Positions 1-38,645 of a stretch of DNA of 38,645 nt are shown here, one piece after another. Positions within the stretch are counted from its first letter, which is position 1; each line of letters opens with the position of its first letter. The position numbers were made by a program, and so were the translations under genes. The notes below the pieces were generated by a model. The model did no database searches. It saw only the letters and a list, made by a program, of their open reading frames with translations, and was not told the DNA's origin. Source of the stretch: Streptomyces niveiscabiei (lineage in GTDB: Bacteria > Actinomycetota > Actinomycetes > Streptomycetales > Streptomycetaceae); the NCBI RefSeq assembly GCF_001419795.1, contig NZ_LIRL01000378.1:409-39053 (forward strand). Direction: 5' to 3'.

Positions 1-546
1 GCCGACCGTGCCGGAGAGGTCCGGGGTGAGGCGGATCGCCTCCATCGTGCCGTCGACGGTCTGGAGCCACTCGTGCGCGTACACCAGCCACGGCTGCCCC
101 GCCGGGTCGACGTACAGCGTCCCGTCGAGCGCCATCAGGTGCTCGGGGGTCGTGGGCCGCGACGGGTCCAGGGCGGTGAACGGGCCCAGCAGGGAGTCGG
201 ACACGGCGACGACCGTGCCGCGCATGTACGTGCCCTCCGCGAGCCGCCGCTCCTCGTTGTGCAGCGTCGTGAACAGGTAGTACCGGCCGCCGCGTTCGTG
301 CACCTCGGGCGCCCACGCGCCGTCGGTCGCCCAGCCGCCCTCCTGGTCGGCGGCGCGGTAGACGACGACCGGCGGCGCCCAGTCCCGCAGGTCCGCGCTG
401 CGGTAGACCATCGTCCCGGCGCCCGCCACGCCCGACACGGACGGCTCGTTGGACGTGTACAGGTGGTAGGTGCGGGACGTGGCGTCGGCGACGACGTACG
501 GATCGTGCAGCGGCATGCCGGGCAGCCGCAGGGGTTCGGTGGTCAC
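1..546 (-). CDS. Glycoside hydrolase family 43-type protein (3' end outside window)
   Basis: The first 182 codons run off the left edge of the window. Family 43 enzymes are five-bladed propellers that hydrolyse arabinan, xylan or related side chains. Near the N-terminus the protein reads MPLHDPYVV, where the Asp after HDP would be the usual general base. It continues with WAPEVHERGGRYYLFTT and LDGTLYVDPAGQPWLVYAHEW, blade sequences typical of the family. There is no signal peptide, so this part looks intracellular. The GTG start is chosen because an in-frame stop lies about 14 codons upstream with no other start between. No good ribosome binding site precedes it, so the message may be leaderless. 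The substrate cannot be told from this fragment. Confidence 0.8.
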   Translation of the reverse strand, partial: MTTEPLRLPGMPLHDPYVVADATSRTYHLYTSNEPSVSGVAGAGTMVYRSADLRDWAPPVVVYRAADQEGGWATDGAWAPEVHERGGRYYLFTTLHNEERRLAEGTYMRGTVVAVSDSLLGPFTALDPSRPTTPEHLMALDGTLYVDPAGQPWLVYAHEWLQTVDGTMEAIRLTPDLSGTVG

Positions 547-603
547 GGGCGGAGGATACGTTCGCCGCCGCCGCGCGGACCACGCGGGTCAGCGGGACAG
601 TTC

Positions 604-1515
604 TCAGCGGGACAGTTCGAGGACCTGTCCGGCCAGGTCGAGGGCGTGGTCCACGCTCTGGTCTACCAGGTAGCCGAGGTCCACGAAGACGTGCTCGACG
701 TCCGTCTCGTCGGCGGTGCGGCGGACGACGTCCGCGATGTCCTGCGGCGTCGACCCGGCCGCCGCGTTGATCCGCAGGATCGCGTCCACCTCCGCCGGGT
801 CGCGGCCCTGCTTCTCGGCCAGCGCGCGGACCTGCCGCAGCTGCGCGGTGACGGTCGCCTGCGGGTCGTAACCGCCGCCGGGCACCACCATCGCGACCGG
901 CAGGACACCGTCCGCCCGGCGGGCGGCGCGGCGCTGCGAGGCGGGGGAGAACGCGGAGAGGTAGACCGGCGGGCGGGGGCTCTGCACCGGCTTCGGGCCG
1001 ATGTGGGCGGCCGGGATGGAGTGGTGCGGGCCGTCGTGCCGGGCGACGGGGGCGGTCGTCCACACCGACTCCAGGACGTCGAGGCACTCGTCCAGGCGCG
1101 CGCCCCGCTCCTTCCAGGGGACGCCGACGCCCTCGTACTCGTCCGGGGACCAGCCCGTGCCGATCCCGGCGATCAGGCGGCCCCGGCTCACCACGTCGAT
1201 GCCGCTCAGCGAACGGGCCAGCAGGAGGGGCGGGTACCAGGGGGCGATCAGGGTGGAGGTGCCGAGCAGCGCGTCCTCGGTGACCGCGGCGGCCACGGAC
1301 AGGGCGACGAACGGGTCCAGCGCGGAGTTCATCTCCGGCGGGATCGTGTCGCCGGTGCCGCCGTAGCCGACGACCGGGTCGACCGCCGCGAGCACCCGGT
1401 CACCGACCCACAGACTCCCGGCGCCGAGCGCCTCGGCCTCCCGGGCGAACCGGGCCACCTGGTCGAACTGCCGGTCCATCGTGGCGAACTGGGGGAGTGA
1501 GAATCCTGTGCGCAC
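604..1515 (-). CDS. LLM-class flavin-dependent (probably F420) oxidoreductase
   Basis: A 303-residue luciferase-like monooxygenase-fold protein of the TIM-barrel type. In Streptomyces most such proteins use coenzyme F420 rather than FMN. Recognisable segments are the N-terminal MRTGFSLPQF strand, LGAGSLWVGDRVL, GRLIAGIGTGWSPDEYEGVGV (the family signature after strand 4) and PPVYLSAFSP. The length is normal for the family. The GTG start is preceded by AGGAGGAGCA at suitable spacing. It is the only gene of its transcription unit that can be seen, 157 bases downstream of the GNAT gene on the same strand. The substrate is unknown. Confidence 0.85.
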   Translation of the reverse strand: MRTGFSLPQFATMDRQFDQVARFAREAEALGAGSLWVGDRVLAAVDPVVGYGGTGDTIPPEMNSALDPFVALSVAAAVTEDALLGTSTLIAPWYPPLLLARSLSGIDVVSRGRLIAGIGTGWSPDEYEGVGVPWKERGARLDECLDVLESVWTTAPVARHDGPHHSIPAAHIGPKPVQSPRPPVYLSAFSPASQRRAARRADGVLPVAMVVPGGGYDPQATVTAQLRQVRALAEKQGRDPAEVDAILRINAAAGSTPQDIADVVRRTADETDVEHVFVDLGYLVDQSVDHALDLAGQVLELSR

Positions 1516-1616
1516 GTGCTCCTCCTGCGATCGGCACCGAAAGGTGACGTGTCATCCTGTTGAGCGTTGTCCAGCGTAACTCCGGTGCGCACGGGAGTAG
1601 TTGGCCGCCTGGACGG

Positions 1617-1633
1617 AGGCCGGTAAACGGCCT
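1617..1633. terminator. Possible stem-loop after the GNAT gene
   Basis: AGGCCG and CGGCCT form a 6-bp stem around a GTAAA loop, about 40 bases past the stop codon of the acetyltransferase gene. There is no T-run. The rest of the 1516-1673 interval shows no gene or clear promoter. Confidence 0.3.
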
Positions 1634-1673
1634 GTTCCCGCCGATGGGCGTCCGGATCCGACCGGCACCGGCA

Positions 1674-2096
1674 TCAGAGGGCGAGCAGACCGGCGGCCGT
1701 TGTGCGGAAGCCGCAGGCGTCGTAGAAGGGGCGGAGGGGTGCCTCGAAGTCGGCGTGCAGCCATGTGCAGCCGGCGGCGCGGGCCTCCTGGGTGGCGGTG
1801 GTGACGAGGGTGGCGCCGATGCCCTGCCTGCGGTGGTGGCGGGCGACCACGGTGTCCAGGAGGAAGGCGTGGGCCGCGCCGTCCCAGGCGACGTTGACGA
1901 AGCCCACGAGGGTGTTGTCGGCGTAGGCGCAGACCCAGCCGAGGCTGTGGCGGGCCAGGCGATCCGCCCAGGCGGTCTCCGAGGCGGGGTGGCCGAAGCC
2001 GTCGGCGTGCAGGGCGCTCAGGGCGGCGTCGTCGAAGCTGCCCCGCCAGGCGTAGGTGATCTTCATGCCGGGATCGTATGTGGGTCGGTGCCTCAT
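1674..2096 (-). CDS. GNAT family N-acetyltransferase
   Basis: A 140-residue protein with the GCN5-related acetyltransferase fold. VARHHRRQGIGATLVTTATQEARAAG holds the acetyl-CoA pyrophosphate-binding signature (RRQGIG), preceded by the strand AHAFLLDTVV and followed by ADFEAPLRPFYDACGF near the C-terminus. The ATG overlaps the stop of the upstream GntR gene as ATGA, which suggests translational coupling in the 2-keto-3-deoxy sugar acid operon. An internal ATG at residue 11 (MKITYAW) is an alternative start and matches the usual fold start better. The substrate is unknown, and its place in a sugar-acid operon may be incidental. Confidence 0.75.
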   Translation of the reverse strand: MRHRPTYDPGMKITYAWRGSFDDAALSALHADGFGHPASETAWADRLARHSLGWVCAYADNTLVGFVNVAWDGAAHAFLLDTVVARHHRRQGIGATLVTTATQEARAAGCTWLHADFEAPLRPFYDACGFRTTAAGLLAL

Positions 2097-2794
2097 GAAG
2101 TGGGCGTGGATGCGGCGGACTTGGCGTCCTCGGCGGCCTTCGTGAGGAGGGTCAGCATCGCGGATTCGGCGCGGGTGGGGGACTGGTCGCGGATCGCGTC
2201 GAGGACCGCGCGGTGGCTGGGGACGGGGTCGTCGGCGTCGGTGTGGGCGTGGACCATGCGGTCGCGTTCGCGCAGGCCGGGTTCGAGGAGGAGGTCCATC
2301 CGGGCGAGCAGCTCGTTGCCGGTGGCGGTCAGGAGCGCGCGGTGGAACGCCGCGTCCGCCTCGGCCGCGGCGTCGCCCCGCGCCTGCCCCATCGCGTCGA
2401 GCGCCGCGTCGAGGGCGGCCAGGTCGGCGTCCGTGCGGTGCAGGGCCGCCCGGCGTGCGGCGGCGGGCTCGACGATCGCGCGGACGTCGGTGAGGTCGCG
2501 CAGCAGCCGGTCGCCGTCGCCCGTGTCCATGCGCCAGCGGATCACGTCGGCGTCGAGGAGGTTCCAGTGCGCCCGCTCCCGGACGAACGTGCCCCGCTTC
2601 TGCCGGGCGTCGGTCAGCCCCTTCCCGGCGAGCACCTTCAACGCCTCCCGCATCACGGTCTGGCTCACGTCCAGCTCGGCGCCGAGCGCGCCGACGTCGA
2701 GCGTCTCGCCCACCCCGATCGCGCCGCCCACGATGCGCGCCCCCAGCGCGTGGACGACCTGACCGTGCACACCTCGGCCCGAGTAGGCCGCCAT
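2093..2794 (-). CDS. GntR family regulator, FadR/FCD subfamily
   Basis: A 233-residue transcription factor. The winged helix-turn-helix covers about residues 8-75, including LDVGALGAELDVSQTVMREA, and the helical FCD ligand-binding domain about 90-220. FCD members of this kind often sense sugar acids such as galactonate, gluconate or 2-keto-3-deoxygluconate. It starts 14 bases after the kinase gene stop, with AAGGGA and GAGGGG ahead of the ATG. It therefore probably belongs to the aldolase-kinase operon and represses it. The A+T-rich element before the aldolase gene is the natural candidate operator. Its ligand is inferred from context only. Confidence 0.85.
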   Translation of the reverse strand: MAAYSGRGVHGQVVHALGARIVGGAIGVGETLDVGALGAELDVSQTVMREALKVLAGKGLTDARQKRGTFVRERAHWNLLDADVIRWRMDTGDGDRLLRDLTDVRAIVEPAAARRAALHRTDADLAALDAALDAMGQARGDAAAEADAAFHRALLTATGNELLARMDLLLEPGLRERDRMVHAHTDADDPVPSHRAVLDAIRDQSPTRAESAMLTLLTKAAEDAKSAASTPTS

Positions 2795-2808
2795 CCCCTC
2801 ACGTCCCT

Positions 2809-3732
2809 TCAGCGGATCGCGCTGCCGGACGGCACGTCCAGCAGGGCGAGTTCGTCCCGGTGCGGCAGCCCTTCCCAGTCTCCGCGCGAGGCCACCGCGA
2901 ACGCCCCGACGACGGCCGCCCGACGTAGCCGCTCACCCGGCGCCAGCCCGTCCAGCAGCCCGGAGAGATAGCCCGCGCAGAACGCGTCCCCGGCCCCGAC
3001 GGTGTCCGCCACCGGTACGGGGAGCGCGGGCTGGTGCAGGCGGCCACCGGCGGCCGGGTACAGGTCGGCCCCGTCGCCGCCCCGCTTGACGACCACCTCC
3101 CGCACCCCGCCGGCCAGCAGCTCGCCGATGTCGTCCGCGACCAGGGGCAGTTCGTCGTCCGAGGCGATCAGGACGTCGACCTGCCCGCGCAGCCGGCGCA
3201 GGCACTCGGCCGCCGCGTCCCGGCTCCACAGCCGCGCACGGTGGTTGACGTCCAGGACGACGGTCCAGCCGTACGCGCGGGCGTGTTCGACGGCCGCCGT
3301 CACCGCGTCGCCCGCCCCGATCGCGCAGGTGATGCCGGTGACGTGCAGCAGCCGCGCCCCGTCCGCCAGCGCGGCGGCGAGGTGCTCCGGCCGCTGCCGG
3401 GACGCGGCGGACCCGGTACGCCAGTAGTGCACGCGGCTCACGTCGCCCACGAGACGCTCACGCAGCATGGCCCCCGTCGGCGCCTCCGGGTCGGTCGTGG
3501 CGTGCCGGACGTCGACGCCCTCCCCGCGCAGCGCCCGCAGGATCACCCGGGCCGGTTCGTCCGCGCCCAGCCGGCCCGCCCAGGAGACGCGGTGACCGAG
3601 CCGGGCGAGCCCCACGGCGACGTTCGACTCGGCCCCGGCGACCGACGTACGGGCGGCGGCGCCCACGGTCAGCGCGCCCTCGGCCTGGAGCGACACCATC
3701 GTCTCGCCGAAGGTCAGGACGTCCGCGCTCAC
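2809..3732 (-). CDS. PfkB family carbohydrate kinase, probably 2-keto-3-deoxygluconate kinase
   Basis: A 307-residue ribokinase-fold kinase. It has the PfkB signature 2, DTVGAGDAFCAGYLSG, with the catalytic Asp in GAGD, and an N-terminal FGETMVSL strand. The segment VHYWRTGSAAS resembles the YYR-x-GSAAS sugar-acid-binding motif of KDG kinases. The reaction would be ATP-dependent phosphorylation of 2-keto-3-deoxygluconate (or -galactonate) to the 6-phosphate, the substrate of the aldolase encoded just upstream. The GTG start overlaps the aldolase stop as GTGA. The open frame extends further upstream but only inside the aldolase gene. The kinase class is secure, while the exact sugar is inferred from the neighbour and the motif. 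Confidence 0.82.
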   Translation of the reverse strand: MSADVLTFGETMVSLQAEGALTVGAAARTSVAGAESNVAVGLARLGHRVSWAGRLGADEPARVILRALRGEGVDVRHATTDPEAPTGAMLRERLVGDVSRVHYWRTGSAASRQRPEHLAAALADGARLLHVTGITCAIGAGDAVTAAVEHARAYGWTVVLDVNHRARLWSRDAAAECLRRLRGQVDVLIASDDELPLVADDIGELLAGGVREVVVKRGGDGADLYPAAGGRLHQPALPVPVADTVGAGDAFCAGYLSGLLDGLAPGERLRRAAVVGAFAVASRGDWEGLPHRDELALLDVPSGSAIR

Positions 3733-4355
3733 GACGTCACCTCGCGGAACCGCCGTACACGCGCCCGGAGTTGATCGAGATCGCCGCCGTGCGCCGCGTC
3801 CCCGACGAGGGGCGAGCCGACCCCGACCGCGAGGGCCCCGGCCGCGAACCACTCCGGTACGGAATCGGCGTCGACGCCGCCGACCGGGACGACCGGCATG
3901 TCGGGGAACGGGTCCTTGAGGGCTCGCAGATATGCCGGGCCGCCCAGCGAGGCGGGGAACAGCTTCACCGCACTGGCCCCGGCCGCCATCGCGGCGTACG
4001 CCTCCGTCGGCGTCGACGCGCCCGCGAGAACGGGGAGTTCCTCCTCCACGGCGGCGTGCACGCCCTCGCTCAGGACCGGCGTGACGATCCAGGACGCGCC
4101 CGCGTCCCGGGCACGCAGCAGCTGGTCCCGGGTGACGACGGTGCCCGCGCCGATCAGGGCGTCGCCGCCCGCCGCCCGGACGGCCCGCGCGATCACCTCG
4201 TACGCGTCCGCGGTGTTGAGGGAGACCTCGACGAGGCCGATGCCCTCCTCGACGAGGGTGAGGACGGTACGCAGCGCGGCGTCGGCGGAACGGCCGCGCA
4301 CGATCGCGGCGAGGCGGTCACGGGCCAGGCGGGCGGTGAAGTCGGTGGGAAGCAC
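3729..4355 (-). CDS. Bifunctional KHG/KDPG aldolase
   Basis: A 208-residue class I aldolase that splits 2-keto-3-deoxy-6-phosphogluconate into pyruvate and glyceraldehyde 3-phosphate, the last step of the Entner-Doudoroff route and of uronate degradation. The catalytic Glu lies in LVEVSLNT (E43) and the Schiff-base Lys in ASAVKLFPAS (K131). GAGTVVTRDQL and VVPVGGVDADS are phosphate- and substrate-binding loops. The length is typical. The GTG start is chosen because the upstream codons come from an A+T-rich non-coding tract. No ribosome binding site is seen, so a leaderless message is likely. It is the first gene of an overlapping operon with the sugar kinase, GntR regulator and GNAT. Confidence 0.88.
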   Translation of the reverse strand: MLPTDFTARLARDRLAAIVRGRSADAALRTVLTLVEEGIGLVEVSLNTADAYEVIARAVRAAGGDALIGAGTVVTRDQLLRARDAGASWIVTPVLSEGVHAAVEEELPVLAGASTPTEAYAAMAAGASAVKLFPASLGGPAYLRALKDPFPDMPVVPVGGVDADSVPEWFAAGALAVGVGSPLVGDAAHGGDLDQLRARVRRFREVTS

Positions 4356-4361
4356 GCGCGG

Positions 4362-4379
4362 TATTAAATAATAATTAAC
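4362..4379 (-). promoter_or_regulatory. A+T-rich promoter/operator before the aldolase operon
   Basis: Eighteen almost pure A/T bases sit directly before the aldolase GTG in otherwise very G+C-rich DNA. TTAAATAATAATTAA is an imperfect palindrome in which six of seven base pairs match about a central A. On the coding strand the tract offers -10-like hexamers only about 6-15 bases before the start codon, as expected for a leaderless promoter. The symmetry would suit the dimeric GntR regulator of the same operon. Promoter function is likely; operator function is inferred. Confidence 0.55.
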
Positions 4380-4403
4380 GGTCGTGGCCAAGGGGCGCCC
4401 AGG

Positions 4404-4471
4404 AACGGCAAGGGCCCCGCCCCGGCCCGAAGACGGGAACGGCAAAGGCCCCGCCCCGGCCCGAAGACCGG
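4404..4471. repeat. Tandem 34-bp direct repeat
   Basis: Two adjacent 34-base copies (4404-4437 and 4438-4471) differ at only two positions. Each carries AACGGCA, then GGCCCCGCCCCGGCCCGAAG. Only the second copy is followed by the complementary GCGGGGCC, so it forms the terminator arm. The first looks like a duplicated half-terminator. Confidence 0.8.
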
Positions 4472-4481
4472 AAGCGGGGCC
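4447..4481 (-). terminator. Terminator of the serine hydrolase gene
   Basis: GGCCCCGC (4447-4454) pairs with GCGGGGCC (4474-4481). Inner CCGG/CCGG bases may extend the stem. Read on the minus strand, the hairpin lies about 10 bases after the TGA and is followed by TTTGCC, a short T-run typical of high-G+C terminators. Confidence 0.7.
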
Positions 4482-4491
4482 CCGCCAGGAC

Positions 4492-5781
<1,290 letters not shown>

Positions 5782-5812
5782 TCACAACATCACCCGGGCG
5801 CCACCCGTCAGG

Positions 5813-6928
5813 TCACGCGGACGCGCAGGCGGTCCCGTTCAGGCTGAACCCGGAAGGCGCCGTGAACGCCCCGCTGTAGGTGCCCTGGAACCCGAACGAC
5901 TGCGTGCCGCCCGGCGCGATGCTCGCGTTGTGCGCGACCGGCGCCGCCGTCACCTGCCCCGAGGACGGCGACACGGACGCGTTCCACGCACTGGTGATCT
6001 GCTGCCCCGACGGCAGCGCGAACGCCAGCCGCCAGTCGCTGACCGGCGCCGAACCCGTGTTGCCCACGGTCACGTTGGCGGTGAACCCGCCCGCCCACAC
6101 GTTCGTCGCGTACGTCACCGAACAGGCCGTACCGCCACCGGGATTGCCCGGCCCGGTGCCCGTGTTCACGCTGGACGAGAAGGAGTTGACGGCGAGACCC
6201 GTCCCGTTCTGCCACGGCTCGAACCCGGCCTGGACGCTCGTCAGGTACCAGTTGTTCTGGGCCAGTCCGCGCGCGACCGTCTGCCGTACGAAGTCCATGA
6301 CGTCGAAGCTCCAGCTGCCGATGGCCGACGGCGCGACGAACGACAGCACGTCGTTCGTGCCGTTGCCGCCCTGCCACATCTGCCAGCTCCGGCCGCCCAC
6401 CGTCACGTTGCCGACCGGCGACCCGATCGGCTGGATCGACCCGACCCGGTTGAACCAGATCATGATCTCCGTCCGGTTCACCCCGTCCTTGCGGGGCGTC
6501 GGGTCGAGCCAGATGTCGTACGACGCGTTGTAGACGGCGTCCGACACGAACCCGTACGAGATGCTGCTCGGCGCGCTGGAGATCCCGGACAACTGCGCGG
6601 GCAGGTTGGTCCCGGGCGAACAGTTCGTGTAGTGGCAGCCGTTGAAGACGGACGGGTACGACTTCGGCGCCCCGTTCGTCGGCACCGAGCCGTCGGCCCG
6701 GGTCACCCGGAACCCGGAGTCGGTGGAGGTGACGCACTGCGTCTGGGACGTGCCCCACCGGTTGTTCTGGACGACGTAGCGCCCCTGGATCGTGGTGCTC
6801 GCGAACTGGTCGCACAGCACGGTGTCGGCCTGCGCCGGCGGGGTCACGGTGAACAGCGCGGCGACGGTGGCCAGCGCGGTCACCAGGACGCCGAGCAGGG
6901 AGTGGGGGAAGTGCGGGGACGGTCGCAT
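5813..6928 (-). CDS. Secreted GH12 endo-beta-1,4-glucanase with C-terminal CBM2
   Basis: A 371-residue secreted cellulase. It has a signal peptide (about residues 1-34, cut after PPAQA), a GH12 jelly-roll catalytic domain (about 36-255), a Gly/Pro linker, then a family 2 carbohydrate-binding module (about 267-371, from ACSVTYATNVWAGGF). The GH12 nucleophile is E154 in NRTEIMIWFN and the acid/base is E237 in SVQAGFEPWQNGTGL. The architecture matches Streptomyces CelB-type endoglucanases. The ATG is preceded by AAAGAGG. A -35/-10 promoter and a perfect CebR-type operator lie upstream, so induction by cellobiose or cellotriose is expected. It would cut amorphous cellulose outside the cell, with CBM2 anchoring it to the fibre. 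Confidence 0.93.
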   Translation of the reverse strand: MRPSPHFPHSLLGVLVTALATVAALFTVTPPAQADTVLCDQFASTTIQGRYVVQNNRWGTSQTQCVTSTDSGFRVTRADGSVPTNGAPKSYPSVFNGCHYTNCSPGTNLPAQLSGISSAPSSISYGFVSDAVYNASYDIWLDPTPRKDGVNRTEIMIWFNRVGSIQPIGSPVGNVTVGGRSWQMWQGGNGTNDVLSFVAPSAIGSWSFDVMDFVRQTVARGLAQNNWYLTSVQAGFEPWQNGTGLAVNSFSSSVNTGTGPGNPGGGTACSVTYATNVWAGGFTANVTVGNTGSAPVSDWRLAFALPSGQQITSAWNASVSPSSGQVTAAPVAHNASIAPGGTQSFGFQGTYSGAFTAPSGFSLNGTACASA

Positions 6929-6998
6929 GCGGGCCTCTTTCGGAGGTACGGCCGGAATCGGGGACGCCGGTCCTGGGAACCCCCGCCTCCGCACCTGG

Positions 6999-7012
6999 TG
7001 GGAGCGCTCCCA
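6999..7012. promoter_or_regulatory. CebR-type operator (14-bp perfect palindrome)
   Basis: TGGGAGCGCTCCCA is exactly the palindrome bound by the LacI-family cellulose-utilisation repressor CebR in Streptomyces. It lies 70 bases before the GH12 start and about 17 bases downstream of the -10 box, so a bound repressor would sit over the start of the transcript. No cebR gene is in this window. I saw no second perfect copy. Confidence 0.9.
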
Positions 7013-7028
7013 TGGCGTGTTGGTCGGG

Positions 7029-7057
7029 ACTATAGGGGCCCCCGCTGCCCCTGTCAC
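7029..7057 (-). promoter_or_regulatory. Promoter of the GH12 cellulase gene
   Basis: On the minus strand GTGACA (-35, 7052-7057) and TATAGT (-10, 7029-7034) are separated by exactly 17 bases, a good fit to housekeeping sigma promoters. Transcription would start near 7022, just upstream of the CebR-type operator. Confidence 0.65.
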
Positions 7058-7060
7058 CCC

Positions 7061-7082
7061 GTCGAACGGAAGTCGAACGGAA
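7061..7082. repeat. Tandem 11-bp repeat upstream of the GH12 promoter
   Basis: GTCGAACGGAA occurs twice in perfect tandem just upstream of the -35 box. One-turn spacing of repeats at this position suits an activator site, but the factor is unknown. Confidence 0.6.
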
Positions 7083-7118
7083 TTCGCCCCCCCCGGGGCC
7101 TCGGCTTGTTTTTCGACC

Positions 7119-7811
7119 TCAGGCGTGCGCGCGCAGATGTTCCCTCAGCCACTGCTCGGTGTTGCTCACGTGCAGCAGCGCGGCGGCCTGGCTGAGCCCG
7201 GCGTCGCGGGTGGCCAGCGCGGCGTAGATCGCCTCGTGCTCGGCGAGGGTGCGGCCCGAGGCCCGGTCGTCGACCAGGCCGCGCCAGATGCGGGCGCGCA
7301 GGGTGCGGCCGGAGATGCCCTCCAGGAGCGTGAGGAGCGTGTCGTTGCCGGTGGCGGTGACGACCGCGCGGTGGAAGGCCGCGTCGTGCGCGTTGAGCTG
7401 CTCGACGTCGTCGCGGGCCTCCCGCATCGCCTCCAGGTGCCGCTTCACCTCGGCGAGCTGCGGATCCGAGATACGGGTCGCCGCGAGCGCGGTCGCCGCC
7501 GGCTCCAGGAGGCGGCGTACCTCCATGAAGTCCTTCAGGGCCGCCGAGTCGCCCTGGAGCAGCTCGACCGCACCGCCGAGACCCTCCAGGAGAAGGCTCG
7601 GCTGGAGGCTGGTGACGTACGTGCCGTCGCCCCGGCGGACCTCCAGGACCCGGGCCACGGCCAGCGCCTTGACGGCCTCGCGGGCGAGGTTGCGGGAGAG
7701 GCCGAGCTGTGCGGCGAGGTCGGGTTCCGGCGGGAGCTTCGAACCGGGGGGCAGCGCGCCCGTCCGGATCAGCTCGCGGATCTGCGCGATGGCCCTGTCC
7801 GTCAGCGACAT
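7119..7811 (-). CDS. GntR family regulator, FadR/FCD subfamily
   Basis: A 230-residue regulator. The winged helix-turn-helix is at about residues 5-70 (LPPEPDLAAQLGLSRNLARE, then RRGDGTYV for the wing). The all-helical FCD domain is at about 85-220, with metal-ligand type residues in HDAAFHRAVVTATGN. The ATG at 7811 follows GGGAGGG at good spacing. It is transcribed divergently from the alpha-L-fucosidase gene across about 200 bases, so control of that gene is plausible. Its ligand is unknown. A weak ACAT-GCG-ATGT dyad in the shared intergenic region is one candidate site. Confidence 0.87.
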   Translation of the reverse strand: MSLTDRAIAQIRELIRTGALPPGSKLPPEPDLAAQLGLSRNLAREAVKALAVARVLEVRRGDGTYVTSLQPSLLLEGLGGAVELLQGDSAALKDFMEVRRLLEPAATALAATRISDPQLAEVKRHLEAMREARDDVEQLNAHDAAFHRAVVTATGNDTLLTLLEGISGRTLRARIWRGLVDDRASGRTLAEHEAIYAALATRDAGLSQAAALLHVSNTEQWLREHLRAHA

Positions 7812-7858
7812 GCCGCTTCCCTCCCGTTGATCCGCTCGCCCGATGATAGTGCCGTCAA

Positions 7859-7869
7859 ACATGCGATGT
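7859..7869. promoter_or_regulatory. Weak dyad between the GntR and fucosidase genes
   Basis: ACATGCGATGT is a short inverted repeat (4-bp arms, 3-bp spacer) in the 7812-8017 divergent promoter region. FCD-type regulators bind short dyads of this size, but the match is weak. The rest of the interval holds no gene. Confidence 0.3.
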
Positions 7870-8017
7870 CTGCCACGTTCCATGATGGCCGAAAACCTGA
7901 GAAAAGCCGCCAACTCGCCACCTGGTAACAGTGATTCATCCCTTCACACCCGTTGACACGCCCCCGCCCCAGGACCGACCTTCGTGCGTAACAGACCCCA
8001 GGAACAGGGATGTACAC

Positions 8018-10216
8018 ATGTCGAACTCGTTCAACAGGCGCCGCTTCCTGGCCGGTTCCACGGGCGTGGCCGCCGCCGCGGTGGCGGGCGGAGTGTTCGC
8101 TCCCGGCACCGCGCAGGCCGCGCCGAGGCGGTACACCCCCGACTGGGACTCGGTCGACCGCCACCCGGCGGCCCCGGAGTGGTTCCGGGACGCGAAGTTC
8201 GGGATCTACTTCCACTGGGGCGCCTTCAGCGTCCCCGCGTACGACAACGAGTGGTACCCGCGCAACATGTACGAGACCGGCAGCCGCGCCAACCTCCACC
8301 ACGTCGCCACCTACGGCGAACCCGCGGCCTGGCCCTACCACCACTTCGTCACCGGCGACCACGACGCGGCGGGCCGGCCCGTGCAGTTCGCGCCGAGACT
8401 CACCTCGGCGGGCGGGAAATTCGACCCCGCGGAGTGGGCGCGGCTCTTCGCCGACGCGGGCGCCCGCTTCGCCGGGCCGGTCGCCGAGCACCACGACGGG
8501 TTCTCCATGTGGGAGAGCCAGGTCAACGAATGGAACTCGGTGGACCGGGGCCCCGGCCTCGACCTCCTGCGGATCTTCTCGGACGCCGTACGCGCCCAGG
8601 GCCTCAAGCTCCTGGTCGCGATGCACCACGCCTACAACTTCACCGGCTACTACGAGAACGTCCCCCCGCAGAGCGACGCCGGTCTCCGCAAGTTCTACGG
8701 CCAGCTGGGACCTGCCGCCGAGAACCAGCTCTGGTTCGACAAGCTCAAGGAGGTCGTCGACCGGTCCCACCCGGACATCCTCTGGCAGGACTTCAACCTG
8801 ACGGCCGTCGACGAGACCCAGCGCCTCAACTTCCTCGCCTACTACTACAACCAGGCCGAGAGCCGGGGCCAGGAGGTCGTCGCCACCTACAAGGACGGCA
8901 TGAACGGCAAGGGCGAGGTCTTCGACTTCGAACGCGGCGGCCCCGCCGACCTCACCGCCCCCTACTGGCTCACCGACGACAGCATCTCCAGCAGCAGCTG
9001 GTGCTACACCGAAGGCATCGGCTACTACACCGTCCAGGAGATGCTCCACTCCTTCCTCGACCGGGTCAGCAAGAACGGCAACGTCCTGCTGAACATCGCG
9101 CCCCTGGCCGACGGCACGATCCCGCAGGCCCAGCGGGACATCCTGCTCGGCATCGGCGACCACCTGCGCCGCTTCGGCGAGTCCGTGTACGCGACCCGCG
9201 CGTGGACCGCGTACGGCGAGGGCCCCACCAAGATGGGCGGCGGCTCCTTCACCCGGCCGCACGCCGGAACCCCCCAGGACATCCGCTTCACCCGCGACAA
9301 GGCGAGCCGCGTCCTGTACGCGACCGTCCTCGGCTGGCCCGGCGACTCCCTCACGATCACCACACTCGGCGCCGACCGCATCGACCTCTCGACGCTGGCC
9401 TCCACCCAGCTCCTCGGCACCGACGCCGGAACCTACCTCGACCTGCCCGCCCCGGCGCAGGGCCCCGCAGGACTGCGGGTCACCCTGCCCGCCACCGCCC
9501 CCTACAGCGCGGGCGCCTACGTCCTCAAGCTCACCTTCTCCGGCCCGATCCCCGCCCTGCGCCCGCTCTCCGGCGCCGTCGCCCACCAGGGCCGGGCCGC
9601 CGCCGCCCTGCCCGTCGGCGACTACCCGGCGCAGGCCCTGACGGCGGCCGGGCTGCGCCCCGGCGACCTCACCTCCGTACGCCTGGCCCCCGGCTTCCAG
9701 CTGACCGGCTACGCCGGGGACGACTTCACGGGAGCCGCCCGGACCGTCACCACCGACACCTCCGGCCTGCGCGCCGGCTCCCTGAAGGTCCGGTTCGTCC
9801 CGTCGGCGTACCTCAGGATCACCAACGTCACCAGCGGACTCGCCCTCGACAGCGGCGGCGACGTCGCCCCGGGGACCGGGCTCAAGCAGTGGACGTGGGA
9901 CGGCAGCCCGAACCTCCAGTGGCAGGTCGTCGAGGCCGAGGACGGCTGGTACAAGCTGGTCAACCGCACCAACGGCATGGTCGTCGACGGCGGGGGCGCC
10001 ACCGCCGACGGCTCGGCCGCCCGGCAGTCGGCCTGGAACGGCTCCGCCACCCAGCAGTGGAAGATCGTCCACCGGGGCGACGGCCGCCACTCCATCGCCA
10101 ACCGCGCCACCGGCCTCGTCCTCGACGGCGGCGGCGCGGTCCCCTCCGGCTCGGCCACCAAGCAGTGGACGTACGGCACCAGCACCAACCTGCTCTGGAC
10201 GTTCACCGCGCTCTGA
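8018..10216 (+). CDS. Tat-exported alpha-L-fucosidase (GH29) with ricin-type lectin domain
   Basis: A 732-residue protein. It has a Tat signal (SNSFNRRRFLAGSTG, hydrophobic stretch, cut near GTAQA), a GH29 barrel at about residues 40-370, a beta-sandwich region, and a ricin-B/CBM13 trefoil at about 597-732. GH29 hallmarks are WFRDAKFGIYFHWGAFSVPA, AEHHDGFSMWES and PDILWQDFNL, with D258 as probable nucleophile. The trefoil has three repeats, each with SGLALDSGG- or TGLVLDGGG-like and QW motifs. It would release terminal L-fucose from host or plant glycans outside the cell. The ATG at 8018 is chosen because it starts the Tat signal after AGGGA. An earlier in-frame start would bury the signal. 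The neighbouring GntR gene may regulate it. Confidence 0.92.
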   Translation: MSNSFNRRRFLAGSTGVAAAAVAGGVFAPGTAQAAPRRYTPDWDSVDRHPAAPEWFRDAKFGIYFHWGAFSVPAYDNEWYPRNMYETGSRANLHHVATYGEPAAWPYHHFVTGDHDAAGRPVQFAPRLTSAGGKFDPAEWARLFADAGARFAGPVAEHHDGFSMWESQVNEWNSVDRGPGLDLLRIFSDAVRAQGLKLLVAMHHAYNFTGYYENVPPQSDAGLRKFYGQLGPAAENQLWFDKLKEVVDRSHPDILWQDFNLTAVDETQRLNFLAYYYNQAESRGQEVVATYKDGMNGKGEVFDFERGGPADLTAPYWLTDDSISSSSWCYTEGIGYYTVQEMLHSFLDRVSKNGNVLLNIAPLADGTIPQAQRDILLGIGDHLRRFGESVYATRAWTAYGEGPTKMGGGSFTRPHAGTPQDIRFTRDKASRVLYATVLGWPGDSLTITTLGADRIDLSTLASTQLLGTDAGTYLDLPAPAQGPAGLRVTLPATAPYSAGAYVLKLTFSGPIPALRPLSGAVAHQGRAAAALPVGDYPAQALTAAGLRPGDLTSVRLAPGFQLTGYAGDDFTGAARTVTTDTSGLRAGSLKVRFVPSAYLRITNVTSGLALDSGGDVAPGTGLKQWTWDGSPNLQWQVVEAEDGWYKLVNRTNGMVVDGGGATADGSAARQSAWNGSATQQWKIVHRGDGRHSIANRATGLVLDGGGAVPSGSATKQWTYGTSTNLLWTFTAL

Positions 10217-10224
10217 CCGCCCCT

Positions 10225-10262
10225 CCCCACCGGTCGGCGGGGGTGTTCCCCCTGGCCGGGGG
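10225..10262 (+). terminator. Two stem-loops after the fucosidase gene
   Basis: CCCCACCG/CGGCGGGG (one mismatch) and CCCCC/GGGGG (loop TGGCC) form two consecutive hairpins starting 9 bases after the TGA. There is no T-run, but paired G+C hairpins commonly end transcripts in this group. Confidence 0.5.
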
Positions 10263-10326
10263 ATGATCGACGGCCCACGACACGCTGAGATGGGAGGGTC
10301 GGACCGAAAGAGCGAGGAGCAGACGG

Positions 10327-12099
10327 ATGAGCGGCGTCGGACCCGAGGCCACGGCGGAGAAACCGCCCGCACGGGAGACCTTCAAGGCGCTGCGCGCGTA
10401 CGTACGCCCGCACCGGTGGGCCGTCGCACTCGGCCTGCTCCTCGCGCTGCTCGGCGCGGCGGGCGGGCTCGCGCAGCCCCTCGCCACCAAGGCGCTCCTC
10501 GACCGGCTGTCGGCGGGCGAGAGCGTCGCCGCGATCCTGGCCGCGCTGACCGCGCTCGTCCTGCTCGGCACGGCTGCCGAGGCGCTCGGCGGATACGTCC
10601 TGGAGCGGACGGCCGAGTCGGTCGTCCTCGCGGCACGCCGCTCCCTCGTCGGACGGCTGCTGCGGCTGCGCCTCGTCGAGGTGGAACGCGTCCCGCCGGG
10701 CGACCTCATGTCCCGGGTCACCTCCGACACGACGCTGCTGCGGGCCGTCACCACGCACGCGGTCGTCTCGGCGGCCACCGGCTCCGTCGCGTTCGTCGCC
10801 GCGCTCGCCCTGATGGCGGCCCTCGACGCCGTCCTGCTGGGCGTGACCCTCGGCGTGCTCGCGGTGATCGGCGGCGCCGTCGCCCTGGTCATGCCGAGGA
10901 TCGCGCGGGCCACCGAACGCGCCCAGGAGTCGGTGGGGGAGATCTCCACCGTCCTGGAGCGGGCCTTCGGCGCGTACCGCACCATCAAGGCGTCCGGCGC
11001 CGAGGAGCGCGAGACCGCCCGCGCGGAGACGGCCGTACGGCGGGCCTGGCAGCACGGCGTCCGCACCGCGAAGTGGTCGTCCGCGGCGGACGCCTCGGTC
11101 GGGCTCGCCGTACAGCTGTCGTTCCTCGCGGTGCTCGGCGTCGGCGGGCTGCGGGTCGCGTCCGGCGCGATCCCCGTGTCGACGCTGATGGCGTTCCTGC
11201 TGTACCTCTTCTACCTGATCGACCCGGTGTCCCGGCTGGTCGACGCCGTCACCCAGTACCAGGAGGGGGCCGCCGCGATCTCCCGGATCACGCAGGCCGA
11301 ACGCCTCGCCGTCGAACCCGGCGAGTCCCTGGCGAACACCCCGCCCACCGAGACGTCGGCCGCGCCGGTCCGCTTCGAGGACGTCTCCTTCCGGTACGGG
11401 CCCGGCCTGCCGCCGGTCCACGACCGGGTCGCCTTCGACGTCCCGGCCACCGGCCTCACCGCCTTCGTCGGCCCCTCCGGCGCCGGCAAGTCGACGGTGT
11501 TCGCGCTGCTGGAACGGTTCTACGAGGCGGACTCCGGCCGCGTCCTCGTCGACGGCACCGACGTACGGGACTGGTCCCTGCCCCACCTGCGCTCCACCCT
11601 CGGGTACGTCGAACAGGACGCGCCCGTCCTCGCCGGCACCCTGCGGGAGAACCTCCTGTTCGCCGCGCCCGACGCGACCGACGACGACCTGCGGGACGTC
11701 CTGGCCCGCACGCGGCTCACCGGACTCGTCGACCGGCTGCCGGACGGCCTCGACACGCCCGTGGGACACCGGGGTTCGACCCTCTCCGGCGGCGAGCGCC
11801 AACGCGTCGCCATCGCACGGGCGCTGCTGCGCAGGCCCCGGCTGCTCCTCATGGACGAGGCGACGTCCCAGCTCGACGCCGTCAACGAACTCGCCCTGCG
11901 GGACCTGGTGGAGGAGACGGCTCGCGAGACGACGGTCCTGGTGGTCGCCCATCGGCTGTCGACGGTCATCCGCGCGGACCGGATCGTCGTGATGGAGGCG
12001 GGGCGGGTGCGGGCGGTGGGGACACACGAGGAACTGCTCGCCGGGGACCGGCTGTATGCGCGGCTGGCGGCCACGCAGCTTCTGGCACCGGCGAGTTGA
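10327..12099 (+). CDS. ABC exporter, fused membrane and ATP-binding domains
   Basis: A 590-residue half-transporter of the type IV (MsbA/LmrA-like) exporter fold. Six membrane helices cover about residues 30-300, starting with WAVALGLLLALLGAAGG. The nucleotide-binding domain covers about 340-585. Visible motifs are Walker A GPSGAGKST (near 382), signature LSGGERQ, Walker B RLLLMDEATS and H-loop VVAHRLST. It would work as a homodimer, or with a partner encoded elsewhere, to export a lipid, peptide or drug. The ATG follows GAGGAG at good spacing. It stands alone on the plus strand and ends at a strong bidirectional terminator. The substrate cannot be inferred. Confidence 0.9.
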   Translation: MSGVGPEATAEKPPARETFKALRAYVRPHRWAVALGLLLALLGAAGGLAQPLATKALLDRLSAGESVAAILAALTALVLLGTAAEALGGYVLERTAESVVLAARRSLVGRLLRLRLVEVERVPPGDLMSRVTSDTTLLRAVTTHAVVSAATGSVAFVAALALMAALDAVLLGVTLGVLAVIGGAVALVMPRIARATERAQESVGEISTVLERAFGAYRTIKASGAEERETARAETAVRRAWQHGVRTAKWSSAADASVGLAVQLSFLAVLGVGGLRVASGAIPVSTLMAFLLYLFYLIDPVSRLVDAVTQYQEGAAAISRITQAERLAVEPGESLANTPPTETSAAPVRFEDVSFRYGPGLPPVHDRVAFDVPATGLTAFVGPSGAGKSTVFALLERFYEADSGRVLVDGTDVRDWSLPHLRSTLGYVEQDAPVLAGTLRENLLFAAPDATDDDLRDVLARTRLTGLVDRLPDGLDTPVGHRGSTLSGGERQRVAIARALLRRPRLLLMDEATSQLDAVNELALRDLVEETARETTVLVVAHRLSTVIRADRIVVMEAGRVRAVGTHEELLAGDRLYARLAATQLLAPAS

Positions 12100-12206
12100 C
12101 GGGTGCGGGGTTGGTGGGGCTCGCGCTGGGTGGCGGCCTCGCTTGGCTGGGAAAACGGCGGCGCCGAGTAGGGCGGCCGGAGGGTCACGCGGGAGGCGCA
12201 AGCGTA

Positions 12207-12235
12207 GGCGGGCCCTGCTGAGTGCAGGGCCCGCC
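12207..12235. terminator. Bidirectional terminator
   Basis: A perfect 12-bp stem (GGCGGGCCCTGC with its complement) closes a TGAGT loop. It lies between the ABC exporter gene and the convergent zinc-ribbon gene, 39 bases from the latter's stop, and can serve both. The flanking 12100-12206 holds no convincing gene. Confidence 0.8.
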
Positions 12236-12273
12236 AACAGGTGATCGTCGGCCTGGTGGCCGTCAGGCTGCGG

Positions 12274-13230
12274 TCACTTGATGCAGACCAGCCCGAGCAG
12301 GCAGAGCCCGGCGGGGTCGGTGGCGTCCGACGCGGTCCCCGATCCGGCCGTTCCCGATCCGGAGGTCCCCGATCCGGAGGTGCCCGAGCCCGACGACCCG
12401 GAACCCGCCGAAGCCCCCGATCCCGAGGCGCCCGACCCGGCAGACCCCGACCCCGAGGTGCCCGACCCGGACGTGCCGCCCCCGGACGGCGACGGCGCGG
12501 GCGTCGGCGCGGTCGCCGCGCCCGAGGTGCCCGGCGTCGTGGCGGTGCCCTGCGAGCCGGTGGAAGGCGTCGGCGACGAGGGCGCGGCCTGCTGCCGGTT
12601 CGCCGGGGCGCCCTGCGGCTGCGCGGCGGACCGCTCGCGCACCGCGTCCGGCGTGCGGACGTCCGGCGCGGAGTGCCCGGAACCCGTGGCCCCCGAGCCC
12701 TCGGCCGTACCGCGCGCCGCCGAGGAGCGGCCGGGTGCCGTACCGGGCGTGGCCCGCTGCGCGTCGGACGCCGTCGTACCCGGCGTGGACTGGGTGATCT
12801 CCTCCTCGGCGATCCCCATCGTCTCCCGGTCCGGCGCGGACGCGGCCTGCGTGCGGGCCGGGGTCTGCCGGTTCATCGAGGCGACCGTGAGACCTCCGCC
12901 GACCAGGGCGACCGCCGTGGCGACCAGGGCCCGGCGCTGGGTCTTGCGCCACCGCTCCCGCTGACGGCGGCGCGCGGCACGCCCGTCGGGGGTGGCGGCG
13001 GCGTTGTACGGGACGTCGGCGTCGTGGGCGGACTCGGCTGGGCCGGCGTCGTACGAGGTGTCGTGCGGGGGTTCGGCGGGGAAGGCGTGCTGGACCTGTG
13101 CCGCCGTGCTCGACGCGATCGGTGCGGGCGCTCCGCCGGGGAGCGGGGCGATGTCCGGGGCGTAGGCACCGCACCCGGGGCACACCAGGGCACCGTTGAG
13201 ATGACGACGGCACGTGGAGCAGTAGTCCAT
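12274..13230 (-). CDS. Zinc-ribbon, single-pass membrane protein with Gly/Ser/Thr-rich tail (SCO2400-like)
   Basis: A 318-residue protein of unknown function. Residues 1-22 form a zinc ribbon with C4, C7, C17 and C20 (MDYCSTCRRHLNGALVCPGC). A basic stretch (RRRQRERWRKTQRR) precedes one membrane helix at about 101-118, giving a cytoplasmic zinc-ribbon and an outside tail. The outer part is disordered, rich in Ala/Pro/Ser/Thr, then has repeated GSGTS-type units at about 248-298, and ends in the hydrophobic LCLLGLVCIK with two Cys. I recall the N-terminus as that of Streptomyces SCO2400-family proteins, none with a known role. AGGAAGG precedes the ATG. The outer tail might span the wall. Confidence 0.72.
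   Translation of the reverse strand: MDYCSTCRRHLNGALVCPGCGAYAPDIAPLPGGAPAPIASSTAAQVQHAFPAEPPHDTSYDAGPAESAHDADVPYNAAATPDGRAARRRQRERWRKTQRRALVATAVALVGGGLTVASMNRQTPARTQAASAPDRETMGIAEEEITQSTPGTTASDAQRATPGTAPGRSSAARGTAEGSGATGSGHSAPDVRTPDAVRERSAAQPQGAPANRQQAAPSSPTPSTGSQGTATTPGTSGAATAPTPAPSPSGGGTSGSGTSGSGSAGSGASGSGASAGSGSSGSGTSGSGTSGSGTAGSGTASDATDPAGLCLLGLVCIK
12338..12486 (-). repeat. Low-complexity repeat coding GSGTS/GSGAS units
   Basis: Imperfect short repeats built from GATCCGGAGGT and CCCGACCCGGA-like units encode about ten Gly-Ser-Gly-(Thr/Ala/Ser)-Ser pentads of the zinc-ribbon protein. Such DNA is prone to changes in copy number. Confidence 0.7.
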
Positions 13231-13420
13231 CCGTGGCCTTCCTGACTCGACTGCGCCACCGGCTCGTTGCGCCGTGGCAAGGTTTCCGTTCGCACGGGGG
13301 GCCGAACGGCGAGAACGCTAGCGAGCCTTTCGACAGGCCGTGCGCAGCCTGTGTGAAGCAGTTGAGGAGATGCCGTCGGCATTGTCCGAACACAGGCATA
13401 GGAAGGGACTTACCGGATTC

Positions 13421-13654
13421 TCACATGGGGCGATACCCGTACTCCCTTGGCGGGTAAGGGAGTTGAGCCGCCGAGACCCCCGCCGGGGCGGGTTCCGGCT
13501 CGGGTTCCGGTGTCGGCTCGGGGCGTGGGAGCGGCTCGGGTCCCGGCATCGGAGGCTGCGGCGGGGGAGAGGGGACCGGCCCCGGGACAGGGCGGGGCGG
13601 CAGCGGGTCCGGACGGGTCGGGTCGGGCTGGCCGGGCGGCCGGGGAATCGTCAT
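13421..13654 (-). CDS. Small proline-rich protein of unknown function
   Basis: A 77-residue protein, roughly 40% Pro, with Pro-Glu and Pro-Arg runs (PRPEPTPEPEPEPAPAG) and a more ordinary C-terminus, AAQLPYPPREYGYRPM. There is no signal peptide, membrane helix or known domain. The ATG follows AAGGA four bases away, and codon use shows the strong third-position G+C of real genes. It is divergent from the SseB-domain gene. The interval between it and the zinc-ribbon gene (13231-13420) holds no gene, only a possible TAGCGT -10 box for the zinc-ribbon gene. No function can be given. Confidence 0.55.
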   Translation of the reverse strand: MTIPRPPGQPDPTRPDPLPPRPVPGPVPSPPPQPPMPGPEPLPRPEPTPEPEPEPAPAGVSAAQLPYPPREYGYRPM

Positions 13655-13801
13655 GGTCCTTAGCTCCGGAGGGTGCGCGTACGCGTGCCGGGTCTCCCGC
13701 CGCGCGCCCTTCAAACCCGGCGGCGGCCACGGGCATGGGAGACACCGGCCAGGGCACCCGGGGACGACGCACCCCCCAGACACGAATCGGAGTGGATCCC
13801 C

Positions 13802-14236
13802 GTGACCGACCACTTTCCCAACGGCGCCGACTCCGCCGTCCGCCTCGCCCTGAGGGCGGTCGTCACGGGCGACGCGGACCGGGCCGAACTGCGCACGCTC
13901 GCCGCGAGCGAGATCCTCGTCCCCGTCGGCGACCCGCCCGGCGAACAGCCGCCCGTCACGGTCGCCGTCCCCGTCTACGAACAGCCCGACGGCACCGAAC
14001 TCGTCCCGGTCTTCACCTCCCAGGACCGCCTGACCCACGCCTTCCCCCAGGCCACCCAGCACCGCCGCATCCTCCTCGGCGCCCTCGCCCACGAGCGGCC
14101 CGCCGAGGGCCCCATGCTGGTCATCGACGCGGGCACCCCGGAAGAGGTGACCCTGACGCCCCGAGGAGTCCGCGACCTCCTGGACGACGGGCCCGACGGG
14201 TACGACGGCAACGGGTACGGCGGCGGGACGCTCTGA
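13802..14236 (+). CDS. SseB N-terminal-domain family protein
   Basis: A 144-residue protein with the SseB N-terminal fold, common in actinobacteria and unrelated there to type III secretion. Typical segments are TVAVPVYEQPDGTELVPVFTSQDRLTHAFPQA and LVIDAGTPEEVTLTPRGVRDL. No signal peptide is seen, so it is cytoplasmic. The GTG at 13802 is chosen because it lies 10 bases after GGAG and matches the usual family start. The open frame upstream overlaps the divergent promoter region. Its role is unknown. It converges on the GAF-ANTAR gene with only about 10 bases between stops. Confidence 0.75.
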   Translation: MTDHFPNGADSAVRLALRAVVTGDADRAELRTLAASEILVPVGDPPGEQPPVTVAVPVYEQPDGTELVPVFTSQDRLTHAFPQATQHRRILLGALAHERPAEGPMLVIDAGTPEEVTLTPRGVRDLLDDGPDGYDGNGYGGGTL

Positions 14237-14246
14237 CCCCGCCGCC

Positions 14247-14984
14247 TCACCCCTGAGGCTGCTCCTCCAGCACCGTCGACAGCTCCATGCTCCGCTCGAC
14301 CAGCGCCTGCGCCGTCTCCGTCAGCCGCACCCGGTGCCGGTCGGCGTAGGCGGCCAGGAGCCGGGCCGCCTCGCGGATCGTCGTGCCCGCGTACTCCGCG
14401 ACCATCCCCTTGGCGATCTCCAGCGTGGCCTTCGCGGCGATGACGCTCTGGACCCGGGTCACGACGTCGTCGGGGCGCCCCGGCTCGGCGTACCAGTGCA
14501 TGAGCGCCAGCGTCGCGAGATCGGCGAGGGCCTGGGCGAGCAGCGCGTCGTCCTCGCGGAGGCGCCCCGGGGCGGCGCGTACGAGGGTGAGGGCGCCCAG
14601 CGACCGTTCGTGCAGCCGCATCGGGACCGCGTGGAAGGAGACGTACCCGGCGTCGGCCATGGCCCCGGCGACCTTCGGCCACTGCTCCCGCATGGCGGCG
14701 ACGTCCGGGACGACGACCGGCTCACCGGTGCGGTAGCACTCCACGCACGGGCCGTGGCCGTTCTGTAAGTACAGCAGGTCGGTGAAGGCGACGGCGTCGT
14801 CCGTCGTCGCCATCGTCCTCAGCCCCCCGCGCGCGTCGGCGATCATGACGGCCGCCGCGTCCACGTCCAGCAGGTCGCGGCAGACGTCCACCAGCTGGTG
14901 GAAGAGGTGCAGGGGGTCGAACTCGGCGGTATAGGTGTCCGAGAGAGACACGAAAGCCTGAGCCAGCTGTCGCTCGCGGTTCAT
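14247..14984 (-). CDS. GAF-ANTAR RNA-binding antiterminator protein (contains a TTA codon)
   Basis: A 245-residue sensor/regulator. The GAF domain covers about residues 20-150 and includes QNGHGPCVECYRTGEPVVV, and the ANTAR domain covers about 165-230. ANTAR domains bind paired hairpins in nascent RNA and prevent termination. The GAF domain would sense a small ligand or redox state. Codon 73 is TTA (L73), the only TTA codon I found in a called gene, so translation should depend on the bldA tRNA and occur mainly late in development. AGGAGG precedes the ATG. It follows the second GAF-ANTAR gene by 21 bases and is probably co-transcribed. RNA targets are not identified. Confidence 0.88.
   Translation of the reverse strand: MNRERQLAQAFVSLSDTYTAEFDPLHLFHQLVDVCRDLLDVDAAAVMIADARGGLRTMATTDDAVAFTDLLYLQNGHGPCVECYRTGEPVVVPDVAAMREQWPKVAGAMADAGYVSFHAVPMRLHERSLGALTLVRAAPGRLREDDALLAQALADLATLALMHWYAEPGRPDDVVTRVQSVIAAKATLEIAKGMVAEYAGTTIREAARLLAAYADRHRVRLTETAQALVERSMELSTVLEEQPQG
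14766..14768 (-). other. TTA (bldA-dependent) leucine codon
   Basis: The start A of the GAF-ANTAR gene is at 14984, and 14984 minus 14768 is 216, exactly 72 codons. The TTA is therefore in frame as codon 73, between Tyr72 and Gln74. In Streptomyces TTA is read only by the bldA tRNA, a known developmental switch. Confidence 0.9.
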
Positions 14985-15005
14985 CGTGCCTCCTGGCGGT
15001 CGGTC

Positions 15006-15758
15006 TCAGTCATCGCGAAGATCCAGCGTGCCGTCGATGACGCCCCGGGCGATCTCGGTGGTGGTGCGGCCCTCGGCGAACGCCCGGGCCCGCAGGCGCA
15101 GGAGCGCCTCCTCGGCGTTCACGCCCAGCCGTACCATCATCATCCCGGTCGCCTGGTGCACCTCCTCGCGGTCCGCCTCCGCTGCCGCCAGCCACGTTAC
15201 GACTCCTTCCCGGCGCGCAGAAGCGTGGTCCAGGGCGATGACGGCGAGCGCGACCGCGTCGGCGACCAGCAGGGCCGTACGGATGTGGTCGTCGCTGAGC
15301 GAACCGGACGTCTCCCGGTACAGGTCGAGGGTGCCGAGCGCGCCCGCGCCGCCCGCCAGTGGCAGCGAGAACGCGGCCTCCGCGCCCGCCTTCGCGGCCT
15401 GCACGGAGAACAGCGGCCAGCGCCGGGTGGCCGGGGGCCGCGTCAGGTCGGTCGCGAAGACGGGTGCCCGCAGCCGCACCGCCTCCATGCCGGGGCCCTC
15501 GCCGAGCGTGTACTGGATCTCCGCGAGCCGCGCCGCGACCGAGTCGCTCGCGCACAGCACGACCCCCATGTCCGTGCTGTCGCCGAGCACCGACACCGAC
15601 AGCCCCGAGGCCACCGGCAGCAGCGACACGCACGCCCGGCACAGCGCCTCCGGCACCTCCGACGCGGGCAACCCCCGCACCCCGGCGATGAGTTCGCTCG
15701 TGACCCGGGCCCGCTCGACGTCGAGTTCCTCCTCGGCGTTCCAGTCGTCCTCGGCCAC
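15006..15758 (-). CDS. GAF-ANTAR RNA-binding antiterminator protein
   Basis: A 250-residue protein with the same plan as its downstream neighbour: a GAF domain at about residues 35-160 and an ANTAR domain at about 175-240 (EVHQATGMMMVRLGVNAEEALLRLRARA). The ANTAR part carries the usual conserved Ala and aromatic positions for RNA hairpin binding. The GTG at 15758 is preferred because it lies seven bases after GGAGG. A GTG and an ATG three and two codons earlier lie almost on the Shine-Dalgarno sequence. It has no TTA codon, so of the pair only the second gene is bldA-gated. The two proteins may form a heterodimer or act in sequence. Confidence 0.85.
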   Translation of the reverse strand: MAEDDWNAEEELDVERARVTSELIAGVRGLPASEVPEALCRACVSLLPVASGLSVSVLGDSTDMGVVLCASDSVAARLAEIQYTLGEGPGMEAVRLRAPVFATDLTRPPATRRWPLFSVQAAKAGAEAAFSLPLAGGAGALGTLDLYRETSGSLSDDHIRTALLVADAVALAVIALDHASARREGVVTWLAAAEADREEVHQATGMMMVRLGVNAEEALLRLRARAFAEGRTTTEIARGVIDGTLDLRDD

Positions 15759-15955
15759 CCCCATCACCTCCCGGTCCAGCGGCGGACACGCTCACTCGAT
15801 CTTGACACAGCGGCCCCCGCGGACCGGGTGTCCCCTCGGAGGTGAGGAAAACCGCACGGAAGGGTACCCGTGGGGCCCCTGGCCGAGAAGCCCTCCTTGG
15901 CGCGCCCCCGGGCCCCCTTCCACACTGACGGGCAGTGCGGCGGAGCGGGGGGCGG

Positions 15956-16618
15956 ATGGCCGGGCGGAGCGGGCGTCGGCAGAAGGTACGGCAGCGGCGG
16001 CGGGCGGGGCTCTGGGCAGCCGCCGTCGTCGGGTTCCTGGCGTGGCGGTGGCCCTGGCTGCTGGCGGCGCTCGGGGGGCTCGCGGCGGCCGGCGGCGCCG
16101 GATGGTTCCTGTGGGCCGCGCACCGGCGCGCCCGCCTCGGCGACCTCGCCTGGCGGCGCCACGAACACCGGATCGCCCTGGAGCGGTCCATGGCCGCCGT
16201 CGACGCCCTGACCTGGCAGGACTTCGAGCGGTACGTCGCCGAGCTGTGCCGGCGCGACGGCTGTACCGGCGTGCGCGTGGTCGGCGGCGCGGGCGACCTC
16301 GCGGCGGACGTCGTCGGGGTGCTGCCCGACGGGCGGCGACTCGTCGTCCAGGTCAAGCACTACGCGCCGCACCGCAAGGTGCCCAGCGGGGATGTGCAGA
16401 AGTTCGTCGGGATGGCGTTCGCCGAACACCGCGCGGACGTCGCCCTGTTCGTGGCGACCTGCGAATTCAGCGAGCCGGCGCGGGACTTGGCGGTGCGGCA
16501 CGGCATCGTCGCCCTCAACCGGGAGCTGTTCGGGGCGTGGAACAGCGGGGCCACGCTCGGCTCGCTGCTGCCGCTCGGCGGGAGGGGCGGAGGACCTCGG
16601 CGCCGGCGCGCGGGGTGA
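15956..16618 (+). CDS. Membrane-anchored Mrr-type restriction endonuclease
   Basis: A 220-residue protein. A basic N-terminus is followed by two close membrane helices (about residues 18-36 and 37-56) and a cytoplasmic Mrr_cat nuclease domain (about 85-200). The PD-(D/E)xK core shows as GGAGDLAADVVGV (D118) and VVQVKHY (Q132-x-K134), with DFERYVAEL before it. Mrr-type enzymes cut methylated or otherwise foreign DNA. A membrane anchor could place the enzyme where DNA enters the cell. The ATG at 15956 is chosen; a GTG seven codons earlier is also open. It is a solitary gene with no methylase nearby. The family is secure, its target unknown. Confidence 0.82.
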   Translation: MAGRSGRRQKVRQRRRAGLWAAAVVGFLAWRWPWLLAALGGLAAAGGAGWFLWAAHRRARLGDLAWRRHEHRIALERSMAAVDALTWQDFERYVAELCRRDGCTGVRVVGGAGDLAADVVGVLPDGRRLVVQVKHYAPHRKVPSGDVQKFVGMAFAEHRADVALFVATCEFSEPARDLAVRHGIVALNRELFGAWNSGATLGSLLPLGGRGGGPRRRRAG

Positions 16619-16780
16619 GGAGGGGGCGCGTGGCGCCGGGAGTGTCCCAGGGGTGGCTTTCCGGCCATACGGCGCACGCGTGGGTGCGCTTTCCGTCGTC
16701 CGTCTGATCTCATGACTGTCTGCCTAACGCTGACATGCCCATGACTTTTACGCCGGTACGGTCACAAAGGGGACACCCGC

Positions 16781-19700
16781 ATGGACGGACGCGCGTACGA
16801 CATCAGCCGCAGAGGTTTCCTCGGAGCGGGCGCCGGAGCAGGGGCCGCGCTGCTCCTGGCCACTCCCGCCGACGCGGAGGCGAGCGCCCCCGGGAGAACG
16901 CTGTCGTTCACGTCCGGCACCAACGCGGGCGTGACCGCCTCCCCCGACGGAACACGCCTGATCATCGAGGTCCAGGGCGTCCTGTGGTCCCTCCCGGGCA
17001 CCGGCGGCACGGCCACGGCGCTGACCGACGTCACCCTGGAGCCCACCCGCCCGACCTGGTCACCGGACGGCACGACGGTCGCCTTCTGCGCCTACCGGGG
17101 CGGCGGCTTCCACCTGTGGACCATGGCCCCCGACGGCTCCGGGCTCAGACAGCTCACCTCGGGACCCTGGGACGACCGGGGTGTCAGCTGGTCCCCGGAC
17201 GGCCGACACCTCGCCTTCTCCTCCGAGCGCGCGAGCAGCGACGTCACCGGCGGCTCGTACGACATCTGGACGGCCGAGGTCGCCACCGGCCGCCTCACCC
17301 GGCTGACGTCCACACCGGACGCCGAGGACTACGACCCGGTGTGGCACCCCGACGGCGACCGCATCCTGTTCGTCCGCGCCGAGAAGGGCGTCGCCCGCAC
17401 CATCGCCTCGGTCCCGGCCACGGGCGGCGACGCCGCTGTCGTGCGGACCGTCGACAGCGGCAGCCTCCTCGGGCCCGCCGTCGCACGGGACGGACGGCTC
17501 GCGTACGTGTGGCTGAGCGCGCCGACCGTCGCCGCCTACTCGGCGAGCGCCCAGCTCGTCGTGGACGGCACGGTCGTCTCCGGGGACGAGGACGTGTCAC
17601 CGCAGCCGCCGAGCTGGACGGCCGACGGACAGCTCCTCTACTTCGCGGACGGCAAGGTCGTCCGGCGCACGGGCGCCACGAGGACCCTCGTGCCGTTCAC
17701 CGCGCGCACCCGGGTGACCCGCACACCCCGCCCCGGCAAGCCGCGCGACTTCGACTCCACCCGCCGACGCGCCGTACGCGGCGTGCACTTCCCCGTGCTC
17801 GCGCCCGACGGCCGCTCGGTCGCGTTCTGCGCGCTGGGCGCCCTGTGGCACCTGCCGATCGGCGGACAGCCGCGCAGACTCGTCGAATCCGACCCCGCAC
17901 ACTACCTCCAGATGCCGTCCTGGAGCCGCGACGGCCGCAGCCTCGTCTACGTCCACGACCGCGACGGCCTCGCCGCCGTCCACCGCTTCGACCTCGCCGA
18001 CGGCACGGACACGGTCCTCGCCTTGGGCGGCCGGGTCAACCCCGCGCTCGCACCGGACCGTTCACGGCTCGCCTGCCACGACATCACCGGCAACCTGATC
18101 GTCGTGGACCTCGCCGACGGCACCGAGAAGCTGCTCGCCGCGCCGCTGGGCGCGAACGGCCTGCCCGGCAGGCCGAGCTGGTCGCCCGACGGCCGCTATC
18201 TCGCGCTGTGCGACCGCAACCGGCTCAACCAGCGCTTCCGCGAGGGCTACAACGTCATCCGGATCGTCGACACCCGCGACGGCACCTCCCGCACCTACCT
18301 GCCGCGCCCGCACGCCTCCCTCGCCGACCGCTACGACAGCGGCCCCGTCTGGTCACCCGACGGCACGCACCTCGCATACATCGCGGAGTCCGCGCTGTGG
18401 GTGCTGCCGGTACGGCCGGACGGCACACCCGACGGCGAACCGCGCCGCCTCACCGACGACCCGGCCGACCACCCCTCCTGGTCCGGCGACTCCCGACGGC
18501 TGCTCCACCTCTCGGGCGCCGCACTGAAGCTGACCGCCGTGGACGGCACCGGAACCCGGACCGTCCCCGTCCCGCTGCGCACCGCCCGCCGCCTCCCGCC
18601 CCGCACGGACGTCGTCCGCGTCCACGCGGGACGCCTCTGGGACGGCACCGGGGAACGCGTCCGCGAGGACGTCGACATCGTCATCGAAGGCAACCGCATC
18701 ACCTCCGTCGAACCCCACCGCGCGGCCCGCCCCGGGGAACGGCCCGTCGACGCGTCCCGGCAGACGGTCCTGCCGGGCCTGTGGGACGCCCACACGCACA
18801 CCTACCAGAACATCTACGGCGGCCGTCAGACCCGCCTGAACCTCGCCTACGGCATCACCAGCACCGCTTCCCTCGGCGGATTCGCCTACGAACAGGCTCG
18901 GTTGAAGGAGGCGGTCGACGGCGGCGCGCTGGACGGCCCGCGCCTGTTCACGACCGGCGAGCTGATCGACGGCAGCCGCGTCGCGTACAGCATGGGCCGC
19001 GCCCACGGCACGCGGGACGGGGTGCGCCGCAGCCTCGAACGCGCCGGGGCCCTCGACTACGACTTCGTGAAGACGTACGTCCGCGCCCCCGCCGCCACGA
19101 TGGCCGAAGCCGCCCGCACGGCACGGGAGCTGGGCGTCCCGGCGGGCAGCCACCTGCTCACCCCCGGCCGCCAGGCCGGCCAGACCCTCACGACCCACCT
19201 CCTCGCCACCCAGCGCCAGGAGTTCAGCCGGGCGCTGTCCCCGACCGGCCACTCCTACCAGGACGTCCACGAGATCTACCGGAGCGGCGAGTTCGCGCTG
19301 GTCGTCACCCCGTTCGCCGCGCTGTACGTCCTGGGGGTCGATCCCGGACTCGCCCAGGACCCGAGGGTCACGAACCTGATGCCGCCCTGGGACGTCGCCA
19401 CCGTCCGCAACGCGGCCGGCACCGCGCCCACGCCGGACCAACTCCGGGGCCTGGCCATCGAGATGGGGATCTACCGCGAGGTTGTGGAAGAGGGCGGCAC
19501 CCTCGCGCTCGGCACGGACGCCCCGCTCAACCCGGTCGGCCTGCACGTCCACCTGTCGCTGCGCGCCCTGCACCGGTACGGCGGCTTCACGCCGGTCCAG
19601 GCGCTGACCAGCGCGACGTCCGTCCCGGCGCGCGTGTTCGGGGTCGCCGACGACCTCGGGACCGTCGAGCCGGGCAAGCTCGCCGACCTCACCGCCGTCG

Positions 19701-19879
19701 ACGGCGACCCGTTCACCGACTTCGGCGACCTGGTCCGCACGGCGTGGACGATGCGCGACGGCACCGTCCACCGCCCGGCGGACCTGCTCGACGAGACGGA
19801 CCGGACGACCCTGCACGCGGGGACGGACTGGCTCGCCGTGGGGGAGATCCTGCACCGGGACGGGTGCTGCGCCGGCTGA
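16781..19879 (+). CDS. Tat-exported TolB-like propeller / amidohydrolase fusion
   Basis: A 1032-residue protein. It has a Tat signal (ISRRGFLGAGAGAG), then PD40/TolB-type beta-propeller repeats (about residues 45-590, with SPDGT and WSPDGRHLAFSS units), then an amidohydrolase barrel (about 610-1015). Probable metal ligands are H671 and H673 (DAHTHTYQ), the carboxylated K764, H791, H824 and D913 (GTDAPLNP). The family includes imidazolonepropionase-like and prolidase-like enzymes, usually a binuclear metal hydrolase. The propeller may bind or gate a peptide-like substrate. AAAGGGG precedes the ATG. It is transcribed alone and ends in a hairpin with eight T. The true substrate is unknown. Confidence 0.88.
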   Translation: MDGRAYDISRRGFLGAGAGAGAALLLATPADAEASAPGRTLSFTSGTNAGVTASPDGTRLIIEVQGVLWSLPGTGGTATALTDVTLEPTRPTWSPDGTTVAFCAYRGGGFHLWTMAPDGSGLRQLTSGPWDDRGVSWSPDGRHLAFSSERASSDVTGGSYDIWTAEVATGRLTRLTSTPDAEDYDPVWHPDGDRILFVRAEKGVARTIASVPATGGDAAVVRTVDSGSLLGPAVARDGRLAYVWLSAPTVAAYSASAQLVVDGTVVSGDEDVSPQPPSWTADGQLLYFADGKVVRRTGATRTLVPFTARTRVTRTPRPGKPRDFDSTRRRAVRGVHFPVLAPDGRSVAFCALGALWHLPIGGQPRRLVESDPAHYLQMPSWSRDGRSLVYVHDRDGLAAVHRFDLADGTDTVLALGGRVNPALAPDRSRLACHDITGNLIVVDLADGTEKLLAAPLGANGLPGRPSWSPDGRYLALCDRNRLNQRFREGYNVIRIVDTRDGTSRTYLPRPHASLADRYDSGPVWSPDGTHLAYIAESALWVLPVRPDGTPDGEPRRLTDDPADHPSWSGDSRRLLHLSGAALKLTAVDGTGTRTVPVPLRTARRLPPRTDVVRVHAGRLWDGTGERVREDVDIVIEGNRITSVEPHRAARPGERPVDASRQTVLPGLWDAHTHTYQNIYGGRQTRLNLAYGITSTASLGGFAYEQARLKEAVDGGALDGPRLFTTGELIDGSRVAYSMGRAHGTRDGVRRSLERAGALDYDFVKTYVRAPAATMAEAARTARELGVPAGSHLLTPGRQAGQTLTTHLLATQRQEFSRALSPTGHSYQDVHEIYRSGEFALVVTPFAALYVLGVDPGLAQDPRVTNLMPPWDVATVRNAAGTAPTPDQLRGLAIEMGIYREVVEEGGTLALGTDAPLNPVGLHVHLSLRALHRYGGFTPVQALTSATSVPARVFGVADDLGTVEPGKLADLTAVDGDPFTDFGDLVRTAWTMRDGTVHRPADLLDETDRTTLHAGTDWLAVGEILHRDGCCAG

Positions 19880-19893
19880 CTCCCCTTTTTTTT
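19841..19893 (+). terminator. Intrinsic terminator with T8 run after the amidohydrolase gene
   Basis: GGGGAG (19841-19846) pairs with CTCCCC (19880-19885), immediately followed by eight T. The left arm lies inside the coding sequence and the stop codon sits in the stem-loop region. A T8 run is rare in this G+C-rich DNA. Confidence 0.6.
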
Positions 19894-19898
19894 CAGGC

Positions 19899-19927
19899 CC
19901 CCGCCGGTTTCAGCCCCCCCGGCGGGG
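19899..19927 (-). terminator. Stem-loop after the phosphonate operon
   Basis: CCCCGCCGG and CCGGCGGGG form a 9-bp perfect stem just after the stop of the substrate-binding protein gene. No T-run follows on that strand. It probably ends the minus-strand operon. Confidence 0.55.
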
Positions 19928-19931
19928 CTCC

Positions 19932-20972
19932 TCAACTCCCTGTCGCCGACTTCCAGTTCTCCACGTACGCCGACAGGTTCGCGGCGACGTCGTCCCAGTC
20001 CGGGGTGAAGACCTCGACCCCTGCCATCAGCTTCGCCAGCGCCGCGGCGTCGGCGTCCGTGGCCTTCACGTCCTTGCGGGCGCTGAACCCGCCGCCGACC
20101 GAGCTGACTTCCTGCTGGGCCTCGCGGCTCAGCAGGAAGTCGAGGAGCTTCCTGCCGTTGGCGGAGTGCGGGGCCTTGGTGACGAGGCCGGCCGCGTAGG
20201 GGAGGGCGAAGGTGGTCGGCCTCCCGCCCCGCGGCGCCGGGAACCAGATCCCCAGGTTCGGCATCGTCTTCGCCTGCGCGTAGTTCATCTGCACATCCCC
20301 GTTCGCGACGAGGAGTTCACCCTTGTCGACCTTGGGCGCGAGCTTGCCGGTGGAGGCGGAGGGGCCGACGTTGTTGGCCTGGAGCCTGCCGAGGAAGTCC
20401 AGGGCGGGCTTCTCCCCGCCGAAGTCGTGCATCGCCTTGATCAGCACGGCGGTTCCGTCACCGGCGACACCGGGGGTGGAGTACTGGAGCTTGTTCCTGT
20501 ACTTCCCGTCGAGAAGCTCCTGCCACGTCGTGGGCGGCTGCTTCAACTCCTTCTTGTCGTAGACGAACCCGAAGTAGTTGTCGACGACGGACGTCCAGGT
20601 CCCGTCGGCCGCCCTGGTCGCGGTGCCCGAGCCCTGCGGCGCGTACGTCTGCAACAGGCCCTTGCCGTCCGCCTGTTGGATGAACGGCGGCAGCGTGACG
20701 AGGACATCGGCCTGCGGATTGCTCCTCTCGCGGACGACACGCTGCACCATCTCGCCCGAACCCCCCTCCACGTACGCGACCTTGATACCGGTCCGCTTCG
20801 TGAAGTCGGCGAAGACCTTGTCGTACCAGCCGTCCCCGTTCTCGCCCTTGAGGCCGTCGGCGCTGTAGACGGTGACGACCTCGGCGTCGGAGGAGGCGGC
20901 GGAGGTCCCGCACGCGGAGGCGAGGACGAGGAGGGACACGGCGATGCTGAGCTTGACAGGGTGACGGGGCAT
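19932..20972 (-). CDS. Lipoprotein substrate-binding protein, 2-aminoethylphosphonate ABC importer type (PhnS-like)
   Basis: A 346-residue type II periplasmic-binding-fold protein anchored by a lipobox (ASAC, C21). It matches the iron/thiamine/aminoethylphosphonate binding-protein group: VTVYSADGLKGENGDGWYDKVF, DVLVTLPPFIQQAD, DNYFGFVYDKKEL, PTTWQELLDGKYRNKL and NGDVQMNYAQAK. It would capture the phosphonate outside the cell and deliver it to the two permeases encoded upstream. The ATG follows GGAG by about ten bases. It is the last gene of the operon, 20 bases after the second permease. The substrate class is inferred from the family and from the phosphonatase-like gene in the operon. Confidence 0.82.
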   Translation of the reverse strand: MPRHPVKLSIAVSLLVLASACGTSAASSDAEVVTVYSADGLKGENGDGWYDKVFADFTKRTGIKVAYVEGGSGEMVQRVVRERSNPQADVLVTLPPFIQQADGKGLLQTYAPQGSGTATRAADGTWTSVVDNYFGFVYDKKELKQPPTTWQELLDGKYRNKLQYSTPGVAGDGTAVLIKAMHDFGGEKPALDFLGRLQANNVGPSASTGKLAPKVDKGELLVANGDVQMNYAQAKTMPNLGIWFPAPRGGRPTTFALPYAAGLVTKAPHSANGRKLLDFLLSREAQQEVSSVGGGFSARKDVKATDADAAALAKLMAGVEVFTPDWDDVAANLSAYVENWKSATGS

Positions 20973-20992
20973 GGCGGTTGGACTCCAGATGT

Positions 20993-21790
20993 TCAGCGGT
21001 ACGACGCTCTGGTGCGGACCCGGGACACGGCGGACAGGACGAGCAGAGTGGCTGCCATCAGCACCACCGCGAGCGCGGACCCCGCGAACAGGGCACCCCG
21101 GTCGGTGGCGGAGTGGATCAGGACCGGCAGCGGGGTCCAGTCCGGCGGATACAGCATCACCGTGGCGCTCAACTCGCCCATGGACAGGGCGAAACAGAGG
21201 CCGACGGCGGCGGTGAGCGACGGCAGCAGCAACGGCAGCCGCACCCGCCACAGCACGTACGAGGGACGCGCGCCCAGCGAGGCCGCCGCCTGCTCGTACG
21301 CCGGGTCGAGCCGGGCCAGCGCCGCCGACACCGACTGGTACGCGAACGCCGTCACCAGCACGGTGTGCGCGAGGACCACGATCCACCGCGTGCCGTTCAG
21401 CAGCAGCGGCGGCTTCGAGAAGGCGACCAGCACCGACAGCCCCACCACGACCGACGGCACGGCGACGGGGAGCACGAACAGGGCGTCCAGGACCCGCCGT
21501 TCACGCTTCCCGAGCGCGGACCCGGCGAGCGCGGCCCACGTGCCGACGGCCAGCGCCAGCAGGCTCGCGGCGGTCGCCGTGAACAGGCTCGTGGTGAGGG
21601 CCTTGAGGGAGTCGCCGCTCGTCGCGGAACGGTAGTTGGCGCTCGTCGGACCCGAGGGCAGGACGCCGGACCAGTGCGTCGCGAACGACGCGCCGAAGAT
21701 GACGAGCAGAGGCAGCGCGAACAGCGGCAGGAACAGCACGAGGAACACCGCCCACACTGCCCGCTTTGCTCCACGGCTATGCACCAGCAC
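20993..21790 (-). CDS. ABC permease, 2-aminoethylphosphonate importer (PhnV-like)
   Basis: A 265-residue inner-membrane permease with about six helices, the first AVWAVFLVLFLPLFALPLLVIF. The cytoplasmic EAA loop is AYEQAAASLGARPSYVLWRVRLP, which docks on the ATPase. It belongs to the same family as the partner permease encoded immediately upstream, consistent with a heterodimer. The GTG start overlaps the partner stop by 14 bases; a GTG two codons later is possible. It is the fifth gene of the operon, after the oxidoreductase, phosphonatase-like protein, ATPase and first permease. Confidence 0.83.
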   Translation of the reverse strand: MLVHSRGAKRAVWAVFLVLFLPLFALPLLVIFGASFATHWSGVLPSGPTSANYRSATSGDSLKALTTSLFTATAASLLALAVGTWAALAGSALGKRERRVLDALFVLPVAVPSVVVGLSVLVAFSKPPLLLNGTRWIVVLAHTVLVTAFAYQSVSAALARLDPAYEQAAASLGARPSYVLWRVRLPLLLPSLTAAVGLCFALSMGELSATVMLYPPDWTPLPVLIHSATDRGALFAGSALAVVLMAATLLVLSAVSRVRTRASYR

Positions 21791-22559
21791 GACGGCTCAC
21801 CACCCGGTACACCGCGTAAAGACCCACGGACAGCGCGACGTTGACGACCGCCACCACGCAGGCGCCCGCGTAGTCCGACTCCAGGATCGCCTTGCTGTAG
21901 ATCAGCAGCGGCAGCGTCGTCACGCCCTTCGCCCCGGTGAACAGCACGATCCCGAACTCGTTGAGGCACAGCACCAGCACGAGGCTCCCGCCGGCCGCGA
22001 GCGCGGGCAGCGCCTCCGGCAGGATCACCCGCCGCACGATCCTCGGCGCCCGCGCCCCGAGACTCGACGCCGCCTCGATCTGCGCGGTGTCGAGCTGCGA
22101 GAACGCGGCGAGCAGGGGCCGCATCACGAACGGCGTGAAGTACGTGACCTCGGCGAGCAGCACACCCCAGGGCGTCGTCAGGAACGGGAACGAGCCGACG
22201 ACGCCGGTCGTGCCGTAGATGAACAGCAGGGCGAGCGTGATCAGGAACGACGGGAAGGACAGGAACACGTCCACGAACCGCGCGACCGCCCGCGCCCCGG
22301 GGAACGGGACGAACGCGATGACCAGCGCCAGGAAGAACCCCAGCACCAGACACCCGGCGGTCGAGGCGAGCGCCAGCCACACGGTCGTCCACAGCGCCTG
22401 CCGGAACGCCTCGGAGGCGAAGACGTCCGTGTACGGCTGGAGGGACGTGCCGCCGGAGTCGGGCTGGAAGGACTGCTGGACGACCAGGGCCAGCGGGTAG
22501 AGGAAGAAGACCGCGAGCAGGGCGACGGGAGGCAGCGTCCACAACAGGCGTCTAGTCAT
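21777..22559 (-). CDS. ABC permease, 2-aminoethylphosphonate importer (PhnU-like)
   Basis: A 260-residue membrane protein with six predicted helices, the first LLWTLPPVALLAVFFLYPLALVV. Its EAA loop is AQIEAASSLGARAPRIVRRVILP. The ATG overlaps the 3' end of the ATPase gene by 8 bases, and its own end overlaps the next permease, so the proteins are probably made in fixed ratios. With PhnV-like, PhnT-like and PhnS-like neighbours it forms a complete importer. The transported compound is inferred from the operon, not from this protein. Confidence 0.83.
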   Translation of the reverse strand: MTRRLLWTLPPVALLAVFFLYPLALVVQQSFQPDSGGTSLQPYTDVFASEAFRQALWTTVWLALASTAGCLVLGFFLALVIAFVPFPGARAVARFVDVFLSFPSFLITLALLFIYGTTGVVGSFPFLTTPWGVLLAEVTYFTPFVMRPLLAAFSQLDTAQIEAASSLGARAPRIVRRVILPEALPALAAGGSLVLVLCLNEFGIVLFTGAKGVTTLPLLIYSKAILESDYAGACVVAVVNVALSVGLYAVYRVVSRRAGA

Positions 22560-23574
22560 GGAGCAGCACCGCGTCCTCGGGGGAGAAGTGCAGGGTGACG
22601 TGCGCGCCGTGCACCGGAGGGTCCCGCAGCTCGCGCACGTCGGCCATCACGGTGTGTCCGGCGACCTCGACGTACAGCCGGTGCGTGGCGCCGCGCCACT
22701 GGATCTCCCGTACGGGGCCGGTGAGTTGGTTCGGCCCGTTGCCCAGCCCGACCAGATGCGGGCGGACACACAGCGTGGCCGGACCGGTCACGCTCTTCGC
22801 GTCGACCTGCATCCGTGTGCCCGCGAACTCCGCGACTCCGTTGGCCACGTGGACCGGCAGCAGGTTCGCGCCGCCCACGAACGACGCCGTGAACTCGTTC
22901 CCCGGCGCCCGGTACAGCTCCCGGGGCGTCCCGCACGCCTGGAGCCGGGCCCGGTCGAGGACCGCGATCCGGTCGGCCAGCGTCAGCGCCTCGACCTGGT
23001 CGTGCGTGACGTACAGGATCGTCACGTCCGGCAACTCCCGGTGCAGCCGCGCGAGTTCGGCGAGCATCTCGGACCGCAGCCGGGCGTCGAGCGCCGACAG
23101 CGGCTCGTCGAGGAGGAGCACCTCGGGGCGGATCGCCAACGCCCTTGCGATGGCGACGCGTTGCTGCTGGCCGCCGGACAACTCCCGGGGACGGCGCCGC
23201 GCGTACGCCCCCATCCCGGTCAGCTCCAGCGCCTCACCGACCCGTCGCCGGATCTCGCCCCGGTCGACGCGGCGCGCCTTCAGCCCGAACGCCACGTTGT
23301 CCTCGACCCGCAGGTGCGGGAACAGCGCGTACTGCTGGACGACCATCCCGATGCCCCGCCGATAGGGCGGTACGTCGGTCACGTCCCGTTCGCCGAGGAA
23401 CACCCGCCCCGCCGACGGCCGCACGAACCCGGCGACGGCCCGCAGCGCGGTCGTCTTCCCGGACCCGGACGGCCCCAGCAGCGCCATCACCTCACCCGGC
23501 GCGACGGTCAGGTCGAGCGCGTCGAGGACGGTGTGCCCGTCGTAGGCGACGCTCACGGAGTCGAAGCGGATCAC
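22552..23574 (-). CDS. ABC importer ATP-binding protein, phosphonate type (PhnT-like)
   Basis: A 340-residue cytoplasmic ATPase. Walker A is GPSGSGKTT, the Q-loop MVVQQYALFPHL, the signature LSGGQQQRVAIARAL, Walker B VLLLDEPLSALDA and the H-loop YVTHDQVEAL. A C-terminal TOBE-like domain (about residues 260-340) is typical of importers of this class. The GTG start overlaps the stop of the phosphonatase-like gene as GTGA. The frame continues upstream but only inside that gene. It drives the permease pair encoded immediately downstream. Confidence 0.87.
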   Translation of the reverse strand: MIRFDSVSVAYDGHTVLDALDLTVAPGEVMALLGPSGSGKTTALRAVAGFVRPSAGRVFLGERDVTDVPPYRRGIGMVVQQYALFPHLRVEDNVAFGLKARRVDRGEIRRRVGEALELTGMGAYARRRPRELSGGQQQRVAIARALAIRPEVLLLDEPLSALDARLRSEMLAELARLHRELPDVTILYVTHDQVEALTLADRIAVLDRARLQACGTPRELYRAPGNEFTASFVGGANLLPVHVANGVAEFAGTRMQVDAKSVTGPATLCVRPHLVGLGNGPNQLTGPVREIQWRGATHRLYVEVAGHTVMADVRELRDPPVHGAHVTLHFSPEDAVLLHD

Positions 23575-24281
23575 GTCAGGACTCCGGTCAACTCGGCGAC
23601 GGAACCCAGGACTTGATGGGCACCGGCCGCCCGCAGCGCCTGCGCGTCGTGCGCCCCGGTGAGCACCCCCGCGACGAGCCCGGCTCCGGCGCGCACGCCG
23701 CTGAGCACGTCGTACGTCGTGTCCCCGACGACCGCGACCTGCCGGACGTCCTCGGCGGCCTTCGTCCGCACGAACGCCTCCAGCACCAGGTCGGGGTACG
23801 GCCGCCCCCGGCCGCCCGCGTCCGCCGGGCACAGGGTGAGCGCCGCGAGGCCGCGCCAGCCGAGCGCGTCGAGGATCGCGTCCTGAGTGACGCGGGAGAA
23901 GCCGGTGGTCAGGACGACGGTCCGGCCCTCGGCGGTGAGCTGCTCGACCGTCTCGCGGGCGCCGGGGAGCGGGGCGATCAGGCCGTCGGCGACGAGGTCG
24001 CCGTACGCCTGCTCGAAGGCGGCGTTGGCGCGCCGGGCGGTCTCCTCGGTCTGGAGGAGGTGCCGGAAGACGGAGATCTTCGACTCGCCCATCGTGGCGC
24101 GCACGTAGGCGAGTCGGTCGGGGGTGGGGTCGAGGCCCAGTGAGGCCAGGGCCGTCGTGAAGGCGCGTTCGACCAGGCCGCCGTCGGCGACGGTCGTGCC
24201 GGCCATGTCGAGGACGACGAGGCGGATGTCGTGCGGCAGGCCGGTGGTCATGGTGGTCATGTCGGTGGTCATGTGGTTCAC
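23571..24281 (-). CDS. Phosphonatase-like HAD hydrolase (PhnX-like, TIGR03351 type)
   Basis: A 236-residue HAD-superfamily enzyme expected to cleave the C-P bond of phosphonoacetaldehyde or a hydroxy analogue. Motif I is LDMAGTT (nucleophile D25), with the Ala-Gly-Thr of phosphonatases instead of DxD. The cap carries MGESKI with K68 where PhnX has its Schiff-base Lys. RGRPYPD has Arg at the usual Lys site, and GDTTYD is the Mg motif. The group is known to pair with FAD oxidoreductases and not with the PhnW transaminase, as here. The GTG start overlaps the oxidoreductase stop as GTGA. Three in-frame ATGs follow within ten codons in an ATGACCACC repeat, so the exact start is uncertain. Confidence 0.85.
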   Translation of the reverse strand: MNHMTTDMTTMTTGLPHDIRLVVLDMAGTTVADGGLVERAFTTALASLGLDPTPDRLAYVRATMGESKISVFRHLLQTEETARRANAAFEQAYGDLVADGLIAPLPGARETVEQLTAEGRTVVLTTGFSRVTQDAILDALGWRGLAALTLCPADAGGRGRPYPDLVLEAFVRTKAAEDVRQVAVVGDTTYDVLSGVRAGAGLVAGVLTGAHDAQALRAAGAHQVLGSVAELTGVLT

Positions 24282-25402
24282 CAGCCCAATTGCTCTGCGG
24301 TGGTCTCGGCGATCGCGGGCGCGCAGGTCATGCCGCGTCCGCCGGGGCCCGTGACGAGCCAGACGCCGTCGCGGACCTGCTGGCGGTGCACGACACGGCT
24401 GGTGTCGAGGCACTGCGCGTACACGCCCGCCCAGCGGCGCCGGATCGGGGGGAGCGGTCGGCCGAGGAGGGACTCGACGACGCCGGCCAGGTGCTCGTAG
24501 GGGTCCTCGACGGTGTCGAAGGAGAAGGGGTGCTCGTACTCGTGGGTGTCGCCGACGGTCAGGCCGCCGTCCGCGCGCTGGACCATGAGGAGCTGCATCC
24601 GGTGCTCGGCCGCCGTATCCGGCTGCGGGCGGCCGGAGTTGAGGGCGTCCAGGGCGGGGGAGGCGTACGCCGGGTAGTAGCGGAAGCTGTCCGCGTCCGC
24701 GACCGACGTCGTCAGCGGCTCGCCCAGCGGCGCGGTCTGCATCATCTGCAACCGGACGCGGCGCACGGGGAGGTGGGGCCCGGCCAGCTCGTGCACCAGG
24801 CCGCCCAGCCAGGCGCCGGTGCACAGGACGACGGCGTCGCCCGTGTGCAGGTCGCCGTGGTCGTCGCGGACCGCGCGCTCGCCGATCACCTCACGGACCT
24901 CGCGGCCCGGGAGGAACGTGTAGCGCGGGTTCGTCAACAGCTCGGCGCGCAGGGCGCGTTGGGCGGTGCGGGGTTCTACGGCCGCGTCCCGGGCGCAGTA
25001 CAGGGCCGCGTCGAACTCCCCGCGCAGCGCCGGGTTCAGCGCCCGCGCCTCGCCGGGCGTCAGCAGCTCGTATCCGCGTACGTCCGCGTCGCCCCGCGCC
25101 GCCGCGTACTCGGCGACGGCGCGTTCGAGGGCGCCGCGTACGACGGTGAGGGACCCGTTCGCGCGGAAGCCGAGCGCCGGGACGCGCTCGCCGATCCCCT
25201 CCCACAGCTCCCTCGCGCGCAGCGCGGCCGACAGCTCCTCGCCCTCCGCGCGCCCGCTCACCCAGACGAGCCCGAAGTTGCGCAGCGACGCGCCCCGGGC
25301 CTCCGCCTCGCGCTCGATCTGTACGACCTCGTGGCCGCGTTCCAGTGCTTGCCAGGCGTGCAGGGTGCCCACCACGCCGGCTCCGACGACTATCACTCTC
25401 AC
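24278..25402 (-). CDS. FAD-dependent oxidoreductase of the phosphonate-linked TIGR03364 family
   Basis: A 374-residue DAO-fold amine oxidase or dehydrogenase. The N-terminus RVIVVGAGVVGTLHA binds the FAD ADP moiety, followed by HEVVQIERE. The C-terminus has GVWLVTGPGGRGMTCAPA. RNFGLVWVSGR and RYYPAYASPAL are family-like segments. The proposed role is oxidative deamination (or demethylation/deamination) of an aminophosphonate to a phosphono-aldehyde for the next enzyme. The GTG at 25402 follows GAGGAG by ten bases. It is the first gene of the operon, just after the HutC-like operator. No PhnW gene is present, so this enzyme likely replaces it. The true substrate is unproven. Confidence 0.84.
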   Translation of the reverse strand: MRVIVVGAGVVGTLHAWQALERGHEVVQIEREAEARGASLRNFGLVWVSGRAEGEELSAALRARELWEGIGERVPALGFRANGSLTVVRGALERAVAEYAAARGDADVRGYELLTPGEARALNPALRGEFDAALYCARDAAVEPRTAQRALRAELLTNPRYTFLPGREVREVIGERAVRDDHGDLHTGDAVVLCTGAWLGGLVHELAGPHLPVRRVRLQMMQTAPLGEPLTTSVADADSFRYYPAYASPALDALNSGRPQPDTAAEHRMQLLMVQRADGGLTVGDTHEYEHPFSFDTVEDPYEHLAGVVESLLGRPLPPIRRRWAGVYAQCLDTSRVVHRQQVRDGVWLVTGPGGRGMTCAPAIAETTAEQLGW

Positions 25403-25477
25403 GACCGCCACGCTCCTCGCCGTGCGGGAACCGGAAGGGTCCGGCTGACGACGGGAGCATGAACCGGCCATCACGTT

Positions 25478-25498
25478 TGGGCTAGACCCGTTATTATC
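25478..25498 (-). promoter_or_regulatory. HutC/DasR-like operator overlapping the phosphonate operon promoter
   Basis: TGGGCTAGACCC (25478-25489) matches 10 of 12 bases of TGGTCTAGACCA, the core recognised by HutC-subfamily GntR regulators. On the minus strand GATAAT (25493-25498) lies directly upstream as a likely -10, so a bound repressor would cover the transcription start. The regulator gene is adjacent. The rest of 25403-25533 is leader and shows no gene. Confidence 0.65.
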
Positions 25499-25533
25499 TC
25501 GTGATGAAAGCTAGGGTGGATCATCGCCTTTTG

Positions 25534-26289
25534 TCAGTTCTTGAGGTGTGCCGAGAACGAGAACCGGTCACCCCGGTACAGGCTCCGCACCCGCTCCAGC
25601 GGACGCCCCTGCGCGTCCCGCGACACCCGGTGGATCAGCAGCATCGGCAGCGCCGGGGGCGTCCCGATCAGCAGCGCCTCGCGCGGCGTCGCGAGCACCG
25701 TCTCGATGCGCTCGTCGGCCTGCCCGAGCCGGATGCCCTGGCCGCCCATGTAGGCGTAGAACGAGGAGTCCGGGTCGAACTCGGCGTCCAGGCGCGGGAG
25801 CCGGGCCACGGACACGTACGTGCTCTCCAGGCCCACCCGCTCGTCGTCGGCCAGCAGCACCCGCTCCAGGTGCCACACCGGCTCGCCGCGCGTCAGCCCC
25901 GTCTCCTCGGCCAGCGGCGCCGGGCACGGGAACCGGTCGAGGGCGACCAGGCTGCGGCCCGGCGTCCGGCCTTGCCTGCGTACGCCCTCCGTGTAGCTGG
26001 CCAGCGCGAGCGGCTGTTCCAGCTTCGGCCCCGCGACGACGGTCCCCCGGCCCCGCCGGCGCAGCTTGCCCTCCAGGAGCAGTTCCCGCAGCGCCTGCCG
26101 CACCGTCTCGCGGGCCACGTCGTACCGCTCGGAGAGGTCCCGCTCGGTGGGGATGACAGCGCCCTCGCCGAGTTCGCTCACGAGGTCGTCCAACTGGGCC
26201 TTGACCGCGTAGTACTTGGGCACACGGCCGTGCTCGGGGACGCCGGCGCGGACGGGGGCGCCGGGGTGCTGATCGTTCGGGTAGTCCAC
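25534..26289 (-). CDS. GntR family regulator, HutC/UTRA subfamily
   Basis: A 251-residue transcription factor. The winged helix-turn-helix is at about residues 20-90 (VIPTERDLSERYDVARETVR, wing RRRGRGTVVAGP) and the UTRA ligand domain at about 105-245 (TRGEPVWHLERVLLADDERV and others). It lies just upstream of the phosphonate operon on the same strand, and a HutC-like operator lies between, so it is the likely repressor, induced by a phosphonate or its phosphorylated product. The GTG at 26289 gives the usual VDYPNDQ start; a GTG five codons earlier is possible. No strong ribosome binding site is seen. It is divergent from the P450 gene across 111 bases. Confidence 0.85.
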   Translation of the reverse strand: MDYPNDQHPGAPVRAGVPEHGRVPKYYAVKAQLDDLVSELGEGAVIPTERDLSERYDVARETVRQALRELLLEGKLRRRGRGTVVAGPKLEQPLALASYTEGVRRQGRTPGRSLVALDRFPCPAPLAEETGLTRGEPVWHLERVLLADDERVGLESTYVSVARLPRLDAEFDPDSSFYAYMGGQGIRLGQADERIETVLATPREALLIGTPPALPMLLIHRVSRDAQGRPLERVRSLYRGDRFSFSAHLKN

Positions 26290-26313
26290 GGGTGGACCGT
26301 ACACGGACCCCGC

Positions 26314-26329
26314 CGTACGTCTTCGTACG
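26314..26329. promoter_or_regulatory. CGTACG dyad between the GntR and P450 genes
   Basis: CGTACG occurs twice, four bases apart, giving a 6-bp stem and two self-complementary sites. It lies between the two divergent starts, so it may be an operator for either gene. Confidence 0.35.
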
Positions 26330-26345
26330 ACGGCCGAACCGCTCC

Positions 26346-26374
26346 TTGCTGCATCATGCACAGCTGCGTAGCGT
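26346..26374 (+). promoter_or_regulatory. Promoter of the P450 gene
   Basis: TTGCTG (-35, 26346-26351) and TAGCGT (-10, 26369-26374) are separated by 17 bases, a good housekeeping-type match. The start would be about 20 bases before the P450 ATG. Confidence 0.6.
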
Positions 26375-26400
26375 CGGAACCGGTCCCACGGAGGTGCGCG

Positions 26401-27594
26401 ATGGCCGAGCTCCGACTCCCCTTGCCCGCCGACGGCCCGCTGGAGCCGCCGCCCGCCTGGGCGGAACTGCGCCGCGCGTGCCCGGTCGCGTCTGTCCGCC
26501 TCCCCAGCGGCGACGAGGCGACGCTCCTGACCCGCTACGACGACGTACGCGCCCTGCTCTCCGACCCCCGCTTCGCCCGCCCCACCGCCGAGGACGGCGC
26601 CGCCCGGCTCGCCCCCGAGGGCGCGGGCGGCCCCGTCGTCGACGGCGAGCTCCAGGACGCCGTACCCGACCGGGGCGAGGGCCACCAGCGGTGGCGCCGG
26701 CAGGTCGGCAAGTACTTCACCGCCAAACGCATGACCGCCCTGCGCCCCGCGATCACCGAACGCGCCGAGGCGCTCGTGGACGCGATGGCCGAGCGGGGCC
26801 GACCCGCCGACCTGAAGGGCGCGTTCGGGTTCCCGCTGCCCGTGTACGTGATCTGTACGATCCTCGGGGTCCCCGCCGAGGACAGCGACCGCTTCTCGCA
26901 CTGGTCCGACGCCTTCCTCAACGTCAGCCGCTGGACGAAACAGGAGAGCGCGGCGGCGTACACGGAGTTCGACGCGTACATGTCCCGGCACATCGCGCAC
27001 GTCCGCGAGCACCCCGGCGACGACATGATCAGCATGTTCATCGCCGACCAGCCCGACGTCACCGACGCCTGGCTGCTGCGCACCGGCATGGGACTGCTCG
27101 TCGCCGGGCACGAGACGACCGCCAACGCCATCGGCAAGACCGTCGCGATGCTGCTGGCCGACCGGGCACGCTGGGAACAACTGCTGGCCGAACCGGAGCT
27201 GGTGCGCACGACCGTCGACGAGGCGCTGCGCCTGGACGTCAACCTCGGCTTCGGACTGCGGCGTTACCTCACCGAGGACGTCGAGGTCGGCGGCGCGGTG
27301 CTGCCGCGCGGCGCCACCGTCGTCTGCGCCCTGCCCGCCGCCAACCGGGACGCGGCGGCCTTCGAGGACCCCGACCGCATGCTGCTCTCCCGCACCCCCA
27401 ACCCGCACCTCGCGTTCGGCGCGGGCCCGCACTCCTGCCTGGGGCAGAGCCTCGCCAGGACCGAACTCCAGGTCGCCCTTGAGGTGCTGCTGCGGCGGCT
27501 GCCCACGCTGCGGCTCGCCGTGCCGGTCGGTGAACTGCGGCGCGTGGAGGGCCTGTTGGTGGGCGGGCTGAGCGAAGTGCCGGTGACGTGGTGA
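26401..27594 (+). CDS. Cytochrome P450
   Basis: A 397-residue soluble bacterial P450. The I-helix oxygen-activation motif is AGHETT (residues 235-240), the K-helix ExxR is E274-A-L-R277, and the heme loop is FGAGPHSCLGQSLA with C346 as axial ligand. It would hydroxylate or epoxidise a small organic substrate using electrons from the ferredoxin encoded next. The ATG follows GGAGGT by five bases. The stop overlaps the ferredoxin start as GTGA, so the pair is coupled. No biosynthetic core gene is nearby, so the substrate is unknown. A ferredoxin reductase must come from elsewhere. Confidence 0.93.
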   Translation: MAELRLPLPADGPLEPPPAWAELRRACPVASVRLPSGDEATLLTRYDDVRALLSDPRFARPTAEDGAARLAPEGAGGPVVDGELQDAVPDRGEGHQRWRRQVGKYFTAKRMTALRPAITERAEALVDAMAERGRPADLKGAFGFPLPVYVICTILGVPAEDSDRFSHWSDAFLNVSRWTKQESAAAYTEFDAYMSRHIAHVREHPGDDMISMFIADQPDVTDAWLLRTGMGLLVAGHETTANAIGKTVAMLLADRARWEQLLAEPELVRTTVDEALRLDVNLGFGLRRYLTEDVEVGGAVLPRGATVVCALPAANRDAAAFEDPDRMLLSRTPNPHLAFGAGPHSCLGQSLARTELQVALEVLLRRLPTLRLAVPVGELRRVEGLLVGGLSEVPVTW

Positions 27595-27803
27595 GGATCG
27601 CCGTCGACCGTTCGCTGTGCTGCGGCGCGGGGAACTGCGTCCTCGTCGCGCCCGGGGTGTTCGACCAGGACGAGGACGACGGGGTCGTGGTGCTGCTCAC
27701 GGAGACGCCCGCTGTGTCGGACGAGACCCGGGCGCGGGAGGCCGCGGCGATGTGCCCCGCCTCCGCGATCACGTTGCGTGAGGATGCGCACCGGGATGCG
27801 TGA
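27591..27803 (+). CDS. Small 3Fe-4S-type ferredoxin, P450 partner
   Basis: A 70-residue ferredoxin. Cluster ligands are C10 (or C11), C16 and C55 followed by Pro (LCCGAGNC and MCPAS), the pattern of single 3Fe-4S ferredoxins that feed actinobacterial P450s. It is very acidic in the middle (FDQDEDDG), as usual for such carriers. The GTG start overlaps the P450 stop by four bases; a GTG one codon earlier is also possible. The 55 bases to the next gene hold only its ribosome binding site and a possible TAGGGT -10 box. Confidence 0.9.
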   Translation: MRIAVDRSLCCGAGNCVLVAPGVFDQDEDDGVVVLLTETPAVSDETRAREAAAMCPASAITLREDAHRDA

Positions 27804-27858
27804 GGGGTGAGTCGACCTTAGGGTGAGGCCGCGAGGGGGCCCTCCGGAAAGGTCAACG

Positions 27859-29244
27859 ATGAGAAAGCCACCGTCGGCACTGGCTCTGGCCGCCGTCGCT
27901 GCGCTCGTCTGCTCCTGCGGCACCGCATCCGCCCCCGGGCCCGGACAGCGCGGCGCCGCCGCCGCGAACCTGGCCGACAGAGCCGGCTTCCGGGTCGTCA
28001 CGACCGGCCTCGGCGACCCGTACGAGATGATCCAGGGCCCCGACGGTCACCTGTGGCTCACCGAGAAGTCCGGCCTCAAAGTCACCCGCGTCGACCCCGG
28101 GACCGGCACCAAGACCACCGCCCTCGACCTGACCCGCAGGGCCGTCCGCGCCCAGGGCGGCAAGGACGGCGTCCTCGGCCTCGCCCTGCACCCCGACTTC
28201 GGCAAGAAGAAGGGCAGCGACTACGTCTACCTGTCCTACAGCTCCATGGACGGCGCGAAAGAAGCCGCGAGGATCGTCCGCTACACCGCGAAGAACGGGA
28301 AGCTCTCCGGCGAGTACACCGTCCTCAGCGGCCTCCCCGCCGGCGACGACCACCAGGGCGGACGCCTGCGCTACGGCCCCGACGGCAAGCTCTACTACTC
28401 GATCGGCGACCAGGGCGCGAACTACCTCGCCCACTACTGCGACCCCAACCAGGCCCAGAACCTGCCCACCGCCGCCCAGGTGAAGAAGAAGGACTGGTCG
28501 GCGTACCCCGGCAAGATCCTGCGCATGAACCCCGACGGCTCGATCCCGCACGACAACCCCGAGCTGAACGGCGTCCGCAGCCACGTCTACGCCTACGGCA
28601 TGCGCAACCCCAACGGCATGGACTTCCGGGGCGAGGAGCTGTACACCGCCGAGAACGGCCCCCTCACCGACGACGAGTTCAACCGCGTCGACAAGGGCGG
28701 CAACTACGGCTGGCCGAACGTCGCCGGATACCAGGACGACAAGGCGTACGTCTACTCGAACTGGGCCAAGGCCGAGGGCGGCTGCCGCAACCTCACCTTC
28801 ACCCCCGACCCCGGCAAGGCCCCCGCACAGGTGCCGACCAGCCGGGAACGCGACTTCACCAAGGACATGAAGGCGCCGCTCAGCACCTACGGCACGACCG
28901 TCGCCACCGGACACGACTTCGGCGTCACCCCGGTGTGCACCGACGCGAACACGTCCTACATGTGCTGGCCGACCATGGCACCCGGCGGCCTCAAGGCCGC
29001 GGGGGACGCGTTCCTCGTCACCTCCCTCAAGAACGGCACCGTCTACCGGCTCACCCAGGACGGCACGTCCTTCACGCAGCTCCACCGGAGCGTCAACCGC
29101 TACCGCGACGTCGCCCTGAGCCCCGACGGCAAGACCCTCTACATCGCCACCGACAGCGGCGGACTCGTCCACGGCCCCGGCGGCACCCCCACCGGCAAGC
29201 TCGCCAACCCCGGCGCGATCCTCGCCGTCCCCTACGGAAAGTGA
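27859..29244 (+). CDS. PQQ-dependent soluble-type aldose (glucose) dehydrogenase, lipoprotein
   Basis: A 461-residue protein of the soluble quinoprotein glucose dehydrogenase family (Acinetobacter GdhB type), a six-bladed propeller. It is exported and probably lipid-anchored at C20 (LVCSC). Family residues are present: the base His165 in DDHQGGRLRYGPDG, the PQQ-binding GMRNPNG, SYMCWPTMAP, the Lys in SLKNGTVYRL and the paired Arg in NRYRDVALSPDG. GNYGWPNVAGYQDD is nearly invariant in the family. It would oxidise aldoses to lactones outside the membrane, passing electrons to the respiratory chain. GGAAAGG precedes the ATG. The pqqA gene begins 6 bases later, so enzyme and cofactor genes are co-transcribed. 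Confidence 0.92.
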   Translation: MRKPPSALALAAVAALVCSCGTASAPGPGQRGAAAANLADRAGFRVVTTGLGDPYEMIQGPDGHLWLTEKSGLKVTRVDPGTGTKTTALDLTRRAVRAQGGKDGVLGLALHPDFGKKKGSDYVYLSYSSMDGAKEAARIVRYTAKNGKLSGEYTVLSGLPAGDDHQGGRLRYGPDGKLYYSIGDQGANYLAHYCDPNQAQNLPTAAQVKKKDWSAYPGKILRMNPDGSIPHDNPELNGVRSHVYAYGMRNPNGMDFRGEELYTAENGPLTDDEFNRVDKGGNYGWPNVAGYQDDKAYVYSNWAKAEGGCRNLTFTPDPGKAPAQVPTSRERDFTKDMKAPLSTYGTTVATGHDFGVTPVCTDANTSYMCWPTMAPGGLKAAGDAFLVTSLKNGTVYRLTQDGTSFTQLHRSVNRYRDVALSPDGKTLYIATDSGGLVHGPGGTPTGKLANPGAILAVPYGK

Positions 29245-29250
29245 GACCCG

Positions 29251-29391
29251 ATGATCCAGCACGACGAACGGGACGACAGGCATTCGGAGCGCCCCGACGA
29301 GACGACCGACCAGACCGCCTGGCACCGGCCCACCTACCAGATCGTCGAGGCGTCGATGGAGATGTCGGCGTACTTCCTCAGCGACCGGTAG
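29251..29391 (+). CDS. pqqA: PQQ precursor peptide PqqA
   Basis: A 46-residue peptide whose Glu and Tyr are cross-linked to make pyrroloquinoline quinone. E37-M-S-A-Y41 has the required Glu-x3-Tyr spacing and is followed by FLSDR, like the usual YF(A/L)xR end. The N-terminal leader (about 30 residues, acidic and His-rich) is longer than the roughly 15 residues of enterobacterial PqqA, as is common in actinobacteria. The ATG is seven bases after the dehydrogenase TGA and GGAAAG lies upstream. The peptide would be bound by PqqD and acted on by PqqE. Confidence 0.9.
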   Translation: MIQHDERDDRHSERPDETTDQTAWHRPTYQIVEASMEMSAYFLSDR

Positions 29392-29400
29392 GGGCGCGCC

Positions 29401-30213
29401 GTGCGCCTGCATGTCCTGGGTACGGCGGCCGGAGGCGGCGTCCCGCAGTGGAACTGCGCGTGTCCCGGGTGCTCGGGGGCGCGCGCGGTGCCGTCCTGGC
29501 GGCGGCTGCACGCGTCGATCGCCCTTGAGGTCGAGCCCGGCCGGATCTATCTGGTCAACGCGACTCCTGACATCGGCGAACAGATCGAGCGCTGCGGGTG
29601 GTTGCGCCCCGACGGGCGGCGCACTCCTCTCGCGGGGGTGATCCTCACCGACGCCGAACTCGATCACACGCTCGGGCTGGCGCGGCTCCGGGAGGCGGAC
29701 GAGCTGGAGATCATGGCGACGGACGCGGTGCGCAAGGCGGTGGGCGAGGGGCTGCGGCTGGAGGAGACCCTCGCGCCGTATGTGCGGTTGCGGTGGCGGG
29801 ACGTGGACGGGGCTTCGCTGGTGCCGGTGTCCGGTAAACGGCCGAGGTACGCGCGGGAGTTCCCGGCAGGTGATGGCGGGTGGGTGAGCGCGCTGAGCAT
29901 CGGGGGGCTGGTGTACGCGCCGGCCATGGGGGTGTGGCCCGCCGGGTTCGGGGAAGGGGCGGACGTCGTGTTCGCCGACGGGACGTTCTGGGACGAGGAC
30001 GAGCCCCGGCGGTGCGGGTTCTCGGAGAAGACGGCCACCGAGATGGGGCACCTGCCGATCGCCGCGACGCGGGAGCGGCTCGCCGCGCTGTCCGCACGGT
30101 GTTTCTACACGCACCTCAACAACACCAATCCTCTCGTGGACCCCGACGCGCCCCAGCACGCGGAGCTGCGGGGCGTCGAGGTGGCTTCGGAAGGGATGTC
30201 CCTCACATGGTGA
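29401..30213 (+). CDS. pqqB: PQQ biosynthesis protein PqqB
   Basis: A 270-residue metallo-beta-lactamase-fold protein that hydroxylates the Tyr-derived part of the PQQ intermediate. The start is typical: RLHVLGTAAGGGVPQWNC, followed by ACPGCSGAR. LTDAELDHTLGL replaces the catalytic HxHxDH with the PqqB-type acidic motif. FYTHLNNTNPL and FADGTFWDEDE are characteristic. It is slightly shorter than the roughly 300-residue norm. It starts 9 bases after pqqA with GTG and ends overlapping pqqC. Confidence 0.92.
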   Translation: MRLHVLGTAAGGGVPQWNCACPGCSGARAVPSWRRLHASIALEVEPGRIYLVNATPDIGEQIERCGWLRPDGRRTPLAGVILTDAELDHTLGLARLREADELEIMATDAVRKAVGEGLRLEETLAPYVRLRWRDVDGASLVPVSGKRPRYAREFPAGDGGWVSALSIGGLVYAPAMGVWPAGFGEGADVVFADGTFWDEDEPRRCGFSEKTATEMGHLPIAATRERLAALSARCFYTHLNNTNPLVDPDAPQHAELRGVEVASEGMSLTW

Positions 30214-30968
30214 TCGGTTCGACCGGCTCGATCGGTTCAGTCGACACGGCGGGTTCTTGGAAGTCGGGCCGGGCGGACCGGGCGAGCCCAGTGGACCGCG
30301 CGGCTTTCGAGCGCGAGCTCAGGGCCGTCCCCGAACACCACTACCACCACCGCCACCCCTTCAACCTCCGCATGCACCAAGGCGCGTTGACCCCCGCCGA
30401 ACTGCGCACCTGGATCCTCAACCGCTTCCACTACCAGCGGCACATCCCCGTCAAGGACGCCCTGATCCTCGCCAAGCTCGACGACCCCGCCCTGCGCCGC
30501 ATGTGGGTGCGCCGCATCACCGACCACGACGGCACCGGCGACGACGAGGGCGGCATCGAACGCTGGCTGCGCCTCGGCGAGGCCGCCGGACTCGACCGGG
30601 CCGACCTCCTCGCCGGGGACCGGGTGCTGCCGGGCGTACGGCTCGCCGTCGACGGGTACGTCAACCTCTGCCGCAACGCCGGCCCCCTCGAAGCCGTCGC
30701 CGCGTCCCTCACCGAACTCTTCGCGCCGGACCTGATGACGACCCGGATCGCCGCCTTCGAGCGGCACTACCCGTGGATCAGGCCCGAGGGACTCGCCTAC
30801 TTCACCTCCCGCGTCTCCCAGGGCCGCCGGGACAGCGGCGAAGCGCTCGCCCTCGTCCTGGACTGGGCCCGCACCCGCGCCGACCAGCAGACCGCCGTCG
30901 CCGCGCTCTCCTACAAGTGCGAGGTGCTGTGGACCCTGCTGGACGCCGTCGACCGGGCGTCCGCATGA
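30207..30968 (+). CDS. pqqC: Pyrroloquinoline-quinone synthase PqqC
   Basis: A 253-residue helical oxidase that performs the final ring closure and eight-electron oxidation with O2 and no metal. Family segments are YHHRHPFNLRMHQG, ILNRFHYQRHIPVKDALI, HDGTGDDEGGIERWLRLGEA, LFAPDL and YPWIRPEGLAYFTSR. The His-rich active site is preserved. It overlaps pqqB by 7 bases if the ATG is used, or by 4 with the following GTG. The N-terminal 30 residues are Gly/Ser-rich and not conserved. Confidence 0.93.
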   Translation: MVIGSTGSIGSVDTAGSWKSGRADRASPVDRAAFERELRAVPEHHYHHRHPFNLRMHQGALTPAELRTWILNRFHYQRHIPVKDALILAKLDDPALRRMWVRRITDHDGTGDDEGGIERWLRLGEAAGLDRADLLAGDRVLPGVRLAVDGYVNLCRNAGPLEAVAASLTELFAPDLMTTRIAAFERHYPWIRPEGLAYFTSRVSQGRRDSGEALALVLDWARTRADQQTAVAALSYKCEVLWTLLDAVDRASA

Positions 30969-31198
30969 CCTGGCGACCGGCCCTCAGCCCGTACGCGCGC
31001 GTACGGGACTGTCCGGTAAGGAAACGGACACTGCTGATCGTTCCTGAACGGATCGTCGTCCTCAGTACCGAGGCCGCCGCAGTGGTCGGCCTGTGCGACG
31101 GCACCCGGACCGTCCCCGAGATCCGCGCCGCCCTCGGGGACGGCGACGGCATCGCAGAGTTCCTGGACGACGTGAAGGAGCGCGGATGGCTGCGCTGA
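30965..31198 (+). CDS. pqqD: PqqA-binding chaperone PqqD
   Basis: A 77-residue RiPP recognition element that binds PqqA and presents it to PqqE. It reads MTWRPALSPYARVR, then LLIVPERIVVLSTEAAAVVGLCDG and VPEIRAAL, giving the winged-helix fold and the length typical of PqqD. The ATG overlaps the pqqC stop as ATGA, and its end overlaps the pqqE start by 13 bases, a strong sign of coupled synthesis. Confidence 0.9.
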   Translation: MTWRPALSPYARVRDCPVRKRTLLIVPERIVVLSTEAAAVVGLCDGTRTVPEIRAALGDGDGIAEFLDDVKERGWLR

Positions 31199-32352
31199 AC
31201 CCGCCGTGGGCCATGCTGGCCGAGCTGACCCACGGCTGCCCCCTGCGCTGCCCCTACTGCTCCAACCCCACCGAACTCGTCCGCCCCGCCGACGAGTTGG
31301 GCACGGACGACTGGCTGCGCGTGTTCGCCGAGGCCGCCCGCCTCGGCGTCGCACACGCCCACCTCTCCGGCGGCGAACCCCTGCTGCGCCGCGACCTCGC
31401 CGACCTGGTCGCGGGCGCGGCGGACGCCGGGATCTACGCCCAACTCGTCACCAGCGGCATCGGGCTGACCTCCGCGCGGCTAGACGAGCTGATCGCGGCC
31501 GGACTGCCCAGCGTCCAGCTCTCCGTGCAGGGCGCGGACGCCGCGAGTGCCGAACGCATCGCCGGGCGCCGGTCGTTCGCCGCGAAGGCCAGGGCCGCCG
31601 CGCTCGTCCGGGACGCCGGACTGCCGCTCGGCCTCAACGTCGTCCTGCACCGGCACAACCTCGACCGGCTCGACGAGATCATCCGGCTCGGCGTCGACTG
31701 GGGCGCCGTACGCATCGAACTCGCCAACACCCAGTTCTACGGCTGGGGGCTGCGCAACCGGGCCGCGCTCATGCCGAGCCGGGAGCAACTGGCCCGCGCG
31801 CAGCGGGTCGTCGAGGAGTGGCGGGGGCGGACCGGGACGGAGCTGATCTGGGTCGTGCCGGACTACTTCGACGGGGTGGCGAAACCCTGCATGGGCGGCT
31901 GGGGCGCGATCTCCCTGACCGTGGCTCCCGACGGGCGGGTCCTGCCCTGCCCCGCCGCCTACGACCTGCCGCTCGACGCGCCCGACGTCCGCGAGCACTC
32001 GCTGAGCTGGATCTGGCACGAGTCACCCGCGTTCAACGCCTACCGGGGCGGCGACTGGATGCCCGACCCCTGCCGGTCCTGCCCCCGCAAAGAGGCCGAC
32101 TTCGGAGGGTGCCGGTGCCAGGCGTTCGCGCTAACCGGGGACGCGGGCCGCACCGACCCGGCGTGCTCGCTGTCGCCGGACCACGGGCTGATCGCCGAAC
32201 TGTCGGCCGTGCGCGGCGGGGAGTTCGCCTATCGGGGGTACGTGGCCGGAAATCGTCAGCTGGCACACGGGCGGACTAGAGTGCGGGAATCGTCGACGCG
32301 TACCCCGAAAAGCGAGGTGTACGCCTCTGAGAGACGGAGAATCACGGAATGA
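31186..32352 (+). CDS. pqqE: Radical SAM PqqA cross-linking enzyme PqqE
   Basis: A 388-residue radical S-adenosylmethionine enzyme that forms the Glu-Tyr carbon-carbon bond in PqqA. The [4Fe-4S]-SAM motif is C18-P-L-R-C22-P-Y-C25. SGGEPLLRRDL is the SAM-binding stretch. The SPASM domain's auxiliary-cluster Cys are spread over PCMGGWGAISL, RVLPCPAAYD, DPCRSCPRKEADFGGCRCQ and PACSL. The last 40 or so residues (from about GNRQLAHG) are unlike the family and overlap a lower-G+C stretch with an inverted repeat. The stop overlaps the TetR start as ATGA. PqqF/G-type proteases are absent from the window. Confidence 0.93.
   Translation: MAALNPPWAMLAELTHGCPLRCPYCSNPTELVRPADELGTDDWLRVFAEAARLGVAHAHLSGGEPLLRRDLADLVAGAADAGIYAQLVTSGIGLTSARLDELIAAGLPSVQLSVQGADAASAERIAGRRSFAAKARAAALVRDAGLPLGLNVVLHRHNLDRLDEIIRLGVDWGAVRIELANTQFYGWGLRNRAALMPSREQLARAQRVVEEWRGRTGTELIWVVPDYFDGVAKPCMGGWGAISLTVAPDGRVLPCPAAYDLPLDAPDVREHSLSWIWHESPAFNAYRGGDWMPDPCRSCPRKEADFGGCRCQAFALTGDAGRTDPACSLSPDHGLIAELSAVRGGEFAYRGYVAGNRQLAHGRTRVRESSTRTPKSEVYASERRRITE
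32298..32324. promoter_or_regulatory. Inverted repeat near the end of pqqE, before tetR
   Basis: GCGTACCCCG and AGGTGTACGC form 10-base arms with 8 matching pairs and a 7-base spacer, 25 bases before the TetR start. Size and symmetry fit a TetR operator inside the 3' end of pqqE. This is inferred. The region also contains TAGAGT as a possible -10. Confidence 0.5.
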
Positions 32353-32972
32353 CCCGGGGGAGACCCGAGCGCAAGCAGCGGGCCAACGGCGTGGAGTCGC
32401 GGCGGCGCATCCTCGACGCGGCGGTCGAGATCGCGGGGGAGCGGGGGTACGAGGGCACGTCGATCGCGGCCGTCAGCGCCAAGTGCGGACTGCCCCCCAG
32501 CTCGATCTACTGGCACTTCAAGGACAAGGACGACCTGATCGCCGCCGTCATCGAGCGCAGCTTCGAGACCTGGCTGACGGCCGTCGAACTGCCCGGCGAG
32601 GACGCGGGGACCCCGCTGGAACGGGTCATGACCATGGCCGCGAACGTCGCCCGCTCCCTGCTCGACGCGCCCGACTTCCTGCGGCTCGGGCTGATGCTCG
32701 CGCTGGAGCGGCGGCCGGTCGAACCCCGGGGGCGGGGCGTCTACCTGGACGTCCGGGAGGCGGCGCGGCAGCGCGTCGCCGAGGTCGTCCGGGCCCTGTT
32801 CCCGGGGCTGGACGAGAAGGCCGTCGACATCCTCGTCACCTACGCCGTCGCCGGGGCCGACGGGCTCTTCGTCCAGCGCGAGATCGGCGGGGACATCGAC
32901 CTCGTCGGGATGTTCGAGCTGCACGCGCGGACCGTGTACGCGATGGCGGAGGGGATGCCGGCCGGGGGGTGA
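32349..32972 (+). CDS. TetR/AcrR family regulator
   Basis: A 207-residue repressor. The N-terminal helix-turn-helix is at about residues 15-65 (ILDAAVEIAGERGYEGTSIA, then CGLPPSSIYWHFKDKDDL). The C-terminal helical ligand domain is typical of TetR but not assignable. The ATG overlaps the pqqE stop as ATGA, and GGAG lies ten bases upstream. It is the last gene of the dehydrogenase-PQQ operon, so it may control its own end promoter or the whole operon. A TetR coupled to pqq genes is not something I know as standard. Confidence 0.87.
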   Translation: MTRGRPERKQRANGVESRRRILDAAVEIAGERGYEGTSIAAVSAKCGLPPSSIYWHFKDKDDLIAAVIERSFETWLTAVELPGEDAGTPLERVMTMAANVARSLLDAPDFLRLGLMLALERRPVEPRGRGVYLDVREAARQRVAEVVRALFPGLDEKAVDILVTYAVAGADGLFVQREIGGDIDLVGMFELHARTVYAMAEGMPAGG

Positions 32973-32980
32973 GGGCCGGC
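32957..32980. terminator. Terminator between tetR and the convergent gene
   Basis: GCCGGCC (32957-32963) and GGCCGGC (32974-32980) form a 7-bp stem with a 10-base loop overlapping the TetR stop codon. It lies 28 bases from the stop of the opposing gene and may stop transcripts from both sides. Confidence 0.55.
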
Positions 32981-33007
32981 CGGCGGGGCTTCGGGCGGCG
33001 GTGCGGG

Positions 33008-33649
33008 TCAGGCCCGCGCCTCGACCACCGCGAACACGCCGCGCACCCGGTTGCCCTCCAGGTCGCTCCACGCGCCGGTCACATGGCCGAGCGCGTCCGC
33101 CGGAGGGGCGTCGGGCACGGCGGTCAGGAGGCGGTTGAAGCGGACGGCGGGACCGCCCGGCGTCGTGAGCGTCGTACCGTCGGCCGTCTCGGTCACCGTC
33201 ACCTCGCCGGACAGCAGCGGTGCCCCGCCCGCGTACGCGTGGGTGACCTCCTCGTCCAGGGCGTCGCTCGTGCTCTGGGCCTGCGCCGGGAGCCGCCCCT
33301 GGAGGAACGCGGCCAGGGCGCCGGTCAGCACCGGGTCGTGGACGCCGTCGTACGCCCAGCGCTCTCCGAGGACGCCGTGCTCCAGGGTGGTGATGAGCGC
33401 GTGGTCCGCGCCGGAGAGGGGGGCGGAACGGTAGGTGAGGGGGACCAGGTAGGCGTGCGGGCCCTCGGCGTCGGTGGCGACGAAGAACTCGATGCCGACC
33501 TCGCCCTCGGGGTCGTCGAGCCGGAAGCCCCCGGCCTTGGCAAGCTGCGGGACGGCCGTACCGCCCTGGTACCACGCGCGCGTGGGGAGCCACGTGGTGA
33601 GGAATTCGAGCTTGGTCGGCTTGAGCCAGGTGCGATGAATGATCGACAT
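33008..33649 (-). CDS. Maltokinase N-terminal cap-like protein
   Basis: A 213-residue protein resembling the N-terminal cap of maltokinases, with no kinase domain. Characteristic pieces are IIHRTWLKPTKLEFL, TWLPTRAWYQGG and FFVATDAEGPHAYLVPLTYR. Similar stand-alone proteins in Streptomyces are often mislabelled as glucan-branching proteins. No catalytic motif is seen. It is cytoplasmic. The ATG at 33649 follows GGAG by about eleven bases. It is divergent from the class A beta-lactamase gene across 104 bases and convergent with tetR. A regulatory or scaffold role is possible but unknown. Confidence 0.72.
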   Translation of the reverse strand: MSIIHRTWLKPTKLEFLTTWLPTRAWYQGGTAVPQLAKAGGFRLDDPEGEVGIEFFVATDAEGPHAYLVPLTYRSAPLSGADHALITTLEHGVLGERWAYDGVHDPVLTGALAAFLQGRLPAQAQSTSDALDEEVTHAYAGGAPLLSGEVTVTETADGTTLTTPGGPAVRFNRLLTAVPDAPPADALGHVTGAWSDLEGNRVRGVFAVVEARA

Positions 33650-33753
33650 GTTCAGGGATTCTCCATCAGGGTCCGCGATGATCGAAACTGTTTCATCCGG
33701 GGTCGCGTCCTGAACGACTGAGCCAAGATCAACGACCGTGAGGACGGACGACC

Positions 33754-34629
33754 ATGGCACGAACGAACACCCCGCGACGCCGCACCCTCCTCGCCCTGGG
33801 CGCCGGAGCGGCCCTGACAGCGGCCGTGGCGCCCCCGGCCCACGCCGCCGGCAGGGACGTCTTCGCCGGCCTGGAGGAGGAGTACGCCGCCCGGCTGGGC
33901 GTCTTCGCCCACGACACCGCGACCGGGAGGACGCTGACGCACCGCGCGGACGAACGGTTCCCGATGTGCTCGGTGTTCAAGGCGCCGGCCGCGGCGGCCG
34001 TCCTGCGCGAGGGCCTGGACCCGACCAAGCGCATCCACTACACGCAGCAGGAGCTGACGGACTCCGGATACGCGCCCGTCACCGAGAAGCACCTCGACAC
34101 CGGCATGACCGTCGGGGAACTCTGCGCCGCCGCCGTCTCCCACAGCGACAACGCCGCCGCCAACTTCCTCCTGCGCGAACTCGGCGGCCCCACCGCCATC
34201 ACCCGCTTCGCCCGCTCCCTCGGCGACCCCGTGACCCGCCTCGACCGCTGGGAGCCCGACCTCAACTCCGCCGAACCCTGGCGTACGACGGACACGACGA
34301 CACCCCACGCGATCGCCCGCACCTACGCTAAGTTCCTCCTCGGCGACGTCCTGCGGCCCGCCGACCGCACCCGCCTCACCTCCTGGATGGTCGCCAACTC
34401 CACCAACGTCACCCGCTTCCGCGCCGGACTCCCCGCGGACTGGATCCTCGCCGACAAGACGGGCGGCGCGGGCTCCTACGGCGTCGCCAACGACGTCGGC
34501 GTGGTGTGGCCGCCCGGCCGGGCGCCGCTGGTGATCGCGGTGCTGACGACGACGTACGCGGCCGAGGGGCCCTCGAAGAACGAGCTGGTGGCCAAGGCGG
34601 CGGCGCGGGTGGCGGCGACGCTGACCTGA
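33754..34629 (+). CDS. Class A beta-lactamase, Tat-exported
   Basis: A 291-residue secreted serine beta-lactamase. The N-terminus has a twin-arginine signal (PRRRTLLALGAGAAL, cut near PAHAA). Class A motifs are complete: S73-V-F-K76, S131-D-N133, E167 in WEPDLN (the Omega-loop general base) and K235-TGG. The Cys before the catalytic Ser (MCSVFK) is seen in many class A enzymes. It would hydrolyse penicillins and possibly early cephalosporins outside the membrane. No bla regulator is adjacent. It ends at a 26-base palindromic terminator. Confidence 0.93.
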   Translation: MARTNTPRRRTLLALGAGAALTAAVAPPAHAAGRDVFAGLEEEYAARLGVFAHDTATGRTLTHRADERFPMCSVFKAPAAAAVLREGLDPTKRIHYTQQELTDSGYAPVTEKHLDTGMTVGELCAAAVSHSDNAAANFLLRELGGPTAITRFARSLGDPVTRLDRWEPDLNSAEPWRTTDTTTPHAIARTYAKFLLGDVLRPADRTRLTSWMVANSTNVTRFRAGLPADWILADKTGGAGSYGVANDVGVVWPPGRAPLVIAVLTTTYAAEGPSKNELVAKAAARVAATLT

Positions 34630-34638
34630 GGCGGGTGA

Positions 34639-34664
34639 GGGGTGGCCGGGCGCCCGGCCACCCC
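34639..34664 (+). terminator. Palindromic terminator after the beta-lactamase gene
   Basis: A perfect 26-base palindrome (two 13-base arms, GGGGTGGCCGGGC and complement) begins ten bases after the TGA. In RNA it would form a stem with a minimal loop. There is no T-run. Confidence 0.65.
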
Positions 34665-34700
34665 GTTCATGCGCGCGGGCGCGGGTGCCCGTCGGGGGAG

Positions 34701-34712
34701 CGAAAGTTTCCG
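34701..34712. promoter_or_regulatory. GAAA-N-TTTC dyad upstream of the GH51 gene
   Basis: CGAAAGTTTCCG contains the 9-base dyad GAAAGTTTC. I recall CGAA/TTCG-type dyads as LacI-family (xylan/arabinan) operators in streptomycetes. It lies about 120 bases before the GH51 start, and the adjacent gene encodes a LacI regulator. Candidate only. Confidence 0.45.
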
Positions 34713-34760
34713 TGACTCCCGTGGGGCCGGGTGACCTTGACGGCCCCGGCGAGGGCGTGT

Positions 34761-34790
34761 GAGGTGTTTATCGCTACAAACGATCACCTC
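34761..34790. promoter_or_regulatory. Inverted repeats in the GH51 promoter region
   Basis: GAGGTG/CACCTC (34761-34766, 34785-34790) flank GTTTATCGCTACAAAC (34766-34781), itself an imperfect 16-base dyad with GTTT/AAAC ends. The A+T content is above the surroundings. This is the second candidate LacI operator and likely overlaps the promoter. Confidence 0.5.
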
Positions 34791-34829
34791 AGCGTCGTAC
34801 AAGTCACCGTATGTCTCCCGGGAGTAGCT

Positions 34830-36347
34830 GTGCCCAAGGCCACCGCGGTCGTCAACCTGGACATCGAAGGGCCGACGATCAGCCGGCACCTCTACGGTCA
34901 CTTCGCCGAGCATCTCGGGCGCTGCATCTACGGCGGGTTCTGGGTCGGGGAGGACTCCGAGACACCCAACGAGGGCGGGATCAGGCTCGACGTCGTCGAG
35001 GCGCTGCGCGCGCTGAACATCCCCAACCTGCGCTGGCCCGGCGGGTGTTTCGCGGACGAGTACCACTGGCGGGACGGGATCGGGCCGCGCGAGGAGCGGC
35101 CCCGGATGGTCAACACGCACTGGGGGAACGTCGAGGAGAACAACCACTTCGGCACCCACGAGTTCATGGCCCTGTGCGAACTCCTCGGCGCCGAGCCGTA
35201 CATCAGCGGGAACGTCGGCTCCGGGACCGTGCGGGAGATGAGCGAGTGGGTCGAGTACCTGACCCGCGACGGCGACAGCCCGATGGTGCGGCTGCGCAAG
35301 GACAACGGCCGTGATGAGCCGTGGAAGGTGAAGTACTGGGGGATCGGCAACGAGACCTGGGGCTGCGGCGGCAACATGCGCGCCGAGTACTCCGCCGACC
35401 TGGCCCGCCAGTACGCCACGTACTGCCGCGACCACGGCGACAACAAGCTGTACCGGATCGCCTCCGGCGCCTCGGACGCCGACTACAAGTGGACCGAGAC
35501 GCTGATGCAGCAGATCAGCTGTTTCGGATGCGACGCGACACCCAGGAACTTCTTCCAGGGCGTGTCCGTTCACTACTACACACTGGCCGGACCGTGGGAG
35601 GCGAAAGGCAGCGCGACCGCATTCGACACCGACGACTACTACCGCACGATGCTCGCGGCCCGCCGCATCGACGACATCCTCACCGGACACTCCACCGTGA
35701 TGGACATCTACGACCGTGGCCGCACGGTCGGCCTGGTCCTCGACGAATGGGGCACCTGGTGGGACGTCGAGCCGGGCACCAACCCGGGCTTCCTCTTCCA
35801 GCAGAACACCATGCGCGACGCGCTCGTTGCCAGCACGCACTTTGACATCTTCCACAAGCACGCGGCCCGCCTGCACATGGCGAACATCGCCCAGACGGTC
35901 AACGTCCTCCAGGCGATGATCCTCACCGACGGCGACCGGCTGGTCCTCACTCCGACGTACCACGTGTTCGAGATGAACAAGGACCACCAGGACGCCACCT
36001 CACTCGCAGTCCACCTCAAGGCCGACGAGGCCCGACGCACCGTCGCCGGGGCGGAACTCACGACCGTCTCCGTCTCCGCCAGCGTCAAGAACGGCAAGGT
36101 CCTCGTCTCCCTCTCCAACCTCGACGCCGAAGAACCGGCGGAGGTCACCCTCGATCTGCGGGGAGGCACCCTCGGCGACCCGGTCGCCCGGCTCCTGACG
36201 GCCGGCCGCGTCCAGGACCACAACACGCCCGAGCAGCGGGACACGGTCGCGCCGCGCCCCTTCGACGGGGTCAAGGCGACGGACGGCGGCCTGACCCTCA
36301 CCCTGCCCCCGCACTCCTTCCTCACCCTCCAGGCCCCGCTGACCTGA
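34830..36347 (+). CDS. Alpha-L-arabinofuranosidase, GH51, intracellular
   Basis: A 505-residue retaining arabinofuranosidase. The catalytic barrel covers about residues 1-375, followed by a C-terminal beta-sandwich. The acid/base is E175 in WGIGNETWG and the nucleophile E306 in [10 protein letters not shown]. Other family parts are [31 protein letters not shown] and VSVHYYTL. There is no signal peptide, so it acts on imported arabino-oligosaccharides. The GTG at 34830 follows GGGAG by six bases. Upstream in-frame starts would run through the operator-like region. The LacI gene follows after 3 bases and probably regulates it. Confidence 0.93.
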
Positions 36348-36350
36348 CCC

Positions 36351-37358
36351 GTGGCGACCATCCAGGACGTGGCGAAGGCGGCCGGGGTGTCCGCGATGAC
36401 CGTCTCCAACGTCATCAACGGCCACCCCCACGTACGGCGGGAGACCCGCGACAAGGTCCTCGCGGCGATGGCCCGGCTCGACTACCGGGTCAACGTCGCC
36501 GCCCGCAACCTCCGCAAGGGCCGCACCGGCACGATCGGCCTCGCCGTGCCCGAGGTCGACAGCCCGTACTACAGCCGCCTCGCCGCCGGCGTCATCACCG
36601 CCGCCGGACGCCACGGCCTGCGCGTCGGCATCGAACAGACCGGCGCCACGCGGGAGAGCGAACTCGACGCCCTCTCCCTCTCCCGCAACCGCCTCTACGA
36701 CGGCCTCCTGCTCAGCGCCGTCGGCCTGGCGCAGACCGACGCCGAACGCCTCACCGTCGAGCACCCCGTGGTCGTGCTCGGCGACCGCATCGTCGGCGGA
36801 CCCGTGGACCACGTCGGCATGCCCAACCTGGAGGCGTCCCGGGCGGCCGTCGCCCACCTCGTCGAGCGGGGGTGCCGGCGGATAGCGCTGGTCTGCGGAG
36901 ACGTCGACGAGATCGACACCTCCAGCCTGCGCCACGCCGGCTACCGGCAGGCCCTCACCGACGCGGGGGTGCCGTACGACCCTGAACTGGTCCGCAGGGT
37001 CGGCCGGTTCGGGCTCGCCGAGGGTGCCCGGTGCGCGCGGGACCTGGTCGCCGGGGGCCTGGACTTCGACGGCGTGTTCTGCGTGACCGACACCCTCGCG
37101 ACGGGCGTCCTGCGCGGCCTCGCCGACAGCGGCGTCCGCGTTCCCGGACAGGTCAAGGTCATCGGGTTCGACGACATCGCCGAGAGCGCGTACCTCGTCC
37201 CGTCCCTGTCCAGCGTCGACCCCGACCACGACGGCATGGCCGAACACGCCGTCACTCTCCTCGTCACCCGCATCGAACAGCACGAACCCCCGGCCCGGTA
37301 CGAGGAGTTCGTCAGCGGCTTCAGGCTCGTGATCCGCGAGTCGACCGGCGGCCCGTAA
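36351..37358 (+). CDS. LacI family regulator, probably of arabinose/arabinan use
   Basis: A 335-residue repressor. The DNA-binding head is ATIQDVAKAAGVSAMTVSNV (about residues 2-21) with hinge helix residues to about 60. The periplasmic-binding-type effector domain covers about 62-335, with a GTIGLAVPEVDSPYYSRL start and IGFDDIAESAYLVPSLSSVD near its end. The GTG starts three bases after the GH51 stop, so the two are one operon and the protein most likely represses it. The candidate operators upstream of the GH51 gene fit. The effector sugar is inferred. Confidence 0.87.
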   Translation: MATIQDVAKAAGVSAMTVSNVINGHPHVRRETRDKVLAAMARLDYRVNVAARNLRKGRTGTIGLAVPEVDSPYYSRLAAGVITAAGRHGLRVGIEQTGATRESELDALSLSRNRLYDGLLLSAVGLAQTDAERLTVEHPVVVLGDRIVGGPVDHVGMPNLEASRAAVAHLVERGCRRIALVCGDVDEIDTSSLRHAGYRQALTDAGVPYDPELVRRVGRFGLAEGARCARDLVAGGLDFDGVFCVTDTLATGVLRGLADSGVRVPGQVKVIGFDDIAESAYLVPSLSSVDPDHDGMAEHAVTLLVTRIEQHEPPARYEEFVSGFRLVIRESTGGP

Positions 37359-37369
37359 GGAGCGACCTG

Positions 37370-37480
37370 ATGAGCCTCGTGGCGGCGTCGGGAGGAAAGT
37401 GCCTGGTGACGCGGGGTTGGTCGGGTACACGTCACGCGGTATCGTCGCCCCGACAACGACGGCAGGACGGAAGCCGGTGA
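37370..37480 (+). CDS. Possible 36-codon ORF with strong ribosome binding site
   Basis: AAGGAG lies seven bases before an ATG that starts 12 bases after the LacI stop. The ORF (MSLVAASGGKCLVTRGW and on to DGSR) runs into the cobalamin riboswitch and stops within it. No family is recognised and the composition is not clearly coding. It may be the remnant start of a lost operon gene or a leader peptide. Confidence 0.3.
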   Translation: MSLVAASGGKCLVTRGWSGTRHAVSSPRQRRQDGSR

Positions 37481-37565
37481 GATCCCGGCACGGTCGCGCC
37501 ACTGTGTGCCCCGCGGTCTCTTCGAGGCAGGGGTGAGTCAGACCCGTAGCCGTCGTACGGAGCAC
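37400..37565 (+). promoter_or_regulatory. Cobalamin (B12) riboswitch upstream of cbtBA
   Basis: The conserved core is plain: GCCGGTGAGATCCCGGCACG, then GTCGCGCCACTGT (37473-37504), with the B12 box GAGTCAGACCC near 37535-37545. Adenosylcobalamin binding should lower expression. Downstream, CTCC (37585-37588) can pair with GGAG (37593-37596) inside the AAGGAGG ribosome binding site, with loop CGAA. That fits control of translation. Confidence 0.93.
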
Positions 37566-37604
37566 CACCGAGACGGGACGCGAACTCCCGAAGGAGGCCC
37601 TGCC

Positions 37605-37820
37605 ATGGCGCAGCACGTCGCCCAGCCGACCACCGCCACCACCCCGCTCAAACTGCCCTTGAAGGCCATCGCCCCCTGGGCCGTCTTCTTCGGCGTCCTC
37701 ATGCTGATCCTGCTGTACTTCGTCGGCGCCGAGCAGGGCGCCACCGCACTCCTCTCCGGCGAAGAGGTCCACGAGTGGGTGCACGACGCCCGCCACCTGC
37801 TCGGCTTCCCCTGCCACTGA
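37605..37820 (+). CDS. cbtB: Cobalt transporter subunit CbtB
   Basis: A 71-residue membrane protein with one helix (about residues 23-46, AIAPWAVFFGVLMLILLYFV) and a His-bearing C-terminus, HEWVHDARHLLGFPCH, the usual metal-binding end of CbtB. It pairs with CbtA to import cobalt for B12 synthesis. AAGGAGG lies seven bases before the ATG, and a B12 riboswitch lies just upstream, so expression should fall when cobalamin is plentiful. The cbtA gene follows after 21 bases. Confidence 0.9.
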   Translation: MAQHVAQPTTATTPLKLPLKAIAPWAVFFGVLMLILLYFVGAEQGATALLSGEEVHEWVHDARHLLGFPCH

Positions 37821-37841
37821 CCCGAGGGACGCCGACACTCC

Positions 37842-38588
37842 ATGAACTCCGCAACCGTACGGAACCTGCTCGTGCGGGGCATGCTCGCCGGTCTCGCGGC
37901 CGGCGTGCTCGCCCTGATCGTCGCCTACGTCCTCGGTGAACCCTCCGTCGACAGGGCGATCGGCTTCGAGGAGGCCCACTCCCACGAGCACGGCCACGAG
38001 GTCGAACTCGTCTCCCGCTCCCTCCAGTCCACCGCCGGACTCGCGACCGGCGTCCTCGTTTACGGGGTCGCCTTCGGCGGGATCGCGGCCCTCGCGTACT
38101 GCTTCGCCCTCGGCCGCGTCGGACGCTTCAGCCCCCGGGCCACCGCGCTGCTCCTGGCCGGCTGCGCGCTGGTCGCCGTCTACGTCGTCCCGTTCCTCAA
38201 GTACCCGGCCAACCCGCCCGCCGTCGGGGACGGCGACACCATCGGGAAGCGCACCACCCTGTACTTCCTGATGCTGGTCCTCAGCGTCCTGCTCGCCGTC
38301 GCCGCGACCCTCCTCGGCAAGCGGCTCGCGCCTGGCCTGGGCAACTGGTGGGCGACGGTTGTCGCGGTGGGCGCGTTCGTCGCCGCGATCGGGGTGGCGT
38401 ACGTGTTCCTGCCGTCCGTGAACGAGGTGCCCGCCGATTTCCCCGCGACCGTCCTGTGGCGGTTCCGGCTCTCCGCGCTCGCCATCCAGGCGACGCTGTG
38501 GACCGGATTCGGGCTGGCCTTCGGGGAGTTGGCGCATCGGCTGCTGAGGCCTGATCCTGTGACCCGGCGGGAGGCTGTCAGCGTCTGA
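37842..38588 (+). CDS. cbtA: Cobalt transporter subunit CbtA
   Basis: A 248-residue inner-membrane protein with about six helices. The first is LLVRGMLAGLAAGVLALIVAY. The loop after it carries AHSHEHGHEVE, a His-rich probable cobalt site. Family sequences include GVAFGGIAALAYCFALGRVG and FLKYPANPPAVGDGDTI. It works with the CbtB subunit encoded just upstream and shares its riboswitch. The ATG is not preceded by a strong ribosome binding site (GAGGGA lies 12 bases away). Confidence 0.9.
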   Translation: MNSATVRNLLVRGMLAGLAAGVLALIVAYVLGEPSVDRAIGFEEAHSHEHGHEVELVSRSLQSTAGLATGVLVYGVAFGGIAALAYCFALGRVGRFSPRATALLLAGCALVAVYVVPFLKYPANPPAVGDGDTIGKRTTLYFLMLVLSVLLAVAATLLGKRLAPGLGNWWATVVAVGAFVAAIGVAYVFLPSVNEVPADFPATVLWRFRLSALAIQATLWTGFGLAFGELAHRLLRPDPVTRREAVSV

Positions 38589-38618
38589 CACCTGAGGGTC
38601 TCGATTGCGGGGCCCTTA

Positions 38619-38645
38619 CGTGTTTGCTGGTGCTGGTGCTGGTGC
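38619..38645. repeat. Short GCTGGT tandem repeat at the window edge
   Basis: The last bases are a run of TGCTGG units cut by the window end. On the minus strand one frame reads Ala-Pro repeats ending in a TAA at 38616-38618, which could be the C-terminus of a convergent gene outside the window. This cannot be decided here. Confidence 0.35.

Follow-up and report, generated by a model that had tools for sequence, protein, structure and literature searches.

We analysed a 38,645-nucleotide stretch of Streptomyces niveiscabiei DNA (hereafter the window), in which seven adjoining genes, with starts picked among candidate start codons, occupy one strand:

27859-29244, plus strand: gdh, predicted lipoprotein PQQ sugar dehydrogenase of the soluble glucose dehydrogenase (GDH) type (TIGR03606), with a lipobox-like LVCSC seen by eye
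29251-29391, plus strand: pqqA, 46-aa precursor peptide with E-x3-Y (EMSAY) close to the C terminus; 6-nt gap after gdh
29401-30213, plus strand: pqqB, GTG start; 9-nt gap after pqqA
30207-30968, plus strand: pqqC, PQQ synthase; 7-nt overlap with pqqB
30965-31198, plus strand: pqqD, peptide chaperone, under its family cut-off; 4-nt overlap with pqqC
31186-32352, plus strand: pqqE, radical SAM/SPASM PqqA cyclase; 13-nt overlap with pqqD
32349-32972, plus strand: tetR, relative of TetR proteins adjoining aromatic catabolism genes; 4-nt overlap with pqqE

This is the order of the original prediction, including the 6-nt gap before pqqA and the overlaps from pqqB onward. Upstream, a ferredoxin gene on the same strand ends at 27803, leaving 55 nt between the P450-ferredoxin unit and gdh; in front of gdh, 27811-27857 forms a weak inverted repeat of 9 nt spaced by 29 nt.

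Family membership and retained residues

The gdh product exceeded the cut-off of the NCBIfam soluble-GDH model TIGR03606 (460.2 bits; cut-off 434.55) and that of Pfam GSDH, and it matched the Acinetobacter calcoaceticus GDH chain 1c9u at 320.6 bits and 43% identity. Alignment with soluble GDH revealed that His144 is retained, together with R228, N229, K377, R406, and R408, the PQQ ligands. Among the glucose contacts Q76, Q168, Y343, and W346, the first two are changed (Q76K and Q168Y), while Y343 and W346 are kept, as is D143. PMC6881789 names His144 as the catalytic residue of soluble GDH and gives positions 76 and 168 as substrate-binding. The original prediction named the enzyme a glucose dehydrogenase; a PQQ-type dehydrogenase is supported, but glucose itself is unproven as the substrate because two sugar contacts are changed. 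An alternative that we consider a real possibility, if somewhat short of probable, is that the protein binds PQQ in a pocket retuned to another aldose or an acidic sugar and is not a glucose dehydrogenase. The same two changes occur in the Streptomyces acidiscabies enzyme, and that of Streptomyces sp. CB02056 combines D143Q and Q168Y with a retained Q76, which favours such retuning; the retained D143, Y343, and W346 of the window enzyme argue against it, as does the broad specificity for which soluble GDH is known according to PMC11130540.

PqqB (272 bits against 245; TIGR02108), PqqC (283.8 against 240; TIGR02111), and PqqE (496.8 against 381.35; TIGR02109) all exceeded their NCBIfam cut-offs, and Pfam placed Lactamase_B_2, TENA/PqqC, Radical_SAM, SPASM, and TetR_N over cut-off within the run. 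PqqC and PqqE of the window also align to solved chains. The two small proteins fell below: PqqA scored 18.3 bits against a cut-off of 20 (TIGR02107; E 0.0016), and PqqD 37.1 against 46 (TIGR03859; E 2.1e-9) and 18.1 against 23.4 in Pfam. Pfam PqqA (PF08042) gave no match on the window pqqA product and none in the whole genome; since 14 control genomes came out equally empty, this search is uninformative. We nevertheless accept both genes because of their position, the EMSAY motif, and the presence of the same open reading frames in S. acidiscabies (locus L137, also EMSAY) and CB02056 (locus L136, EVSAY). Of the active-site residues of PqqC (H24, H84, H154, Y175, R179, and K214), five are retained and position 154 is Met. 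This Met was found in 104 of 107 aligned rows and is therefore general in the genus; H154 and Y175 are both named in PMC2294125. As predicted, the locus holds no PqqF/G protease. Its absence turned out to be ordinary and not an anomaly, given that two annotated proteobacterial pqqABCDE clusters (Sulfitobacter sp. S223 and Burkholderia multivorans) likewise have no pqqF within ~5 kb and that A. calcoaceticus is described in the same paper as being without PqqF/G homologues. Three M16 peptidase matches lie elsewhere in the S. niveiscabiei genome.

Occurrence of the gene run in the genus and phylum

The original prediction held that PQQ synthesis with a soluble-type dehydrogenase is uncommon in Streptomyces. 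This stands for the enzyme: the soluble-GDH type (TIGR03606, E<=1e-60) was present in 5 of 392 genus genomes, our own among them, of which 4 exceeded the cut-off, and in 2 of 396 phylum genomes, again counting our own. It does not stand for the cofactor, as PqqC exceeded its cut-off in 88 of the 392 genomes, and we ruled out genus-wide rarity of PQQ. The expected tandem of a dehydrogenase gene with a full pqqABCDE set is borne out, and three species, S. niveiscabiei, S. acidiscabies, and Streptomyces sp. CB02056, were found to carry the exact gdh-pqqABCDE run. Beside the CB02056 run there is no counterpart of the window's P450, ferredoxin, or tetR. A single-protein search with gdh among 150 relatives returned our own genome alone.

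PqqC exceeded its cut-off at 102 places, and 101 neighbourhoods (besides or including G237:C143) were taken together with our own. At 14 of 100 other genus pqq loci a GSDH-family gene of a divergent type immediately precedes pqqA/B on the same strand, and a GSDH-family gene occurs somewhere at the locus in 44 of 99 (L068, which gave no PqqC frame, was not counted). In four examples examined, the upstream enzyme was 28-32% identical to the window GDH over 232-329 aa; no gene of the close, soluble-GDH type turned up at the 100 loci, where the highest score was 150 bits (window GDH against itself, 1067). A PqqE tree built from 104 of 107 rows (three were left out, PqqE being missing or too short) united the window, S. 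acidiscabies, and CB02056 in one set (support 98) beside a set of 74 rows (support 94). Loci such as L055, L065, and L070, with a GSDH-family gene upstream, have their PqqE in this same larger set, many loci of which hold a GSDH-family gene. The dehydrogenase type in front of pqqA thus differs between lineages of the genus: the pairing of enzyme with cofactor recurs with another enzyme type, and the window's version of the enzyme is rare.

Soluble-GDH genes also occur apart from pqq genes. The stretches around the enzyme in genomes G130, G142, G185, and G334 contained no pqq gene (one of the stretches, L164, stops at a contig edge); PqqC was found elsewhere in G130 and G142, and no PqqC match was obtained in G185 or G334. 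Plasmid-borne genes of this type in Deinococcus ficus, Palleronia, and Ketogulonicigenium had no annotated pqq gene within 6 kb in a gene table that is itself incomplete. The S. niveiscabiei genome holds four further GSDH-family matches, which could likewise use the PQQ.

The pqqE-tetR junction and relatives of TetR

S. acidiscabies pqqE ends with TGA 59 nt before tetR; the window has GAA at that codon, and because this stop was lost its pqqE runs on for 21 codons (32287-32349) and overlaps tetR. Two candidate control features lie at the junction:

32277-32282, plus strand: TAGAGT, a -10-like hexamer before tetR, noted by eye
32295-32327, plus strand: imperfect palindrome GACGCGTACCCC-N9-GGTGTACGCCTC, lying within the pqqE extension; putative operator for autoregulation of tetR

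The palindrome is only moderately unusual: equally good ones arose in 22 of 1000 shuffled sequences and in 68 of 1000 stretches drawn at random from the window. The spacer is 95.3% identical to that of S. acidiscabies; as 211 of 630 regional stretches are equally kept, we dismissed this conservation as proof of an operator. A sigma-70-type consensus scan of 27400-33100 gave no promoter-like site, and a terminator scan gave one terminator-like site, at chance level. The S. acidiscabies spacer and the palindrome before tetR point to separate control of this gene.

Relatives of the window TetR were found at 40 other places in the genus, most of them 73-80% identical over near full length. Among the 37 loci fetched for neighbourhood and operator counts, 24 place the gene beside aromatic-acid catabolism genes, and 31 have a conserved CACTCCAATTGGAATG-type operator. 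TetRs beside 3-hydroxyphenylpropionate-type catabolism genes are close kin of the window protein, and a tree grouped it with the aromatic-catabolism TetRs, weakly supported. The best NCBIfam model was the gamma-butyrolactone receptor type (ScbR; NF041196), which we rejected because its score of 72.8 bits lay below the cut-off of 150. The TetR beside the operon looks borrowed from a different pathway.

The original prediction saw in tetR a switch coupled to the operon, and TetR could indeed be the operon's own regulator, repressing a promoter before gdh until a ligand relieves enzyme and cofactor genes at once. The two adjoin and overlap in the window, and the pair is kept in S. acidiscabies. 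We nonetheless hold this reading to be unlikely. The coupling claim is weakened in that the overlap derives from the lost pqqE stop, the CB02056 operon is without this tetR, and close relatives of the regulator sit at other loci. Profile, pattern, and repeat searches yielded no TetR operator before gdh, where the relatives' operator profile scored -39.3 (real sites, 28 to 57). Moreover, the exact pattern of the tetR-spacer palindrome occurs just twice in the genome, and its second copy lies within a long open frame.

A further reading, which we judge quite improbable, is that an aromatic-catabolism repressor lineage moved beside the PQQ operon and was rewired, altering its recognition helix, losing its old operator and gaining a new one, in which case plant-derived aromatic acids may switch PQQ synthesis and sugar oxidation. 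The recognition-helix motif has Ala in 35 of 37 relatives (the other two being unreadable), Pro in the window, and Thr in S. acidiscabies. The relatives' operator is absent from the window (best profile score -12), and its core was not found in the genome when 1 mismatch was allowed; the nearest hydroxylase relative there reaches only 35%.

Proposed unit and likeness to known systems

We favour, at a probability of roughly three in four, a reading in which gdh-pqqABCDE is one unit supplying both enzyme and PQQ, with a neighbouring tetR that represses itself. Tight spacing and overlaps, together with the order kept in S. acidiscabies and CB02056, are grounds for regarding the six genes as probably co-transcribed. 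PqqE and PqqD would cross-link Glu and Tyr within PqqA, an unlinked peptidase (perhaps one of the M16 candidates) would free the cross-linked pair, and PqqB and PqqC would complete PQQ. The lipoprotein GDH, probably secreted, would pick up the cofactor outside the membrane and oxidise an aldose, perhaps not chiefly glucose. The adjoining tetR probably has its own promoter and may repress itself, having become joined to the unit in this genome through the lost pqqE stop. Least probable is that gdh is read from the upstream P450-ferredoxin unit and pqqABCDE from inside gdh, a reading compatible with the strand and spacing of the ferredoxin gene but opposed by the gdh-pqqA gap of just 6 nt and by CB02056, where the run stays together without that P450 and ferredoxin beside gdh.

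Such a compact unit, joining a soluble-type PQQ sugar dehydrogenase to all five pqq genes, can serve to test what PQQ does in Streptomyces. The altered sugar pocket is a lead for sensor enzymes, and tetR makes it possible to test whether a repressor was rewired once it had come to stand beside new genes. For this gene arrangement in Streptomyces, the literature covered, which leaves out most subscription journals, yielded gcd plus pqqBCDE in S. misionensis (PMC11858620) and nothing linking S. acidiscabies to PQQ.

Compared with the A. calcoaceticus soluble GDH (GdhB; PDB 1c9u, 5min), the window enzyme differs in having Leu in place of N428, besides Q76K and Q168Y, in being a predicted lipoprotein, and in having its gene in front of pqqA. 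The Sulfitobacter sp. S223 and B. multivorans clusters share the A-B-C-D-E order with overlaps or short gaps; unlike the window, they have no dehydrogenase gene directly before pqqA and have His at PqqC position 154. For Mycobacterium smegmatis, PMC3023750 describes a single PQQ enzyme, MSMEG_3726, in one cassette with the PQQ genes: as in the window, the enzyme that needs PQQ shares a cluster with the genes that make it, although there the enzyme is an alcohol dehydrogenase from a different family (TIGR03075).

Gene order and the end of pqqE

The order first noted, gdh-pqqA-B-C-D-E-tetR with every gene on the plus strand, was borne out by the coordinates of the window:

27859-29244, plus strand: gdh, predicted lipoprotein, soluble-GDH-type PQQ dehydrogenase (TIGR03606), over curated NCBIfam cut-off
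29251-29391, plus strand: pqqA, NCBIfam 18.3 (cut-off 20)
29401-30213, plus strand: pqqB, over curated NCBIfam cut-off
30207-30968, plus strand: pqqC, over curated NCBIfam cut-off
30965-31198, plus strand: pqqD, NCBIfam 37.1 (cut-off 46)
31186-32352, plus strand: pqqE, over curated NCBIfam cut-off
32349-32972, plus strand: tetR

The curated cut-offs were thus passed by GDH, PqqB, PqqC and PqqE and not by PqqA or PqqD, whose putative identities are supported by place and conservation in two other species (S. acidiscabies NRRL B-16521 and Streptomyces sp. CB02056) and, for PqqA, by motif. We conclude that gdh-pqqABCDE is a real, well-formed unit, an uncommon version of a type already known. In S. 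acidiscabies a TGA closes pqqE 59 nt before tetR; the window has GAA at this position, so that the pqqE frame continues for a further 21 codons and reaches into tetR. CB02056 lacks such a tetR and, as read by eye, carries an unrelated TetR-like gene on the other strand.

Cytochrome P450-like and 4Fe-4S ferredoxin genes lie directly upstream of gdh (26401-27803; the former labelled from sequence reading and relatives, the latter from Pfam), and 33754-34629 encodes a class A beta-lactamase (322 bits; cut-off 200). Of 107 PqqC rows, almost all belonging to the genus, 104 have Met at position 154; two proteobacterial rows have His there.

History of the regulator

The most interesting aspect of the locus is the history of its regulator. 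Relatives of the window TetR (E<=1e-30) were found in 33/392 genus genomes, own included. Among 37 fetched places, a 3-(3-hydroxyphenyl)propionate hydroxylase-like gene (NF004829, 443.4; cut-off 390) diverges from tetR in 19, starting 84-318 nt away; 24 places have one or more of four catabolism genes within the stretch, and 13 have none. A two-domain protein is common to six of a set of 14 places mostly without catabolism genes (Glyoxalase/Dioxygenase domain, 29.9 bits; cut-off 20.6). A CCAATT-centred palindrome stands upstream in 31/37 places: next to hydroxyphenylpropionate-type catabolism genes, the genus has a TetR lineage whose palindromic operator is strongly conserved.

No such palindrome was found in the window (best score -12 vs 28 to 57 for real sites) or, allowing one mismatch to the core, in its own genome, where the best hydroxylase relative is 35% identical. 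The recognition-helix motif reads CGLPA in 35/37 relatives (two unreadable); the window TetR has CGLPP, that of S. acidiscabies CGLPT. These two form a pair apart in the TetR tree, with weakly supported nearest neighbours. The palindrome at 32295-32327, a candidate new operator, is only moderately unusual (equalled by 22/1000 shuffles and 68/1000 random stretches), and a promoter scan found no promoter-like site; self-repression of tetR is therefore a guess, and the sequence lends no support to the proposed TetR control of gdh-pqq.

Dehydrogenase pocket and PqqA protease

The GDH matched A. calcoaceticus soluble GDH (chain 1c9u) over residues 43-459 (320.6 bits, 42.8% identity), retaining the catalytic His144 and PQQ ligands but with Lys for Gln76 and Tyr for Gln168. 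Parts of PMC6881789 place Gln76, Gln168, Tyr343 and Trp346 among the substrate-binding residues. PQQ binding is therefore likely and glucose specificity uncertain. In alignment, S. acidiscabies shares both changes; CB02056 keeps Gln76, with D143Q and Q168Y.

The run lacks pqqF/pqqG, as first noted, but this is ordinary: neither is near two annotated pqq clusters and a passage of PMC2294125 describes their homologues as absent from A. calcoaceticus. The own genome has three M16 peptidase matches: contig C512 holds a single one and C114 an adjacent pair (8958-10777), whose two genes are candidates for a two-part PqqA protease. Possible users of PQQ in the genome are five GSDH (the dehydrogenase's Pfam family) matches over cut-off, gdh counted, and two TIGR03075 matches, both far under their own cut-off.

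Distribution and pairing with pqq genes

PqqC (TIGR02111) exceeded the cut-off in 88/392 genus genomes (95/392 at E<=0.001) and matched in 0/14 control genomes. Soluble GDH (E<=1e-60) occurred in 5/392, own included, four over cut-off, and in 2/396 phylum genomes, own included. In the other four genus genomes the gene lies away from pqq genes in the stretches fetched around it; two had no PqqC match. Scanning 84,980 named genomes, which reaches close relatives only, returned 22 gdh loci, two close: S. acidiscabies (86%) and CB02056 (70%), both with gdh-pqqABCDE. With the window they form one set in the PqqE tree (FastTree, 104 rows; support 98), adjoining a set of 74 rows (support 94).

A GSDH-family gene lies directly upstream of pqqA/B on the same strand in 14/100 other pqq loci, and anywhere within a ~14-kb stretch in 44/99; these enzymes are divergent (28-32% identical to the window GDH in the four examined). 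The window arrangement is thus a variant of a recurrent one. Part of PMC11858620 reports pqqBCDE with gcd in S. misionensis, and a passage of PMC3023750 describes, as a general rule, the clustering of PQQ genes with a lone PQQ enzyme.
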